Shown one piece after another: positions 1-64,000 of a stretch of 64,000 bases of DNA (its first letter is position 1; every line of letters starts with the position of its first letter). Position numbers and translations under genes: made by a program. The DNA comes from Oscillospiraceae bacterium (GTDB lineage: Bacteria; Bacillota; Clostridia; Oscillospirales; CAG-272), in assembly GCA_015064735.1 (NCBI GenBank), contig SVRP01000007.1, positions 1 to 64,000 on the forward strand, written 5' to 3'. The notes under the pieces were generated by a model, which was given only the letters and a program-made list of their open reading frames with translations, had not been told where the DNA came from and made no database searches.

Positions 1-1217
1 GCGCGGGTGAGGTCAATGCCCTCAATGGAAAGTTCCTGCTCTGTTCCTGAAAGATTCGAAAGAAGAAGCGCGTGATTCTTTCCGTCGGAAGCCGCAACGG
101 CATAGAGTCTATCATTGTCAACGACACATTCGACCTGTATTCCGAGCTGATAAAGAATGTTGAAAGCTACCAAGGAGTAATATCCGTGAATGGGCTTACG
201 AGTACGAATATCAAACAGCGGACAGAAAGGTGCGGACGAAGCTCTCATGTCATAGATACATGCAACGTCGGCGTAACCGTGTTGGAGCGCAAGCATTGTT
301 GCCGCAATCTCCGCACTGTGGTGCGCTGTTCCATATTCCTTTGCGCAGGGCTCCCATTCGTTCAAGTGGCTTTCAATATTTCCGTAGCCCTGTCTTTCCA
401 ACTCCTCGTGAAGCCATTTATCCATAACAACGGTACGGGGTGTGTCTGCATAGCTGTGCCATGAGAAAAAGTCTATTGGAGAGTTGTGTGCCTTGATATA
501 TTCCATGAATTTGTAGAAAAAGTCCATGGATATCTTTTCTTTTTCCTTGGGAGGGATAGTGCCTGGAAGATTGGTCTTAGGGTCTATCTCTATTCTAGGA
601 GCAATAGCATAGAAGCCACAGCTTGCATAGCCGCCTATCTTAAGATGGGGAAAGCAAGCCTTAAGATGCTTTGACGCTACGTCGTAAAGTTCAAAATATT
701 CCTCGTCTGTGCCACTCCACATCATCTGGTCATGCACCTCGGGCTCGTTCCATATCTCCCAATAGGTGATCTTATAGTTGTAGCCGTCAGCCCAGCCCTC
801 GGTATAGTGGCGAATGATATGCTCACAAATACGCGCCCACTTGTGGAAATCCTTCGGAGGATTGGTACGAAATGCCTTGATGTGCGAGTAATTTTCGATA
901 GTAATGCCCAATCGGTAGTAAGGCTCCACGTTATTAGCGACAAGCGCCTTGATCAGAAGGTCGGTATAGGTGAAATCGTAATTTGCGGGGTTATTCTCGT
1001 CAGCATCAAAATCACGGAAAATGTTGGGGACATCTACGAATCTGTTTGCTCCGTATGCTCCGCCAACGTCATGCAAACGAGAATAAGGAATACCCGCCTC
1101 ACCTACGTAGTGAAAATATTCGATAAGATCCTTGCCTCCAAGCGGGGGCTGACCGCCCGCATGCAGGGGCTTCATAGGTTTGATTTTTTTGTTAAGATCG
1201 ATTTTTACGTTTGCCAT
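1..1217 (-). CDS. GH39-like glycoside hydrolase (beta-xylosidase type), 3' end cut by window
   Basis: At least 405 residues are readable without a stop; the C-terminus lies beyond the window edge. The protein has a clan GH-A (TIM barrel) layout as in GH39 xylosidases: a WEIWNEPE motif puts the putative acid/base at Glu158, and a later HLNEWEP motif is a good candidate for the nucleophile. An FFSWHSYAD segment resembles the substrate-lining strand of the same clan. No signal peptide is visible, so it should act in the cytoplasm on imported xylo-oligosaccharides. The start is set by GGGAG about 7 bases upstream of ATG. Family-level assignment is from motifs; exact substrate is inferred from the arabinoxylan genes that follow. 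Confidence 0.75.
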   Translation of the reverse strand, partial: MANVKIDLNKKIKPMKPLHAGGQPPLGGKDLIEYFHYVGEAGIPYSRLHDVGGAYGANRFVDVPNIFRDFDADENNPANYDFTYTDLLIKALVANNVEPYYRLGITIENYSHIKAFRTNPPKDFHKWARICEHIIRHYTEGWADGYNYKITYWEIWNEPEVHDQMMWSGTDEEYFELYDVASKHLKACFPHLKIGGYASCGFYAIAPRIEIDPKTNLPGTIPPKEKEKISMDFFYKFMEYIKAHNSPIDFFSWHSYADTPRTVVMDKWLHEELERQGYGNIESHLNEWEPCAKEYGTAHHSAEIAATMLALQHGYADVACIYDMRASSAPFCPLFDIRTRKPIHGYYSLVAFNILYQLGIQVECVVDNDRLYAVAASDGKNHALLLSNLSGTEQELSIEGIDLTR

Positions 1218-1332
1218 TTTGTTACTCCCTTATTAGAAAATATATCATATATTGATTTTAACACATAAGGAATGACATGTCTTGCCAAAAAAGCATTTAT
1301 TTATGACATAATTTTATCTTATCCGATTTTAA

Positions 1333-1460
1333 TAAAAAAATCGGACACATCACCGTGCAAAAACACGTAAATGATGCGTCCAACTTTTTTATTATTGATT
1401 TTCAGGTTAAGAACCTTTTCAATGATTCCTTAAAATCAAGAAAGTCTCAAAAAGCCTTAC
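1333..1460. repeat. hairpin repeat copy A (bidirectional terminator plus conserved 3' flank)
   Basis: A perfect-arm-type hairpin built on GGACACATCA / TGATGCGTCC with A-run and T-run flanks is followed by about 70 bp conserved in copies at 3588, 22905 and 35115 (core TCAAAAAGCCTTA on the plus strand). It lies between the GH39-like gene and a fragment of a GGGtGRT gene. It can work as a rho-independent terminator in both directions. The 1218-1611 gap holds only this repeat and the two gene fragments below. Confidence 0.8.
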
Positions 1461-1470
1461 GCCGCAAGGA

Positions 1471-1531
1471 TTACTTGCTTGCCTCTTCGATAGCAACGGC
1501 AACGCAGGCGGTCATGCGGAATGACCATGGG
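1471..1531 (-). pseudogene. degenerate 3' tail of a GGGtGRT-family gene (fragment 1)
   Basis: Read on the minus strand, the segment ends MTACVAVAIEEASK-stop, closely matching the C-terminus (MTVAVAVAIEEALK) of the intact gene ending at 35252. The preceding bases keep the CCCATGG core but have small indels, so the frame is broken. It is a non-functional remnant. Confidence 0.8.
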
Positions 1532-1550
1532 ATTTGCTTATTTGTATTGC

Positions 1551-1622
1551 TTATTTAGAAGCTTCCTCAATTGCTGCGGCTACAGCCACGGTCATTCCTA
1601 CCATGGGGTTGTTACCTGCGCC
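1551..1622 (-). pseudogene. 3' tail of a GGGtGRT-family gene (fragment 2)
   Basis: On the minus strand this reads GAGNNPMVGMTVAVAAAIEE followed by ASK-stop, the last 23 codons of the family, with codons differing from the intact copy at 35252. It lies in tandem with fragment 1. Its first codons overlap the end of the AraC gene at 1612, whose stop codon is formed inside this fragment in another frame. Confidence 0.85.
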
Positions 1623-2376
1623 GATATTCGCTCGGTGTTATCCCGACTAGCCTTTTAAATTCTCGATTAAACGTATTCAACGAATTGAATCCGCAAGTTG
1701 TAGCAATTGCAGAAATAGTCATATTGTGGCTACCGCTTAAAAGCTTTTTTGCATAGTCGATCCTGTAAGAATTAAGAAGCTTTCTAAAATGGATACCTGT
1801 CAAATCGTGTAGAGTGTGCGAAAGATATTTTTCGTTATATCCAAGCACCTTTGCCAATTGTGACAACGATATATTTTCGCTGAAATTATCCACAAGATAA
1901 GAAAAAACTCTCTGACACAATACCCCATCAACATTTCTTCCGTTTTCAAAGGTTGATCTCTCTAATACGATTGCACCGATCAAATTTAAGTACCCGCTGA
2001 TTCGTAACGAATCCTGCTTCTTCATTTCAGGAAATTCCTCTAATATTTCCGACATTTCAGACATATTGATAGCCGACGCGCAAAAATATCTTTTGTTCAG
2101 CTTTTTGAAAAACAGCGGAATAAAATCGTTTGAAAACACTGCACAAATAACCTCGGCAGATTCAAAATCATATTGATGAATGTAGTTTGGCGGAATCCAA
2201 ACCATTTCATTTTCGTGAAGGTAAATTACTTTTCCGTTTACGGTTACGTAACCGCTACCTTTTTGACAATATATAAGCTCACTATACTCGTGTAAATTAG
2301 ATAGTATATGCCATCCTTTGTGAAAACGGCTACGAAAATCGTATTCTCCGTTGAAATTTTCGTTTTGATATTCCAT
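1612..2376 (-). CDS. AraC-family transcriptional regulator
   Basis: The 254-residue protein has an N-terminal cupin-like sugar-sensing half and a C-terminal pair of helix-turn-helix motifs (about residues 155-254; ISLSQLAKVLGYNEKYLS and MTISAIATTCGFNSLNTFNR). I chose the ATG at 2376 because AGGTGA lies 5 bases upstream; the reading frame stays open further upstream without a ribosome site and would overlap the divergent gene. It is divergent from the clan GH-A hydrolase at 2488 and probably controls it. The last codons run into a GGGtGRT gene fragment, and the TAA is supplied by that fragment's GGTAAC, so the natural C-terminus may have been altered by recombination. Confidence 0.88.
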   Translation of the reverse strand: MEYQNENFNGEYDFRSRFHKGWHILSNLHEYSELIYCQKGSGYVTVNGKVIYLHENEMVWIPPNYIHQYDFESAEVICAVFSNDFIPLFFKKLNKRYFCASAINMSEMSEILEEFPEMKKQDSLRISGYLNLIGAIVLERSTFENGRNVDGVLCQRVFSYLVDNFSENISLSQLAKVLGYNEKYLSHTLHDLTGIHFRKLLNSYRIDYAKKLLSGSHNMTISAIATTCGFNSLNTFNREFKRLVGITPSEYRRR

Positions 2377-2487
2377 ATCATCACCTAACCTTTTGGATAT
2401 ATTATAACTTGTTTTGGCTTGTCTGTCAACTAAAAGCATGTTAAAATTTGCATATAGATCAATCCATTTACAAAGGAGTATAATGAC

Positions 2488-3576
2488 ATGCAATGGAGCA
2501 AAGAGAAGGCTTGGAAATGGTACAACGGCCATCCGTGGCTGAGAGGATGCAATTATATGAGCGCGGACTGTGCCAACCGTGTAGATCAATGGCAAGAGCT
2601 TGGATTTGAGGACCGCTTCAAGACCACCGAAGAAGAGCTTAAGCTTATGCAAGCAACAGGATTCAACACTGTGCGACTAATTTTGGAATACGTGGTGTGG
2701 AAGGAAGAACACGATGGCTTTATGGAGCGTTTTGAACGCTATATTTCGCTTTGCGATCGATACGGCATTTCCTGTATGATCGTTCTCGCAAACGACTGTA
2801 TGCCTCCCAAGACAGAGCTTTGGAAAGAACCCTATATCGGTGAGCAGACATATGATTGGGGGTATCACGGAGGAAAAAAGCACTCGCAGCACGCTGCTCA
2901 CTCCGAACCTGCGCCGCACTTCTATTTAGATGAAGAAGAATCCCGCGAGGACTATTTCAAAATGGTCACTGAAATCGTTACAAGGTACAAAGACGATGAA
3001 CGTATCTGCGTTTGGGACGTTTACAACGAACCGGGAAACAGCCAGAGACAAGATATCACATTACCTAACCTGAAAAGACTGTTTGAGCTCGTACGCAGTA
3101 TCGATCCGTCACAGCCCTTGACCGTAGGATTATTCAAAATAAAGGGCGATGAAAACATTCCGTTAAATGAGATAGAGCAATTCGCGCTTGATAACTCCGA
3201 TATTGTATCCTATCACTTTTACAGGGATTATAACGAGCATATTAAGATCATCAAGCGACTGAAAAAGGAAGGTCGTCCCATAATAAATACTGAATGGTTA
3301 GGACGCTGCTTGGGAAATGACGTATTTTCTCTGTTTCCGTTGTTCTATCTTGAAAAGATCGGTTGCTACAATTGGGGATTTGTTGCAGGAAAATACCAAA
3401 CCTACGAGCCTTGGGAAGGAACGTGGCAAAAATACGCCGATGGAACACAGCCAGACGTAGATTTTACCAAGTGGTTTCACGACCTTTATCGTCCCAATCA
3501 TCGCCCATACGACCCAAAAGAAATCAAGCTTATAAAAGAATTTTGCCATTTGGCCGACGAGGATTTCAGTCAATAA
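2488..3576 (+). CDS. clan GH-A glycoside hydrolase (GH5-like, possible 1,4-beta-xylanase/mannanase)
   Basis: The 362-residue protein is a cytoplasmic TIM-barrel hydrolase. The VWDVYNEPGN motif marks the acid/base (Glu181) and PIINTEWLGR the nucleophile (Glu269), the usual arrangement of GH5-like retaining enzymes. The N-terminal HPWLRGCNYMS segment is typical of such proteins that are often named beta-xylanase or cellulase in databases. No signal peptide or carbohydrate-binding module is seen. AAAGGAG lies 9 bases upstream of the ATG. It stands alone downstream of the divergent AraC promoter region and ends at hairpin repeat copy B. The substrate is not determinable from sequence; context suggests xylan-derived oligosaccharides. 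Confidence 0.75.
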   Translation: MQWSKEKAWKWYNGHPWLRGCNYMSADCANRVDQWQELGFEDRFKTTEEELKLMQATGFNTVRLILEYVVWKEEHDGFMERFERYISLCDRYGISCMIVLANDCMPPKTELWKEPYIGEQTYDWGYHGGKKHSQHAAHSEPAPHFYLDEEESREDYFKMVTEIVTRYKDDERICVWDVYNEPGNSQRQDITLPNLKRLFELVRSIDPSQPLTVGLFKIKGDENIPLNEIEQFALDNSDIVSYHFYRDYNEHIKIIKRLKKEGRPIINTEWLGRCLGNDVFSLFPLFYLEKIGCYNWGFVAGKYQTYEPWEGTWQKYADGTQPDVDFTKWFHDLYRPNHRPYDPKEIKLIKEFCHLADEDFSQ

Positions 3577-3587
3577 CACTGCTTAAA

Positions 3588-3713
3588 TAAAAAAGTTGGA
3601 CACATCACCAGAGCGAAAGCCCAAAATGATGTGTCCAACTTTTTTATTTGTGAATTCAACTAAAGAGCTTTTTCAAGGATTCCTAAAAATCAAAAAAGTC
3701 TCAAAAAGCCTTA
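3588..3713. repeat. hairpin repeat copy B
   Basis: The same hairpin (GTTGGACACATCA / TGATGTGTCCAAC with A- and T-runs) and the same conserved 70-bp flank as copies A, C and D, but without a gene tail. It separates two convergent genes and can terminate both. The stop codon TAA of the AraC gene at 3711 is part of its conserved CGTAAGGC end. Confidence 0.85.
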
Positions 3714-4481
3714 CGGTGTTTGTGCGCGATATACGCCGGGGCTGGTGCCTGTTATACGTTTAAAATTTCGATTAAAGCTTCGAAGCGACTCAAACCCGCA
3801 GTCATACGCCACCTGAAGAATACTGCGGTTGCTGTTTTTGAGCATATACGATGCCTCGTTTATACGGTATCTGTTAACGTACTCCGTAAAAGAAATACCC
3901 GTGCGTGTCTTAAAAAACCGAGACAGGTACACGTAATGATAGGATGTATTTGCAGACAGCGCTACGAGAGAACAGTCGCTGTTATAATTTGTCTCAACAA
4001 AGCGGAATACCTTACAGAGCAGCTCCTCCGAGTCGGTATCCTTTTCACGGTATGACACACTCGCATCAAAGACCGAGCAAAGAGAATAAAGCAGACCCTT
4101 AAGAAAAAGCTCATCTATTGGCTTGTTTTCTGTAGACAGCAAAAGATTCATATAGAACGGATCGGGAAAAAACAGATTGTTCTCCGGAAGCTTTGAAAGG
4201 AATACGCTTTTGTACCGTCTTATGAGATCGGGAGAAAAAATGCATAAAAAATGACGGCTATGTTCAGGTGTATGCAAGGAATGTCCCTGATTTGGAAATA
4301 CCATAAGAAGCATATTAGGCTCGAGAACATATTGTTTTTTGTCCACCGTTACTACCATTTTTCCCTCGGTGACGGTTATTATCTCAAATTTTTCGTGAAA
4401 ATGCAGAGGAAAATTGAAATCCACGCCGGATTCGGTTTTCCATATTTCTGTATCAAGTGAATTTTTCGTTTCGTAAAACAC
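3711..4481 (-). CDS. AraC-family transcriptional regulator (divergent from xylA)
   Basis: The protein of about 256 residues has an N-terminal cupin domain (LHFHEKFEIITVTEG) and two C-terminal helix-turn-helix motifs (ILQVAYDCGFESLRSFNRNF near the end). There is no suitably placed ATG; I chose the GTG at 4481 because GAGG lies 5 bases upstream, downstream of a consensus promoter at 4521-4549. The reading frame is open to 4643 but that start would precede the promoter. It is divergent from xylA by 136 bp and is the likely activator of xylA-xylB-GH120. Its stop codon coincides with the edge of hairpin repeat copy B. Confidence 0.85.
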   Translation of the reverse strand: MFYETKNSLDTEIWKTESGVDFNFPLHFHEKFEIITVTEGKMVVTVDKKQYVLEPNMLLMVFPNQGHSLHTPEHSRHFLCIFSPDLIRRYKSVFLSKLPENNLFFPDPFYMNLLLSTENKPIDELFLKGLLYSLCSVFDASVSYREKDTDSEELLCKVFRFVETNYNSDCSLVALSANTSYHYVYLSRFFKTRTGISFTEYVNRYRINEASYMLKNSNRSILQVAYDCGFESLRSFNRNFKRITGTSPGVYRAQTP

Positions 4482-4520
4482 TTCTGCCTCATAGTAATAT
4501 AGGTTAAATATTGTCCTATA

Positions 4521-4549
4521 ATTATATATAAAATGGCGCGACATGTCAA
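4521..4549 (-). promoter_or_regulatory. sigma-A promoter of the AraC gene
   Basis: On the minus strand TTGACA and TATAAT are separated by exactly 17 bases, a perfect consensus. The -35 side includes a GACATGTC palindrome (4540-4547). Confidence 0.8.
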
Positions 4550-4617
4550 GGCTTTTTTTGTAAAATAAGAATAGAGAATGCTCACAAAAATTCGAGATAT
4601 TAAATAAGGAGAAAAAT

Positions 4618-5931
4618 ATGGAATTTTTTAAGGGGATAGACAAGGTAAAATATGAGGGAAAGGGTACAGATAGTCCATACGCATTTCGTTTCTACGATCC
4701 TGATGCGGTGATCGGCGGAAAGACCATGCGAGAGCAGCTTCGCTTTGCAATGTCCTATTGGCATACCATGTGTGCAGAGGGCACGGATATGTTCGGCGTG
4801 GGAACCATCGACAAAAGCTATGGCGCATTGGAGCCCATGGAGTCGGCGCGCAGAAAGGCATATGCGGCATTTGAGCTTATGAACAAGCTTGACATTGACT
4901 ATTTCTGCTTTCACGACAGAGACATTGCCCCTGAGGGAGCGACACTTGCCAAGAGTAACGCAAGACTCGACGAGATCACCGCTCTTCTTAAGCGGCTCAT
5001 GGCAGAAAACAATAAAAAGCTTTTATGGGGTACAGCCAACTGCTTTGGCAATAAGAGATATATGCACGGTGCTGGAACCGCTCCAAACGCGGATGTATTT
5101 GCATTTGCCGCGGCACAGATAAAAAAAGCGCTCGAAATAACCACGGTTCTCGGCGGCGAGGGCTACGTTTTCTGGGGTGGCAGAGAGGGGTATGAAACTC
5201 TGCTCAACACCGACATGGCACTTGAACAGGACAACATGGCTCGCCTTATGCATATGGCTGTGGACTATGCGCGCTCTATCGGATTTACGGGTGACTTTTA
5301 CATTGAGCCCAAGCCCAAGGAGCCCACGAAGCATCAGTACGACTTTGATAGCGCGACCGTTCTTGCTTTCCTGAGAAAATACGGACTTGACAAGGACTTT
5401 AAGCTTAACATCGAAGCAAATCACGCCACCCTTGCGGGACACACCTTTGCGCACGAGCTTTGCGTTGCGAGAACAAACGGAGCGTTCGGGTCAATCGACG
5501 CAAACCAAGGAGATATGCTTCTCGGCTGGGATACAGACCAATTTCCTACAAACGTTTACGACACAACTCTTTGTATGCTTGAGGTGCTTCGTGCGGGCGG
5601 CTTTACAAAGGGCGGCTTGAATTTTGACGCAAAGACAAGACGAGGCTCCAACACCCCTGAGGACATTTTCCTTGCCTATATTTCGGGAATGGACGCATTC
5701 GCTCTCGGTCTGCGCATGGCGGACAAGATCATAAGCGACGGCAGAATAGATTCTTTCGTTAAAAACAGATACGAAAGCTACAGCGTAGGTATAGGCAAGA
5801 GAATAGTAGACGGCAGTGCTACAATGGAGGAGCTTGAGGCATATGCTCTGTCTATGGGCGACGTCAAAACAAATATCAGCGGTAGACAGGAATATCTTGA
5901 AAACGTAATTAACCAGATCATGTTCTCCTGA
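4618..5931 (+). CDS. xylA: xylose isomerase
   Basis: The 437-residue protein converts D-xylose to D-xylulose in the cytoplasm. Length and sequence fit the class II (long) xylose isomerases. Visible signatures are the catalytic [13 protein letters not shown] segment (His99, Asp102) and the metal-binding [16 protein letters not shown] motif (Glu230), plus the [12 protein letters not shown] and SIDANQGD metal-site segments. AAGGAG precedes the ATG. It is the first gene of an operon with xylB 8 bases downstream and a GH120 beta-xylosidase after that, so xylo-oligosaccharide cleavage, isomerisation and phosphorylation are encoded together. Confidence 0.97.
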
Positions 5932-5939
5932 GGTGAGCG

Positions 5940-7427
5940 ATGAATTATTTGATTGGAATAGACGTAGGCACGTCGGGAACAAAAAGCGTTCTCTTTGATA
6001 CTGAGGGCAGAGTTATAGCATCGGAAACCGTTGAATATTACATGCAGCAGCCAAGAAACGGTTGGGCAGAGGAGGATCCCGCTGATTGGTGGGATGCCGT
6101 CTGCAAAACTCTCAAGGGTCTGACCGAAAAGGTAAATCCCCATGATATTGCGGGGCTTGGACTTTCGGGACAGATGCACAGCCTTGTGCTTCTTGATAAG
6201 GAAAACGAGGTCATACGCCCGTCAATTCTTTGGTGCGATCAGCGGACCCACGAGGAATGCCGTGAGATCGAGAATATTTTAGGACGGGAGAAGCTTATAG
6301 AGATTACCGCAAATCCAACCCTTACGGGATTTACCGCGTCAAAGCTCGTTTGGGTCAAAAAGCACGAGCCCGAGAATTTCGAAAGGACGGCGCATATTCT
6401 ACTCGCAAAGGATTATATCCGCCTTATGCTGACGGGAGAATACGCAACCGAGGTTTCCGATGCGTCGGGAATGCAGCTTCTTGACGTTGGTCGGCGTTGC
6501 TGGAGCAGGGAGGTCTGCGAGGGTCTCGGTATAGATATGTCAAAGCTTCCAAGGGTATATGAAAGCCCTGAGCTTACGGGGCGCGTTACAAAGAAGGCGG
6601 CGGCTCTTACGGGACTTCCCGAGGGGCTTCCCGTTGCGGGAGGCGCAGGTGACAATGCCGCGGCGGCAGTGGGCATGGGCGTGTGGTGCGAGGGTAAGGC
6701 GTTTACCACCGTGGGTACAAGCGGCGTGGTATTTGCGCCTACCGACAGTCCTGTGATCGACCCTTTGGGAAGGGTCCATACCTTTTGCGCAGCAGTTCCT
6801 CACACGTGGCACGTAATGGGAGTTACTCAGGCAGCGGGACTTTCGCTTAATTGGTTCCGCAGGATCGCGCTTCCCCATAAGAGCTACAGAGAGATCGACG
6901 AAAAATGCGCTGGGCTTCCTATAGGCTCTGAGCGACTTATTTATATGCCCTATCTTATGGGAGAGCGCACTCCCCATCTTGACTCGGATGCAAGAGGCGT
7001 TTTTTTCGGTCTTTCGGCGTTGCACAACGAATATCACATGGCAAGAGCCGTAATGGAGGGAGTTTCCTTCTCCCTTAATGACTGTATGGAAATACTTCGC
7101 GGCATGAATATAGGCGTATCCGATATGGCGCTTTGCGGAGGCGGCGGAAAGAGCGACCTGTGGTGTCAGATGCTTTCCGACGTTTACGGAGTCAATGTCA
7201 AGAGAATGGAATCCGACGAGGGGGCGGCTCTCGGAGCGGCTATACTCGGAGGCTGTGCCGCGGGAGTTTATTCGTCTGTTGGAGAAGCCTGCGAGGCGAT
7301 AGTCAGGGTAAAGAACGTTACGGTCTCAAGCCCCGATGCTCATGCGGAATATGAAAAATATTACGGCATCTACAAATCGCTCTACCCCTGCATGAGGGAA
7401 AACTTTGCAAGGCTGAATAGTATATAA
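5940..7427 (+). CDS. xylB: xylulokinase
   Basis: The 495-residue FGGY-family kinase phosphorylates D-xylulose to xylulose 5-phosphate for the pentose phosphate pathway. The N-terminal phosphate loop IGIDVGTSGTKSVLFD, the substrate segment GLGLSGQMHSLVLLD, and the C-terminal ATP-site ALCGGGGKSDLWCQMLSDV and DEGAALGAAILG motifs are all present. Length is normal for the family. It starts 8 bases after xylA with GAGGTGAGCG just ahead of the ATG, and is followed 13 bases later by the GH120 gene, indicating one transcript. Confidence 0.96.
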   Translation: MNYLIGIDVGTSGTKSVLFDTEGRVIASETVEYYMQQPRNGWAEEDPADWWDAVCKTLKGLTEKVNPHDIAGLGLSGQMHSLVLLDKENEVIRPSILWCDQRTHEECREIENILGREKLIEITANPTLTGFTASKLVWVKKHEPENFERTAHILLAKDYIRLMLTGEYATEVSDASGMQLLDVGRRCWSREVCEGLGIDMSKLPRVYESPELTGRVTKKAAALTGLPEGLPVAGGAGDNAAAAVGMGVWCEGKAFTTVGTSGVVFAPTDSPVIDPLGRVHTFCAAVPHTWHVMGVTQAAGLSLNWFRRIALPHKSYREIDEKCAGLPIGSERLIYMPYLMGERTPHLDSDARGVFFGLSALHNEYHMARAVMEGVSFSLNDCMEILRGMNIGVSDMALCGGGGKSDLWCQMLSDVYGVNVKRMESDEGAALGAAILGGCAAGVYSSVGEACEAIVRVKNVTVSSPDAHAEYEKYYGIYKSLYPCMRENFARLNSI

Positions 7428-7440
7428 AAAGGAGATTGGT

Positions 7441-9414
7441 ATGATCTATTACGTTTCTGTAAATGGTAACGATAAAAACACGGGAGGGGTAGACGCTCCC
7501 TTCCGTACCATAAATCACGCGGCTCAATTAGCGGTTGCGGGAGATACGGTCAGAGTCGGCGGAGGAACCTATCGAGAATGGGTAGACCCGAGAAACGGAG
7601 GCGAGGGAGAGAAATGCCCTATAATATATGAGGCGGTAAACGGCGAAAGGCCGATTATCAAGGGCTCGGAGCAGGTCACCGATTGGACTCACGTTGAAGG
7701 CTCCGTTTGGAAAAAAATGCTGAACAACGCCATGTTCGGAGATTGGAATCCCTTCGCTCTTGAGGTTGAAGGGGATTGGTACGTAATACCGCAGGAATAC
7801 CGCGTTCATCTGGGAGACGTGTATATAAACGGAAGGTCAATGTATGAGGCCCCCTCACTTGAAGCTCTTTACAAGGCAGAGAGGAGAACGCAGGGCGCCT
7901 TTCACACGACCGCGCCCTATGACAAGCAGGAATATATTCGCTATCCCGACGATACGGTGTATCAGTGGTATGCGGAGGTCGGCGATGAGAATACGACTTT
8001 ATGGTGTAACTTCAGAGAATATGACCCCAACCGAGAGCTTGTGGAGATAAACGTACGCAAATGCTGCTTTTACCCTACCCGTACGGGAATAAATTACATA
8101 ATCCTCCGCGGCTTTGAGATCGCTCATGCGGCGACCCCTTGGGCGCCGCCCACCGCCGATCAGCCGGGTATGGTGGGTCCCCATTGGAGTCGCGGATGGG
8201 TAATAGAGAACAATCACCTGCACGATGCAAAATGCTGCGCCGTAAGCCTCGGTAAGGACGAGGCTACGGGACATAATCTCCATAGCAGATTTGAGCGAAA
8301 ATCGGGCTATCAGTATCAGCAAGAAGCGGTCTTTAAGGCAATTCAGCTTGGCTGGAGCAAGGATACCGTAGGGTCTCACACCGTAAGAAACAACGAAATA
8401 CACGATTGCGGTCAGTGCGGCATAGTGGGGCATCTCGGATGCGTATTCAGCCATATCGAGCATAACCTTATTTATAACGTAAATACTAAGCAGGAGTTCT
8501 GGGGTCATGAGGTTGCCGGAATAAAGCTCCATGCCGCTATTGATACCGTTATCGGGAACAACAACATAAACAACTGCAATCTCGGAATATGGCTTGATTG
8601 GGAGGCTCAGGGAACCAGAGTCACCAAAAACGTATTCTACAAAAACGGAAGGGATCTTTATATTGAGATCACCCACGGACCATGTACAGTTGATAACAAT
8701 ATTCTGCTTTCAAGGTACGGCTTTGTAAACAAGGCTCAGGGAACGGCATTCGTTCACAATCTTATTTCGGGATTTACCGATAATCGCAATGATATCGGAA
8801 GATCCACTCCCTATCATTACCCCCACAGTACACAGGTTGCGGCAACTGCTTTTGTTTACGGCGGCGACGACAGAATAATGAACAATATAATCCTTGCCGA
8901 TACTACCTTGCCGTCTGGGATCGATTTTCTCGGTTTTCTCGGCTCTCAGTATGACAAATTCACTACCTATGAGGAATTTCGGGAAAAGATACACAGGTGC
9001 GGTATCGTCCGTGACAACGACAAGTTTTTCGAGGTCCCTCAAGCGGTGTGGGTAGAGGGGAATGCTTACGCAGGCAAAGCAAGACCGTTTCGCAAGGAGA
9101 CAGGTCATATCCGTGCCGAAGGCGCAAGGGTCGAGCTTACAGAAAACAACGGAGGTCTGCTTTTAAAGCTTACGGTACCGCAAGCACTTGCAAATGCACA
9201 ATGCACCCCCGTGACTACGGAAAGGCTTGGAAAAACAAGAATTACCGAGGAGGCATTTGAAACTCCCGAGGGAGATGCAATAGATTTCACAAGGGATATC
9301 CAAGGAAATATCCGTAAAGGAGATACCGTTGCGGGTCCCTTTGCTTCGCTTCACGAGGGAGAAAATCTGTTTGAGCTTTCTTTTTCCGATATTTTCAGCA
9401 TCAGCGATATATGA
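7441..9414 (+). CDS. GH120 beta-xylosidase
   Basis: The 657-residue right-handed beta-helix protein is strongly similar along its length to what I remember of the GH120 enzyme XylC of Thermoanaerobacterium. Shared blocks include AHAATPWAPPTADQPG, IVGHLG and the active-site strand LGIWLDWEAQGTRV. The two catalytic acids, 23 residues apart as in XylC, are Asp386 (LDWEAQ, nucleophile) and Glu409 (YIEITHGP, acid/base). It hydrolyses xylobiose and xylo-oligosaccharides to xylose, apparently in the cytoplasm since no signal peptide is seen. AAAAGGAG lies ahead of the ATG and only 13 bases separate it from xylB. Confidence 0.93.
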   Translation: MIYYVSVNGNDKNTGGVDAPFRTINHAAQLAVAGDTVRVGGGTYREWVDPRNGGEGEKCPIIYEAVNGERPIIKGSEQVTDWTHVEGSVWKKMLNNAMFGDWNPFALEVEGDWYVIPQEYRVHLGDVYINGRSMYEAPSLEALYKAERRTQGAFHTTAPYDKQEYIRYPDDTVYQWYAEVGDENTTLWCNFREYDPNRELVEINVRKCCFYPTRTGINYIILRGFEIAHAATPWAPPTADQPGMVGPHWSRGWVIENNHLHDAKCCAVSLGKDEATGHNLHSRFERKSGYQYQQEAVFKAIQLGWSKDTVGSHTVRNNEIHDCGQCGIVGHLGCVFSHIEHNLIYNVNTKQEFWGHEVAGIKLHAAIDTVIGNNNINNCNLGIWLDWEAQGTRVTKNVFYKNGRDLYIEITHGPCTVDNNILLSRYGFVNKAQGTAFVHNLISGFTDNRNDIGRSTPYHYPHSTQVAATAFVYGGDDRIMNNIILADTTLPSGIDFLGFLGSQYDKFTTYEEFREKIHRCGIVRDNDKFFEVPQAVWVEGNAYAGKARPFRKETGHIRAEGARVELTENNGGLLLKLTVPQALANAQCTPVTTERLGKTRITEEAFETPEGDAIDFTRDIQGNIRKGDTVAGPFASLHEGENLFELSFSDIFSISDI

Positions 9415-9420
9415 TAATAA

Positions 9421-9428
9421 ATGTCCAT
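9421..9428 (+). promoter_or_regulatory. putative AraC-type operator ATGTCCAT upstream of the GH4 gene
   Basis: ATGTCCAT lies exactly 18 bases upstream of the -35 hexamer at 9447; the same octamer has the same 18-base spacing upstream of the araA promoter at 12177. Both also share ATAAT and TTCTTG at matching positions. The AraC gene at 11238 lies between the two target operons. Confidence 0.6.
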
Positions 9429-9446
9429 GATCCGATAATATTTTTC

Positions 9447-9475
9447 TTGCCTGTTTGATTATATTTTGCTATACT
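9447..9475 (+). promoter_or_regulatory. promoter of the GH4 gene
   Basis: TTGCCT and TATACT are separated by 17 bases; the weak -35 fits an activator-dependent promoter. Confidence 0.65.
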
Positions 9476-9528
9476 AATTATACGTTAGGATATAAAAATT
9501 CCAATCAAATAAAAAACGGAGGTTTATT

Positions 9529-11028
9529 ATGAGCTTAAAAATTGCGTTCATAGGTGCCGGAAGCGTCGGATTTACAAGGCGTCTTCTTGCGGATATTCTG
9601 ACAGTTCCGGAATTTCGAAACGTGGAGATCTCCTTTACAGACATCAATCCCCACAATTTGGATATGGTATATCAGCTTTGTTCCCGCGATATCAAGGAAA
9701 ACGGACTTGATATTAAAATTCATGCCACTACTGATCGCAGAGAAGCATTTAAGGATGCAAATTATGTAATAAACATGGTTCGTATCGGTATGCTGGAGGC
9801 ATTTGAAAAGGATATCGAGGTAGGTCTTCGATACGGTGTTGACCAATGCGTAGGAGACACTCTTGCCTGTGGCGGTATAATGTACGGTCAGAGGGGTATC
9901 CCCGCTATTCTGGATTTCTGCCGTGATATACGTGAGGTAGCAAGGCCCAATTGCATTCTTCTTAACTACTCCAACCCCAACGCCATGATAACCTGGGCGG
10001 CGAACAAATACGGAAAGGTTCCCACCCTCGGTCTTTGCCACGGAGTTCAGGCGGGACACAAGAGACTTGCTACCGCATTCGGTTGCGAACAAAAGGACCT
10101 TGATATTATCTGCGCGGGAATCAATCATCAGACGTGGTACATAAGGTTAAACCTCAATGGCGAGGACGTTACCTCAAAGGTGTATGACGCAATTATGAAC
10201 GATCCCTTCCTTTCTCGGAGAGAAAAGGTACGAATAGATGTTCTCAAGCATTTCGGATATTTTTCCACCGAGTCAAACGGACATCTTTCGGAATATCTGG
10301 CATGGTACCGTAAGCGTCCTGACGGAATAAACGATTGGCTCGATCATGAGTTCGGTTGGGCAAACGGTGAAACGGGCGGATACTTGCGAATCTGCCGCGA
10401 GGGAAGAAATTGGTTTGAGACAGACTTCCCCAACTGGATGAAGGAACCTGCTTTCAAGTTTACTCCCGAAAACCGTTCTCAGGAACACGGCTCATATATA
10501 ATCGAAGCGCTGGAGACAGGCAGATGCTACCGCGGTCACTTTAACGTAATGAATAACGGTACCATCACAAATCTTCCCGATGAATGTATAGTCGAGGTAC
10601 CGGGATACGTTGACAGAAACGGAATAAGCATTCCCAAGGTAGGTGACCTGCCTCTTGGTTGCGCGGCTATCTGCTCTCAGTCTATATGGGTACAGAGACT
10701 CGCGGTTGAGGCTGCGGTAAGCGCAGACCGTGATCTGCTCGTTCAGGCTATGCTTATGGATCCCCTTACAGGCGCTGTTTGTACCACCTCGGAGGTGGAC
10801 CAGATGGTCGACGAGTACCTTATTGAAGAGGCTGAATGGTTGCCTCAGTACGCCGAAGAGATCGAGCGCGCAAAGGCACGTATGGCTGAACGACACGCAA
10901 ACGGAACCTTTATTACGAGAAACCGCGATTATAAGGGAGCGGCTCGCATAAAAGAAAAGACGGTTGAAGAAATGCGTCTTGACGCGGAGCGCCAGCGTAA
11001 CGAAGCGAAAAAAACCGATAAAACGTAA
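9529..11028 (+). CDS. GH4 alpha-galactosidase-like NAD-dependent glycosidase
   Basis: The 499-residue GH4 protein uses NAD and a divalent metal in a redox elimination mechanism. The N-terminal Rossmann loop IAFIGAGSVGFTRRLL, the LNYSNPNAM segment, the metal ligand pair in LGLCHGVQ (Cys170, His171) and GINHQTW (His200) are all present. CHGVQ-type motifs are typical of the alpha-galactosidase (MelA) branch rather than 6-phospho-glycosidases, but alpha-galacturonidases are close relatives and cannot be excluded. A C-terminal charged helix (about 450-499) is longer than in MelA. ACGGAGG precedes the ATG. A strong terminator follows at 11067. Confidence 0.85.
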   Translation: MSLKIAFIGAGSVGFTRRLLADILTVPEFRNVEISFTDINPHNLDMVYQLCSRDIKENGLDIKIHATTDRREAFKDANYVINMVRIGMLEAFEKDIEVGLRYGVDQCVGDTLACGGIMYGQRGIPAILDFCRDIREVARPNCILLNYSNPNAMITWAANKYGKVPTLGLCHGVQAGHKRLATAFGCEQKDLDIICAGINHQTWYIRLNLNGEDVTSKVYDAIMNDPFLSRREKVRIDVLKHFGYFSTESNGHLSEYLAWYRKRPDGINDWLDHEFGWANGETGGYLRICREGRNWFETDFPNWMKEPAFKFTPENRSQEHGSYIIEALETGRCYRGHFNVMNNGTITNLPDECIVEVPGYVDRNGISIPKVGDLPLGCAAICSQSIWVQRLAVEAAVSADRDLLVQAMLMDPLTGAVCTTSEVDQMVDEYLIEEAEWLPQYAEEIERAKARMAERHANGTFITRNRDYKGAARIKEKTVEEMRLDAERQRNEAKKTDKT

Positions 11029-11066
11029 TTTATTACAATTTTTGCTATATAACGGTACAATAAAAT

Positions 11067-11100
11067 CAACACTCCTCGGTGCGTCCGAGGAGTGTTTTTC
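11067..11100 (+). terminator. rho-independent terminator after the GH4 gene
   Basis: AACACTCCTCGG and CCGAGGAGTGTT form a 12-bp stem with a 5-base loop followed by a T-run. Confidence 0.9.
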
Positions 11101-11237
11101 TTAAATAAATCTTAAATAAAAAACTATAAAATTTTTGCTGAGGTAGGGTCGAGCTACAAGAAGAAATCCGAGCAAGCTTTCTTTTGTTACTTTTCTTTTT
11201 TTAAGAGAAAAGTAAACGCGTTCCTTTCGTTCTTGCA

Positions 11238-12101
11238 TTAGCCGAGCAATTCGGTACAGTTCAAAGTGGGGTCAAGACCCGAGTCCTTGTCCAAATTGAA
11301 AATAAACACATAGTCCTCGGGGAGGCTGTTGGGGGAATATCCCGTCATTGATTTGAACACACGGTTGAAATTACGGATCGTATTAAATCCGCAGCTTGCC
11401 GACACCTCGGTAACGCTCATACCGCCCGCGCGAAGCTTCTCCACGGCAAACGCTATTCGTACGGTATTAAGATATTTTGTAAAGGACATGCCGAAAAGGT
11501 TGCTGAAGACCTTGGAAAAATAGGGGCGGCTGAAATGCATGTATTCCGCCGCTTCGTCGAAGGATACCGTCGCGTAATCGCGGATGAGCTTTTCATTTAT
11601 TCTGACATACAGCTCGTTGGCACCTGTTGTTCCTTTTTCCGAGTACTCATTCCGACAGAGTGTTTCTCCTCTCATGGCATCAACCAAGAACCTTTTTACT
11701 ATACCGTCGGTTGCGGAGGCGGAAAATTCGTCGTTTATGCCTTTTTCTTTCTGTATCTCGTCGAACATTTTTTTCGCGCCGTAGTCGGATGAAAGCAAGG
11801 GGGATGAAAAGCGGCGGTTACGGAAGAGACGGTCAAAATACTGCTCATCAGCCTTTACAACGCTGATCTCGGTTTCGGGAGAGGACTGTATATAGTGAAT
11901 ATCGTTGCTGTGTATAAAAACGCAGTCCTCGGGAGACAGCTCAAATCTTTCGCCGTTTACAGTCACCGTTGATGTACCCTTATGCAGGAATACAAGCTCG
12001 TGGTCGCTGTGAAAATGGGATACGTTATTCAGATATCTGTATTTGCAGAGCGTAACGTGAGAATTTTTATCCTTTGAGCTTGCCTCGTGTATGATCTTCA
12101 T
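11238..12101 (-). CDS. AraC-family transcriptional regulator between the GH4 and araA operons
   Basis: The 287-residue protein has an N-terminal cupin (SHFHSDHELVFLHKGTSTVT) and paired helix-turn-helix motifs (VSFDEAAEYMHFSRPYFSKV and MSVTEVSASCGFNTIRNFNR). GGGGG lies 7 bases upstream of the ATG. Unlike most family members, about 30 extra residues follow the second helix-turn-helix (EDYVFIFNLDKDSGLDPT onward). Its promoter (-35 TGGACA) overlaps the ATGTCCAT octamer shared with the araA and GH4 promoters, so it is a good candidate for the regulator of both operons and of itself. Confidence 0.9.
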   Translation of the reverse strand: MKIIHEASSKDKNSHVTLCKYRYLNNVSHFHSDHELVFLHKGTSTVTVNGERFELSPEDCVFIHSNDIHYIQSSPETEISVVKADEQYFDRLFRNRRFSSPLLSSDYGAKKMFDEIQKEKGINDEFSASATDGIVKRFLVDAMRGETLCRNEYSEKGTTGANELYVRINEKLIRDYATVSFDEAAEYMHFSRPYFSKVFSNLFGMSFTKYLNTVRIAFAVEKLRAGGMSVTEVSASCGFNTIRNFNRVFKSMTGYSPNSLPEDYVFIFNLDKDSGLDPTLNCTELLG

Positions 12102-12128
12102 GATCTGTCCCCCTTTTTTGTTTTATAT

Positions 12129-12157
12129 ATTATACCACAGAGGTTAACAAATGTCCA
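12129..12157 (-). promoter_or_regulatory. promoter of the AraC gene at 11238
   Basis: Minus-strand TGGACA-N17-TATAAT. The -35 hexamer lies inside the putative operator at 12151-12158, which would permit autorepression. Confidence 0.7.
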
Positions 12158-12158
12158 T
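12151..12158 (+). promoter_or_regulatory. putative AraC-type operator ATGTCCAT upstream of araA
   Basis: The octamer lies 18 bases upstream of the araA -35 element, at the same spacing as the copy upstream of the GH4 gene, and it overlaps the divergent AraC -35. Confidence 0.6.
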
Positions 12159-12176
12159 ATTAAAATAATGGATTTC

Positions 12177-12204
12177 TTGATTTTTTTATTTTGCATGATA
12201 TACT
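12177..12204 (+). promoter_or_regulatory. promoter of the araA operon
   Basis: TTGATT-N16-TATACT; an overlapping TATAAT starts at 12204 but its spacing (21) is poor. A 140-base untranslated leader follows. Confidence 0.6.
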
Positions 12205-12343
12205 ATAATCAGTAAAATGCCTGCTTTATAGGATGTTTGTGCGGTGTGCACATAAATATACGTTCAAAACCGACAAGTAGCACAAATCGAAGCATGCATC
12301 AAATAAAATTAAAGAAATTCCATTAGAAAAAAGGAGAAAAGTA

Positions 12344-13813
12344 ATGAAAAGACAGTTTTGGTTTTTGGTGGGAAGCCAGTGCCTTTACGGAGACGACGTG
12401 TTGATAACGGTAGACGCACGCGCAAAAGAGATGGTGGAATATCTTAATAAAAGCGGCAAACTTCCGTACGAGCTCATTTATAAAGGAACGGCTAAGAGCA
12501 ACGGGGAGATATCCGCCGTTATTCGTGAAGCTAATTATGATAAGGAATGTACAGGTATAATTACCTGGTGCCATACCTTCTCTCCATCAAAAATGTGGAT
12601 AAACGGACTTGCCTCTTTGCAGAAGCCTTATTGCCACCTTGCGACACAGTATAACCGTGAGATACCCAATGAAAAAATTGATATGGATTTCATGAATCTT
12701 AATCAGGCGGCGCACGGAGACAGAGAGCACGGATTTATCGCCGCAAGACTCCGTATTCCGAGAAAGGTCATTGCGGGTCACTGGCAGGACGAGAATCTTG
12801 CAAAGCGTCTCGGCGATTGGATGAGGTCGGCTGTGGGCGTTGCCGTATCCCGAGAGCTGAAGGTAATGCGCTTCGGTGATAATATGCGAGAGGTTGCCGT
12901 TACCGAGGGCGACAAGGTCGAGGTACAGGCAAAGCTCGGCTGGCAGGTCAATACCTGGGCTGTCGGCGACCTTGTAAAAGAAATGAACAACGTGACCGAC
13001 TCGGAGATCGATGCCCTTATGAGGGAATATAAGGAGTCATACGATATTGCCACGGACAATATAGAAGCTATACGCTATCAGGCGCGGGAAGAGATCGCCA
13101 TGGAGAAAATGATGAAGGGCGAGGGATGTACCGCCTTCACGAACACCTTCCAGGATCTTTACGGCATGGAGCAGCTACCCGGGCTTGCGTCTCAGCATCT
13201 TATGTCCAAAGGCTACGGCTACGGCGGCGAAGGTGACTGGAAGGTTTCGGCGATGACAGCAATTATGAAGGCAATGGGTGAGAATGAAAACGGATCCTCA
13301 GGATTTATGGAGGACTACACCTATCACCTTTCTGAGGACAATATGTGCAGCCTCGGCGCCCATATGCTTGAGGTATGCCCCAGTCTTGCCGAGGCAAAGC
13401 CGAGAATTGAAACTCACCACCTTGGTATCGGCATGAACGAAAAGGATCCCGCAAGACTTGTGTTTGAGGGAAAGGCGGGCAAGGCTATCGTTGTCAGTCT
13501 TGTCGATATGGGTGGCAGACTTCGCCTTATCTGTCAGGATATAGAATGCATAAAGCCCATTATGGAAATGCCAAATCTTCCCGTAGCACGTGTTATGTGG
13601 AAGCCCGCGCCCGACCTGCTTACGGGTATCGAATGCTGGATAACCGCGGGCGGCGCTCATCATACAGTCCTTTCCTATGACGTTACGGCGGAGCAGATGA
13701 GGGATTTTGCTAATATGACGCAAATTGAGTTCGTTCATATTACAAAGGATACAACGGTTGAGGGGCTCGAAGATAAGCTTGCGGTTGCCGATCTTCTGTG
13801 GAAACTCAAATAA
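12344..13813 (+). CDS. araA: L-arabinose isomerase
   Basis: The 489-residue enzyme isomerises L-arabinose to L-ribulose in the cytoplasm. The family N-terminus FWFLVGSQCLYG, the ITWCHTFSPSKMWI segment, and the metal ligands in GGEGDWKVSAM, GSSGFMEDYTYH, IETHHLGIG and GGAHHTVLSYDV are all present. Length is standard. AAAAGGAG precedes the ATG. It leads an operon with the GH42 galactosidase and GH51 arabinofuranosidase. Neither araB (ribulokinase) nor araD is in the window, so these must lie elsewhere. Confidence 0.97.
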   Translation: MKRQFWFLVGSQCLYGDDVLITVDARAKEMVEYLNKSGKLPYELIYKGTAKSNGEISAVIREANYDKECTGIITWCHTFSPSKMWINGLASLQKPYCHLATQYNREIPNEKIDMDFMNLNQAAHGDREHGFIAARLRIPRKVIAGHWQDENLAKRLGDWMRSAVGVAVSRELKVMRFGDNMREVAVTEGDKVEVQAKLGWQVNTWAVGDLVKEMNNVTDSEIDALMREYKESYDIATDNIEAIRYQAREEIAMEKMMKGEGCTAFTNTFQDLYGMEQLPGLASQHLMSKGYGYGGEGDWKVSAMTAIMKAMGENENGSSGFMEDYTYHLSEDNMCSLGAHMLEVCPSLAEAKPRIETHHLGIGMNEKDPARLVFEGKAGKAIVVSLVDMGGRLRLICQDIECIKPIMEMPNLPVARVMWKPAPDLLTGIECWITAGGAHHTVLSYDVTAEQMRDFANMTQIEFVHITKDTTVEGLEDKLAVADLLWKLK

Positions 13814-13828
13814 AAAGGAGAGTTCGCC

Positions 13829-17292
<3,464 letters not shown>

Positions 17293-17426
17293 TTTTTCTC
17301 GCTGCAATAATACGCTACATTATCTAAGGTCATTTGCATACAGATTATCTTACAGGGAGCGCAGATATACACGCGTTAAACATTTCATTCGAAATATAAT
17401 ATCATTCAATTATACATCCAATCATA

Positions 17427-17483
17427 TAAAAAACGGACACATCATGTGAGCAAAAGCCCAAAATGATGTGTCCGTTTCTTTTT
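17427..17483. terminator. bidirectional hairpin terminator (repeat E, hairpin-only)
   Basis: Inverted repeat AACGGACACATCA / TGATGTGTCCGTT with A- and T-runs, the same hairpin as repeat copies A-D but lacking their conserved flank. It lies between convergent GH51 and GH29-like genes and its end touches the stop codon of the latter. Confidence 0.85.
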
Positions 17484-18444
17484 AAAGATTCTGTCCTACC
17501 CAGCGGAGAACCGCCGCTTGGTCCGGTGCAAAGCTTCCGTCGATAAACGGCTGCATATCTACGGTTACCGTTCCGCCCAGAGCCGTCATAGCCTTGATGT
17601 ATTTCAGAACGTATTCATTACTGTATTTTACTCCGCCCTTAGCCCATGCGCCCCCGCTAAAGTCGTCGGTTATTCCCATGGGAAAGAGAGTATGGATCAG
17701 CGCGCCGTCGATATATTTGCACTGAGGGAGCTTTTCGCGTATGCCTCTTGATTCGCCCGCAACAAAATCTTCATTCGCGTAATACTTTTCAAGATTAAGT
17801 GTTACACCGTTATTAAAGGTCACCGCAGCGTCGGGATTTCCCTTTTTCACAGCTCTATAATAATGTGAAAGAAGCTCATCAGTATAACCGAATCGCTCTA
17901 CACGGTGAGAAGCCGGAGCTCCGTAACAGCCATCTATCCACCATGCCTTCACCTTATCCCCGTAGCGCACCGCATATTCCTCCAATACGGCAGCCCATTT
18001 TTTTACGAATTCCTCGGAAACATTCTCTCTGGGAGCGACAAATCCGAATCTGTTTCCTATAACCTCATCCTTCCAAGGGCCGTCTCCCGTGTAGTAAAGG
18101 CAAAGATCGATGCCGTATTTTGAAAGAGCATTGGCAATGTCCATAGGCAGGTCTCTAAAGCTGCATGCCTCTCCCGCGGCAGTTCCCGCTATCCGATCGT
18201 AGGCGGCATTGGGGGCGATCAGATGATTGTCTCCTTGTAGCAGTGTTATAAAATAATATCCTACGTTCATTTTATGAAGCTCGTACGCCAGTCGCTCGGC
18301 GTCAAATTTATTGACCGCCTCATTCCAATCGGTAATGCCCGTGTTAAGATTTCCTTCGCTTTGGGGATCACATACCGTTCTATAAAGATAATGTGTAAAC
18401 ACACCCCATTTTCTTTGTGACAGGTGTTCTGCTGCAATGCTCAT
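17482..18444 (-). CDS. GH29-like alpha-L-fucosidase family protein
   Basis: The 320-residue protein resembles the catalytic barrel of GH29 alpha-L-fucosidases: RKWGVFTHYL near the start and KAWWIDGCYG, where Asp171 would be the nucleophile (WWFDG-type motif in the family). It is shorter than typical GH29 enzymes (about 430-550), lacking the C-terminal beta domain. No signal peptide is visible. AAGGAGGAAAAGTAA precedes the ATG. Fucose release is inferred; the real sugar could differ since the fold is also used by proteins of unknown substrate. Confidence 0.65.
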   Translation of the reverse strand: MSIAAEHLSQRKWGVFTHYLYRTVCDPQSEGNLNTGITDWNEAVNKFDAERLAYELHKMNVGYYFITLLQGDNHLIAPNAAYDRIAGTAAGEACSFRDLPMDIANALSKYGIDLCLYYTGDGPWKDEVIGNRFGFVAPRENVSEEFVKKWAAVLEEYAVRYGDKVKAWWIDGCYGAPASHRVERFGYTDELLSHYYRAVKKGNPDAAVTFNNGVTLNLEKYYANEDFVAGESRGIREKLPQCKYIDGALIHTLFPMGITDDFSGGAWAKGGVKYSNEYVLKYIKAMTALGGTVTVDMQPFIDGSFAPDQAAVLRWVGQNL

Positions 18445-18489
18445 TTACTTTTCCTCCTTAATATACGGGACTCTAAATTTATAGATTAC

Positions 18490-18518
18490 ATTGTATCACA
18501 TTTCTGTCGAAAAATCAA
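18490..18518 (-). promoter_or_regulatory. promoter of the GH29-like gene
   Basis: Minus-strand TTGATT-N17-TACAAT, 46 bases upstream of the start codon. Confidence 0.65.
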
Positions 18519-18539
18519 GTCATAAATCTTCCTTGTCAA

Positions 18540-18603
18540 TAAAAAATATTGGACACATCACATGGAGAAAACTCCAAAATGATGTGTCCAACTTTTTTAT
18601 TTT
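18540..18603. terminator. hairpin terminator (repeat F, hairpin-only)
   Basis: Same hairpin family (GTTGGACACATCA / TGATGTGTCCAAC type arms with A- and T-runs). It ends transcription of the DegT operon on the minus strand. The flank beyond it only vaguely resembles that of copies A-D. Confidence 0.8.
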
Positions 18604-18636
18604 ATCAACAGCTTTTTCTTTTTCCTGATACTCTTA

Positions 18637-19803
18637 TTATTTAAGCGCATTTCTTATGAGGGCTATCTTTTCGTCCATTCTTTCCTTTGTCCAATCGGGA
18701 TTTACGCCGATATATACTACCTTTGAAAGAATATCGAGAGTAAAGGGGCACATATCGTCCTTGTAATCGGGAACGATGTCTCGGTTTGCCTCCATCTTGA
18801 AGGGATCCATTAAGGGATGAAGAGCGCCCTTCTTTGTCATTATGGGAGTCCAATTCTTATAAACGTGCTTTCCTGTGTTTATCGGTACCGTTCCGCTTAT
18901 ACCTTCCGAGGCAGCAAATTCAGCTGCTTTTTCGGCACTATCGAATTTTATGGCAATGGTCGTTCCGCAATCTCCATTAATATCGTTCGACGGAACAAAT
19001 TCACATACGTCCGAAATAGCGTCCATAACGTATTTTTTATTTCTTCTGAGATCGCTTATAATATCATCCATTTTCTTGAGCTGCTCACGAAGGATCGCCG
19101 CGGAGATTCCGTTCGTTCTGTATTCGTTACCGCAGAAAAGATCGGTTTCAACATCTGAGAGCTGATCTCCGAAATACGCAACAGCGCTGCTATCGTGATA
19201 TATGAGCGCTCTCTCAAATATCGTTTTGTCATCGGTGAGAAGCGCGCCACCCTCTCCTGCCGTTATAATTTTATAATAGTTAAAACTGAGCGCTCCCGCG
19301 TCTCCGATGGTGCCGAGTCGCTTTGCTCCAAAGCTTCCGCCGTCTGCCTGACAAGCATCCTCAAGAACCTTTATTCCGTTTTTCTTCGCTATTTCGCAGA
19401 TCTCGTCCATCTTACAGGGAAATCCTTGAATATGCACGGGAATGACCGCCTTTGTGTTCTTTGTGATAGCTGCCTCAAATGCTTTCGGTGAGAGCGTGAG
19501 AGTGTCATCGACCTCAACTATCACGGGAATAGCCCCAGCCGCAACGACCGCCATTGCGCTCGATATGTATGTATACGCTGGAACTATGACCTCATCCCCG
19601 GGGCCAATGCCCATACCTATAAGAGCTGAGGTGAGAGCGGCGTGGCCGCTCGTCATCAAAAGCGCGTGGCTTGTGCCGAACTTTTCTTTCATTTCTTCCT
19701 CGGCAAACATTGCGTCCTGCCCAGACTTATTTATCTTAAAAAGTGCTCTCGTTTCGATAACTCTCGCAACGGCGTTAAGCTCCTCTTGCCCTATTCTGTA
19801 CAT
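18637..19803 (-). CDS. DegT/DnrJ/EryC1/StrS-family PLP-dependent aminotransferase
   Basis: The 388-residue fold-type I enzyme transfers an amino group to a keto-sugar or similar substrate. The internal aldimine lysine is Lys178 in SFNYYKIITAGEGG; the EVIVPAYTYISSAMAV and VLEDACQADGG (PLP-binding Asp) segments fit the family. Its ribosome site GGAG is formed by the last codons of the ceramidase-like gene, and only 2 bases separate stop and ATG, so the two are translationally linked. Nucleotide-sugar genes are not nearby; a role in modification of an imported aminocyclitol or sugar is possible but unproven. Confidence 0.85.
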   Translation of the reverse strand: MYRIGQEELNAVARVIETRALFKINKSGQDAMFAEEEMKEKFGTSHALLMTSGHAALTSALIGMGIGPGDEVIVPAYTYISSAMAVVAAGAIPVIVEVDDTLTLSPKAFEAAITKNTKAVIPVHIQGFPCKMDEICEIAKKNGIKVLEDACQADGGSFGAKRLGTIGDAGALSFNYYKIITAGEGGALLTDDKTIFERALIYHDSSAVAYFGDQLSDVETDLFCGNEYRTNGISAAILREQLKKMDDIISDLRRNKKYVMDAISDVCEFVPSNDINGDCGTTIAIKFDSAEKAAEFAASEGISGTVPINTGKHVYKNWTPIMTKKGALHPLMDPFKMEANRDIVPDYKDDMCPFTLDILSKVVYIGVNPDWTKERMDEKIALIRNALK

Positions 19804-19805
19804 TT

Positions 19806-21113
19806 TTATTCTCCTTTGTTAAGTTTATCAAGATTTTCAAGCGTTTGCTTTACCATATACCAATCAGCATTGTCCGCATAGGGCTGAATATAACCCGTTT
19901 TGAACATATCTATCTCATATCCACCGCGGCAGATCTGATCCTCGGTAACGAAATATCCTTCACATCCGTTAGTATTTGAAAGTGACAGCGTGTGCGGGAT
20001 CTTCTTTTCATAGGCTATACGCATAGCTATTTCGGAAAATATCTCATACGGGAATGAAATGAGCGCAACGTCACCGATCTTTATTATAGTTTGAGGAACG
20101 CTTCTGTATTCCTTATCAACGTATCCATTCTCATACAGCTCCATCTGAGTCTTATAATAATAAGCGGTTTTCGCCCTTACGTTGACTGTATATTCCTTAT
20201 ACTTTTCATATCCCGCCTTTGCGGTTTCATAGTCTATCCTTTTATCAAGAGGGATATTCACTTCCCCGACCAAAACAGAAAGATCCGCGTCCTTATAAGA
20301 TCCGAGCTTTTTGTATATTCGAGCGGCGTCGTGAGCGGCGAGCGCTCCGTGTCTCTCGGCATACGTTATGTCACCGTTTCCCGTGGTAAGTCCGTTTGTA
20401 AGCCTTGGACCAACGTCACCCTCAGCCCCATTGAAAAACGCCGTTATAGCTCCGCTCACACGCTCAACGTCATCCACCATAACACCCGCCCAGTCACGGG
20501 ATATTTCGTAGTTTCTTCCCGCGCAGGTTCCGTGCATACCGTAATGAACTATGTTCGCCACGACCTTTCCCTCTTCATCGGCAAAGGAAATAACCGTCAT
20601 TGTAGGATCAAACGGGCCCTAAGGATTCTGACCGAGATGCGCCCTGTTATCAGGAAACAATTGCCGTCTGTTTATACCGATAAAGCTTTCTCCCGTGGCT
20701 ACCGCCATTCTTACCGCAACAGGAGAGCTTTTAGCTTCGCCGATCACTTTCATAAGGTTAGGAAGCAATATACCGTTATAATATTTTCTGTCAACGTCTC
20801 CCCATCCAACGTCTCCCGACACGTTAGGTCCGGAATGATTATGAATGCAGTGTATGATACAGTTTCCCTTTGGTACACCGTATTTTTCCTCTATCAAGGA
20901 AGCTATCTCATCCGATAACTCTGTTTTGATCGAGCATAAAGAAAGACTGAGCAACAGCGCCTCGGTATCACCGCTCTTAAAATAAAAGGCTATAGCCGTA
21001 AGATCATCGTGTACCGATTTGGAAAAAACGTCGGGCGCGTAGCCGTAAAGACAGCATCCTACCTCGGGAGTTATGTTGATCTTAGACACACCGAGATACA
21101 ATTTCTCACTCAT
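19806..21113 (-). pseudogene. neutral/alkaline ceramidase-like hydrolase, interrupted by one in-frame TAG
   Basis: Conceptual length about 436 codons, with a TAG at 20619-20621 and the same reading frame fully open on both sides. The first part (LGVSKINITPEVGCCLYGYA, HCIHNHSGPNVSG) and the second (ANIVHYGMHGTCAG, FNGAEGDVGP) together give the zinc-site pattern of the neutral ceramidase N-terminal family, a group of metallo-amidases often found in sugar-catabolic loci. The start ATG at 21113 has GGAGG 8 bases upstream, within the end of the preceding gene. The TAG falls in a QNP-stop-GPFDP context where family members have a normal residue. Most simply a recent nonsense mutation; recoding or a sequence error are alternatives. 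Confidence 0.8.
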
Positions 21114-21115
21114 AG

Positions 21116-21865
21116 TCACACCTCCGCAAATAGATTTTTCGTTATATAATTGTAGCTCATTTCAGCAGATGTAAGCGAGTCACCGTCGCACTTATCCTGC
21201 TCGACGATATAATGCGCAACGCCTATCTTTTCGGCACTTTCAATTATTCCCTTAAAGTTAATATTTCCAACGCCTATTTCCGCATATGTAGGTCCGTCAA
21301 CGGTGCGCTTCATATCCTTGAGATGCAGTATTTTAACCCTGCCCTCGATACTCTCAAGAAACGCTCTGACATCCGCACCGCCGTGCTGGAGCCAATAGGT
21401 ATCGGGCATAAAATCAACGAGATTCGGATCAAACCCCTCTATAAGAAGCTGCATTAGAGTTCTGCCGCTCTCTCCTCTTATAAACTCGTTGCTGTGGTTG
21501 TGATAAGAAAACGAGAAGCCGTTTGCTCTCGCCTTCTTTGCAAAGGCGTTTGCTCTGCGGATAACGTCGTAAGCCTCTTCTTCCGTTTTCATACCCGAGC
21601 TTATACCGATATCCGTAGCCCCGCATATTCTCGCTATCTCAAAGAGCTTATCTCCATCAGTCTCGCACATATCTATGTTTCCAAGAAGACCCACAGCGCT
21701 GAGACCTATTTCTTTGCAGACCTTGGCGGTGATCTCCATATTCTCAACAGAGCTTGCAAGCTGAACGCACTCATAACCCATTTCTTTTATTTTCATAAGT
21801 GTGTCCCGTATGCTTTCTCTGTCGGTCATTTTATGTCGTACGGTATATAACTGTAAACCAAGCAT
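21116..21865 (-). CDS. sugar phosphate isomerase/epimerase-like TIM-barrel protein
   Basis: The 249-residue protein belongs to the xylose isomerase-like TIM barrel superfamily (AP endonuclease 2 fold). Metal-ligand segments are visible: FSYHNHSNEF, VDFMPDTYWLQHGG, KILHLKD and a C-terminal YIVEQD. The start ATG at 21865 has AAAAAAGGAGG about 7 bases upstream; the frame extends upstream without a ribosome site. It heads the operon with the interrupted ceramidase-like gene (TGA-CT-ATG junction) and the DegT aminotransferase. Precise substrate is unknown; such enzymes act on sugars or inositols. Confidence 0.85.
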   Translation of the reverse strand: MLGLQLYTVRHKMTDRESIRDTLMKIKEMGYECVQLASSVENMEITAKVCKEIGLSAVGLLGNIDMCETDGDKLFEIARICGATDIGISSGMKTEEEAYDVIRRANAFAKKARANGFSFSYHNHSNEFIRGESGRTLMQLLIEGFDPNLVDFMPDTYWLQHGGADVRAFLESIEGRVKILHLKDMKRTVDGPTYAEIGVGNINFKGIIESAEKIGVAHYIVEQDKCDGDSLTSAEMSYNYITKNLFAEV

Positions 21866-21887
21866 AATATATCCTCCTTTTTTCTTA

Positions 21888-21916
21888 ATTATAATATTTT
21901 GCCCACTCTTTTTCAA
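21888..21916 (-). promoter_or_regulatory. promoter of the isomerase/ceramidase-like/DegT operon
   Basis: Minus-strand TTGAAA-N17-TATAAT, 23 bases upstream of the start codon. Confidence 0.75.
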
Positions 21917-21959
21917 GCACCAATATTCTCATAAAATACCCAAAAATTCACGAAGATTA

Positions 21960-21988
21960 TTGACAAACACATTCTTTTGTGATATCAT
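21960..21988 (+). promoter_or_regulatory. promoter of the AraC gene at 22007
   Basis: TTGACA-N17-TATCAT, placed back-to-back with the divergent operon promoter; about 45 bases lie between the two -35 elements, room for a regulator site. Confidence 0.7.
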
Positions 21989-22006
21989 TCAACCGGAGGT
22001 GAGGGT

Positions 22007-22852
22007 ATGTTTTATCAAAGCATTCTCGAAGATAGGTCGCCGTATATAGCAAGACTTGGCGTGCTTGGTAACTTTGGGGAGCACAGACACGGTGATATTG
22101 AGATAAACTATTGCCTTGAAGGAAGCTTTACCGTTATAATAGACAAGAAAAGCTTTAACGTAAACGCGGGTCAGTTTTCGCTTGTCGGACCTATGGTAGC
22201 GCACGAATATCGAAACGATATTAACACAAAACGAAAGGTTTTAACCATAATCGTCGGCATCTCATTTTTGAAAAAGCATTTCACACAATTCTCAAAAATT
22301 CCTGTCAGCACACCTGTGTTCACACTCGACTCAAGCATCCTCTCCCACCAAAAGCTTGTTGAGCTTTTTTGTGAGACGGCAACGCTGTGCGCCGATAAAA
22401 ACGATCGCCGTGAGCTTTTGATACAAGGAAATCTCTATAAGATATGCGACTATCTTATAGAGATAACTAATTCCTCCGAAACGGTGAAAAATAGCGACAA
22501 CAAGGATCTCAGAAAGGTTGAAAACATTGATAAAGCGCTTGACCTCATATATTATAATTATTCCGAGGATATAACGGTAGACGACGCGGCGGCGGTCTCG
22601 GGATATGGAAAAAGTAATTTTTGCAAAGTTTTTAAAAATATAACCGGTGACACCTTTCACAATATACTGAATAAGCAACGTATGGAGGTGGCTTGCAGCC
22701 TTTTGAGTGAAACAAATATGCAAATATCAGAGATCGCGTTGCAAGTAGGGCTCTCCGAGCCTAAAACCTTTTGCCGAGTTTTCAAGTCGGTCATGGGGGT
22801 AACTCCCGGAACGTACAGAAAGAAAAATATTAATAATCAAGATCTGATATAG
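22007..22852 (+). CDS. AraC-family transcriptional regulator
   Basis: The 281-residue protein has an N-terminal cupin (GNFGEHRHGDIEINYCLEG) and C-terminal paired helix-turn-helix motifs (ITVDDAAAVSGYGKSNFCKV and MQISEIALQVGLSEPKTFCR). CGGAGGTGAGGGT directly precedes the ATG. It is divergent from the isomerase/ceramidase-like/DegT operon and is its probable regulator. It ends in TAG, followed one codon later by TAA. Confidence 0.9.
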   Translation: MFYQSILEDRSPYIARLGVLGNFGEHRHGDIEINYCLEGSFTVIIDKKSFNVNAGQFSLVGPMVAHEYRNDINTKRKVLTIIVGISFLKKHFTQFSKIPVSTPVFTLDSSILSHQKLVELFCETATLCADKNDRRELLIQGNLYKICDYLIEITNSSETVKNSDNKDLRKVENIDKALDLIYYNYSEDITVDDAAAVSGYGKSNFCKVFKNITGDTFHNILNKQRMEVACSLLSETNMQISEIALQVGLSEPKTFCRVFKSVMGVTPGTYRKKNINNQDLI

Positions 22853-22863
22853 ATCTAACAGAC

Positions 22864-22898
22864 AACCGCCGCACCATTTATGATGCGGCGGCTCTTTT
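22864..22898 (+). terminator. rho-independent terminator after the AraC gene
   Basis: CCGCCGCA and TGCGGCGG form the stem, followed by CTCTTTT. Confidence 0.85.
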
Positions 22899-22904
22899 AT
22901 ACCA

Positions 22905-23033
22905 CAAAAATATTGGACACATCACCAGAGCAAAAGCCCAAAATGATGTGTCCAACTTTTTTATTATTGATTTTCAGCGAAAGAACCTTTTTAATGATTT
23001 CTAAAAATCAAGAAAGTCTCAAAAAGCCTTACG
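22905..23033. repeat. hairpin repeat copy C (left boundary of the mobile island)
   Basis: Full copy: hairpin TTGGACACATCA / TGATGTGTCCAA plus the conserved flank ending in AAAAAGCCTTACG, nearly identical to copy D at 35115, followed as in copy D by a GGGtGRT gene tail. Confidence 0.88.
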
Positions 23034-23042
23034 CTGCAAGGA

Positions 23043-23135
23043 TTATTTGCAAGCCTCTTCGATAGCAACTGCAACAGCAACAGTCATACCAACCATGGGG
23101 TTGTTACCTGCTCCAATGAGTCCCATCATCTCTAC
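23043..23135 (-). pseudogene. 3' remnant (31 codons) of a GGGtGRT-family gene, possible attL
   Basis: On the minus strand it reads VEMMGLIGAGNNPMVGMTVA then VAVAIEEACK-stop, matching the end of the intact protein encoded at 35252-36250. A stretch of 35 bases around CCAACCATGGGGTTG is identical to the intact gene. Upstream of the Val codon the similarity ends abruptly. Together with copy D it brackets the island that carries the integrase. Confidence 0.88.
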
Positions 23136-23481
23136 GCTTCAGGGGCTTTAGCCATAGCTTCGGGGTGAAAAGCTGCCGCCCAAAAGCCTTGCCGCATAAG
23201 CCTTTTTGATATATTCGCATTGCAAAATCTTTATCCGCTGAGCACATCGTTTTCAGTTTTGCTGAATGCATTATATCGTGTTTTGAGGCTTTTGTACACG
23301 GCTTTTGGGAAGTTTATTTGCGACTTTTTCATTAACAAGCCAAATCAACTATGTATGCAAGAGATACACTTAATCTTTCATGCTTCTTTTAGTATTCTTT
23401 ATATGATTATACGGTCAATACTAGTGATATTCATTAACCAATACTAATTGCTATAAAATAGTTCTTGAGCCTCAAAACAGT
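23136..23481. other. non-coding left end of the island with an orphan promoter
   Basis: No gene is seen. A minus-strand promoter (TGTACA-N17-TATAAT, 23270-23298) would start a transcript whose first bases form a TTCAG/CTGAA hairpin and which runs through the gene remnant to hairpin repeat C, giving an RNA of roughly 350 bases without a convincing reading frame. Confidence 0.4.
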
Positions 23482-24600
23482 CTATTCTTTTTTAGATAAT
23501 ATCGATGGTTCAATTGTTTTCCAACCATTTAAATCCTTTTGTAAATCGATTATACCTTTGGGAATAGTAATTTCATTTTCAGTTAACGTTTCCTTTAACT
23601 CTTCAAGTTCAGAAATAACCGGAGCTATGTCGGATTTAACTTTATTAATCATTTCTAATTCGCTTTGCAAATTAGGGGAAAGTTTAAATACGGAATCAAC
23701 CGGCTCAAAAATCAAATCTCTTGTTATTAATGGAGAAGCAAAAAGTTGATAGTCGGAACGATATAACTCGTTAGGTAGCACAGTATTGTAAGGTCGTAAA
23801 TATCCGTCTTTGTCAAGTATTTGCATAGCACTATGAAGGATATCATTATAATGAGGTGTTACAGATAAAGCAATCTCACTTGTTCCTTGTTCATTTGCTT
23901 TGCTACTTTCTGGCTTCTTAATGATTGTTGAGATTTTTTCATTTATTTCTTGATTAACAGAATCAAATAATTTTCGTGCCTTTAAATAAGCACCATAGCT
24001 TATATAATGCGCATGCATAACATCATTTCGATATGCCCTAATGTCTGCAAAGTAATTTCTCAATGTAGGAATTGTATCTTTCCCCAATAATTCATCCCAA
24101 ACAGCTTTTTCTTCAAGTTCTTTAATTATGTTTATTAGTTCTTTTTTTGTATATTTCCAAGTCGTTTGATTAGCTTTGATTTTAGCTTCTTTTATAAACG
24201 TATCGTCCGTAAATAACATCTCAAACAATGAGCCAAAATCTTTCTTTTCTAATTCTATGATATTAGAAGCGGCTTTTTCTCCTTTGTGCATTGCACTATA
24301 TATATACAACAATTTCCTTAATTTGAGTTCAAAATCATTAACAAGAGGAAACAATTTTTTGTTAAAATATTCAGAGCTACCATGAGTTAAGATAATGGGT
24401 GTTCCGCAGAGTGAGACAAATTCGTCATGCACAGAAGACAATTTTTTTGCAGTATCCTCATTTTCACCTATAGCTGAAAAAGAAACAAACCATGCTTCAG
24501 CATTGTCGATTTTTTGTATGAATTTAGTAATATTTTCGGGCTGAAAAGTTTCTATCTTATTTTTTACATTTTCATCAATCAGTAAATATTCTTGAATCAT
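23482..24600 (-). CDS. HEPN-domain protein, candidate abortive-infection/toxin RNase
   Basis: The 372-residue protein has, from about 84 to 200, the marks of a HEPN domain: a helix LFPLVNDFELKLRKLLYIYS of the type seen in Swt1/Abi-like HEPN proteins and the R-x4-H catalytic motif in AYRNDVMHAHY (Arg191, His196). The rest is helical and unrecognised. HEPN proteins of this kind are often metal-independent RNases used in phage defence or toxin-antitoxin systems. No adjacent antitoxin-like gene on the same strand is seen. The gene is AT-rich, as is the island around it. AGGGG is ahead of the ATG. Function is inferred from the motif only. Confidence 0.65.
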   Translation of the reverse strand: MIQEYLLIDENVKNKIETFQPENITKFIQKIDNAEAWFVSFSAIGENEDTAKKLSSVHDEFVSLCGTPIILTHGSSEYFNKKLFPLVNDFELKLRKLLYIYSAMHKGEKAASNIIELEKKDFGSLFEMLFTDDTFIKEAKIKANQTTWKYTKKELINIIKELEEKAVWDELLGKDTIPTLRNYFADIRAYRNDVMHAHYISYGAYLKARKLFDSVNQEINEKISTIIKKPESSKANEQGTSEIALSVTPHYNDILHSAMQILDKDGYLRPYNTVLPNELYRSDYQLFASPLITRDLIFEPVDSVFKLSPNLQSELEMINKVKSDIAPVISELEELKETLTENEITIPKGIIDLQKDLNGWKTIEPSILSKKE

Positions 24601-24797
24601 TAGTATATCCCCTCTAAATATTCATATAAAGAACTTTGTTATTTTAATTATATCACAAAATTCCTCTTTTTTCAACATTAATCTATGAATGCCGACTCGT
24701 ATTTAATTGCAACCTTTTCGCAAACATCGTCCAACACACATTTACGAACACATAAATACGCGCTACAATTATCCTAAAATCACACTGGAGGATAATT

Positions 24798-25082
24798 ATG
24801 AGATCAATACTTGAAGAGCTATTCTATGGCAACGTGTGTCCAAATACAGACTGCAGAAGCAAAGATGAGAAACAACTTATGGGCTATATTGCTGATCATC
24901 ATAGTGCATTGAATGAAACGCTCACGGACAAGCAAAAGGAGATTTTTGAAAAATTCAATGACTGCTATGACGAGCTGACGGACATCAACGAGAGGGAGAT
25001 ATTTGTTTATGCCTTCCGACTTGGAATGAGAATTGCTATCGAAGTGCTTTTACCTACCACCGATTCTTCAAATATCTGCTAA
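24798..25082 (+). CDS. small DUF6809-like protein
   Basis: The 94-residue acidic helical protein (MRSILEELFYGNVCPNTDCR start, EREIFVYAFRLGMRIAIEV near the end) matches my memory of the DUF6809 family, which is common in conjugative and mobilisable elements of Clostridia. Role unknown. ACTGGAGGATAATT gives a strong ribosome site. It is the first of three small plus-strand genes. Confidence 0.7.
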   Translation: MRSILEELFYGNVCPNTDCRSKDEKQLMGYIADHHSALNETLTDKQKEIFEKFNDCYDELTDINEREIFVYAFRLGMRIAIEVLLPTTDSSNIC

Positions 25083-25144
25083 ATTATACGAACGGCAATA
25101 ATTTGTGCTCTGTTGCGGTTCTATAATTACAGATAGAAAGAAGA

Positions 25145-25531
25145 ATGATTATGGCAAATATTGAAAATAAAGAAAATACAAGTAACCCTATTAACAAGAC
25201 AACTGAAACATTGATTAAAGAATTGGAAACCATGAGCGACTCCGGGCTGCATGACTTATTTATCTTTTTCTACAAGCTGAACTGCCAGCACGGAAATATG
25301 ATCTACAATGACAAGTTCAATGAGTTCCTTGAGGCATTTAATAGCAATCCATTCAGGCATCACGAGGATAAGGCTTTTAGAAAAGAACTGATAGAAAATC
25401 TTACTAAGTATTGCTTTGACCATATGAGCCTACTTACTGCTACACTACTGCTCAAAAAGAAGTTTACGATTGAAGAAGTAATCAATAACTACTACGCTAA
25501 CGTAGACGCTTTCGGCTACGACGTGTTCTGA
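25145..25531 (+). CDS. hypothetical island protein, paralogue of the next gene
   Basis: The 128-residue protein (126 if the ATG at 25151 is used) is helical and has no recognised domain. Residues about 20-120 align with the whole of the protein encoded at 25698: LHDLFIFFYKLNCQHGN with LDLLFFVYQQLNIHCNF, and FTIEEVINNYYAN with YSLKDIINIIYFN. The ribosome site is weak (GAAAG). A terminator follows at 25570. Confidence 0.7.
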   Translation: MIMANIENKENTSNPINKTTETLIKELETMSDSGLHDLFIFFYKLNCQHGNMIYNDKFNEFLEAFNSNPFRHHEDKAFRKELIENLTKYCFDHMSLLTATLLLKKKFTIEEVINNYYANVDAFGYDVF

Positions 25532-25569
25532 TTAAGATATATTGATAGCACAAAATATCAATAACAAAG

Positions 25570-25601
25570 GCTGGTGGTCCGGTATGGATCATCAGCTTTT
25601 T
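25570..25601 (+). terminator. rho-independent terminator
   Basis: GCTGGTGGTCC and GGATCATCAGC pair with two wobble positions around a 5-base loop, followed by TTTTT. Confidence 0.8.
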
Positions 25602-25636
25602 CAATTTTCGATCTTTTATTCGTAAAACGATTAGAT

Positions 25637-25664
25637 TTTACAAAATAAAACTGTATTCTATAAT
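25637..25664 (+). promoter_or_regulatory. promoter of the G-poor gene
   Basis: TTTACA-N16-TATAAT, 33 bases upstream of the start codon. Confidence 0.65.
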
Positions 25665-25697
25665 ATAAAATATTTTAAATGAAAGGAATTTTATATT

Positions 25698-26027
25698 ATG
25701 AAAAGTAAAATTTATTCGTCCACGTTCATTCAAACTCAAATCGATACCCTAACTATCGATCAACTCGATCTCCTCTTCTTCGTCTACCAACAACTCAATA
25801 TCCATTGTAATTTCTTCATGTCTGAAGATACCTACCAAAAATTCTTAAATTTCTACTTCACCACATCCTCTAAATATAATATCAACACCTACAAATCTCT
25901 TATCAAACTACTTACAACCTCATACACCCATCCTTCTAAATACCCACACGTTATCAAATCCATCAACCTTATTAAAAACGATTATTCACTTAAAGATATC
26001 ATCAATATCATTTATTTCAACAAATAA
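25698..26027 (+). CDS. hypothetical protein from an almost G-free coding strand
   Basis: The 109-residue protein contains no Gly, Ala, Arg or Trp; I count about 15 G in 330 bases of coding strand (4-5 per cent). Codons are CTC/CTT/CTA, ATC, CAA, TAC, AAC, TCC, avoiding G even at third positions. It is nonetheless a real paralogue of the preceding gene, with conserved pattern LDLLFFVYQQLNIH and YSLKDIINII. GAAAGGAA lies before the ATG, its own promoter is at 25637 and a perfect terminator at 26041. Function unknown. The base composition is unlike anything else in the window. Confidence 0.75.
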   Translation: MKSKIYSSTFIQTQIDTLTIDQLDLLFFVYQQLNIHCNFFMSEDTYQKFLNFYFTTSSKYNINTYKSLIKLLTTSYTHPSKYPHVIKSINLIKNDYSLKDIINIIYFNK

Positions 26028-26040
26028 CCACACACAACAT

Positions 26041-26077
26041 AAAAAACAGATAATTCACCCCGAATTATCTGTTTTTT
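26041..26077. terminator. bidirectional rho-independent terminator
   Basis: A perfect 16-bp inverted repeat AAAAAACAGATAATTC / GAATTATCTGTTTTTT with loop ACCCC, usable on both strands; it would end both the G-poor gene and the replication-initiator-like gene. Confidence 0.9.
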
Positions 26078-26078
26078 A

Positions 26079-26100
26079 CAACTGTTACCTATTGTATATA
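26079..26100. repeat. iteron-like repeat 1
   Basis: CAACTGTTACCTATTG followed by TATATA; identical to the 22-bp copy at 26163 and partly repeated at 27598, flanking the replication-initiator-like gene. Confidence 0.75.
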
Positions 26101-26162
26101 TTATATAATTTCTATCTCTCTCTATATAAATATCTTTTTTATCTTTTTCGCCACACTTTTTG

Positions 26163-26184
26163 CAACTGTTACCTATTGTATATA
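26163..26184. repeat. iteron-like repeat 2
   Basis: Second identical 22-bp copy, 84 bases from the first, in a very AT-rich stretch (26101-26216) without genes that could serve as a DNA unwinding element. Confidence 0.75.
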
Positions 26185-26216
26185 TAATTATATTTATTAT
26201 TTATATTTTTTTATCT

Positions 26217-27569
26217 CTATACTTTCCACCAAACCGACAAGAAATCTTCAAAATTTCTCTTTACTCCATTTGAAATCATAAAATCAAACAACTCTTGATC
26301 TTCTTCCCCCGTCGCATAAAAGCAATCATAAACTTGCCACACCTTATGCCCCGATGTAACCAAATCATATAACGTCATCAGATACACACATGACTCAATG
26401 TAAAAGATATCACTCCCATAAAGCTTACCGCCCTCCGCTTCTATAATTGCTTCACGAAAAGCTTTCATAGTATCGCAAACGTCCTCTCTATCAATGCCGC
26501 TCTGATCCATCGACAACCAAGTATGATGCCCTGTAAGCTTGTCCCCAGAATCAAAATAAGCTCGCATATGAAGCTTTTTGATTGCTTCACGCACTTCATC
26601 GTTGAAGTCACCATTCGGCTCCATAACACGAAATATGAGCTCGTACATATCTTCCGTTTCATCTATCCAATGTCCTGCGTTCAAAGATGCCGTCATACGC
26701 GGCACCGAAGCATTAATATCATGCTCCAAGTTCAAGCCATACGCGTTTAATATTTCTTTACGTACCTCTTTCTTGACATTGATCATGGAATTCGTTGCTC
26801 TGATACCGATCCTACTTACGTACAGATCATCGTCTGACCAAGTAAAATTCGGCTGAAAACGAATCCGAAATTCCGGATAGTCCTTATAATATCTCTCGTT
26901 GATCTCGTTCGCCTTTATGATATGAAACCGCAAGCCCGGGTAGTTCTCATATAAGCACAAAGTCAATTGCTTCTCAAACTCCGCCTTGCTCAGGTCCTCA
27001 GGTCTTATCAGCTTAAGTCCCGTCGCAAAACGCACCATAGACTTATCTATTGCCAGAGGAACGCTTTTAACCTCAGCCATGTCATATACCTTATTCTGAA
27101 CCACGTGCATAGTAATGCCATGCGCCTCACAATATGCCTTGACCTTATCTTCGTTCTCTTTATAATAGTAATACGACTTGCTCTTATTGTCTTTATCATA
27201 ATAAGCTCCGAACTGATATTTATCACTCTCGACACTTATCAGTCCAATTTCTATCATATAAGCAATCGCTCTTGACACGCCCATCTTGTCGCCCCAAATC
27301 GCCAAGTTATCCTTGTTCGTTACACTAATAGGCATAATGGTACAGCCGTCTTTAAAACGCTTATGCTTCACGCTATCAATAAACGTCAAGACCTTACTTA
27401 GCTTTGTTCTAAGCTTTGCCTCTGCTCCTTTGGCTTTACTCTCAGTTATATGAAATGCCGGTAGCGTATAAGATTCAGCTCGTTTAGGTTCCCAGCTCGC
27501 CTTATTAACACTAAACTCATATTCTTTTCTATCTACCAATCTACTCGCAATTTCCACTACCGATATCAT
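26217..27569 (-). CDS. putative replication-associated protein of the island
   Basis: The 450-residue protein is not one I recognise. A winged-helix-like segment (WGDKMGVSRAIAYMIEIGLI, about 92-125) is followed by a large C-terminal domain containing EHDINASVPRMTASLNAGHW, reminiscent of the D-x-N/S-x-x-P motif of some polymerase/primase-like palm domains, and a YESCVYLMTLYD-like helical end. I chose the ATG at 27569 because GAGGGG lies 5 bases upstream. It is flanked on both sides by CAACTGTTACCTAT repeats, which suggests a replication or copy-control function. It ends in TAG with TAA two codons later. Confidence 0.5.
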   Translation of the reverse strand: MISVVEIASRLVDRKEYEFSVNKASWEPKRAESYTLPAFHITESKAKGAEAKLRTKLSKVLTFIDSVKHKRFKDGCTIMPISVTNKDNLAIWGDKMGVSRAIAYMIEIGLISVESDKYQFGAYYDKDNKSKSYYYYKENEDKVKAYCEAHGITMHVVQNKVYDMAEVKSVPLAIDKSMVRFATGLKLIRPEDLSKAEFEKQLTLCLYENYPGLRFHIIKANEINERYYKDYPEFRIRFQPNFTWSDDDLYVSRIGIRATNSMINVKKEVRKEILNAYGLNLEHDINASVPRMTASLNAGHWIDETEDMYELIFRVMEPNGDFNDEVREAIKKLHMRAYFDSGDKLTGHHTWLSMDQSGIDREDVCDTMKAFREAIIEAEGGKLYGSDIFYIESCVYLMTLYDLVTSGHKVWQVYDCFYATGEEDQELFDFMISNGVKRNFEDFLSVWWKV

Positions 27570-27597
27570 AATAGCCCCTCGCATCTGTCTTAATTTG

Positions 27598-27614
27598 CAA
27601 CTGTTACCTATATA
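27598..27614. repeat. iteron-like repeat 3 (partial)
   Basis: CAACTGTTACCTAT is repeated here upstream of the initiator-like gene, followed by TATAATTATA as after copy 2 but lacking TGTATA. It lies where the gene's own promoter should be, so it may also be an autoregulatory site. The rest of 27570-27879 shows no gene. Confidence 0.65.
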
Positions 27615-27879
27615 ATTATAGCACTAGTTTTTATACTTGTCCATATAAATTATAAAACAAAACGCTAAATTAATTGAATGAAATAAAAAGCTTAAGATAG
27701 ATCTATCTTTATTTATAGCTATAGCCTACCGCCATAGATATATTTTTTTACACATCAGTATCAAAAGAAAGTTTGCAAAAGTTATATCAAAAGTTCGTGC
27801 CTAATTAGCAAATACACGGCATAATGATAGCATCAAAAGAATCTTTAGTTAGTTTCAATACTGAAAGGAAGTACACATT

Positions 27880-28587
27880 ATGATTTATGCTTATTGCCGC
27901 GTTAGCACCCAACATCAGAAAATCGCCCGACAGATCACCAATATCACCGCTATCTACCCGAATGCAATTATCATCAAAGAATTTTACACAGGTACTACAC
28001 AGAACCGTCCACATTGGGAGAAATTCATACCCCAAGTAAAAAAGAAAGACACCATCGTTTTCGACAGTGTCTCCCGAATGGCGCGTAATAGCGCAGAGGG
28101 CTATAAAGATTACAAAATGCTCTATGAGCGTGGCATTAACCTCGTCTTTCTTAACGAGCCACTTATAAATACGTCTGTTCTCGATGCCACTAAGAGCAAA
28201 CTGCTGAACGTCAGCATCGACACTGGAAATCAAGCAGTTGACGCTTTCTTTAAGGGCAATATACAATTGATCAATGATTTCATATTAGCTTTGGCAGAAG
28301 AACAGATCAAAGCAGCTTTTGACCAAGCCGAAAAGGAAGTTACCGATCTTCATTCAAGAATCAGTCAAGGAATCCGTGAAGCTAAAAAGAATGGGACACA
28401 GATAGGCCTTACCAAAGGCTCAACACTGACCACCAAGAAGTCTATAGAGTGTAAGGCTATTATCCAGAAACACTCTAAAGACTTCGGTGGAACACTGGAA
28501 GATCCTGACGTCATCAAACTCTGCGGTTGCTCTAGGAACAGTTATTATAAGTATAAGCGAGAAATAAAATTCAAAAGCCGTAATTAA
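27880..28587 (+). CDS. serine recombinase (resolvase/invertase family)
   Basis: The 235-residue protein has the N-terminal catalytic domain of resolvases: MIYAYCRVSTQHQK with catalytic Ser9, DTIVFDSVSRMARNS and the LALAEEQIKAAF dimerisation helix region, then a linker with GIREAKKNGTQIGLTKG and a C-terminal helix-turn-helix (VIKLCGCSRNSYYKYKR). It would act on plasmid or island DNA as a resolvase or invertase. GAAAGGAAG precedes the ATG. The last codons form one arm of the terminator that follows. Confidence 0.9.
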   Translation: MIYAYCRVSTQHQKIARQITNITAIYPNAIIIKEFYTGTTQNRPHWEKFIPQVKKKDTIVFDSVSRMARNSAEGYKDYKMLYERGINLVFLNEPLINTSVLDATKSKLLNVSIDTGNQAVDAFFKGNIQLINDFILALAEEQIKAAFDQAEKEVTDLHSRISQGIREAKKNGTQIGLTKGSTLTTKKSIECKAIIQKHSKDFGGTLEDPDVIKLCGCSRNSYYKYKREIKFKSRN

Positions 28588-28618
28588 TAACATTTTTCAG
28601 ATATTAATTACGGCTATT
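28576..28618 (+). terminator. rho-independent terminator overlapping the recombinase stop
   Basis: AGCCGTAATTAAT and ATTAATTACGGCT form a 13-bp stem; the first arm includes the last codons and stop of the recombinase. Confidence 0.75.
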
Positions 28619-28650
28619 TGATTTACACTTTTACATATTAAAGTATTTTG

Positions 28651-31600
28651 TTAATTGGCAACTCCTACATTTTTGAGAGTAGGATGTTGATCTTCAACCA
28701 AGTTCCAATCATCAGTAGACCAGCCAAGTGTAGATGACAGGAAAACTACAGAGTGCAATTCCGCCAAATCTTTTGCGGCACCAATTGTATTTTTAGTTTT
28801 GCCCGAAATTTCCTGAGAACTATAGCGGTAACAGTTCGTTATTGTACAGGTATCGTTATAACCAATCAATCCGCCTGCATAGCCCTCGTTATAACCGCTG
28901 GCTATAGAGGTTGTATTGCCCGTAGCATAGCAGTTTGTTATTGCGTGTCCAACACTAAAGCCAACTAAGCCGCCTGCGTGGCTTTGATAGTCTAACCAGG
29001 CGGAGTAACCGAAAGTACTAGAGCTTACGTCCCCCGTAGCGTAGCAGTTCGTTATTGTACAGTATTCGTTATAACCAATCAAACCTCCAGCCAAACTGTG
29101 GTTATCACTGGAGCTAGCAGCTACGTTTCCTATGGCATGACAATTCGTTATTGCATGAGACTCATTATAACCGATCAAACCACCTGCGTAGCATTTACCG
29201 TAGGACGAGTTAGAGATGACATTGCCCGTAGCATAGCAGTTCATTATTATTGTACCAGTCTTGTTACTGCTAATATCATAGCCACTACCACCAACTAAGC
29301 CGCCTGCGTAGATGGATTGTTTGCTATCTTCGATGGCGAAGGCCGTTACATCTCCCGTAGCGTAGCAGTTTTTTATTATACCTTCTTCATTATAACCAAC
29401 CAACCCCCCCGCACGGCCAGCCGAGTATTCGTTGGGATCGCAGTTTATGTCTCCGGTAGCATAGCAATTCGCTATTGTGCCACCTTCGTTATAACCAATC
29501 AAACCTCCTGCGTAGTTTTCCGTGGTACTGGAGACGCCTATTACGTCTCCAGTAGCGTAGCAACTCGTTATTGTACCTTTTTCATTATAACCAACCAAAC
29601 CGCCAGTGTAATTTGTTTCCCATCCGTCGTTGATCACACGGCCCGTAGCGTAGCAGTTCGTTATTGTACCGTTGTTAAAACCAACTAAACCGCCTAGGTA
29701 TCCGACATATTCGGGGTCATATTTGTATACCCTAAAGTTTTCAACCCCGAGATTTTTTATTGTTCCATTATTATTTCCAAACAAACCTTCACAATGTGCA
29801 ACAGAGCTTACCATAAAATTGGATATATAGTGTCCGTTTCCATCGAATTCTCCACTAAATGGGGAACTGCCTGTTCCTATTGGTGTCCACTCTGATCCAT
29901 TCAAATCCAAATTAAGCATCAAACAATATTTGGCATTAATGTCTGATAAGGAAATTGATTTCAATTGCTCAATAGTCCAAATAGGAGTATATCCAGCTTT
30001 ATATGTTTTGTAATACAGTTGAATATTATCAGGTAATTCTATAAGACCTACGCCATCAGTTTGCGAATAAATATTAACATCTCCATCAATCCATACTGCT
30101 TCAAATCCATTTGACAACTCAGGCATAGGCAAAATATAATTGCTTGCATCATTTGCAAAAAATGCCTGCCAAAGTTTTCCGTCAATATAAAGTTCGACAA
30201 ACGGTTTTTCAGACGGTAATACACCAAAAGTGTATTGTTTGGTTACAGTATTTCCTGAACTATCGACAGCAGTCAAGGTAACTACTATTGTATTTCCTTC
30301 CATCTGTTCTCCTTCAATTGTAATTTCTGTATATAGCTCTTCGCCAAAGCTATCATGTGCTGTAAGTAGAAACGAAATATCCGTATTCTCATCAACAACA
30401 CGGTTGTTTTGGTTCAATGTAACTGTAGGAATGTCGTATACGTTAATCCCACTGACAGCCTCGCTTAATACTCTGTTGCCCGCTTTATCGGTTGCGACAA
30501 TGTAAAGCGTAATCGTTTTACCGCCTGAAAGTGTATATCCATCTGCTGCTTCGATAGTAATATCACACAAGTGACCAAAACTATCTGATGCTCTGGCATC
30601 AAATTCCTCACCCTTGCTAGTGATTTTGATCAAATTGGACATACCTTGGGAGTATGTAAACTTAATATCGTTTACATCATAGACACCGATGGGCACGGTG
30701 TCTATACTATACGTATTGCCAAGATGGTCGGTCGCAATAAGCGTATATGTAATATATGTTCCAGCAATCAAACTTCCAGATTTAACACTTGCCGTCACAG
30801 TTAAATCCTTACCAAAACTATCCTTTGCTATAATATTGAGAATTGCTACTGGAGCTATTGTTGCATCTTCTTCAACCCTTACACCATCTCTGTTGTAACA
30901 AATCGTGGGTGCACCGTAAACCATAAGTTCGAAGTTCTTTGTGGTAACATTTCCTGCCACATCAGAAATGATTGCGGTAATCGTCCATATAGTTCCAGCG
31001 GTCTGTTTGCCTTCTTTCGTGATAAGAGTGACAGTTAAAGAATTGCCGTAGGTATCTGTTCCTGTAATTCCAAGTAACTCAGGAGTAACTGTATCGTCCG
31101 CCCTTACATCGGTCTTGATTGCCTCTGAAATGACAGGCATACCGTAAACCTTGCATTCAACATCAATATTGGTTGTATGACCTTTGCTGTCGGTTGCAGA
31201 AATGCGAATAGTTACAGTATTTCCTGCTGCCATCGTTCCGCTATAACGAGTGATTGTTACAGTTAATACTGCGCCAAAGCTGTCCTTGGCGGTAGCATCA
31301 AAGAGTTTTGCGCTCAAAGTGTCAGTTACACTAATTGACGTTTTATTTTTGTTGTAGGTGATTTCAGGAAAACCATATGCCTGGATGTTTTCTATATATC
31401 CATAGGTAATGTTGCCTGCAGGGTCGATAGATTCAATTACAACTGTAACAAATGTTCCCACCTCATACTCGCCAGCGATATATACCTTAATCTGTGTTGC
31501 TGCACCGAATGTATCTGTACCGCTTGCGCTAAAGTGCGTTGCTGTCATACCATCATCTACATTAACATACTTTACGGTATCATCAAAGACCAACGTTGGG

Positions 31601-33837
31601 GCAGAATAAACTTTAACGTTGTAAATTGTTTTTTGAACAGTTATCCCATTCGCGGAAGCTGTCAACCGTATGGTTACTGTTTCTCCCGCGGTCAAAGGAG
31701 CACTCGCAGAAGCCGTGACTTCAATTAATCTTCCAAGATTATCCGTACACCTAGCATCGAAGATATCCGCTGTTATATCTTTAAGTGAAGAAACCGCAGT
31801 AACAGTTTCATCATAGGTAAGTGTTAACGAATATATATCCCATTTAGCATAAAGAATAATATCTTTCGTGGGCATGGTAGAAAAGACGTATGCTTCGTCA
31901 CTTGATTCTAAGAACCACCCTCTAAAGGAATATTTTTCTCTTTTGGGATCTTCGGGAGCCGTAATTTCCGTACCACAGTATTCAGTTAATGGGACAACTT
32001 CCGTTCCTCCATTACTTACAAATGTAATTGTAATTTCAAGTGCTTCCCACTTGGCATACAGGTTTACTATACCAGTTGTTCCAGCAGAAACTTCAGTCAC
32101 TTTCCTGTTAAATTCTGCATCACTATACCAACCAGCAAATCTATAACCTTCCTTATTAGCATCACTCAGAACAAGAGGTTGATCTTCAACATCATAATTG
32201 GAAGGATTGCTATTGGTCGCACCGTCAACATTATGATATACGATATTGTAAGTAATCAATGTATATACAGCGTTGATCGTAATATTCTCATGTCCGAGAG
32301 TATAACTCTCCCATGCGCCTGTGTATCCCGCATGTTCGGGAACTGCAGGTTCGGTGATAGAATTGGTTTCTACTGTAAACTTAACCGTTCCAACGGGTAT
32401 ATCTCCATCCATGAATGTTGCGGTATATTCAATAGCCTCCCATTTTGCGTAAAGGTTAACAACATCTGTTGTTCCAACCGCAATTTCGGTTACTTTGTTA
32501 TTGAATTCTGCATCGGTATACCAACCCTTAAAGGTATAGTAATCCTTGCTCACATCAAAAAGTACAAGAGGTTGATCTTCAACATCATAATTGGAAGGAT
32601 TGCTATTGGTCGCACCGTCAACATTATGATATACAATATTGTAAGTAATCAAAGTATATACAGCGGTAACCGTAATATTTTCAGTGCCAAGAGTATAGCT
32701 CTCCCATGCACCTGTGTATCCCGCATGTTCGGGAATGGCAGGTGGAGTAATCGATTCGGTTTCTACTGTGAATTTAACCGTGCCAACAGGTGTATCTCCA
32801 TCCATGAAGGTTGCGGTGTACTCAACAGTTTCCCACTTTGCGTAAAGATCGACAACACCCGTAGTACCAACCACAATTTCGGTTACTTTGTTATTGAATT
32901 CTGCATCGGTATACCAACCCTTGAAGGTATAGTAATCCTTACTTGCATCAAGAAGTGCAAGAGGCTGATCCTCTATATCATAGGAATCGGGATTGGTATT
33001 AGTTGCTCCTGTTACATTATGATACGTGATGGAATAACCAATCGTATCCCACTTGGCAGTTAAAGTAAGATTACCAGTGCTACCCTTGGAGATTTCCATA
33101 ACCTTAGTATCGCCAACATACCAACCGCCAAAGGTATATCCATCTTTAGACAAAGGGGAAAATGTAATTGTCTCGCTATTGATGTTATATGTAGACGGAT
33201 TTGTATTTTCAGCACCTTTGGTATTCTCATAAGTAATGCTGTACGTTGCCAATTTAAACTTGGCATACAGATTCATATCTCCGGTAGTCCCCGCAGATAT
33301 GGATTTTATCGGTGTTGCAAAAGTCGCATCAGTATACCAACCCAAGAAGGTATAACCCGCTTTTTGAGCATCCGCAAACTCAAAACTGCTCTCAATTGTG
33401 TATGTTGCAGGATTGTTATGCGTACCGCCATCCATTTCATAGGATATGGAATATGCAATCGGTGTAAATTTTGCATATACGGACATATCACTTGAAATTG
33501 GAGCATCGAGTAATGAGTTTGCCGTAAAAGGCTTACTCCATACATCCTTATCCCAATACCAACCGTCAAAAGTATATCCGTCCTTTGATGGATTTTCGGG
33601 GATTTGAATCGTCTCCGTTCCTGTTGTAGTTATGGTAGAATAGGTTTCTCCCTCTACAACAAACGATAGGATCACATTTTGATTTGCTTGTTCGCTATTC
33701 TGTTCGTTTTTCTGCGTCAAATCTGTAGGACTATCATTTGAATCACACGAAAACAGAGTCATAGTCTCCATAACAAGCAATAAAATTGCTAATACAATTG
33801 CAATTAAACGCTTTTTGTTAGATCTTATTTCTTTCAT
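28651..33837 (-). CDS. giant modular surface lipoprotein (InlB repeats, Ig-like repeats, GLUG repeats)
   Basis: The 1728-residue protein begins with a basic/hydrophobic signal and lipobox LFSC (Cys31), so it should be anchored to the outer face of the membrane. In order it has: seven InlB/Listeria-Bacteroides-type repeats (FxGWYxDxxF...LYAKW) with two shorter GAWESYTLG units; about eight Ig-like repeats of some 75 residues (DSFGxxLTVT...GNTVTI...D..GN); and near the C-terminus about ten GLUG-type units (GGLVGYNEGGTITNCYATGD). No sortase motif or C-terminal membrane helix is seen. It resembles adhesins. The ATG at 33837 has GGAG 9 bases upstream. Expression is probably set by the leader RNA at 33891-34086. 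The InlB DNA repeats (period 393 bp) are nearly identical and prone to recombination. Confidence 0.85.
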   Translation of the reverse strand: MKEIRSNKKRLIAIVLAILLLVMETMTLFSCDSNDSPTDLTQKNEQNSEQANQNVILSFVVEGETYSTITTTGTETIQIPENPSKDGYTFDGWYWDKDVWSKPFTANSLLDAPISSDMSVYAKFTPIAYSISYEMDGGTHNNPATYTIESSFEFADAQKAGYTFLGWYTDATFATPIKSISAGTTGDMNLYAKFKLATYSITYENTKGAENTNPSTYNINSETITFSPLSKDGYTFGGWYVGDTKVMEISKGSTGNLTLTAKWDTIGYSITYHNVTGATNTNPDSYDIEDQPLALLDASKDYYTFKGWYTDAEFNNKVTEIVVGTTGVVDLYAKWETVEYTATFMDGDTPVGTVKFTVETESITPPAIPEHAGYTGAWESYTLGTENITVTAVYTLITYNIVYHNVDGATNSNPSNYDVEDQPLVLFDVSKDYYTFKGWYTDAEFNNKVTEIAVGTTDVVNLYAKWEAIEYTATFMDGDIPVGTVKFTVETNSITEPAVPEHAGYTGAWESYTLGHENITINAVYTLITYNIVYHNVDGATNSNPSNYDVEDQPLVLSDANKEGYRFAGWYSDAEFNRKVTEVSAGTTGIVNLYAKWEALEITITFVSNGGTEVVPLTEYCGTEITAPEDPKREKYSFRGWFLESSDEAYVFSTMPTKDIILYAKWDIYSLTLTYDETVTAVSSLKDITADIFDARCTDNLGRLIEVTASASAPLTAGETVTIRLTASANGITVQKTIYNVKVYSAPTLVFDDTVKYVNVDDGMTATHFSASGTDTFGAATQIKVYIAGEYEVGTFVTVVIESIDPAGNITYGYIENIQAYGFPEITYNKNKTSISVTDTLSAKLFDATAKDSFGAVLTVTITRYSGTMAAGNTVTIRISATDSKGHTTNIDVECKVYGMPVISEAIKTDVRADDTVTPELLGITGTDTYGNSLTVTLITKEGKQTAGTIWTITAIISDVAGNVTTKNFELMVYGAPTICYNRDGVRVEEDATIAPVAILNIIAKDSFGKDLTVTASVKSGSLIAGTYITYTLIATDHLGNTYSIDTVPIGVYDVNDIKFTYSQGMSNLIKITSKGEEFDARASDSFGHLCDITIEAADGYTLSGGKTITLYIVATDKAGNRVLSEAVSGINVYDIPTVTLNQNNRVVDENTDISFLLTAHDSFGEELYTEITIEGEQMEGNTIVVTLTAVDSSGNTVTKQYTFGVLPSEKPFVELYIDGKLWQAFFANDASNYILPMPELSNGFEAVWIDGDVNIYSQTDGVGLIELPDNIQLYYKTYKAGYTPIWTIEQLKSISLSDINAKYCLMLNLDLNGSEWTPIGTGSSPFSGEFDGNGHYISNFMVSSVAHCEGLFGNNNGTIKNLGVENFRVYKYDPEYVGYLGGLVGFNNGTITNCYATGRVINDGWETNYTGGLVGYNEKGTITSCYATGDVIGVSSTTENYAGGLIGYNEGGTIANCYATGDINCDPNEYSAGRAGGLVGYNEEGIIKNCYATGDVTAFAIEDSKQSIYAGGLVGGSGYDISSNKTGTIIMNCYATGNVISNSSYGKCYAGGLIGYNESHAITNCHAIGNVAASSSDNHSLAGGLIGYNEYCTITNCYATGDVSSSTFGYSAWLDYQSHAGGLVGFSVGHAITNCYATGNTTSIASGYNEGYAGGLIGYNDTCTITNCYRYSSQEISGKTKNTIGAAKDLAELHSVVFLSSTLGWSTDDWNLVEDQHPTLKNVGVAN
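32171..32660. repeat. 393-bp-period direct repeats within the InlB-repeat region
   Basis: The block starting ACAAGAGGTTGATCTTCAAC occurs at 32171 and again at 32564 with about 75 nearly identical bases, and flanking segments (32380-32560 and 32680-32940) are also close. The unit encodes 131 residues, so expansion or contraction keeps the frame. Confidence 0.8.
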
Positions 33838-33890
33838 CTCATCTTTCTCCATTGATCCATAATGTTAAACATTCTATAAAACGATTAAAA

Positions 33891-34086
33891 AAGGCGCCGA
33901 CCGGAGTCAACGCCTAAAAAACGCAAACTCCGATAGTCGCCAAACTATTCTAATATGAGGCATGTTTATATACCTATGTAGATGGAATTTGCATTTTTAT
34001 CAAATTCTACTACATAGATATGTCAAAAAGGGTATAGCTACCCCATGGGAAAACATACCGTCAATCTCATATTCAAATAGTTTGGC
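33891..34086 (-). promoter_or_regulatory. riboswitch-like structured leader with terminator/antiterminator switch
   Basis: The predicted transcript starts at the first base of a long P1 helix (34066-34086 with 33939-33959, about 19 bp). Inside are two hairpins: GGGTA/TACCC at 34030-34043 and a two-part stem CTATGTAG..GAATTTG at 33974-34017, giving a three-way junction. Directly after P1 come AUCGGAGUU (33926-33934) and a terminator GGCGUUGAC-UCCG-GUCGGCGCC plus U6 (33891-33914). AUCGGAGUU can pair with GACUCCGGU (33900-33908) inside the terminator, forming an antiterminator. This is the architecture of a ligand-responsive leader upstream of the giant lipoprotein. I do not recognise the class. 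Confidence 0.75.
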
Positions 34087-34092
34087 ATATAC

Positions 34093-34121
34093 ATTATATC
34101 ACATAATTATGAATATTTCAA
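34093..34121 (-). promoter_or_regulatory. promoter of the leader RNA and giant lipoprotein
   Basis: Minus-strand TTGAAA-N17-TATAAT; the expected start 7 bases downstream is 34086, the first base of the P1 helix. Confidence 0.85.
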
Positions 34122-34132
34122 GTTTTTTTGCA

Positions 34133-35089
34133 TTATTTAGGTAATGGCTGTTCTGTTGTCATCGTAATCCTACTCTTCCCATAAAACTTATCAAGCACAT
34201 TGAACTCGTCTACCTGTTTTGAGATATCACTAACCAACAAATGGATATAATTCTGCGTGATTTCGAGACTGGAATGACCTAACAGCTTTGAGAGGGAGAC
34301 GACGTTGCCACCGTTGAGGATCCATTGTTTTGCAAAGGTATGGCGGTAGCGGTGGATGCCTGTGGTCTGCACACCTCTGCGCTTGTTGTATTCGTAGAGC
34401 ATATGATAGCAGGTGCTTTTCGTGAGCTGCTGACCGAAGACGTTACAGAAGAGAAAGTCGTCATTGCTTTTATGATGTCTGTATTTGAGGTACTCGGAGA
34501 GGATATTGACCATAGTTCGATTGAGTGGAACGATCAAAGGCTTTCTGTTCTTCGTTACGTTGACGTACACCACATTGTTATCAAAATCGATGTCCTTGAT
34601 CTGAATGTGCATCAAACTCCGCTGCCTGATTCCTGTGCTGAAAAAGAAGTTCGTCATCACCCAACATTGGTATTCGGTAAAGGAACATTTCTTGATATTA
34701 GGCTTCTTCAAAAGCAGTTGCAGCTCCTGCTCGTTATAGGTTTCAATATGGCTTTTATCGACCTTGATCGCCTGCATCTTGAAATGAGGAAGATAGCCCT
34801 CGCTCATGAAGAAATGCAAGGTCGTTATTAAATCTCGAAGATAGGAATTGATGCTGACGTCGTTGTCGAGTGTAGATTTCAAATGCAGAACGTAGTCCTT
34901 ATAGGTCTGCTCGTCAATGTCCTCAATAGGCATCTTAGGATCGAAGTATTTATAGAAATACGTATAACTCTGCTTGTAGTGATTGATCGTTCCTTGTCTC
35001 AAATTCCTCTGACGACAGTATTCCAAATACTTGTTGCAGCCTTCTTCAAAGGTAAGCGTTGTCCCTCTCGCCATTTTGATCTTTTTCAT
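34133..35089 (-). CDS. tyrosine recombinase (phage/ICE-type integrase)
   Basis: The 318-residue integrase has an N-terminal SAM-like DNA-binding domain (about 1-100) and a catalytic domain with the expected residues: Arg in TGIRQRSLMHIQ, Lys in VTKNRKPLIVPL, His-x-x-Arg in GIHRYRHTFAKQW, His in LLGHSSLEITQ and the nucleophile Tyr in QNYIHL. The ATG at 35089 has GGAGG 9 bases upstream. It sits at the extreme right end of the island, 26 bases from repeat copy D and the 3' end of the GGGtGRT gene, the usual place for an integrase next to its attachment site. Confidence 0.93.
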   Translation of the reverse strand: MKKIKMARGTTLTFEEGCNKYLEYCRQRNLRQGTINHYKQSYTYFYKYFDPKMPIEDIDEQTYKDYVLHLKSTLDNDVSINSYLRDLITTLHFFMSEGYLPHFKMQAIKVDKSHIETYNEQELQLLLKKPNIKKCSFTEYQCWVMTNFFFSTGIRQRSLMHIQIKDIDFDNNVVYVNVTKNRKPLIVPLNRTMVNILSEYLKYRHHKSNDDFLFCNVFGQQLTKSTCYHMLYEYNKRRGVQTTGIHRYRHTFAKQWILNGGNVVSLSKLLGHSSLEITQNYIHLLVSDISKQVDEFNVLDKFYGKSRITMTTEQPLPK

Positions 35090-35114
35090 CGTAAAAATCC
35101 TCCGCATTTTTATA

Positions 35115-35240
35115 TAAAAATATTGGACACATCATCGTGCAAAAACACGTAAATGATGTGTCCAACTTTTTTATTTGTGATTTCAGCCAAAGAGCCTTTT
35201 CAATGATTCCTAAAAATCAAGAAAGTCTCAAAAAACCTTA
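35115..35240. repeat. hairpin repeat copy D (right boundary of the mobile island)
   Basis: Hairpin TTGGACACATCA / TGATGTGTCCAA with flanking A- and T-runs and the conserved flank, adjoining the 3' end of the intact GGGtGRT gene. The hairpin loop resembles copy A more than copy C. Confidence 0.88.
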
Positions 35241-35251
35241 TAAATCAAGAC

Positions 35252-36250
35252 TTATTTCAGCGCCTCTTCGATAGCAACTGCAACTGCAACAGTCATACCA
35301 ACCATGGGGTTGTTACCTGCGCCGATGAGTCCCATCATTTCTACGTGAGCGGGAACGGAAGAAGATCCTGCGAACTGTGCGTCGCCGTGCATTCTTCCGA
35401 GAGTATCGGTCATACCGTAGGAAGCAGGTCCTGCTGCCATGTTATCGGGGTGGAGGGTTCTACCTGTTCCGCCACCGGATGCTACGGAGAAGTACTTAAC
35501 GCCGTTCTCCATAGCCCACTTCTTATAGGTTCCTGCAACGGGGTGCTGGAATCTGGTGGGGTTAGTGGAGTTACCGGTAATAGAAACGCCTACGTTCTCT
35601 TTTCTCATGATAGCAACGCCCTCGGGAACGCTATCGGAGCCGTAGCACTTAACCTTTGCTCTGTCACCGTTGGAGTATGCAACCTCCTTGATGACCTTAA
35701 CTTCCTCGGTGTAAGGATCGAACTCGGTCTGTACGTAGGTGAAGCCGTTGATTCTGGAAATGATCATTGCTGCGTCCTTACCGAGACCGTTAAGGATAAC
35801 GCGAAGGGGCTTTACTCTTACCTTGTTTGCGTTAAGAGCGATCTTAATTGCGCCCTCTGCTGCTGCGAAGGACTCGTGACCTGCAAGGAAGCAGAAGCAC
35901 TCGGTCTCTTCGGAGAGAAGCATTGCACCGAGGTTTCCGTGGCCAAGACCAACCTTACGGTTCTCAGCAACAGATCCGGGGATACAGAAGGACTGAAGTC
36001 CGATACCGATTGCGGCAGCGGCGTCAGCAGCCTTTGTGCAGCCCTTCTTTATTGCGATTGCGGCGCCTACGGTGTAAGCCCACTTTGCATTTTCAAATGC
36101 GATAGGCTGGGTCTCCTCTACGATCTTGTAGGGGTCAATTCCCTTTGCGTCGCAGATCTCCTTACACTCGTCGATGGAGGAAATTCCGTATTCCTTAAGA
36201 ACTGCGAGGATCTTAGCCTCACGTCTTTCATAACCTTCAAAATGTGCCAT
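35252..36250 (-). CDS. GGGtGRT-family protein
   Basis: The 332-residue protein carries the signature ASGGGTGRTLHPDNMAAGPA that names the GGGtGRT family. The function is not established; the family is regularly found next to a NifU-like scaffold gene, as here (20 bases downstream of it), suggesting a link to iron-sulfur or metal chemistry. The C-terminus NPMVGMTVAVAVAIEEALK is the segment found as fragments at 1471, 1551 and 23043. AAGGAGGAAAAAATA precedes the ATG. It is the last gene of an operon with the NifU-like, SGNH and pduL genes, and its 3' end seems to be the integration site of the adjacent island. Confidence 0.9.
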   Translation of the reverse strand: MAHFEGYERREAKILAVLKEYGISSIDECKEICDAKGIDPYKIVEETQPIAFENAKWAYTVGAAIAIKKGCTKAADAAAAIGIGLQSFCIPGSVAENRKVGLGHGNLGAMLLSEETECFCFLAGHESFAAAEGAIKIALNANKVRVKPLRVILNGLGKDAAMIISRINGFTYVQTEFDPYTEEVKVIKEVAYSNGDRAKVKCYGSDSVPEGVAIMRKENVGVSITGNSTNPTRFQHPVAGTYKKWAMENGVKYFSVASGGGTGRTLHPDNMAAGPASYGMTDTLGRMHGDAQFAGSSSVPAHVEMMGLIGAGNNPMVGMTVAVAVAIEEALK

Positions 36251-36269
36251 TATTTTTTCCTCCTTCTAA

Positions 36270-36986
36270 TTACTGCTTACGGGGGTCAATGTACTTTGCA
36301 GCATCTGCAAATCTACCGTATGTACCCATAGACTTCTTGTAAGCCTCGTTGGGCTCCATGCCCTTCTTGATGAAGTCGGTCATCTTTCCAAGAGATACGA
36401 ACTCGTATCCGATAACCTGATCGTTCTCGTCAAGAGCCATTCTGGTGCAGTAGCCTTCGGTCATCTCAAGATAACGAACACCCTTTGCCTTGGTTCCGTA
36501 CATAGTACCAACCATGCTTCTCTCGCCCTTACCGAGGTCTTCCATGCCTGCTCCGATTACGAGACCGCCCTCGGAGAATGCAGACTGGCTGCGTCCGTAA
36601 ACGATCTGAAGGAAGAGCTCTCTCATTGCGGTGTTGATAGCGTCGCAAACGAGGTCGGTATTAAGAGCCTCAAGGAGGGTCTTACCGGGAAGGATCTCAG
36701 CAGCCATTGCTGCGGAGTGAGTCATACCCGAGCAACCGATGGTCTCAACGAGTGCTTCCTCGATGATACCGTTCTTTACGTTAAGAGAAAGCTTACAAGC
36801 TCCCTGCTGGGGTGCACACCAGCCCACACCGTGGGTGTATGCGGAAATGTCGGTGATCTCTTTTGCCTGAACCCACTTGCCCTCTTCGGGAATGGGAGCG
36901 GGACCGTGATTGGGTCCCTTTGCAACTACGCACATGTTCTGAACTTCTGTGCTCATTGCGTATTCGCAAGAAAATTCTTTGCTCAT
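36270..36986 (-). CDS. NifU-like iron-sulfur cluster scaffold-family protein
   Basis: The 238-residue protein contains the NifU/IscU-type N-terminal domain with conserved cysteines in GVGWCAPQQGACKLSL and ETIGCSGMTHSA, and a further Cys in TEGYCTRMAL. It is longer than IscU (about 130), as is usual for the version paired with GGGtGRT proteins. Role in iron-sulfur assembly is inferred from the fold. AAAAAAGGAG precedes the ATG. It lies between the SGNH and GGGtGRT genes on one strand. Confidence 0.85.
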   Translation of the reverse strand: MSKEFSCEYAMSTEVQNMCVVAKGPNHGPAPIPEEGKWVQAKEITDISAYTHGVGWCAPQQGACKLSLNVKNGIIEEALVETIGCSGMTHSAAMAAEILPGKTLLEALNTDLVCDAINTAMRELFLQIVYGRSQSAFSEGGLVIGAGMEDLGKGERSMVGTMYGTKAKGVRYLEMTEGYCTRMALDENDQVIGYEFVSLGKMTDFIKKGMEPNEAYKKSMGTYGRFADAAKYIDPRKQ

Positions 36987-37018
36987 TGTTTTTATCTCCT
37001 TTTTTATTTTTTACTTTT

Positions 37019-37633
37019 TTATAGGATAGCCTCTATTGCCTCGGCATATTTCTTACCGATAAAGGCTGCTCCGTTATCGTTGGGATGTACCCCGTCATTT
37101 GAATAGAACTTAGGCTCGGGCTGTGTTTTGAGTGCTTCCGCAAAATGCTCGTCAAGGGGAACGTACACGTCTGCGTACTCGTCAGCGAGCTTTCGGATAA
37201 TGGGAAGAACCGTTTTAAGATCATCCTTCATTGCGTCCTTATCGTCGCAGTCAAGCACGTAAGGCGAAAGGATCATGATCTTTGCGTTCGTTTCCTTTTT
37301 GATGCGCTCAAGAATACAGCGGTAGTTAAGAGCTATCTGCTCATCGGTAGTTGCTATTGCTTCCTTGCCGTATCTGTGCCATATATCGTTTATACCGATA
37401 AGAATCGATATAACGTCAGGCTGAAACGCTATTGCGTCGGCATAGAGGCGGTCAAAAAGCTGACAGGTGCGGTTTCCGCCTATTCCGAAATTTATAAATT
37501 CAAATTCGGTATCGGGATGCGCCGCCGCTATAAGCTCGGATGCGTACTTGGGATATCCCTTTCCCATATCGTGATAATTTCTTTTATCACGGCTCGCATC
37601 GGTTATGCTATCACCTTGAAAAAGAATTCTCAT
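37019..37633 (-). CDS. SGNH/GDSL-family hydrolase
   Basis: The 204-residue protein has the family blocks: ILFQGDSITD (catalytic Ser9), FGIGGNRT, LIGINDIW and the C-terminal NDGVHPND with the catalytic Asp/His pair. It is an esterase or acyl/acetyl hydrolase; intracellular as no signal peptide is seen. It begins 4 bases after pduL and belongs to the same operon. Deacetylation of xylan-derived sugars would be plausible given the wider locus, but the operon context is different. Confidence 0.88.
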   Translation of the reverse strand: MRILFQGDSITDASRDKRNYHDMGKGYPKYASELIAAAHPDTEFEFINFGIGGNRTCQLFDRLYADAIAFQPDVISILIGINDIWHRYGKEAIATTDEQIALNYRCILERIKKETNAKIMILSPYVLDCDDKDAMKDDLKTVLPIIRKLADEYADVYVPLDEHFAEALKTQPEPKFYSNDGVHPNDNGAAFIGKKYAEAIEAIL

Positions 37634-37637
37634 AATA

Positions 37638-38207
37638 TTACTTTACGATCTCTCCGTAGACTGCGCCGAATGCGCAAGCGGCATTGGACTCGTCGGTATC
37701 TATATGCATAGCGAGAGCAAACTTATCGCTTACTCTTACAACAACGTCTCCGAATACGAGGGGACGGGCAGTATCGAGCTTAACGCTTACGATCTCCTTG
37801 TCCGCAACACCGAGCTCCGCAGCGTCGGCGGGAGTCATATGTATATGACGCTTTGCGGCAATAACGCCTTCCTTTATTTCTACGGAACCGCAGGGACCCT
37901 CAATTACGCATCCCTGTGTGCCTGCAATATCACCCGATTCGCGAACAAGCGCGGAAGCACCGATAGTGCGCGCATCGGTAAGAGAAAGCTCTACCTGAGT
38001 CGCGGGGCGGATAGGTCCGAGAATACTTGCCTTAATGCTTCCCTTGGGGCCCTTTACGACTACCTTTTCCTCACATGCGAACTGTCCGGGCTGACTGAGA
38101 TCCTTCTTATTTGTCAGCTCATATCCTTTGCCGAAGAGAACGTCAAGATCCTCTCTGGATACGTGGATATGTCTGGCAGAGGTTTCAACCAAAATTTTGT
38201 TTGCCAT
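37638..38207 (-). CDS. pduL: phosphate acyltransferase PduL-type
   Basis: The 189-residue protein exchanges CoA and phosphate on acetyl or propanoyl groups. The duplicated PduL domain with zinc-ligand histidines is clear: ETSARHIHVSREDLD near the start and AAKRHIHMTPADA in the second half. No encapsulation peptide of the microcompartment type is evident at the N-terminus, so it probably works as a cytosolic phosphotransacetylase. It heads the minus-strand operon and is divergent from the TepA-like gene. Confidence 0.92.
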   Translation of the reverse strand: MANKILVETSARHIHVSREDLDVLFGKGYELTNKKDLSQPGQFACEEKVVVKGPKGSIKASILGPIRPATQVELSLTDARTIGASALVRESGDIAGTQGCVIEGPCGSVEIKEGVIAAKRHIHMTPADAAELGVADKEIVSVKLDTARPLVFGDVVVRVSDKFALAMHIDTDESNAACAFGAVYGEIVK

Positions 38208-38354
38208 CCTTCTACCTCACTTAATTAAATAGATATTCTTTTGGGTTTTCACCCACAGAGTTTATTATATCATATTTTTTCGTTTTTGTAAAGATTAATT
38301 CTTTATATTTCTGCAAATAATTATATAAAAAATACACCTTTAAGGAGTTATTTT

Positions 38355-39077
38355 ATGGTAAATAACGGCAAAAATCAAAATTCCGACCTTATTTCTACTC
38401 CACAGGATGATGTCTCATGCGCATGCGAGAGGGACAATATTGAAAAATACGGCAGTACTCTTTCCCATGGCAAGGAGTCCATACAGTGCATATCCATAAT
38501 CGGTCAGATAGAGGGACACTATTTTCTTCCCGAGGGGCAGAAGGCGACGAAATACGAGCACATAATCCCACTTCTTGCGTCTATTGAGGAGGACGATTCC
38601 ACAGACGGTCTGTTAATAATTCTCAACACCATGGGTGGAGACGTTGAAGCGGGACTTGCCATAGCCGAAATGATAGCGTCCATGACGAAGCCTACGGTCT
38701 CTCTCGTTCTCGGCGGCGGTCATTCAATAGGCGTTCCCCTTGCCACCTGCGCAGATCGTTCCTTTATCGTTCCGTCCGCTACAATGACCATTCACCCCGT
38801 GAGAATTAACGGTCTTGTCGTAGGAGTTCCGCAAACCTACCGTTATTTTGAGGAAATGCAAAAGCGCATAGTTAATTTCATATGTGAGCATTCGAGAGCC
38901 ACACCTGAAAAAATAAAGGAGCTTATGATGCGCCCCGACGAGCTTGCCACCGACGTAGGCTCGATAATCGAGGGGAAGCAAGCAGTCGAATACGGCATAA
39001 TAGACCGTGTCGGCGGTCTTTCGGATGCAATTACGGAACTGAAAAAAATGATCAAGGAAGTCAAAGAAACAAATTAA
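38355..39077 (+). CDS. tepA: ClpP-class serine protease, TepA-like
   Basis: The 240-residue protein has the Clp/crotonase-type fold with catalytic Ser124 in LGGGHSIGVPLA and His147 in ATMTIHPVR; the ILNTMGGDVEAGLAIA segment corresponds to the ClpP oxyanion region. Length and the 45-residue leader are as in Bacillus TepA/YmfB-type proteins, which lack a partner ATPase. TTAAGGAG precedes the ATG. Substrate unknown. Confidence 0.85.
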   Translation: MVNNGKNQNSDLISTPQDDVSCACERDNIEKYGSTLSHGKESIQCISIIGQIEGHYFLPEGQKATKYEHIIPLLASIEEDDSTDGLLIILNTMGGDVEAGLAIAEMIASMTKPTVSLVLGGGHSIGVPLATCADRSFIVPSATMTIHPVRINGLVVGVPQTYRYFEEMQKRIVNFICEHSRATPEKIKELMMRPDELATDVGSIIEGKQAVEYGIIDRVGGLSDAITELKKMIKEVKETN

Positions 39078-39096
39078 AAGACGTCTTTATACAACG

Positions 39097-39134
39097 AAAA
39101 AACGCTGCCTCAAAGTTTTAAGACAGCGTTTTTT
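39097..39134. terminator. bidirectional terminator between the TepA-like and MATE genes
   Basis: AAAAAACGCTG and CAGCGTTTTTT arms around a loop of about 15 bases, between convergent genes. Confidence 0.85.
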
Positions 39135-39135
39135 A

Positions 39136-40518
39136 TTACGTTAATTTTCTCAATTTTCCTTTTTTCAGCTTTCTGTGATACAAATACAAGGTTATGACCA
39201 CGTTGGCTATCAGCAACAACATCCACGACACGGGCCAACAGGAGCATATCCAGAAAAGCGAATCTATTGGCGCATCCAATACCCTGTGGGGAGGATATAT
39301 AAAGCTCATCCAGAAAACTCGGAATACGAGCACCGACAGAATTGAGTTCACGGTAGAGATTACCGAATATCCAAAGGACTGTATAGTATGACTCAGTACC
39401 GAATTGCAGCAGGCTATAACATAAAAGGTTACGTTTGTCTTCATGCGCACCATAGCCGCTTGCTTCGCAAGCTCCTCGCTGACGTAAAGAGAAGCAATCT
39501 GATTTTTAAGCAAAAGAGTAACGACGGTAGCAAATGCTGTCATCCCTATACCCAACACAAGGCAGTAAAGTATACTCTTTTTTACTCTGTCGTAACGTCG
39601 CGCACCGAGATTGTAGCCCACGAAAACGCTTACGCTTCCACTGGCGGCGCTCGGTCCGAGAGACGAAACGATGGTCTCAATGCTCGATCCTGCCGACGTT
39701 CCCGCAACGACAGCCGAGCCAAGCTCGTTTATGCTCGACTGAATCTGCAGATTGGACAAGGGCAAAAGTCCGTTGGCAAAGGCTATCGGCAGACCGTTGG
39801 ACATTATTTTACGGAAGGACTCAAAGCTCCATTTCATATTTCTGAGCTTCACTCCGCATATACCGTCAAGCCTGAACACTCTGCGCACAGCAAGCAACGC
39901 GCCCACTGCCTGAGAAACGGTAGTGGATATAGCGACAGCCATCACCTTCTGCGGAAGAATGAGCAGGAGGATATAGTTAAGAACTACGTTTAACCCTCCC
40001 GAAATTATCATATAATAGAGAGGGCGGCGAGTATCTCCCGCGGTTGTAATTATTGCGGAGGCAAAATTATATAACATCATAGCGGGCACGCCGAGAAGAT
40101 ATATTCTCAAATAAAGGAACGCTCCGTCGAAGCTGTCGGACGGACATTTGGTAGCAATCAAAAACGTTTTAGCAAGAGAGATCCCTACTATACCGAGAAA
40201 AATTCCCATTAAAAAAGACGTTATAAGAGCCGTGGAAACGGTTGATTTTACCTTCTTTTCATCGTGGGCTCCCATTTGGTGGGAAAGAACGACCTTTACA
40301 CCCGTGGCAACTCCGAAAAAGGTGTTTACAAGAACGTGAATTATAGACGAGGTTGCGCCTACAGAGGAAACAGCGCTTGGATCAAACGCGTTGAGCATTA
40401 CCATGTCAACCGAATTAAAAACGTTCTGAATAAGATTTATAAATATAAGCGGAATACTGTATATTATTATCTCTTTGAGCAATCTCGGACTGTCCATGTC
40501 CGCATCCTTCAGCCTCAC
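39136..40518 (-). CDS. MATE-family efflux transporter
   Basis: The 460-residue membrane protein has about twelve hydrophobic helices and the two MatE repeats; typical pieces are SIPLIFINLIQNVFNSVDMV in helix 1, FVGYNLGARRYDRVKK in the second half and TTAGDTRRPLYYM between helices. It exports cationic drugs or metabolites using a sodium or proton gradient; substrate cannot be told. A GTG start at 40518 with AAAGGAG 9 bases upstream is preferred; an ATG 7 codons later is possible. Confidence 0.92.
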   Translation of the reverse strand: MRLKDADMDSPRLLKEIIIYSIPLIFINLIQNVFNSVDMVMLNAFDPSAVSSVGATSSIIHVLVNTFFGVATGVKVVLSHQMGAHDEKKVKSTVSTALITSFLMGIFLGIVGISLAKTFLIATKCPSDSFDGAFLYLRIYLLGVPAMMLYNFASAIITTAGDTRRPLYYMIISGGLNVVLNYILLLILPQKVMAVAISTTVSQAVGALLAVRRVFRLDGICGVKLRNMKWSFESFRKIMSNGLPIAFANGLLPLSNLQIQSSINELGSAVVAGTSAGSSIETIVSSLGPSAASGSVSVFVGYNLGARRYDRVKKSILYCLVLGIGMTAFATVVTLLLKNQIASLYVSEELAKQAAMVRMKTNVTFYVIACCNSVLSHTIQSFGYSVISTVNSILSVLVFRVFWMSFIYPPHRVLDAPIDSLFWICSCWPVSWMLLLIANVVITLYLYHRKLKKGKLRKLT

Positions 40519-40602
40519 ACACTCACGCTCCTTTCAGACTTTGCTTTCACGGTAGATTATATCACCCTATCCCCCTAAAAGCAATAGCTTTCGAATTTTT
40601 TG

Positions 40603-40631
40603 TTGAAAAAAACAACTTTCTGTGATATACT
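40603..40631 (+). promoter_or_regulatory. promoter of hemW
   Basis: TTGAAA-N17-TATACT, 33 bases upstream of the chosen start. Confidence 0.75.
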
Positions 40632-40664
40632 TAATGAGTGAAAACGCAAAGAAAGGAGTCGGAT

Positions 40665-41789
40665 ATGAAAAAAAGCCTCGGAATTTATATACACATTCCT
40701 TTTTGCGTAAAAAAGTGTAACTACTGCGACTTTTGCTCATTTGCCTCAGGCGAAGGTCTTATGACCGACTATACGGCAGAGCTTTGCAAAAGAATTCACT
40801 CATACAAAGATACGTGCTCAGAATATTCTGTTGATACGGTATATTTCGGCGGTGGAACCCCTACGCTTCTTCCCCTCTCCTGCTTTGACAGAATTTTTTC
40901 GATGCTTCAAGACACATTTAACATAAGCTCCGACTGCGAAACCACCGTAGAGTGCAATCCCGCCACGGCAGACCTGTCCTACCTTGTTGGGCTCCGCTCT
41001 TTGGGCGCAAACAGATTGAGCATCGGACTTCAAAGTATACACGAAAATGAGTTGTCTCTCCTTGGGCGCATACATTCCTACAACGATTTTTTGAAGGTCT
41101 TTTGGGATGCCCGAAGCGCGGGCTTTGACAATATAAGCGCAGACCTTATGTACGGGATCCCCGAGCAGACACCAAAAAGCTTTAGGGAGAGTCTTTCAGC
41201 TCTTGCAGATATGCGACCTGAGCACATCTCAGCCTATGGATTGAAAATTGAGGAAGGAACCGCATTCTTTAAGAATAAAGACCGTCTCTCTCTCCCAAAC
41301 GAGGACGAGGAGTATCAAATGTATCTTGACTGCTCCGAAATACTTAATTTCCACGGATATGAAAAATACGAAATAAGCAATTTTGCCCTAACGGGGCGTC
41401 AATCCAAGCATAATCTCAGGTATTGGAGAGGACTTGAATATCTCGGATTCGGAGTTGCCGCACATTCGTTTTTCGGAGGAGAGCGTTTCGGAAATTCCCG
41501 GAATATAGACGGATTTATTAACGGAAACGATATAACCGAGGAAAGATATTCCCTTACAGATAAGGAAAAATTCAACGAAAGCATTATGCTTGCCCTGAGG
41601 CTCAAGGAGGGGCTTTCACTTTCGGAATTTCAAGACAAAACGGGCAAGACGTTCTCTGAATTCTACCCTGCCCTGAAAATTCTCACAGACGGCGGCTTCA
41701 TGGAGATAAACGACGACAGACTTTCCTTTACCGATAAGGGATTTTTCGTGAGCAACTCAATCCTTGCGGATATGTTGGATTTTGAATGA
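40665..41789 (+). CDS. hemW: radical SAM protein HemW-type (coproporphyrinogen oxidase-like, heme chaperone)
   Basis: The 374-residue protein has IHIPFCVKKCNYCDFCSF with the three cluster cysteines (14, 18, 21), the SAM-binding VYFGGGTPTLL and the HemW-type SIGLQS segment, plus a C-terminal winged-helix HemN domain. It lacks the longer N-terminal arm of true HemN, so heme insertion rather than coproporphyrinogen oxidation is more likely. The ATG at 40665 is preferred because GAAAGGAG lies 8 bases upstream; a GTG 9 codons earlier is possible. Confidence 0.92.
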   Translation: MKKSLGIYIHIPFCVKKCNYCDFCSFASGEGLMTDYTAELCKRIHSYKDTCSEYSVDTVYFGGGTPTLLPLSCFDRIFSMLQDTFNISSDCETTVECNPATADLSYLVGLRSLGANRLSIGLQSIHENELSLLGRIHSYNDFLKVFWDARSAGFDNISADLMYGIPEQTPKSFRESLSALADMRPEHISAYGLKIEEGTAFFKNKDRLSLPNEDEEYQMYLDCSEILNFHGYEKYEISNFALTGRQSKHNLRYWRGLEYLGFGVAAHSFFGGERFGNSRNIDGFINGNDITEERYSLTDKEKFNESIMLALRLKEGLSLSEFQDKTGKTFSEFYPALKILTDGGFMEINDDRLSFTDKGFFVSNSILADMLDFE

Positions 41790-41870
41790 ATTACCTATTG
41801 ACTTTTTATTCGCGATAGGGTAAAATATTATTGATAAAATTTTATACGAATAGGAGTATACGAATACACT

Positions 41871-42182
41871 ATGGATAAAAATATTAACAACGAAGCAATG
41901 AACGAGGAAATGGCAGAGACCATAATCCTTACCGACGAAGACGGAAAGGAAATAGAATTTGAGATAATCGGTCAGTGTGAAAAGAATGATCAGACCTACT
42001 TTGCGATGATCCCCGTAGAGGATGCGGAAAAGTCAGAGGACATTCTTGAGTACGTAATTCTCAAGATGGCTGTAGAGGACGGCGAGGAGGTTCTCATTAC
42101 CGTTGACGATGATGACGAGCTTGACGACGTTGCCGATTACTTCGACGACCTTTTCTCCCAGGCAATAGATTACGATAACTGA
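41871..42182 (+). CDS. DUF1292 protein (YrzB-like)
   Basis: The 103-residue very acidic protein matches the DUF1292 family of Bacillota: ETIILTDEDGKEIEFEIIGQ and YVILKMAVEDGEEVLITVDD. Function unknown; in many Clostridia it lies near RNA-processing and cell-cycle genes. The ATG lies downstream of AGGAG. It follows hemW by 81 bases. Confidence 0.9.
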   Translation: MDKNINNEAMNEEMAETIILTDEDGKEIEFEIIGQCEKNDQTYFAMIPVEDAEKSEDILEYVILKMAVEDGEEVLITVDDDDELDDVADYFDDLFSQAIDYDN

Positions 42183-42216
42183 TTTTTTTGTAATTCCTAA
42201 TTTTCATTTTTACTCG

Positions 42217-42232
42217 CGTCAAATCTGACAGT
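42217..42232. repeat. 16-bp direct repeat, left copy
   Basis: CGTCAAATCTGACAGT; identical to 42433-42448. Between the copies lies a hairpin GGCGTAC/GTACGCC (around 42283-42300) and no gene. Confidence 0.8.
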
Positions 42233-42432
42233 AAGGGCTGGGCAGATTTAGGCGAGAAGCGTCCGTTCTTCATGGCGATAGGCGTACAAAAGTACGCCGA
42301 GACTTGAAAACGGCGGTAGAAAAAGTCCATTAATTAATGAGGATTTTCGTAAGAAAATCTTCCTCTTGCGAAAAACTTTGGATTTTTAATAGTTACATGG
42401 GGATTTTGTCATTTGTCGGACTTTTTCGGTCT

Positions 42433-42448
42433 CGTCAAATCTGACAGT
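42433..42448. repeat. 16-bp direct repeat, right copy
   Basis: CGTCAAATCTGACAGT, 216 bases from the left copy, just upstream of the structured RNA candidate. Confidence 0.8.
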
Positions 42449-42483
42449 CCTCGTTCTGCTTGATGCGTGATATTCGGGTATAA

Positions 42484-42637
42484 AAACCCACAAAAGATAA
42501 AAGGAACCCGAAAGAGATTCACATGCGGTTTGCAGACCTCCCTTTATCCTCCTCGATTGACTTGTCTCGACAGGGATATAAGGACGTTGGGAGCAGTAAA
42601 GCATGAGATAGGGTACCGCCTTGCACACGCAGGGTTT
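42484..42637 (-). ncRNA. long rod-like structured RNA candidate (6S-like)
   Basis: A single imperfect hairpin spans about 154 bases: AAACCC/GGGTTT closes it, then GGTACCC with GGGTTCC, TCTCATGC with GCATGTGA, and CTCCC with GGGAG lead to a terminal stem-loop. A long rod with internal bubbles is the shape of 6S RNA, which is otherwise expected somewhere in such a genome. The minus strand is favoured because GGGTTTTTAT follows the closing stem, but strand and identity are uncertain. No gene is supported in 42183-42733. Confidence 0.4.
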
Positions 42638-42674
42638 CTCTATTCTCGGATACACGGTCCGGCGGAACAAACGA

Positions 42675-42711
42675 ATAAAAAAATCGGCTGACTCGAACGA
42701 GTCAGCCGATT
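42675..42711 (-). terminator. terminator of secG
   Basis: AATCGGCTGACTCG and CGAGTCAGCCGATT form a perfect 14-bp stem with a 2-base centre, followed by T7 on the minus strand. Confidence 0.9.
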
Positions 42712-42733
42712 GCTTTTCTGTTAAGATCTTTAA

Positions 42734-42985
42734 TTAGCGAATAACGCTGGACACAATGTAGAGAACAACTACCATGACAACAAAAACAACTGCCATCAAG
42801 GTGGTAATGCGGCTCAGCATCTTCTCCTTGGTCTTACCCTTGCTCTTGCTGAAGAAGCTCTCGCCTGCGCCGGCAATGGTTCCGGAAAGACTCTTTTCCT
42901 TGCCCGACTGAAGCAACACGCAGACTATAAGAACTACAGCCAACAAACAAAGAATAACGCCCAAAACGATTTCAACGGTGGTCAT
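42734..42985 (-). CDS. secG: preprotein translocase subunit SecG
   Basis: The 83-residue protein has the SecG pattern: an N-terminal membrane helix (VLGVILCLLAVVLIVCVLLQ), a glycine/serine-rich loop (SGTIAGAGESFF) and a second helix (LMAVVFVVMVVVLYIVSSVI). It is a small subunit of the SecYEG channel. The ATG at 42985 follows GGAGGTGTTGAT; the frame is open six codons further upstream without a ribosome site. Confidence 0.95.
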   Translation of the reverse strand: MTTVEIVLGVILCLLAVVLIVCVLLQSGKEKSLSGTIAGAGESFFSKSKGKTKEKMLSRITTLMAVVFVVMVVVLYIVSSVIR

Positions 42986-43107
42986 ATCAACACCTCCATA
43001 CAACTCAAAATTTTATGCCCATAAGGACAGAAGTAGACATTAACAGAGGTATTTTACCACAAACAAAATAAAAAGTCAATAGCAAATTTGATTTTTTTCC
43101 AATATTT

Positions 43108-43473
43108 TTATTTCATGCGTCTCCTCGCAATCAAGGCCGCAATATATCCGAAGCAAAGGGCTGCGGCAATTCCTCCGGCAGCAGCTGAAAGACCGCCGCT
43201 CAACGCTCCCACAAGCCCTTTTGAATCAACAGCTTCACGTACCCCCTTTGAAATAAGGTATCCAAATCCCGTAAGAGGCACCGTGGCTCCCGCCCCCGCC
43301 AAATCAACCAATGGCTTGTACGCGCCGACCGCCCCGAGAGCCACACCCGCGACCACGTATCCCACAAGAATTCTCGCGGGAGACAGAGACGTCTTATCCA
43401 AAAGTATCTGGGCTATAACGCAGAGTGCGCCACCTATGACGAAAGCCCATAAATATTCACCGAAGCTTCCCAT
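43108..43473 (-). CDS. spoVAE: stage V sporulation protein AE
   Basis: The 121-residue protein consists of about four hydrophobic helices with family motifs (FVIGGALCVIAQILLDKTSL, VPLTGFGYLISKGVREAVD, GLVGALSGGLSAAAGGI). SpoVAE is a membrane subunit of the channel that moves dipicolinic acid into and out of the spore. It lies 14 bases downstream of spoVAD. spoVAC, which usually precedes spoVAD, is not in the window. Confidence 0.93.
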   Translation of the reverse strand: MGSFGEYLWAFVIGGALCVIAQILLDKTSLSPARILVGYVVAGVALGAVGAYKPLVDLAGAGATVPLTGFGYLISKGVREAVDSKGLVGALSGGLSAAAGGIAAALCFGYIAALIARRRMK

Positions 43474-43487
43474 AAAATCATTACTCC

Positions 43488-44495
43488 TTAAAAACGGTAT
43501 TTTTCATTACACAGGCAGACGAGGTGGGCAACGGCGGGAATCGCCTCTCCCTGCTGAATACTTGACGGACTCATCATAGCGCCCGTACCGATGAAAAGTA
43601 TTCTTCTTAAGGCTCCCGTTTCAAGTCTCGGAAGCAAATGCGACGCAAGGACAACGGCAGAGCATCCGCACCCCGAGCCTCCTGCGTGCATATCCTGTTT
43701 TTCTCTGCTGTATATCATCATTCCGCAGTCGTTGTATATGGCCCTTATATCCAATCCCTCTGCCAAAAGAAGCTCGCAAAGAATAGAACCGCCCTCAAAG
43801 CCAAGGTCTCCCGTATATATTCCGTCAAAATCCTCGGGAGATCTTCCGCTTACGGAAAAATAGCGGAGTATTGTGCTTGCCGCAGCCGGGGCCATTGCCG
43901 CGCCCATATTTGACGCGTCGTTTATTCCCTTCTCAACAACTATACCGGGCATTGCTTCAACGACTCTGACTCTGCCCTCGCTACGGATAATGAAAGCTCC
44001 CGCTCCCGTAACCGTCCACTGAGCGGTGGGCGATCTTTGCGCTCCGTATTCAAGGGGAGTTCTGTACTGCCGCTCAGCAGAGCAAAAATGAGACGAGGTA
44101 ACCGCCGCCGCGGTGGAAATATATCCCGCAGAGACGAAAACCGACGCAAGCATTATACTTTCCGCTGCCGTAGAGCACGCTCCGTAAAGGCCGAAATAGG
44201 GTATGTCAAAATCAAGCAGCCCGTACGCCGAGCCTACGCACTGATTAAGCAGATCTCCCGCAAAAAGCGCTTCGACCTCTCTTTCGTTTGCCGATGCCTT
44301 TGCAAGAGCTGTATTAAAAGCGAGTCTCTGCATCTCACTTTCGGCTCTTTCCCACGTGTTCATACCGAATTTGTCGGTTGAATCGTGAAGATCAAAGCAA
44401 TCTCCAAGAGGTCCCTCGTGCTCGTATTTACCAACCGCCGACGCGGCGCAGACCAACGCAGCTCCACCGCGAAATTCTAAAATTTCTTTTTTCAT
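43488..44495 (-). CDS. spoVAD: stage V sporulation protein AD
   Basis: The 335-residue protein has a thiolase-like fold and binds dipicolinic acid in Bacillus. The family pieces FDLHDSTDKFGMNTWERAES, DIPYFGLYGACSTAAESIML and NDASNMGAAMAPAAASTI are clear. The ATG at 44495 is chosen because AAAGGAG lies 7 bases upstream; a TTG two codons earlier is not needed. Together with spoVAE it indicates an endospore-forming ancestry. Confidence 0.95.
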   Translation of the reverse strand: MKKEILEFRGGAALVCAASAVGKYEHEGPLGDCFDLHDSTDKFGMNTWERAESEMQRLAFNTALAKASANEREVEALFAGDLLNQCVGSAYGLLDFDIPYFGLYGACSTAAESIMLASVFVSAGYISTAAAVTSSHFCSAERQYRTPLEYGAQRSPTAQWTVTGAGAFIIRSEGRVRVVEAMPGIVVEKGINDASNMGAAMAPAAASTILRYFSVSGRSPEDFDGIYTGDLGFEGGSILCELLLAEGLDIRAIYNDCGMMIYSREKQDMHAGGSGCGCSAVVLASHLLPRLETGALRRILFIGTGAMMSPSSIQQGEAIPAVAHLVCLCNEKYRF

Positions 44496-44553
44496 GAGCA
44501 AACTCCTTTTGTTTCCTTAGGACATATTATTTGCAAAAAAATTCAACGCATAC

Positions 44554-44583
44554 TTGAATTTTGGATTTTATCTATGGTATAAT
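44554..44583 (+). promoter_or_regulatory. promoter of the uridine phosphorylase-like gene
   Basis: TTGAAT-N18-TATAAT, 36 bases upstream of the start codon. Confidence 0.7.
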
Positions 44584-44619
44584 ATCAATGGAACAATATT
44601 CCGCAAAAGGAGTTTTTTT

Positions 44620-45396
44620 ATGCTTGATTCTCATGAAAAACAATATCATCTTACCATAGAAAAAGGTGAGATAGGAAAATACTGTCTGCTCCCGGGAGAC
44701 CCCGGAAGATGCGAAAAAATCGCCGCGTATCTCGACTCTCCCTATCGCCTTTGCGGCAACAGAGAATACAACATTTGGTGTGGCGGACTTGAAGGCGAGC
44801 TCGTAACCGTATGCTCTACGGGAATAGGCGGTCCGTCTACGGCAATCGCCGTAGAGGAGCTTTATGCTTGCGGCGCACATACCTTTATACGCATAGGCAC
44901 CTGCGGAGGTATCGCTCTGCCCGTCCGTAGCGGAGACGTGGTTATTGCGTCGGGCGCGGTACGCCAGGACGGCACGTCCAGAGAGTATGCACCCATTGAA
45001 TTTCCCGCGGTTTCAAGCTATTCGGTGCTCTCCGCTCTCGCAGATTCGGCACGTGAGCTTGGATTTGACCACCACGTAGGAGTCGTACAGAGCAAGGATT
45101 CCTTTTACGGTCAGCACTCGCCGCACCGTATGCCCACATACAAAGAACTGAACTTTAAGTGGGAAGCATGGAAGCGTCTCGGTGTTCTCGCCAGTGAAAT
45201 GGAAGCATCGACTCTTTTCACAGTAGCTGCGGCACTCGGAGCCGAGGCGGGAGCCGTATTCCTTTCGGTATGGAATCAGGAAAGAGCCGAGGCGGGGCTC
45301 GATAACAGCGAAAACGAGGTCCACGACACCGACAAAGCCATAAGAGTAGCAGTCGAAGCTACGAGAAAACTCATTATCCGTTCAGCAAAAAAATAA
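44620..45396 (+). CDS. udp: uridine phosphorylase-type nucleoside phosphorylase
   Basis: The 258-residue PNP/UDP-family enzyme cleaves a nucleoside with phosphate to base and ribose 1-phosphate. Phosphate-site CLLPGDPGRCEKIA and STGIGGPSTAIAVEEL, RIGTCGG and the ribose-site ASEMEASTLFTVAAAL are present; the QSKDSFYGQHSP insert fits the uridine phosphorylase branch. AAAAGGAG lies 7 bases ahead of the ATG at 44620. Confidence 0.9.
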   Translation: MLDSHEKQYHLTIEKGEIGKYCLLPGDPGRCEKIAAYLDSPYRLCGNREYNIWCGGLEGELVTVCSTGIGGPSTAIAVEELYACGAHTFIRIGTCGGIALPVRSGDVVIASGAVRQDGTSREYAPIEFPAVSSYSVLSALADSARELGFDHHVGVVQSKDSFYGQHSPHRMPTYKELNFKWEAWKRLGVLASEMEASTLFTVAAALGAEAGAVFLSVWNQERAEAGLDNSENEVHDTDKAIRVAVEATRKLIIRSAKK

Positions 45397-45430
45397 TTGC
45401 AAAAAACTTAATTTAATAGTTATTTTATAC

Positions 45431-45459
45431 TTGACATGATAAGGTTTATTTGTTATAAT
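45431..45459 (+). promoter_or_regulatory. consensus sigma-A promoter of the SH3 lipoprotein gene
   Basis: TTGACA-N17-TATAAT with a leader of about 90 bases. Confidence 0.85.
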
Positions 45460-45555
45460 AGATTATGTATTAGTTAAATGACAATTTTCGACGGAAGCAC
45501 CACCCCCGCCGAAGCCCTATAAATAAAAAACGTATAATATTAAGGAGATCGAAAA

Positions 45556-46326
45556 ATGAAAAAAACATTGGCAATTTTGCTTGCTCTTCTCGCGGCAGCA
45601 TCGGTTACCCTCGCATCCTGTAATAACAAAAAGAAGCCCGTAGAAAACGGTGGCGGCTACTATGACGAGGAGGACGATACCTCCGACAGCTCCGATATCG
45701 GCGGTGGAAATTCCACCTCGGACGGCGGAAACAGCGGCACAATCGATATTCCCACCGACCCCAATGCAAATTATGTAGATAAGAATGACGTTATATACGC
45801 AGGTGTTGAGCTTAAGCTTCGCGCTACACCCAGCACCAGCGGAACTGCTGTAAAGACCGTTCCCTTCGGAACCAAGCTCAACAGATCCCAGTCCAACGGC
45901 ACGTGGGATAAGGTAACTCTTGACGGAGAAAGCACTGTTTACTACGTTCGTAACGAGTGGACGACTCCCAGCAACGCGAACTTCCAGTTCGAGGATTGCG
46001 AAGACTCCGCCGTTACCGTTAAGACCACTGACAGCAAGGTTCAGTTCTACCTTTCTCCCTTCGTTCATAATGACCTTCAGACCGCTCTCCAGAACGCATA
46101 CCTCGGAGACGGATTTAAGGCTTCCGACTTTACCGCAGGATACAATCTTACCAGAGTTGCAATGAACGGCGCTTGGGTTAAGGTAACCTTCACCGGAACA
46201 GTAAAGGGCAAGACTCTTGAGAACGCTACCTTCTATATTCAGGCAATGCATTTCACCAACGGACGTCTTACCGATCCCACCTTCCCCGGACAGGGCGGAA
46301 ACGATAACCCCGGCGGACTTGGCTAA
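45556..46326 (+). CDS. secreted lipoprotein with SH3-like domain
   Basis: The 256-residue protein has a lipoprotein signal (LASC, Cys22), an acidic/glycine-serine-rich linker (about 30-70), then a bacterial SH3-like domain (VELKLRATPSTSGTAVKTVP, WDKVTLDGESTVYYV, about 78-135) and a C-terminal domain of unknown type. SH3b domains often bind cell-wall peptides. A run of acidic residues follows the anchor. AAGGAG lies upstream. It is transcribed alone between its own promoter and a terminator. Confidence 0.82.
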   Translation: MKKTLAILLALLAAASVTLASCNNKKKPVENGGGYYDEEDDTSDSSDIGGGNSTSDGGNSGTIDIPTDPNANYVDKNDVIYAGVELKLRATPSTSGTAVKTVPFGTKLNRSQSNGTWDKVTLDGESTVYYVRNEWTTPSNANFQFEDCEDSAVTVKTTDSKVQFYLSPFVHNDLQTALQNAYLGDGFKASDFTAGYNLTRVAMNGAWVKVTFTGTVKGKTLENATFYIQAMHFTNGRLTDPTFPGQGGNDNPGGLG

Positions 46327-46347
46327 TATTTAATACATACTTACAAA

Positions 46348-46382
46348 ACAGCTTCAGGTAATTTCTTGAAGCTGTTCTTTTT
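46348..46382 (+). terminator. terminator after the SH3 lipoprotein gene
   Basis: ACAGCTTCA / TGAAGCTGT stem followed by TCTTTTT. Confidence 0.85.
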
Positions 46383-46407
46383 GCCACTACAAATAATTTC
46401 ATTTGTA

Positions 46408-46436
46408 TTGACAAAATTGTCTTGCAGTGATATAAT
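46408..46436 (+). promoter_or_regulatory. consensus sigma-A promoter of asnS
   Basis: TTGACA-N17-TATAAT, 37 bases before the start codon. Confidence 0.85.
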
Positions 46437-46472
46437 GGTTAAGATAATTATTTCAATATAGAGGAATAAATA

Positions 46473-47867
46473 ATGAAAAGAGATTTTGTTAAATCATTTT
46501 ACGAAAATCCCGAAGCCTTCGGCGGTAAGACCGTTACCGTGGGCGGATGGGTAAGAAATCTGCGTGATAGCAAGGCTTTCGGCTTTATCGACCTTAACGA
46601 CGGCTCATGCTTTAAGTCTGTTCAGGTAGTTTTCGAGCGCGACAAGGTAGATAATTACGACGAGATCGCTCACCAGAACGTAGGCGCGGCTCTTGTTGTT
46701 ACCGGTGTCATTGAGCTTACACCCGGTATGAAGCAGCCCTTTGAGCTCAAGGCTGCAAAGATAGAGGTTGAGGGTACGTCCACCCCCGAATATCCTCTCC
46801 AGCCAAAGAGACACACCGTTGAATTTCTCCGTGAACAGGCGTATCTGCGCCCCAGAACCAATCTTTTCTCTGCGGTATTCAGAGTAAGAAGCGAGGCAGC
46901 TTACGCTATTCACAGCTTCTTCCACGACAGAGGATTCGTTTACGTTCATACCCCCATAATTACTGCATCCGATGCGGAGGGCGCGGGAGAAATGTTCCGA
47001 GTTACCACTCTCGACATGGATAATCCCCCCAAGACAGAAAGCGGCGAGATCGACTATTCCCAGGATTTCTTCGGAAAGTCCGCAAACCTTACGGTTTCGG
47101 GTCAGCTTGAGGGAGAGACCTACGCATTGGCTTACGGAAAGATCTACACATTCGGTCCTACCTTCAGAGCAGAAAACTCCAACACTGCCCGTCATGCGGC
47201 GGAGTTCTGGATGATCGAGCCCGAAATTGCTTTCGCAGATCTTAACGACAATATGCAGCTTGCGTGGGATATGATACAGTACATCATTCGCCACGTTATG
47301 AAGAACTGCCGTCAGGAGCTTGAATTTTTCAACAGCTTCGTAGAAAAGGGGCTTCTCGCAAGACTTGAAACTCTTGCTAACAGCGAATACAAGAAGGTAA
47401 CCTACACCGAGGCAGTTGAACTCCTCAAAAAGAGCGGTGCGGACTTCAAGTATCCCGTTGAGTGGGGCATCGACCTTCAGACCGAGCATGAGCGCTATCT
47501 TACCGAGCAGGTATTCAAGTGTCCCGTATTCGTTATTGATTACCCCAAGGAAATCAAAGCATTCTATATGCGCCTCAACGACGACGGCAAGACGGTCGCC
47601 GCTATGGACCTTCTCGTTCCCGGCGTGGGTGAAATAATCGGAGGCTCCCAGCGTGAGGAGCGCATTGATATCCTCACTTCCCGCATGGAGGAATGCGGAC
47701 TTAAGGAGGAGGATTATTGGTGGTACACCAATCTACGTCGATTCGGCGGAACAAAGCACGCGGGCTACGGTCTCGGCTTTGAGCGTATCATTATGTACCT
47801 CACGGGCGTATCTAACATCAGAGACGTCCTTCCCTACCCCAGAACGGTCGGAAACGCTGAATATTAA
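46473..47867 (+). CDS. asnS: asparaginyl-tRNA synthetase
   Basis: The 464-residue class II synthetase charges tRNA-Asn. It has an N-terminal OB-fold anticodon-binding domain ([20 protein letters not shown], to about residue 100) and the catalytic domain with motif 1 near the [14 protein letters not shown] segment, motif 2 ([20 protein letters not shown]) and motif 3 ([15 protein letters not shown]). Length is as usual. GAGG lies ahead of the ATG. It is convergent with asnA, sharing a bidirectional terminator. Confidence 0.97.
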
Positions 47868-47879
47868 ATAAAGCAAAAT

Positions 47880-47920
47880 GAGGCTGAGTCAAATTTGCGT
47901 TTGACTCAGCCTCATTTTTA
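47880..47920. terminator. bidirectional terminator between asnS and asnA
   Basis: GAGGCTGAGTCAAA / TTTGACTCAGCCTC perfect 14-bp arms with a T-run after them on the plus strand. Confidence 0.9.
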
Positions 47921-47925
47921 AGTTT

Positions 47926-48933
47926 TTAAAGCAGCGTTATTCCGTTCTTTTCGCACTCGGAAACCGTAATTTCATCCCAGATACTCGACTGAACCTCGCC
48001 AATATGAGCGCAGCCAATCATAAGCATACAAAGTCTTGACTGACCGATACCGCCTCCTATTGTAAGGGGAAGCTCGTTATTCAAGAGCATCTTATGGAAA
48101 GGAAGCTCTCGGCGGTCGTTGCAGCCCGAGATTGTAAGCTGACGGTCAAGGGATTCGGCATCAACGCGTATACCCATAGAGGAAAGCTCAAGAGCGCGGC
48201 CGAGAAGCTCATCCCAGAAGAACAGGTCTCCGTTAAGCTCCCAGTCGTCGTAGTCGGGAGCGCGTCCGTCGTGAGGCTTGCCCGAGCGGAGCTTTTTGCC
48301 TATCTGCATAATAAATGCGGTCTTGTGTATCTTAAGGAATTCTCTTTCTCTTTCGCTGCCCGTAAGCTCGGGATAAAGGTCCTCAAGTTCCTGAGAGGTT
48401 ATAAAGGTTACCTCTCTCTTAAGCTCAGTCTTAAGCTGAGGATAATTTACCTTAAGACGGTCGTAAGTATTGCATATAGCGTCAACAATAGCGGTTACGG
48501 TACTCTTAAGATAGTCGAGAGTTCTCGTTTCCCTTGTGATTATCTTCTCCCAGTCCCACTGGTCAACGTAGATAGAGTGTACGTTGTCAAGCTCCTCGTC
48601 TCGCCTTATTGCGTTCATGTCGGTATAAAGTCCGTTGCCTACGGCAAAATCGTATCTCTTAAGAGCAAGACGCTTCCATTTTGCAAGAGAGTGGACCACG
48701 TGCGCATTTGCGCCTACCGCAGGAATATCAAAGGAAACGGGGCGCTCGTATCCGTTGAGGTTATCATTAAGTCCCGAATCCTCGCGAACGAAAAGGGGAG
48801 CTGAAACCCTCTTAAGATTAAGCGCGGAGGAAAGCTCCGCCTCAAATATCTGCTTGATCTTCGCTATTGCTCTTTGCTTGTTGTATTCGTCCAGAGACGG
48901 CTTGTACCCCTCGGGTATATATATCTTGTTCAT
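47926..48933 (-). CDS. asnA: aspartate-ammonia ligase (asparagine synthetase A)
   Basis: The 335-residue enzyme makes asparagine from aspartate, ammonia and ATP. It resembles class II tRNA synthetases in fold; characteristic pieces are VREDSGLNDNLNGYERPVSF near the start, VHSIYVDQWDWEKII and the C-terminal TIGGGIGQSRLCMLMIG. Length matches the family. GAAAGGAG precedes the ATG. It lies back to back at the 3' side of asnS, so asparagine synthesis and charging genes are neighbours although separately transcribed. Confidence 0.97.
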   Translation of the reverse strand: MNKIYIPEGYKPSLDEYNKQRAIAKIKQIFEAELSSALNLKRVSAPLFVREDSGLNDNLNGYERPVSFDIPAVGANAHVVHSLAKWKRLALKRYDFAVGNGLYTDMNAIRRDEELDNVHSIYVDQWDWEKIITRETRTLDYLKSTVTAIVDAICNTYDRLKVNYPQLKTELKREVTFITSQELEDLYPELTGSEREREFLKIHKTAFIMQIGKKLRSGKPHDGRAPDYDDWELNGDLFFWDELLGRALELSSMGIRVDAESLDRQLTISGCNDRRELPFHKMLLNNELPLTIGGGIGQSRLCMLMIGCAHIGEVQSSIWDEITVSECEKNGITLL

Positions 48934-49041
48934 GTCAAAACTCCTTTCGAGCTTTAGTTATCTCATCATTTTATCATTATACTATAAAAGAGAAATAAAG
49001 TCAACTGTTTTTTTATTCGGGCATATTATTTGCGTTTTTTA

Positions 49042-49070
49042 TTGAAATGCCTATTTATTTATGATATAAT
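49042..49070 (+). promoter_or_regulatory. promoter of the PHP/SDR/radical SAM gene group
   Basis: TTGAAA-N17-TATAAT, 36 bases upstream of the start codon. Confidence 0.8.
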
Positions 49071-49106
49071 GGATACATAAGAATTCAATTCGTTTTGGAA
49101 GCAATT

Positions 49107-50144
49107 ATGAAAAAGCATCTTCTCCCCGAAAAAGGAAACTTTTACAAAGCAAATCTTCACTGCCATTCCACCATTTCCGACGGAAAATGGACGGTTGAGG
49201 AAATAAAGAAAAATTATATGGCGGAGGGCTACTCTATCATTGCCTACACAGATCACCATGTTTTTGTAACTCATAACGATCTGACAGATGATAAATTTCT
49301 TGCCCTCAACGGATATGAGATAAATTTCGATCAAAAGTTGGACACGGATATGGACAAAAAGGTTGCCGGAAGACTCAAAAAAACCTGCCACCTTTGTCTC
49401 ATCGCAACCGACAAAAACAGAAAGGTACAGAAAATAGTCTACAAGACCCGTTATTTAGAGGATAAAGCCGATCTTTTCTGTCTTGAAGAGGGTTATGAGA
49501 TAAGACAGCTCGAATACAACCCCGAAGTTATCAACAAAACAATGAAAGAAGCAAAGGATGACGGCTTCTATATCACATACAATCACCCGGTTTGGTCACT
49601 TGAAAGCAAGGATGAATACTGCAGCTATCACGGAATGAACGCCATGGAAATGGTTAATTACGGCTCTCTCTGCGTAGGTCTTGACGAGCATAACAGCATC
49701 GTCTATGACGATATGCTCCGCGGCGGCGAGCGCATTTTCTGCGTTGCTACAGACGACAACCATGACTCTCACCCCATCGGAACGCCCAAAAACGACTCCT
49801 TTGGTGGATTTACCGTCATAAAAGCGGATGCTCTTGAATACGAGAAAATAATGTCCGCTTTGGAAAAGGGGGATTTCTACGCTTCCGAGGCTCCCGAAAT
49901 ACATGAGCTTTGGTACGAGGATGGAAGGGTCGGAATCACCACCTCGGAGGCCGTGCAAATATCCTTTACCACAGGAACAAGACGCTCAAGAGTTGAATTT
50001 GCCGAAAAGGGCGAAATTATTACGGAAGCATCCTTTGAGCTTCAGCCCTCCGACGTGTATTTCCGTATTACAGTCAGGGATTGCAACGGCAAGGAAGCAT
50101 ATACAAACGCTTATTTTCTCGACAAGCTTCCGATTGAGCAATAA
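49107..50144 (+). CDS. PHP-domain phosphoesterase-like protein
   Basis: The 345-residue protein has the metal-binding PHP motifs: ANLHCHSTISDG, IIAYTDHHVF, the YNHPVWS segment and CVATDDNHDSHP. Such proteins are metal-dependent phosphoesterases or hydrolases; the C-terminal 80 residues look like a beta domain. No signal peptide. GGAAG lies ahead of the ATG at 49107. It is followed 24 bases later by the SDR gene. Confidence 0.85.
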   Translation: MKKHLLPEKGNFYKANLHCHSTISDGKWTVEEIKKNYMAEGYSIIAYTDHHVFVTHNDLTDDKFLALNGYEINFDQKLDTDMDKKVAGRLKKTCHLCLIATDKNRKVQKIVYKTRYLEDKADLFCLEEGYEIRQLEYNPEVINKTMKEAKDDGFYITYNHPVWSLESKDEYCSYHGMNAMEMVNYGSLCVGLDEHNSIVYDDMLRGGERIFCVATDDNHDSHPIGTPKNDSFGGFTVIKADALEYEKIMSALEKGDFYASEAPEIHELWYEDGRVGITTSEAVQISFTTGTRRSRVEFAEKGEIITEASFELQPSDVYFRITVRDCNGKEAYTNAYFLDKLPIEQ

Positions 50145-50168
50145 TATCAATAATAATTCGGAGCGGAT

Positions 50169-51041
50169 ATGAAAACGACTACGTGGCTGAAAAAGAATAC
50201 CTGTTCACTTGAGCAAAGGACCGTCGCCATAAGCGGCTCCACGGGAGGTATCGGCAGAGAGCTTTGCTCTTATATTGCCGCTCTTGGAGCATCTCTCGTT
50301 CTTATTGACAGAAACCGCAAAAAGAGCGAGGCGCTCAAGGACGAGCTTGTATGCCGTTATCCCGACCTTTCGGTAACTCTCCTTACTGCCGACATGTCCG
50401 ATCCGCATTCGGTGGATGAGGCTATTGAGGAGCTCAAGGAGCTTCCCATAGACGTACTTATCTGCAATGCGGGAGCCTACAGTATACCGAGATATAAGTG
50501 TGAAAACGGTTACGACAACGTATTTCAGATAAATTTCGTATCTCCCTACACCATTGTCCGAAGGCTTCTTCCAAACTTGAGAGAACGGAACGGAAAGGTA
50601 GTAGTCGTAGGCAGTATTGCTCATAACTACTCAAAGTCCGACCCGAACGACGTGGATTTTTCGACCCGCAAAAAATCCTCGCTTGTTTACGGAAATTCAA
50701 AGAGATACCTTATGTTCACCCTCAGTGAGCTTTTCAAGAACGAGCTTGAGGTCGGTTTCGCAATCACGCATCCGGGCATCACGTTTACGGGAATTACCTC
50801 CCATTACCCAAAGCTGCTCTTTGCCATTATAAAGCACCCCATGAAGATAGTTTTCCCTCATCCCCGACGGGCATGTCTTTCGGTGCTTCTCGGTGTATTC
50901 GAGAACACGCAAGGCAGCGAATGGATAGGTCCGAGATTTTTCAATATATGGGGAATCCCAAAAAAGAAAAAGCTCCGCACAGTAAAGTCGGAGGAGCTTG
51001 AATACTTTGCAAAATGGAACGAGGACAAAACCAATGCTTAA
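50169..51041 (+). CDS. short-chain dehydrogenase/reductase (SDR)
   Basis: The 290-residue protein has the NAD(P)-binding AISGSTGGIGRELCSYI motif, DVLICNAGAY, and the catalytic SerYxxxK set with VVGSIAH and YGNSKRYLM. Substrate unknown. GGAGCGG lies upstream of the ATG. Its last 8 bases overlap the start of the radical SAM gene, so the two are translationally coupled. Confidence 0.88.
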   Translation: MKTTTWLKKNTCSLEQRTVAISGSTGGIGRELCSYIAALGASLVLIDRNRKKSEALKDELVCRYPDLSVTLLTADMSDPHSVDEAIEELKELPIDVLICNAGAYSIPRYKCENGYDNVFQINFVSPYTIVRRLLPNLRERNGKVVVVGSIAHNYSKSDPNDVDFSTRKKSSLVYGNSKRYLMFTLSELFKNELEVGFAITHPGITFTGITSHYPKLLFAIIKHPMKIVFPHPRRACLSVLLGVFENTQGSEWIGPRFFNIWGIPKKKKLRTVKSEELEYFAKWNEDKTNA

Positions 51042-51873
51042 AAAGGCCTATCTTGAAATAAGTAACAGCTGTAATCTTTCGTGCAGCTTTTGCCACAAGA
51101 CCAAAAGAGAGCTGCGTTTTATGTCAGAGGAGGAATTTACTCGCGCCGCAAACGAGCTTCGCAAGCACACCGAATATCTGTATTTCCACCTTATGGGCGA
51201 GCCACTGCTCCACCCTCTTTTGGAAAGATTTCTTGATATTGCTTACACCCTCGGCTTCAAGGTTATACTGACCACCAACGGTACTCTTCTGAAAAGGAAA
51301 AGGGATATTCTCCTTTCCGCAGGGGCTCTGCACAAGGTCAGCATTTCACTTCACTCTTTTGAAGCCAACGAAAGCTCGGTCTCTATGGACGAGTATCTTA
51401 CAGATTGTCTTGAATTTTGCCGCGATGCTTCCGAAAAGGGTATCATTTCGGTCATGCGCCTATGGAATATCGGCGGACAAAACGGTAAAAATGAAAAAAT
51501 TCTCAAGAAAATTGAAGATTTTTTCGGAAGCTCATGGGGCGAGGTCTACAGCGGATATAAAATAAAAGACCGCCTATTCTTGGAATGGGGTGAAAAATTC
51601 GATTGGCCCGATATAGACGCGGATTTTATTTCTTCCAATCACTCTTGCTACGGGCTTCGGGATCAGATCGGTGTGCTTTCGGACGGAAGTGTAGTTCCCT
51701 GCTGTCTTGATGCAGACGGAGCTATTACTCTCGGTAACATTTTCGAGAGCAGTCTTGACGAAATACTTTCCTCAAAAAAAGCAACCGATTTAAAAAAATC
51801 CTTTGAAAACCGCAATATAACCGAGCCCTTATGTACACGCTGCGGCTTTGCCGCAATGAAATTTTCCAAATAA
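51034..51873 (+). CDS. radical SAM/SPASM-type protein
   Basis: The 279-residue protein has the radical SAM cluster motif EISNSCNLSCSFCHKTKR (Cys13, 17, 20), a GEPLLHP segment and a C-terminal cysteine cluster of SPASM/twitch type (VVPCCLDADG and EPLCTRCGF). Such proteins modify peptides or other substrates; the target is not evident. The ATG at 51034 overlaps the SDR stop and has GAGGA 8 bases upstream. It is followed 50 bases later by the secreted peptidase gene. Confidence 0.82.
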   Translation: MLKKAYLEISNSCNLSCSFCHKTKRELRFMSEEEFTRAANELRKHTEYLYFHLMGEPLLHPLLERFLDIAYTLGFKVILTTNGTLLKRKRDILLSAGALHKVSISLHSFEANESSVSMDEYLTDCLEFCRDASEKGIISVMRLWNIGGQNGKNEKILKKIEDFFGSSWGEVYSGYKIKDRLFLEWGEKFDWPDIDADFISSNHSCYGLRDQIGVLSDGSVVPCCLDADGAITLGNIFESSLDEILSSKKATDLKKSFENRNITEPLCTRCGFAAMKFSK

Positions 51874-51923
51874 ACGAACCGTAATAATATAGCTTTTATA
51901 AAATACAAACGTAAGGATATACT

Positions 51924-54080
51924 ATGATGAAGAAAAAATACATCGCCTCCCTTTTGGCTGTCCTGATGCTTCTGTGTCCCATTTTGGGAGCATTTAATGT
52001 CAGTGTCTCTGCCGCTTCTTCTGCAACCGAGTCCACGTCGGCTGTATCGATTCCCACAGCCTATAACAATAACCCCAATGACGTTCTGTATTCCACTTCG
52101 GTAAAAAGCCAGCAGCCTTACGGTCTTTGCTGGGCATTTGCCGCAGTAGCCTGCGCCGAAGCAGATGCAATAAAGAATCACGGAGCGTCGGCCGACAGCA
52201 TTGATCTGTCCGAATGGCATCTTGCTTATTTCTCCTATTACGGAAAAAGAGAGGGTACCGGCGACAGCATAACCGTGTCTGGTCCAAATAAATATTACGA
52301 CGTCGGCGGCTTCAATATGCTCCCCACACTCACTCTGTCAAACGGCATAGGATTTGCAGATGAAAGTGTTGCTCCCATGTCTCAAATGGGCGCGGCGGGA
52401 GGAGTTCTTGACCACTCGCTGATGTACGAGCGCTCATACAGTATAAAGAACACCTATCAGCTCGATATTAAATCAGACCCCGAGGGTGTCAAGGCGGCAA
52501 TAATGGAGTACGGAGCAGCTCTTGTTTCATACTACGGCGACGAGAGCTTTCTTCGCAAGCCTTCCTATGCTCAATACTGCCCCGATCCATCGTACACAGC
52601 GGATCATGCAGTAACCGTAGTGGGCTGGGATGATAATTACAGCAAATACAATTTCGGAATTACCAACACACCCTCACGCAACGGCGCATGGCTCATAAAA
52701 AACAGCTGGGGAGACGATTGGGGGCTTGGCGGATATTTCTGGCTCTCATATGAGGATGCGACCCTTGAGGGCGGAACGGTTTACGACGTAGTTCCCGAAT
52801 CCGAGGATGATAGCATAATTAACTCCCACGACGGCGGTATCTCCCTTCAGTATATAGGCGGAAACAAAAGCAACACCGTGGCGAACGTTTTCACCGTAAG
52901 CTCTGATCAGCTGCTGAGCGCGGTAAGCGTCTGCGTATTCAACGGCGAGACCGACAACAGCTACTATATAACCGTCTACAAGGGATACAGCAGTAATAAC
53001 GGCAAAATAGACGTAGGTAAATCTGTTTACACATCGTCGGGTGTATTCCATGAGGGACTTAACACCATTGAGCTTAATGAGCCTATTCCCATATATAAGG
53101 GCGAAAACTTCGTTGTAGCCGTAAGCACGGGAGCCGACCTCATGATCGACGGTGCAAGCAAATCCCAGATCGCAGAATCCACCTATATGGTATCCAGTGC
53201 CTCGGCGAAGGAAGGTCAGACTCTCTACCGCAACGAGGGAAGGAATTGGATGGATATTGCCGTAGCATCAAGCGAGCCATGGAATGCAAGAATCAAAGCA
53301 TACACGAAAATTGTAGAAAAGAAAACACCGCTTATAATTACCCCGCCCGCTTCTCCGTCTGTTATTTACGGACAGTCCGCAGGTAGCGCAAGTATATCGG
53401 GAAGCCTGGTCATTGACCCCGAAACCAATACACCCATATCGGGAAAATGGATTCCCGAGGATTCCGCGAAAATTCCGAAAAACGGAGAAGCCGTGGAGCT
53501 TATATTTAAACCCGACAAGGATATTTATTACAACGAAACAAGCTGTACGGTAATATATTCGGTGTCCGAGGCTAATCTTATTCTGCCTTTGCCTGATAGC
53601 TCCGAAGCTTATTTTTACTCGGTAGTGGCAGGAAGCAAATTCACTCTCGACCTTAATCTGCTCAACCCTCACAATGAAGAGCTTGAGGGTATCTCCAACT
53701 ATATTATGTACTATCAAACAGACGGTGGAGAAAAAATCCCCGCTGACGGACATTCATTTGACATTCCCGAGGATGCCGTAGGAAAAACAATTACGGTATC
53801 GGTTGAATTCGACGGAATTGAGGGTCAGTATTCGGCGGTAACACACACCTTTGATCTTAGTGTGGTAAGCTTTGAGAATGCCCCCCAAAAGCCGTTATCG
53901 CCTGTTCCCGAGGGCAGCGGAACAGTTACTCCCCCAAACCTCTCGGTATACTCGCCCCAAAAGGAAGAGTTTAAAATAACCTCTGAAAAGGCGGTTCCTC
54001 TTGCTATTGTAGGCTTTGCTTTTATCTTTGTGTTCGTATTTCCCCTTATAATGAAAATTGTCTATAAGAACAAAAAATAA
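51924..54080 (+). CDS. secreted, membrane-anchored C1 (papain-like) peptidase
   Basis: The 718-residue protein begins with a signal peptide (KYIASLLAVLMLLCPILGAF). The C1 peptidase domain has Cys69 in QQPYGLCWAFAA, His228 in TADHAVTVVGWDDNY and Asn260 in WLIKNSWGDDWG. It is followed by a beta-rich (lectin-like/Ig-like) segment to about 640 and a C-terminal membrane helix (VPLAIVGFAFIFVFVFPLIM) with a basic tail. It would act at the cell surface. The domain order matches the 'lectin-like plus C1 peptidase' proteins of gut Clostridia. Confidence 0.9.
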   Translation: MMKKKYIASLLAVLMLLCPILGAFNVSVSAASSATESTSAVSIPTAYNNNPNDVLYSTSVKSQQPYGLCWAFAAVACAEADAIKNHGASADSIDLSEWHLAYFSYYGKREGTGDSITVSGPNKYYDVGGFNMLPTLTLSNGIGFADESVAPMSQMGAAGGVLDHSLMYERSYSIKNTYQLDIKSDPEGVKAAIMEYGAALVSYYGDESFLRKPSYAQYCPDPSYTADHAVTVVGWDDNYSKYNFGITNTPSRNGAWLIKNSWGDDWGLGGYFWLSYEDATLEGGTVYDVVPESEDDSIINSHDGGISLQYIGGNKSNTVANVFTVSSDQLLSAVSVCVFNGETDNSYYITVYKGYSSNNGKIDVGKSVYTSSGVFHEGLNTIELNEPIPIYKGENFVVAVSTGADLMIDGASKSQIAESTYMVSSASAKEGQTLYRNEGRNWMDIAVASSEPWNARIKAYTKIVEKKTPLIITPPASPSVIYGQSAGSASISGSLVIDPETNTPISGKWIPEDSAKIPKNGEAVELIFKPDKDIYYNETSCTVIYSVSEANLILPLPDSSEAYFYSVVAGSKFTLDLNLLNPHNEELEGISNYIMYYQTDGGEKIPADGHSFDIPEDAVGKTITVSVEFDGIEGQYSAVTHTFDLSVVSFENAPQKPLSPVPEGSGTVTPPNLSVYSPQKEEFKITSEKAVPLAIVGFAFIFVFVFPLIMKIVYKNKK

Positions 54081-54082
54081 AT

Positions 54083-54143
54083 AAAAGGCTGAGTCTTTGA
54101 AGTGAATCCCATTTAGTTCACTTCACTTTGACTCAGCCTTTTA
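54083..54143. terminator. bidirectional terminator between the peptidase gene and guaB
   Basis: AAAAGGCTGAGTC / GACTCAGCCTTTT arms enclosing a second inverted repeat (GAAGTGAA / TTCACTTC). Confidence 0.88.
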
Positions 54144-54155
54144 TGTTTAAAGGTC

Positions 54156-55655
54156 TTAGTTATTGTTATTATTCTTTACCACAACGTCGTGAGCGCCGCC
54201 CTCAACGATAGATACAGAGCTTACGAGTGTAAGCTTTGCCTTTTCCTGAAGCTCGGGGATAGAAAGCGCGCCGCAGTTGCACATGGTAGACTTGATCTTA
54301 GACAGGGTTATCGCAAGGTTATCATGGAGAGAACCGGCATAGGGAACGTAGCTGTCTACACCCTCGACGAAGGAGAGCTTCTTTGCTCCACCCATGTCGT
54401 ATCTCTGCCAGTTACGCGCTCTTGCGCTTCCCTCGCCCCAGTATTCCTTCATGTAGTTACCATTTACGAGAACCTTCTGTGTGGGGCTTTCGTCAAATCT
54501 TGCAAAGTATCTGCCGAGCATACAGAAATCTGCACCCATAGCAAGAGCGAGGGTGATGTGATAGTCGTGAACGATACCGCCGTCAGAGCAGATCGGAATG
54601 TACACGCCGTGCTTCTTGTAGTACTCGTCGCGCGCCTTTGCAACCTCGATAACCGCGGTTGCCTGTCCGCGTCCTATTCCCTTGGTCTCTCTGGTTATAC
54701 AGATAGAACCGCCGCCGATACCGATCTTTATAAAGTCTGCGCCTGCATCGGCAAGGAAGTTAAAGCCTTCAGCGTCAACTACGTTACCCGCGCCTACCTT
54801 TACGGTGTCGCCATACTTTTCTCTTATCCACTTAATGGTTCTGGACTGCCATTCGGAGAAGCCCTCGGAGGAGTCTATGCAAAGAACGTCAGCGCCTGCC
54901 TCAACAAGAGCGGGAACTCTTTCCTCGTAGTCTCTTGTATTGATACCCGCGCCTACGATATATCTTTTCTGTCCGTCAAGAAGCTCATCGGGATTCTGCT
55001 TGTGCTGCTCATAGTCCTTTCTGAATACGAAAGCAACGAGGTGGTCGTTCTCATCAATGATGGGAAGCGAATTGAGTCTGTGCTCCCAGATTATGTCGTT
55101 TGCCTGAGCGAGCGTTGTACCCTCTCTTGCATAGATAAGCTTATCGAAGGGAGTCATAAAGGACTCAACCTTTTCGTCGCCCGTCATTCTCGTAACTCTG
55201 TAATCACGGGAGGAAACGATTCCAAGAAGCTTTCCGTGAGCTGTTCCGTCATCGGTAACGGCAATGGTGGAATGTCCGTTCTGCTCCTTAAGAGAAATAA
55301 CCTCGTTCAAGGTCTGGTCGGGCTTGATATTGGAATCGGAGGTTACAAAGCCTGCCTTATAAGTCTTTACCTTACGTATCATATCAGCCTGCTGCTGAAC
55401 AGTCTGTGAGCCGTAAATAAAGGAAACGCCACCCTCTTTCGCAAGAGCTATTGCCATAGTATCGTTAGACACCGACTGCATGATAGCAGAGATAAGCGGG
55501 ATAGTCATAGTGATAGCGGGCTTTTCTCCCTTCTTGAATTTCACCAAGGGAGTATTGAGAGACACCTTGTTAGGTATACACTCCGCACTGGAATATCCGG
55601 GAACGAGAAGATACTCGCTAAAGGTATGTGAAGGGGTTTCATAATAATATGCCAT
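54156..55655 (-). CDS. guaB: IMP dehydrogenase
   Basis: The 499-residue enzyme oxidises IMP to XMP, the first step to GMP. The catalytic loop [20 protein letters not shown] carries the active-site Cys, [20 protein letters not shown] forms the phosphate site, and two CBS domains (about 95-215) interrupt the barrel. The C-terminus ends in an asparagine run (NNNNN). The upstream 55656-55786 interval holds its AT-rich promoter region and no gene. Confidence 0.95.
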
Positions 55656-55786
55656 AATGACCTCCGAAAATTATAGTATATAAAATATTACTGAACATTA
55701 TAACACACTTTTATTGTAAAATCAAGATTTTTTTTATTTTTTTAAATTATAAATTTACGAAATTTGTCGCTTTGTTCCGCATTTTT

Positions 55787-57526
55787 TTATGCAAAGCTCA
55801 CTTCTGTCAAGGAACCGACAGGTGAATCTATTTCAAAAATGTCCTTGTCAAAGGTATTATTGACCAATTCTCTTCCCATACAGTCAAAAACCTTTACGCG
55901 AAGTGTCTTTCCGCATTTGTTCTTTATGACAATAGCTTGGCTGTCGGTAAGATTTACATAATAGCTCCTTTTCGCTTTTGTTATCTCAGCTATGGGAGAT
56001 GCGCAAAGAAGCGCAATTATGCTGTCCTCACCCTCGGCTTCCGCGTAGCCGTAACCGTTTTCCGCAAAGCTCACGCGAAGCGACGACTCGGAAAGTGTCT
56101 TTCTGTGCTCATTCCAGAAATCAAGATAATTCTTAAGAACGGCTTTCTGCTCATCGGTAATATTTCCAAGTCTTGCGGAAATCTGCGGAACCGAAAACAA
56201 AGTTCCCCAAAGCTGAACCGCGACTCCCTCGGGGGTATCCTCGCGACTCCAGTAAATCATATCCGAATGTACGGCGCAGCTTCCCGATACAAGACGCAAA
56301 TTTATGGTCTGATTTTTATTCATACAGCCGTCAAGAGGACAGTCCCATACTCTCATCATATTTCCGTAAGCACTTACAACGGGTCCGAAGTAGGGCTGAC
56401 GGAATTCTATAAGTATTTCGGGATTTATCTCCCTGAGTGCAGAATTCACATCCTTGAGAAGCTGCTCAACCGCATCCTCCACAGAGACGAAATCCATTTC
56501 ATCCGAATACTCTCCGTTAGCCTTGAATCGGTCGATAAAGTCAAGCTTCAAGCCATCAAGATTCCATTCCTCTACCGCCTTTACGTAGGTGTTTACGAGA
56601 AATTCCCTCACCTCTTTAAAACGTGGATCCAGGGCGTAGCACTCGGTATTGTCAAAATAGCAAAGATATTTGCCCTCAAAAGCCTTGCAATTTTCGGAAA
56701 ATTTTCCGATAAAGGGTACCGAAAACCAAAGCATGACCTTCATTCCAAGCGCATGTATCTTATCTGAAAAGGCGCGCATATTCGGGAATTTTCTCTCTAT
56801 GGGCTTCCAGTCGCCGCAGTAGCCGTAAATGGTGGATTGATCATCGGTCTGCCAGCCGTCGTCAAGAATGACAGCCTTCATTCCAAGCTTTACCGCCTTT
56901 TCACACTCTGCAATCACGTCGCCCTCGGTTACAGCCTGTCCGTAGGAATACCAAGTAGAGTACATCGGATACTTAGCGTCCTCGGGTACGTAAGCGTTTT
57001 CATATCCGAGCCCGTCAAACCATGCTCTCGCTCCGTAGAGAGCGCCGTCAAAGGGAATATCTCTCGTATCTATGCGTATCTCAGCCTCATAGCTCTTAAA
57101 GGGACCCGTCATCTGAGTGAAGAAGTCAATAAAGCAATCTACGGTTGCATTTGTAATACTTGCCCTCATCCTCTGAACGATGGGCGTCTTTACGTCGGAC
57201 ACAGCCGAAAGATAGCGATTTTTTCCCGTTCTTGAAAGCAAGCCCTTAAGAGGCATTCCGCTTGCCAGACGGGAATCTGTCAGCTGCTTATTTCCAAAGG
57301 GAATAAAGCGAAGCTTTTCTATCGGGTCCCACATAGTATACGTGTCAACGCAGGGTATGGAATAAGAAAGGGTTATCTGCTTCGGTGCGCAAGCCTTCTC
57401 CCACTCAAATGACACAGCGTAAAAAATAACACCGTCCTTCTCGCTCTTAAGAGAAAATTTTATATCTACGTTTTCTTCATAATCGAAGGTGAATATCTTG
57501 TTATCTGTTTCAAATATCTTTTTCAT
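55787..57526 (-). CDS. GH36-like alpha-galactosidase
   Basis: The 579-residue protein has the melibiase barrel: AVILDDGWQTDD, MLWFSVPFIG, NLDGLKLDFIDRF with nucleophile Asp329, and RQPYFGP/WDCPLDG beyond it. An N-terminal beta domain (1-190) and a C-terminal beta domain are in the expected order; it is shorter than typical GH36 (about 700). Cytoplasmic, since no signal peptide. It follows the BNR-sialidase-like gene by 11 bases in the same direction, so both likely act on the same host or plant glycan. Confidence 0.85.
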   Translation of the reverse strand: MKKIFETDNKIFTFDYEENVDIKFSLKSEKDGVIFYAVSFEWEKACAPKQITLSYSIPCVDTYTMWDPIEKLRFIPFGNKQLTDSRLASGMPLKGLLSRTGKNRYLSAVSDVKTPIVQRMRASITNATVDCFIDFFTQMTGPFKSYEAEIRIDTRDIPFDGALYGARAWFDGLGYENAYVPEDAKYPMYSTWYSYGQAVTEGDVIAECEKAVKLGMKAVILDDGWQTDDQSTIYGYCGDWKPIERKFPNMRAFSDKIHALGMKVMLWFSVPFIGKFSENCKAFEGKYLCYFDNTECYALDPRFKEVREFLVNTYVKAVEEWNLDGLKLDFIDRFKANGEYSDEMDFVSVEDAVEQLLKDVNSALREINPEILIEFRQPYFGPVVSAYGNMMRVWDCPLDGCMNKNQTINLRLVSGSCAVHSDMIYWSREDTPEGVAVQLWGTLFSVPQISARLGNITDEQKAVLKNYLDFWNEHRKTLSESSLRVSFAENGYGYAEAEGEDSIIALLCASPIAEITKAKRSYYVNLTDSQAIVIKNKCGKTLRVKVFDCMGRELVNNTFDKDIFEIDSPVGSLTEVSFA

Positions 57527-57537
57527 GGTCCTCTTCC

Positions 57538-58596
57538 TTACTCAATACTTGATATTTCTATTTTGGATATTCCAAGTCTGCAAAGTGTATTCCCGTCCTC
57601 GGCTCCGCCTCTGCAATATCCTATCAGTATATATCCGTCGTTAGTCTCGAACAAAGCGGGATAGCAGAATCCGCGACTCTCATCATTCTCTATAATATTA
57701 AGTGCGCCAAAGCTTTCGCCGTCAATACTTTTTCGAATAACAAAGGGAGTCCGCCCCCACGTTCCCTTGCAGTTCGTTCTGCCGTCGTAATTCGGTACAG
57801 GATTATATACGGCATACGTCGCTCCGCCAAGGGATTTCATTTGCATGGGAGACGCGGGCGAGGTGAACCTTCCACCTACAGGCACAGAAAAGCAGTTGAT
57901 GTCTCCCGACGATTCGGATTCATACTGACAGCCCACACCCGTACGCATCCAGAGATAGAAAGAGCCGTCCGATTTTTCTATGATTCCGGGCTCCTGAAGT
58001 CCTCTGTCATTGGAGTTCGTATTACGTATCGTATAATTCCAACCAACCGCCTTGAAGCTTTCTCCGTCATCATCCGAATAAAGCAAAGTCGTGCGGTAGG
58101 GAAAGCGCTCGCGGCTCTCGGTGCTTATTCGGTTTTCCTTGGACGTAACATATGCCGCGGGAGCTATAATTCTTCCGGTTTTGAGTCTTACAAATCTATC
58201 GTTGTTTATAACGTAATAATTGGGAGCGAAATCGGCTTTGCAGCGCTCAGTCCTGAAAACCCTTCCGTCAGCAGATATTGCCCTGCCTATTGTAGTTGTA
58301 AAATCGTTTTCCTTTATAAGAAAATAAAAGCCTATATCCCCGTTGTTCTGCTCAAGAGCGGATACACTCATTATATTCTTCGTCCCGAAAAATTCGGAGG
58401 TAGCAATAATCTCCGGCTCGCTCCAGCTCTCACCCTCGTCCGACGAGCGTATCATTGCGATATCACAAGCGGCATGGTCGTGGTTGGAATCTCCCGTGTA
58501 CCGACTGTAAGCAAAGAGTATTTCTCCGTTTTTTGCCCTGATAAAGGCGCCCTCGCTGTTTCTCGGATTATTCGCACTTGGAGGAAGCTCGTGCAA
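57538..58596 (-). CDS. BNR-repeat sialidase-like protein
   Basis: The 352-residue six-bladed beta-propeller has two clear Asp boxes (SSDEGESW and YSDDDGESF) and a third weaker one, with an arginine-rich first blade (NNPRNSEGAFIRAKNGEILF). Sialidase family GH33 is possible but the full Arg triad and Tyr/Glu nucleophile pair cannot be fixed with certainty, and related propellers act on other sugars. No signal peptide. An earlier in-frame start is not seen. It is the first gene of the pair with the GH36-like gene. Confidence 0.7.
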   Translation of the reverse strand: MHELPPSANNPRNSEGAFIRAKNGEILFAYSRYTGDSNHDHAACDIAMIRSSDEGESWSEPEIIATSEFFGTKNIMSVSALEQNNGDIGFYFLIKENDFTTTIGRAISADGRVFRTERCKADFAPNYYVINNDRFVRLKTGRIIAPAAYVTSKENRISTESRERFPYRTTLLYSDDDGESFKAVGWNYTIRNTNSNDRGLQEPGIIEKSDGSFYLWMRTGVGCQYESESSGDINCFSVPVGGRFTSPASPMQMKSLGGATYAVYNPVPNYDGRTNCKGTWGRTPFVIRKSIDGESFGALNIIENDESRGFCYPALFETNDGYILIGYCRGGAEDGNTLCRLGISKIEISSIE

Positions 58597-58683
58597 AAGC
58601 CTTAATTAGATTGGATTTGTATCCAAATATTTGAATCTATAAAGCAGAGGCTTTTAGAAAAATTTGAAAGGAGAAAAAACAAC

Positions 58684-59229
58684 ATGAAGAAAAGAAGAAT
58701 TGTGATCGTTGCGTTTATCCTCACTGCGGCTATTGCCATCGGAATCGGTTTTGCAACCCTTACCGATACCCTTACCATTATAGGTAATGCGGTTGTCGAT
58801 ATGGGTGCTGCAGGCTCCGCATTCGACGGCAAGATCCAGTTCACAGCTGCTCAGGCTGTTTCCTCTACCGGTACCGGTACCCAGGCAGATACCGCAAGCT
58901 TCACCTCCGACGATGCTACCTTCTCGGTACACAAGTTGGCAGTTAAGGACGAGGTTTCAACGTTCAAGTTCACTATCGAGAACACCTCTAACGTTCCCGC
59001 TACCGTTGTGGTAAACGCAACCAAGGTCAGCGGAGCAGATAACCCCTCCAACTCCAACGAAGGCATCTTCGAGGTTACCTACGCGTACTCTAACGTAGAC
59101 AAGGTAATTCCTTCCGGCGGAACTATGGACGTTACCATTACTGTTGAAGTAATTGCCCCTGTTACCGCAGAAGCTACCGCAACCTTCGGACTTGAGCTTC
59201 ACGTTACGACCGACGACCTCACCCCCTAA
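58684..59229 (+). CDS. TasA/camelysin-like surface protein with SipW-type signal
   Basis: The 181-residue protein has a basic N-terminus, a hydrophobic stretch and the SipW-cognate signature GFATLTDTLTIIGNA (residues 22-36), where cleavage is expected. The mature part is a beta-rich domain with few charged clusters (FKFTIENTSNVPATVVVNAT), like TasA, CotN and camelysin, which form extracellular fibres in Bacillus. AAAGGAG lies ahead of the ATG. It is the first of four genes with its dedicated signal peptidase downstream. Confidence 0.82.
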   Translation: MKKRRIVIVAFILTAAIAIGIGFATLTDTLTIIGNAVVDMGAAGSAFDGKIQFTAAQAVSSTGTGTQADTASFTSDDATFSVHKLAVKDEVSTFKFTIENTSNVPATVVVNATKVSGADNPSNSNEGIFEVTYAYSNVDKVIPSGGTMDVTITVEVIAPVTAEATATFGLELHVTTDDLTP

Positions 59230-59289
59230 TCGAAGCTAAAACACAAAGAACAAGTACTCCGACATAAGTCGGGTGAAAGGAGAACGGTT

Positions 59290-60411
59290 ATGCTTTCCGA
59301 CAGAAGAATGTTATATATCATATCCTCTTCGGCGCTTGCCGTTCTCCTGCTTGGTCTGTTTATGCCATCAACTGCAGGGCGGATATTCTGCGCCGCTGTT
59401 ATTGCCGTTTTTGCGGCTCTTGCTTTCTTTTTCATTAGGAAAAGAAGTATTCTATCTATCAATAAAAACACCGTTATTCTCTTGATATCGGTGATAGGTC
59501 TTCTGTATCTGATGTTTTATTATCTTTCGGGGTTAAAGTTCGGTTTTTACAGAAGCGGATATAAATTCAGCTTTTACTACATCTTAAGATTTTTTATTCC
59601 CATCTCGTTAATTATTGCCGCATCTGAAATTTTCAGATGGGTTATCCGAGCACAGAATAAAAAGCTCGCAGACGTTATTTCATATTTGGTCTGCGTTATT
59701 ACCGAAGTACTTATATACGGTAGTGCCACCAGCGCAAAGGGCTTTATCGCCTTTGTGGATTTCTGGGCTATCGCGGTTTTCCCTGCTTTAGTTTCAAACG
59801 TACTCTATCACTACCTGTCTAAAAGATACGGTCCTGTTCCCAATCTGATCTACAGAGCTATTATTACTCTGTATATCTACATCATCCCCGTCGTTCCCGC
59901 AATGCCCAAATCCCTGCTCGCATTTTTAAATCTCATTATTCCGTTGGTTATTTACTGGTTTTTGGACATTCTCTTTGAAAAAAAGAAAAAAAACGCCCTT
60001 GAGAAAAAACATAAATACTCATTTATCCCGGTTATTTTTACAGCTGTTTTGATGACCTTTACCATGATGCTTATTTCAAATCAGTTCAGATTCGGAACTC
60101 TTGTTATAGCTACCGACAGTATGACGGGTACGTATAACAAGGGCGATGCCGTAATCTATGAAAGATACGATGACCAGCCGATTGAAATCGGTCAGGTTAT
60201 AGTGTTTAAAAACGGAAAAGCTACAATGGTTCACAGAGTTATAAATATTGAAAACATAAACGGTGTAATAAGATATTACACCAAGGGAGACGTAAACGAA
60301 GATCCCGATCCCGGATTTATTACAGAGGGGGACATAGTGGGGCTTGCGGATACAAAGCTTCCATACCTCGGCTATCCGAGCCTTTGGCTCAGAAGTCTGT
60401 TCAAAAAATGA
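59290..60411 (+). CDS. sipW: SipW-type signal peptidase I with an N-terminal membrane domain
   Basis: The 373-residue protein has a long N-terminal region with about seven predicted membrane helices (10-225), then the peptidase domain: catalytic Ser277 in VIATDSMTGTYNKGD and His315 in ATMVHRVI. A His instead of Lys in the second site is the mark of the archaeal/ER-type (SipW) branch. SipW itself is about 190 residues, so the membrane region is an extension. GAAAGGAG precedes the ATG. It most probably processes the two TasA-like proteins encoded on either side. Confidence 0.88.
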   Translation: MLSDRRMLYIISSSALAVLLLGLFMPSTAGRIFCAAVIAVFAALAFFFIRKRSILSINKNTVILLISVIGLLYLMFYYLSGLKFGFYRSGYKFSFYYILRFFIPISLIIAASEIFRWVIRAQNKKLADVISYLVCVITEVLIYGSATSAKGFIAFVDFWAIAVFPALVSNVLYHYLSKRYGPVPNLIYRAIITLYIYIIPVVPAMPKSLLAFLNLIIPLVIYWFLDILFEKKKKNALEKKHKYSFIPVIFTAVLMTFTMMLISNQFRFGTLVIATDSMTGTYNKGDAVIYERYDDQPIEIGQVIVFKNGKATMVHRVINIENINGVIRYYTKGDVNEDPDPGFITEGDIVGLADTKLPYLGYPSLWLRSLFKK

Positions 60412-60479
60412 AGACAATAATGTTAACTAACATTTAAATATACAAGACAGATATAACAGATTTAAGAAAGGAGACCCGC

Positions 60480-61982
60480 ATGTCTGAAGCCGAAAAGAAA
60501 AGACGGTTAGATTACCGAAATAACAGAAAAAAGTGGATATTTATTCAGATCATAGCTATCAGTATAGCGGCGGTGCTGGCTTTAGGCTCATTTATTGCCT
60601 TTTTCCTGCTCAACAAGACCTTTTACATACATTACAACGAGTCCGCGAATGTAGATTACAAGGTCGGAGTTTTGGAAAAGAACGAATTCTTCACAGAGGA
60701 TTGGCTTGAGCCCGGAAATGCTTACCTGTCCGATAATACAAATAATATTGTCGCTACGTTCAATTATAAAATGTCTATGGACGAGAGCAAAGCAAAATTT
60801 ATGTATCAGTATACCATCGACGCTGAAACGGTCATACTTGATAAGACCAGTGGCAGACCTCTTGCCCACAACATAGAGCCGGAAAAGCTCAGCCAGGCTG
60901 AGGGCGTAACCAAATCGTCCAGAAACGAATTCGAGATACACGATCAGATCAACATAAACTTCAGGTATTTTAACGATCGGGCAAAGGAATATCTTGAGCG
61001 CTACGGACTCGAGGATGGCTACTACACAAGCACGCTTGCCGTAACTATGAAGGTAAGCATTATAAGCTCTTCCCCCGATTTTGAGGAAAGCGGAAACAAC
61101 TCTTACTTCATGACCATGAATATCCCGCTTGGTCAGGATACCTTTGATATCAATATCTCATCAAGTGCTACCAATAATACAAACAAGGTAATCGCATGTT
61201 CGCAGGCAGGTATCAATCCCATTGTTTTCAAGGCTATCGGAATAATATTTACCATTCTTGTAGTGCTTGCCCTTATATTCCTCGTTGTATTTATTTACAT
61301 TACGAGAAATGAGGATATAAATTACTCTATTAAGATAAAGAGAATACTCTCGGCATACCGTTCGTTTATTCAGAGAATAACAAACGAGTTTGACTCCGAG
61401 GGATATCAAATACTCTACGTCAGCACCTTTAACGAAATGCTCGGCATAAGAGATACCATTCAGTCTCCCATTCTCATGAACGAAAATGAGGACAAGACAC
61501 GTACTCTGTTCTTTATTCCTACTAACACTAAAATCCTCTACATCCACGAAATAAAGGTTGATAATTACGACGACCTTTATCGCGAGGAGGAGCCGGAGGT
61601 GATCGTTGAAGAGGAAATCCCCGAGGAAGTCGTAGAGAACGAGACCCCCGATATAGATCTTGCGGCAATTGATTATGTTCCCGATAACGATCCCGAGGAA
61701 GAAGAAGGTATTGAGGTCATCGGTGTCGTATGGCCCGAAAGAGCTCACAGAAACAAGGTATATAGATATGACCCCGACGGTGAACAGCTATCTACCGGAG
61801 ATGTAGTTCTGGTTCCCACCCGCGATGTGGCAAAGAACAAGGAAGTAGTAAGAAAAGCGGCAGTTGCCCACGGAAACCACAGAGTACCCCCGGAAATGAT
61901 ACACCACCCCTTAAAGAAGATAATAGGAGTTGTAAGGCATAAAGCTGAAGAACTTCTCACAAACGATAAGACGTCAAAATAA
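60480..61982 (+). CDS. DUF5305-like membrane protein
   Basis: The 500-residue protein has a cytoplasmic N-terminus, a membrane helix at about 20-45, an extracellular beta-rich domain (50-240), a second helix (about 250-275) and a cytoplasmic tail with an acidic segment (EEEIPEEVVENETPDIDL) followed by a basic end. Domain layout and its place beside a SipW-type peptidase fit the DUF5305 family as I know it. It may assist assembly or anchoring of the TasA-like proteins. GAAAGGAG precedes the ATG. Confidence 0.75.
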   Translation: MSEAEKKRRLDYRNNRKKWIFIQIIAISIAAVLALGSFIAFFLLNKTFYIHYNESANVDYKVGVLEKNEFFTEDWLEPGNAYLSDNTNNIVATFNYKMSMDESKAKFMYQYTIDAETVILDKTSGRPLAHNIEPEKLSQAEGVTKSSRNEFEIHDQININFRYFNDRAKEYLERYGLEDGYYTSTLAVTMKVSIISSSPDFEESGNNSYFMTMNIPLGQDTFDINISSSATNNTNKVIACSQAGINPIVFKAIGIIFTILVVLALIFLVVFIYITRNEDINYSIKIKRILSAYRSFIQRITNEFDSEGYQILYVSTFNEMLGIRDTIQSPILMNENEDKTRTLFFIPTNTKILYIHEIKVDNYDDLYREEEPEVIVEEEIPEEVVENETPDIDLAAIDYVPDNDPEEEEGIEVIGVVWPERAHRNKVYRYDPDGEQLSTGDVVLVPTRDVAKNKEVVRKAAVAHGNHRVPPEMIHHPLKKIIGVVRHKAEELLTNDKTSK

Positions 61983-62015
61983 AAATCGAAACAATATTGG
62001 AAAGGAGAGTGCGAC

Positions 62016-63449
62016 ATGAGAAAATCTGTTAAAATTACTTTGTGTACCGCGCTCTCCTTTATGTTTATCTTTTCCTGCTTAGGTTTTGCTACACTCACGG
62101 ACACTCTTTCCATTTCCGGTAACGCAGCGGCTACACCTCCAAACGCTGTATTTATTACAGACGCAACCGTGGTGAACACCAATGTGTCATCCGAAAGCCA
62201 TGAGGTTGTATTTCCGACCAATCTTCAAAGCAACATCAGAGGCGCAAGAAACAATTCCGTAACATACATGATTACAGTTAAAAATAATACCTCCTACAAA
62301 TACGCTTATTCCGGAATTGATTACGTTACGGATGCGGCATATAACGGCAATTCTTATATTGGAAACGGAATCACGATCACTACAAAAGACAAGCAGACCG
62401 ATTCGTCTGCCACATTCAATTCAAGCGATACCTTGGAGCCGGGAGCTGTGCGTACATTTTATGTTACGTATACAGTTTCAAGAAACACGGCTGCAAACAA
62501 AGATCTGAATTTTCTTGTCAACTTCAAGTTTGGTATCCATGTAGACTCTGCCGGAGACGTTGCAATTGATAATGCCCTTGATAAATTCACATCCGTTCTT
62601 AACGACAGCTCCGCGGGAGGAGGCTATGAGGTCCTTACCGATAAGATCGACGACAAATACGATGGCCGTAACGACTGGAAGGCTAACTACATCGGAAACG
62701 TCGTAGACTCCTCAAGCAGCGACTCAAAGATAGTAAACGACCTTTTTGGTGGCGAACTGACGCTCGATATTGACGGCAGAGAAACCAACGTAACCGTTCT
62801 CATAAAGAGGGAGGACGTTGACGGTAATCCTTTGACCGGAGACGACTACACGATAACCCATTCAAACGGTGGCTCAACATCCGGATACGGATGTGAAATG
62901 ACCCTCTACATGACCACCCATCACCTTCAATACGGTACTCCCACCGTATACGCAGCGGTATTTACCTGTCAACGTAACAGCGACGGATCATACGGCTCGT
63001 GGTACGTTCTTGGAGACATCTACGAGGGCACAGCTAATATCGTAGGATATGAAGGTGGACAATCCACAGGTTCATTTGATACCGGTACGTGGCGCTCGGT
63101 AAACAAGACCTACACCGTTTCAAGTGATTATCAGTATACCGTATCCCAAAACAACACGATACAAACCGTCATTCAGGCGGAGGACGTGTACGGCTTGGCC
63201 AGAAATAAGCTACAGCCTCTGCTAAGAAAGGCAAAGAATATACTCGACGGCGACTACGGAGTTTTTGCAGGTGTTGCAATAGAACGACTCAGAAGCGTGT
63301 ACGATGAAGCATCCATATATTACACTATCGGTGCAGACGGAACACTTACAGTAAACCCCACTTCCACAAGAGCTCAGCTTGTCCCTTACATAAGAGAGGT
63401 GGAAACAGCTTTGGTTCCCTTCGACGGAGTATTAAATCCAAATATATAA
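62016..63449 (+). CDS. large TasA-like surface protein with SipW-type signal
   Basis: The 477-residue protein has the same signal signature as the first gene of the locus (GFATLTDTLSISGNA, about 23-37). The mature part is beta-rich (about 40-170) with a central tandem-like region (170-370) and a helical C-terminal segment (LARNKLQPLLRKAKNILDGD onward). It is likely a second structural subunit or an anchor protein. GAAAGGAG lies upstream of the ATG. A bidirectional terminator follows at 63453. Confidence 0.8.
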   Translation: MRKSVKITLCTALSFMFIFSCLGFATLTDTLSISGNAAATPPNAVFITDATVVNTNVSSESHEVVFPTNLQSNIRGARNNSVTYMITVKNNTSYKYAYSGIDYVTDAAYNGNSYIGNGITITTKDKQTDSSATFNSSDTLEPGAVRTFYVTYTVSRNTAANKDLNFLVNFKFGIHVDSAGDVAIDNALDKFTSVLNDSSAGGGYEVLTDKIDDKYDGRNDWKANYIGNVVDSSSSDSKIVNDLFGGELTLDIDGRETNVTVLIKREDVDGNPLTGDDYTITHSNGGSTSGYGCEMTLYMTTHHLQYGTPTVYAAVFTCQRNSDGSYGSWYVLGDIYEGTANIVGYEGGQSTGSFDTGTWRSVNKTYTVSSDYQYTVSQNNTIQTVIQAEDVYGLARNKLQPLLRKAKNILDGDYGVFAGVAIERLRSVYDEASIYYTIGADGTLTVNPTSTRAQLVPYIREVETALVPFDGVLNPNI

Positions 63450-63452
63450 AAC

Positions 63453-63504
63453 AAAAGACTGTCATGCGTGAACTCCATTCAGTTCACACAGGACAGTCCT
63501 TTTT
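63453..63504. terminator. bidirectional terminator between the SipW locus and aroQ
   Basis: AAAAGACTGTC / GACAGTCCTTTTT arms with an inner inverted repeat GTGAACT / AGTTCAC. Confidence 0.88.
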
Positions 63505-63521
63505 GTTTACATAACATTACG

Positions 63522-63947
63522 TCAGGCGAAAGTAAAATATTCAAGAGCTTTTCTGTAACCCTCAAAGCCAAGACCGCAAATCGTCTTTTTTGCTATCATA
63601 GATACGTAAGAGAATTTTCTGAATTCCTCTCGCTCATTTATATCCGAAAGATGCACCTCAACAGTGGGAATAGCCACAGCCTTCAGAGCGTCAAGTATAG
63701 CAACGCTCGTATGGGTATATGCCGCGGGATTGATAACTATTCCGTCATATATGCCGTAAGCCGACTGTATAACGTCAACTATTTCTCCCTCGTGATTGGA
63801 TTGAAAAAGCGATACACTTAATCCAAGCTCCTTTGCAGAGCTCCGTACGTATTCCTCCAATGCCTTAAAGCTTTGACTGCCGTAAATATCGGGCTCGCGT
63901 ATACCAAGCATATTAAGATTGGGGCCGTTTATTACTAATATTTTCAT
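63522..63947 (-). CDS. aroQ: 3-dehydroquinate dehydratase, type II
   Basis: The 141-residue enzyme dehydrates 3-dehydroquinate in the shikimate pathway. VINGPNLNMLGIREPDIYG with the active-site Tyr, LFQSNHEGEIVD, VINPAAYTHTSVAI and VEVHLSDINEREEFRKFSY are all present. AGGAGGAAAA directly precedes the ATG at 63947, which overlaps the stop codon of the upstream gene (ATGA). Confidence 0.95.
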   Translation of the reverse strand: MKILVINGPNLNMLGIREPDIYGSQSFKALEEYVRSSAKELGLSVSLFQSNHEGEIVDVIQSAYGIYDGIVINPAAYTHTSVAILDALKAVAIPTVEVHLSDINEREEFRKFSYVSMIAKKTICGLGFEGYRKALEYFTFA

Positions 63948-64000
63948 TTTTCCTCCTGAAATCCAAGAACACAAAGCATAGCATTTGCCGTTTCCCGGGG
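63944..64000 (-). CDS. partial upstream gene of the aro-type operon (C-terminal 18 residues)
   Basis: The reading frame at the window edge ends RETANAMLCVLGFQEEK and stops at TGA overlapping the aroQ start (ATGA). The coupling indicates a shared operon, and the gene is likely another shikimate-pathway enzyme, but the fragment is too short to identify. Confidence 0.6.
   Translation of the reverse strand, partial: PRETANAMLCVLGFQEEK

Follow-up and report, generated by a model that had tools for sequence, protein, structure and literature searches.

A Clostridial family of 5' leader RNAs with two competing folds, a candidate transcription-attenuating switch

The leader and its locus

The window analysed here is the whole 64,000-nucleotide stretch of contig SVRP01000007.1 (Oscillospiraceae bacterium). 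Its minus strand carries a gene for a lipoprotein-like surface protein of ~1728 aa with Listeria-Bacteroides and GLUG repeats and an N-terminal lipobox (LFSC). The likely start codon is the ATG at 33837, which has the better spaced GGAG, the longest open reading frame running from 33852. Directly upstream lies a leader (34086 to 33887, minus strand) that represents one copy of an RNA family outside Rfam 15, and a tyrosine integrase gene (34133-35107) adjoins the leader arms. A preliminary description had placed the leader at 33837..34121, the lower end of which is that likely start codon. The features of the locus are as follows, Type I and Type II being the two leader subtypes considered below.

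34093 to 34121, minus strand: extended sigma-70-type promoter, TTGAAA, 17 nt, TG.TATAAT (11 of 12 matches)
34075 to 34086, minus strand: P1 5' strand, starting at the predicted +1 (99.9% paired in 99 distinct aligned copies; both-side changes in 7 of 11 pairs)
34052 to 34059, minus strand: P2 5' strand, partner 33966-33959 (RNAfold; variable among copies, poorly aligned, little covariation in alignment A3)
34025 to 34044, minus strand: small hairpin GGGG..CCC with U5 behind it, confined to Type I, a possible pause site (RNAfold and alignment)
34010 to 34021, minus strand: P3 lower stem 5' strand, partner 33981-33970 (RNAfold; columns 125-127 covary with 188-190, paired 73-83%)
34001 to 34007, minus strand: P3 apical stem 5' strand GAAUUUG (98.8% paired with CAAAUUC)
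33984 to 33998, minus strand: P3 loop and 3' strand AAAAAUGCAAAUUCC, partner either GAAUUUG or the tail (tail pairing at 99.1% over 99 distinct copies; shuffled tails do worse than the own tail in Types I and II)
33959 to 33966, minus strand: P2 3' strand (RNAfold)
33939 to 33950, minus strand: P1 3' strand (99.9% paired in 99 distinct aligned copies; both-side changes in 7 of 11 pairs)
33933 to 33937, minus strand: anti-P1 strand ACUAU, alternative partner of P1 3' strand positions 33948-33944 (covariation of base W with the pair at P1 position 8; 4 of 5 pairs supported)
33917 to 33932, minus strand: switching strand, or tail, CGGAGUUUGCGUUUUU (pair counts and shuffle tests across copies)
33900 to 33908, minus strand: antiterminator partner GACUCCGGU inside the terminator (pair counts and shuffle tests across copies)
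33887 to 33915, minus strand: intrinsic terminator, UCCG loop, U6 (hairpin and T run in 182 of 189 copies)
28651 to 33837, minus strand: regulated gene, surface protein (leader directly upstream)

The preliminary description proposed that a consensus promoter places the transcript start on the first base of P1, and the TTGAAA-17-TATAAT promoter with its TG bears this out: position 34086 is the expected +1, 6 nt past the -10 box, and the distance from the end of this box to P1 is exactly 6 nt in 150 of 185 family copies. Two inverted arms of 21 nt each (34086-34066 and 33959-33939, 90% complementary) enclose both of the hairpins predicted by RNAfold, as had been described. In these arms 19 of 21 positions are complementary. 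P1, reported earlier as a 19-bp helix, proper comprises 12 bp and continues past a mismatch. The UCCG-loop terminator was likewise located as described, with its stem at 33915-33892 and six U at 33892-33887, and the segment after P1 (AUCGGAGUU, 33934-33926) is complementary to GACUCCGGU (33908-33900). The 201-nt leader folds at -75.2 kcal/mol, compared to -41.9 ± 4.3 kcal/mol for shuffled sequences (z -7.7, with 0 of 200 shuffles as low).

The view that the leader belongs to an unrecognised class agrees with Rfam 15, of which no family attains its gathering score at any position of the window. At E<=10 the window leader yields only weak hits that fall well short of gathering, with a best E of 0.86. 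A further 20 Type I loci produced one tRNA at gathering, located outside the leader, and 20 Type II loci gave four matches at E<=1 (best E 0.015), all below gathering. No description of the leader RNA was found in the literature covered, a scope that takes in no preprints and few subscription journals.

Family distribution and downstream genes

The source genome contains 5 full-length and 3 short, divergent leader copies. The family is present in all 30 genomes of the genus, in 95 of 196 sampled from the family, in 40 of 197 from the order and in 40 of 291 from the class, and a single Clostridial genome can have as many as 11 matches; in a phylum sample of 199 genomes the source genome alone was matched. 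Many gut Clostridia thus have the leader, and one copy (L135) lies in a named isolate, Pumilibacter intestinalis. Searches over more than 40 genomes scored few candidates per genome, hence the absences among them are weak. None of 12 family genomes, each 90% complete or more, gave a leader at E<=0.01 with 150 candidates scored per genome; that genome set held no known positive, and the same model matches elsewhere. One of these leader-free genomes (G035) shares its genus label with a genome containing nine matches (G148). In total, 218 matches were reduced to 198 by removing antisense echoes, contig-end pieces, duplicates and the weakest matches. These represent 189 distinct copies; pair counts rest on the 187 that exceed 150 nt. 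Alignment A1 was drawn from 32 candidates (L016 and L017 left out), and alignment A3 holds 100 of 199 searched loci.

Two exact leader patterns retrieved no stretches from IMG/VR, and no leader was found on plasmids by blastn. Phage records gave one match, to the unverified faecal scaffold MT835503.1 (leader at 338-501, 94.4 bits), where the leader stands before an open reading frame of EcoRI-methylase type. This scaffold, which may be bacterial, also has putative transporter-like open reading frames. With one doubtful phage record and none from the IMG/VR patterns or plasmids, a phage or plasmid origin was rejected.

A co-directional gene follows the leader in 184 of the 189 distinct copies (one lacks such a gene, and four run off the contig), its start codon lying a median of 26 nt past the start of the terminator T run. 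This spacing bears on whether the leader is an independent small RNA gene for which the terminator is the real end. Possession of its own promoter and strong terminator would suit such a gene, but a gene at a tight start-codon distance follows nearly every copy (as placed by a gene caller with no random-site control), and an antiterminator would be useless to it. A second function of the terminated leader is conceivable; as the primary explanation, an independent small RNA is very improbable, and was rejected on gene distance.

The Pfam scan covered 129 of the 184 proteins encoded downstream and 113 of the 170 encoded upstream. The 129 downstream proteins match 103 Pfam families, making the earlier assignment of the leader to adhesin control too narrow. 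Lipoproteins account for 46 of 168 downstream proteins compared to 4 of 150 upstream neighbours. A surface signal, as previously suggested, may be involved and would fit this enrichment. No PADLOC family matches more than 2 of the 129 downstream proteins, and defence genes were rejected as the main cargo on that count. The 113 upstream proteins span 222 Pfam families and reveal no common regulator.

Gut bacteria possess invertible promoter or leader switches, in which inverted repeats precede a surface-protein gene beside a recombinase. The window resembles these in its 21-nt inverted arms, its surface-protein gene and its adjoining tyrosine integrase, and could be read as an invertible DNA switch or an attachment site used by that integrase. 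However, only 3 of the 113 scanned upstream neighbours are integrases, counting the one in the window, the leader is co-directional with its gene in the 184 copies noted above, and the arms vary among copies with compensation. Unlike the repeats of invertible switches, those of the leader are covarying RNA helices, and no inversion was seen among the assembled copies. Copy orientation, arm compensation and the rarity of upstream integrases led us to reject this scarcely credible reading.

Competing folds of the leader

The leader can be drawn in two arrangements. Fold A combines P1, P3 and the antiterminator; fold B combines a short hairpin of the P1 3' strand, a 15-bp pairing between the P3 3' strand and the tail, and the terminator. 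Comparison of the copies supports these as two mutually exclusive folds, with strong covariation found in the homologous leaders, the absence of which was to count against the preliminary description. RNAalifold applied to the plain alignment recovers P1 alone.

Pairing between the P3 3' strand and the tail ranges from 91 to 100% per position across 187 copies. In Type II, a shorter subtype that keeps the strand exchanges without the three-way junction, the own tail pairs at -14.71 kcal/mol compared to -11.3 kcal/mol for shuffled tails, with 0 of 1000 shuffles as good (46 short copies, L294, L296 and L298 left out). For Type I the corresponding values are -16.46 and -15.62 kcal/mol, with 0 of 500 as good. 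The Type I pairing is largely invariant and absent from the 60 strongest covarying pairs, so that the evidence there is mostly conservation and Type II provides the stronger test. The three-way junction of the preliminary description, missing from Type II, is not constant across the family.

The anti-P1 base W forms a standard pair with the P1 3' strand in 94 of 96 aligned copies and follows P1 across the family (A,U,A in 85 copies; U,A,U in 49; C,G,U in 34; others in 19; of 187), a covariation that persists with one copy per 80% cluster. The anti-P1 hairpin is 4 bp long, a fifth pair occurring in 13 of 99 copies. Base W also corresponds with a terminator base (A-U 68, U-A 48, U-G 16, mismatched 19; of 151). 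For the antiterminator, own partners outperform shuffled ones (0/300 and 0/500). The loop pattern was detected in 174 of 187 copies, of which 171 have a purine just before the terminator loop. Taken as a set, the state B pairings exceed shuffles in cells paired and in covariation (0/500), with double changes (8/500) and pair types (3/500) less clear; the shuffle controls leave kinship among copies in place. The antiterminator pairing of AUCGGAGUU with GACUCCGGU in the preliminary description is real, but is one of three linked competing pairings. The original observation is confirmed, and is larger than was claimed.

We propose that transcription initiates on the first P1 base. With P1 and P3 formed, in state A, the tail would be available to the ascending strand and loop of the terminator as a pairing partner, and the gene would be transcribed. 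In state B, the P1 3' strand would fold onto the next bases, ACWAU, while the P3 3' strand captures the tail over 15 bp, allowing the terminator to form and transcription to stop. A signal that holds or opens P1/P3 would select the state. We infer that state A is ON and state B OFF, and that the choice is regulated; any nature ascribed to the signal is likewise inference. RNAfold ranks state A lower in 161 of 167 copies, with a median advantage of 19 kcal/mol, so that reaching state B would take a strong input, a kinetic route or a pseudoknot beyond the scoring of RNAfold. Comparison of the copies shows a Clostridia-wide family of 5' leaders with competing helices, which probably acts as a two-state transcription attenuator.

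In purine and SAM-I type riboswitches, P1 closes the sensor and its formation decides between terminator and antiterminator. P1 is similarly central to this choice in the leader; unlike those classes, the leader swaps three helices together, starts at the first base of P1 and has two bodies on one platform.

Tandem hairpins before a terminator also occur in leader-peptide (ribosome) attenuation and T-box regulation, readings to which we attach almost no weight. An open reading frame with a Shine-Dalgarno sequence is found in 61 of 187 leaders compared to a shuffle mean of 71.1 (15 of 46 for Type II, which has no shuffle comparison), and the T-box hallmark in 0 of 187. Both were rejected, open reading frames being no more frequent than in shuffles and the hallmark missing.

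Body exchange and the nature of the trigger

Type I conserves the P3 tip, an AAUA next to P1 (90-94 of 101 per position) and the small hairpin, whose U run has T in 95-96 of 101 copies at three columns and whose columns 69:104 and 70:103 are paired in 89-90%. Type II keeps only part of these elements, with AAUA visible by eye in most copies. Among leader bodies at least 90% identical, 33 of 42 pairs have no flank homology: the same body occurs in unrelated locations, with exchange borders near +1 and the tail. Judging from these sequence comparisons, the leader body is exchanged as a module, and a gene may come into the regulon when it gains one. We know of no riboswitch precedent for exchange of a transcribed body apart from promoter and gene. 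RNA-templated spread was considered since bodies begin at +1. Reverse transcriptase (PF00078) was detected in 2 of 9 genomes rich in leaders and in 3 of 9 that have none; its non-detection in 7 of 9 leader-rich genomes, some incomplete, led us to reject this route, and homologous exchange via conserved ends is a more ordinary cause of body swaps.

The leader would be a riboswitch in the strict sense if its body served as receptor for a small molecule or second messenger and thereby stabilised P1, a serious possibility that falls somewhat short of an even prospect. The two-state terminator/antiterminator with a central P1 and the AAUA next to P1 in Type I and most Type II copies agree with this. 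So does the resemblance to the c-di-GMP-I and -II riboswitches of Clostridioides difficile, which are multi-copy, act on transcription and precede diverse surface genes, including those for adhesins, surface proteins and small unknown proteins (PMC11477304). The leader departs from these in its lack of an Rfam match at gathering, a body that differs between Types I and II, and very diverse genes. Guanidine-IV and HMP-PP riboswitches likewise tie conserved nucleotides to the terminator with a transcriptional ON logic, but their aptamer lies in or beside the terminator stem (PMC7736828 and PMC8632094); in the leader, which has no Rfam match, a 15-nt tail swaps partners and P1 has a second partner. 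Against a strict riboswitch stand the apparent lack of a compact invariant core beyond strands explained by pairing, the retention of the switch in Type II without the junction, and the fact that no Rfam class matches. Strand exchange had been taken as strong evidence for sensing; by itself it is no proof of ligand sensing.

Alternatively, a protein or trans-acting RNA could read the leader as a controlled antiterminator, which we regard as possible but rather doubtful. The P3 apical hairpin is nearly invariant while P1 drifts with compensation, and the patchy presence of the family (the 12 family genomes without a leader; G035 and G148 under one genus label) would be consistent with such a reader. 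However, several competing partners could explain P3 conservation, and the upstream neighbours contain no common regulator. A leader with no signal at all, whose read-through into surface genes is fixed or stochastic, would accommodate the very diverse regulated genes, the lipoprotein enrichment and the formation of both folds from RNA alone. It is nonetheless unlikely, as a fixed terminator would have no need of three linked strand exchanges.

The best reading is of a new transcription-attenuating leader family, a candidate trigger-responsive switch. More tentatively, it could be a plug-in regulatory RNA, with interchangeable sensor bodies swapped like cassettes into the interval from the transcription start to a shared tail, which place unrelated accessory and surface genes under one signal by three-helix exchange; Types I and II would then represent distinct sensors with a platform in common. 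The two-state model can be tested directly. Unlisted in Rfam and found before lipoproteins, repeat-rich surface proteins and many others, the leader family would define a regulon, and whatever triggers it may govern accessory genes as an entire set. Body exchange, if so, would show how accessory genes enter that regulon.

Architecture of the leader and its locus

The leader lies on the minus strand in front of a gene for a lipoprotein-like surface protein of ~1728 aa, which carries Listeria-Bacteroides and GLUG repeats. Its body (the transcribed leader from +1 to the tail, the switching strand after helix P1) and the flanking signals are arranged as follows.

34121-34093, minus strand: extended promoter, with the -10 box ending 6 nt before P1
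34086 (P1 start) to 33917 (tail end), minus strand: leader body, running into the intrinsic terminator
33915-33892, minus strand: stem of the intrinsic terminator, with the U run reaching 33887

The promoter, P1, hairpins, antiterminator complementarity and terminator proposed in the preliminary description are each present in the sequence, and the leader folds far better than its shuffles (energy z -7.7). A scan of the window against Rfam 15 returned no family at gathering. The gene and its leader are flanked by a resolvase-family gene (27880-28587, plus strand) and a tyrosine integrase (34133-35107, minus strand), and together these may form a small island. Positions 35252-36986 (minus strand) encode a GGGtGRT-family protein beside one whose NifU-like match is weak and falls under Pfam's cut-off.

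Among distinct copies of the leader, simple pattern tests detect a -10 box in 172/189 and a terminator in 182/189. The distance from -10 box end to P1 is exactly 6 nt in 150/185 copies and 7 nt in 15/185; from this spacing, transcripts should begin at the first base of P1. A co-directional gene follows in 184/189 distinct copies; of the other five, four reach the contig end and a single copy lacks such a gene. Genes were called by a simple method with no random-site control, and their start codons fall 2-419 nt (median 26 nt) beyond the point where the terminator's T run begins.

Competing helices and the short subtype

Judged from sequence, two sets of three helices exclude each other. P1, P3 and the antiterminator are mutually compatible, as are the rival anti-P1 hairpin, P3-3':tail helix and terminator. 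Across 99 distinct aligned copies, pairing reaches 99.9% in P1, where 7 of 11 pairs show both-sided changes, and 98.8% in the P3 tip. The P3-3':tail helix of the rival set (15 bp) is 99.1% paired, while in the anti-P1 helix, formed by the P1 3' strand with the motif ACWAU (W being variable), four pairs hold and the fifth does so only in 13/99. Overall, 94.6% of cells in the rival set are paired versus 92.1% in shuffles that ignore kinship, falling to 41-56% when the set is slid out of register. Own tails pair better than shuffled tails with both partners, in copies with the three-way junction (Type I) and short copies (Type II) alike, again with kinship ignored. Two points count against the two-fold reading: the Type I P3-3':tail pairs are so conserved that the top 60 covarying pairs include none of them, and every control leaves relatedness among the copies in place.

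The W base tracks P1, with triplets (A,U,A) in 85, (U,A,U) in 49, (C,G,U) in 34 and others in 19 of 187 copies; with one copy per 80% cluster, the first three account for 45, 19 and 10 of 78. Against the terminator base in the antiterminator, W forms A-U 68, U-A 48 and U-G 16 times and is mismatched 19 times (n=151), or 39, 19, 5 and 7 by 80% clusters (n=70). A purine directly precedes the terminator loop in 171 of the 174 copies (of 187) with the loop pattern, and loop closure is by G-U in 77 cases and by G-C in just 12; this would be expected were the same bases also used by the tail. In the A3 alignment of copies, a P3-loop purine (column 150) also tracks W (column 258; A/U 54, G/A 27, A/A 13), an association that may be either a subtype signature or a contact.

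Type II copies are short matches of ~130 nt that keep the promoter, P1, AAUA-like bases, tail and terminator, and as read from the copies have neither the three-way junction nor the small hairpin. In these copies P3 and tail change in concert: own pairing is -14.71 kcal/mol compared to -11.3 ± 0.34 kcal/mol in shuffles (0/1000 shuffles; 41 distinct pairs), which is the strongest support for the putative P3-3':tail helix. Type II also suggests that the core common to both types is the switch, rather than the three-way junction emphasised in the preliminary description. The genome analysed here contains three Type II copies (contigs C31:175918-176055, C29:114789-114922 and C23:215768-215904), two before lipoprotein-like genes.

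We infer that the P1 fold is ON and the alternative fold OFF, and that the choice between them is regulated by some trigger. The P1 fold would form first and, while P1 stands, the tail would be able to keep the terminator open. Were P1 opened or never closed, its 3' strand and the tail would be captured upstream and the terminator would form; the assignment of ON and OFF follows from these two outcomes. The P1 fold is lower in 161/167 copies by a median 19 kcal/mol (RNAfold), a gap that may be smaller in reality, since a pseudoknotted OFF state retaining P2 and the lower P3 stem is beyond what RNAfold can score. Two other candidates were rejected: for a leader peptide, short ORFs with a Shine-Dalgarno occur in 61/187 leaders versus 71.1 in shuffles, and the T-box hallmark occurs in 0/187.

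Distribution and exchange of leader bodies

A DNA search of the same genome gave six matches beyond the window leader, four of them full-length relatives (loci L002, L003, L004, L006) and two (L005, L007) promoter-like pieces only; across the genus, 27/30 genomes matched. A covariance model (R1) was built from the A1 alignment of thirty copies, with results as follows.

Matches to covariance model R1
Own genome, E<=0.001: 8 matches, three short and weak
Genus, E<=0.001: 30/30 genomes
Family, E<=0.001: 95/196 genomes, 52/71 genera
Order, E<=1e-5: 40/197 genomes
Class, E<=1e-6: 40/291 genomes, 38 of these outside the order
Phylum, E<=1e-6: own genome the sole match among 199 genomes drawn

An exact 24-nt leader pattern matches at least 120 stretches from named genomes; those listed come mainly from Clostridia metagenome assemblies, and two isolates, Pumilibacter intestinalis and Lachnospiraceae bacterium MD329, are among them. 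A further leader (L258:338-501) lies in MT835503.1, labelled bacteriophage, before an ORF we take to be EcoRI-methylase-like; further, presumably transporter-like ORFs suggest a bacterial contig.

Comparison of copies indicates that the body is a module. Among 42 leader pairs with bodies >=90% identical over full length, 33 have no detectable flank homology on either side and 9 have some. In these 33, the first 12 body bases are identical, while identity at the six bases before +1 is 0.70, 0.52, 0.52, 0.30, 0.61 and 0.73, somewhat higher than in random pairs (0.64, 0.34, 0.36, 0.32, 0.43, 0.50). Identity is 0.63 past the tail (random 0.50) and 0.36 past the terminator (random 0.33). The opposite pattern, with flanks more alike than bodies, is seen as well: L038 and L200 have promoter (92%) and gene (85%) in common with bodies 73% identical; L163 and L225 have terminator and gene (97%) in common, with unrelated promoters and bodies 80% identical; L093 and L225 have upstream region (88%) and terminator (94%) in common, with bodies 82% identical and unrelated genes. 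L003 and L004 have bodies 97.7% identical before unrelated genes. A dispersed repeat lies upstream of both (L003:994-1296 and L004:795-1135; pieces 87-94% identical), at differing distances to P1 of about 60 and about 390 nt. The ordinary explanation is homologous exchange via the conserved ends. A cDNA route is also invited by the sharp border at +1, but reverse transcriptase is no more frequent in leader-rich (2/9) than in leader-free (3/9) genomes.

Downstream genes and relation to known RNAs

The downstream genes are diverse, with 129 encoded proteins matching 103 Pfam families, most commonly BspA-type leucine-rich repeats (13), LRR_8 (8), Listeria-Bacteroides repeats (5) and zinc ribbons (5). 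Lipoprotein-like sequences, as judged by a simple motif test, make up 46/168 downstream proteins versus 4/150 upstream neighbours (Fisher p 2e-10). PADLOC gave at most two matches for any family among the 129 proteins. A small Cys-rich protein family (CLGNG...ECCCDEC) recurs behind leaders L002, L003, L069, L070, L166 and L295, with a divergent relative in L040; in L070 and L040 the gene stands behind two tandem leaders. Tandem leaders 107-229 nt apart occur in L159, L070, L040 and L195. A tiny ORF remains between those of L070 and L058, an arrangement that looks like the addition of a second leader ahead of a gene already having one.

No description of this leader family was found in a literature search. 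It differs from known riboswitches in having no Rfam match and only a hypothetical ligand. The leaders would work like P1-centred transcriptional riboswitches, and in their copy number and surface targets they resemble the c-di-GMP riboswitches (PMC11477304). We classify them as a new attenuating leader family.
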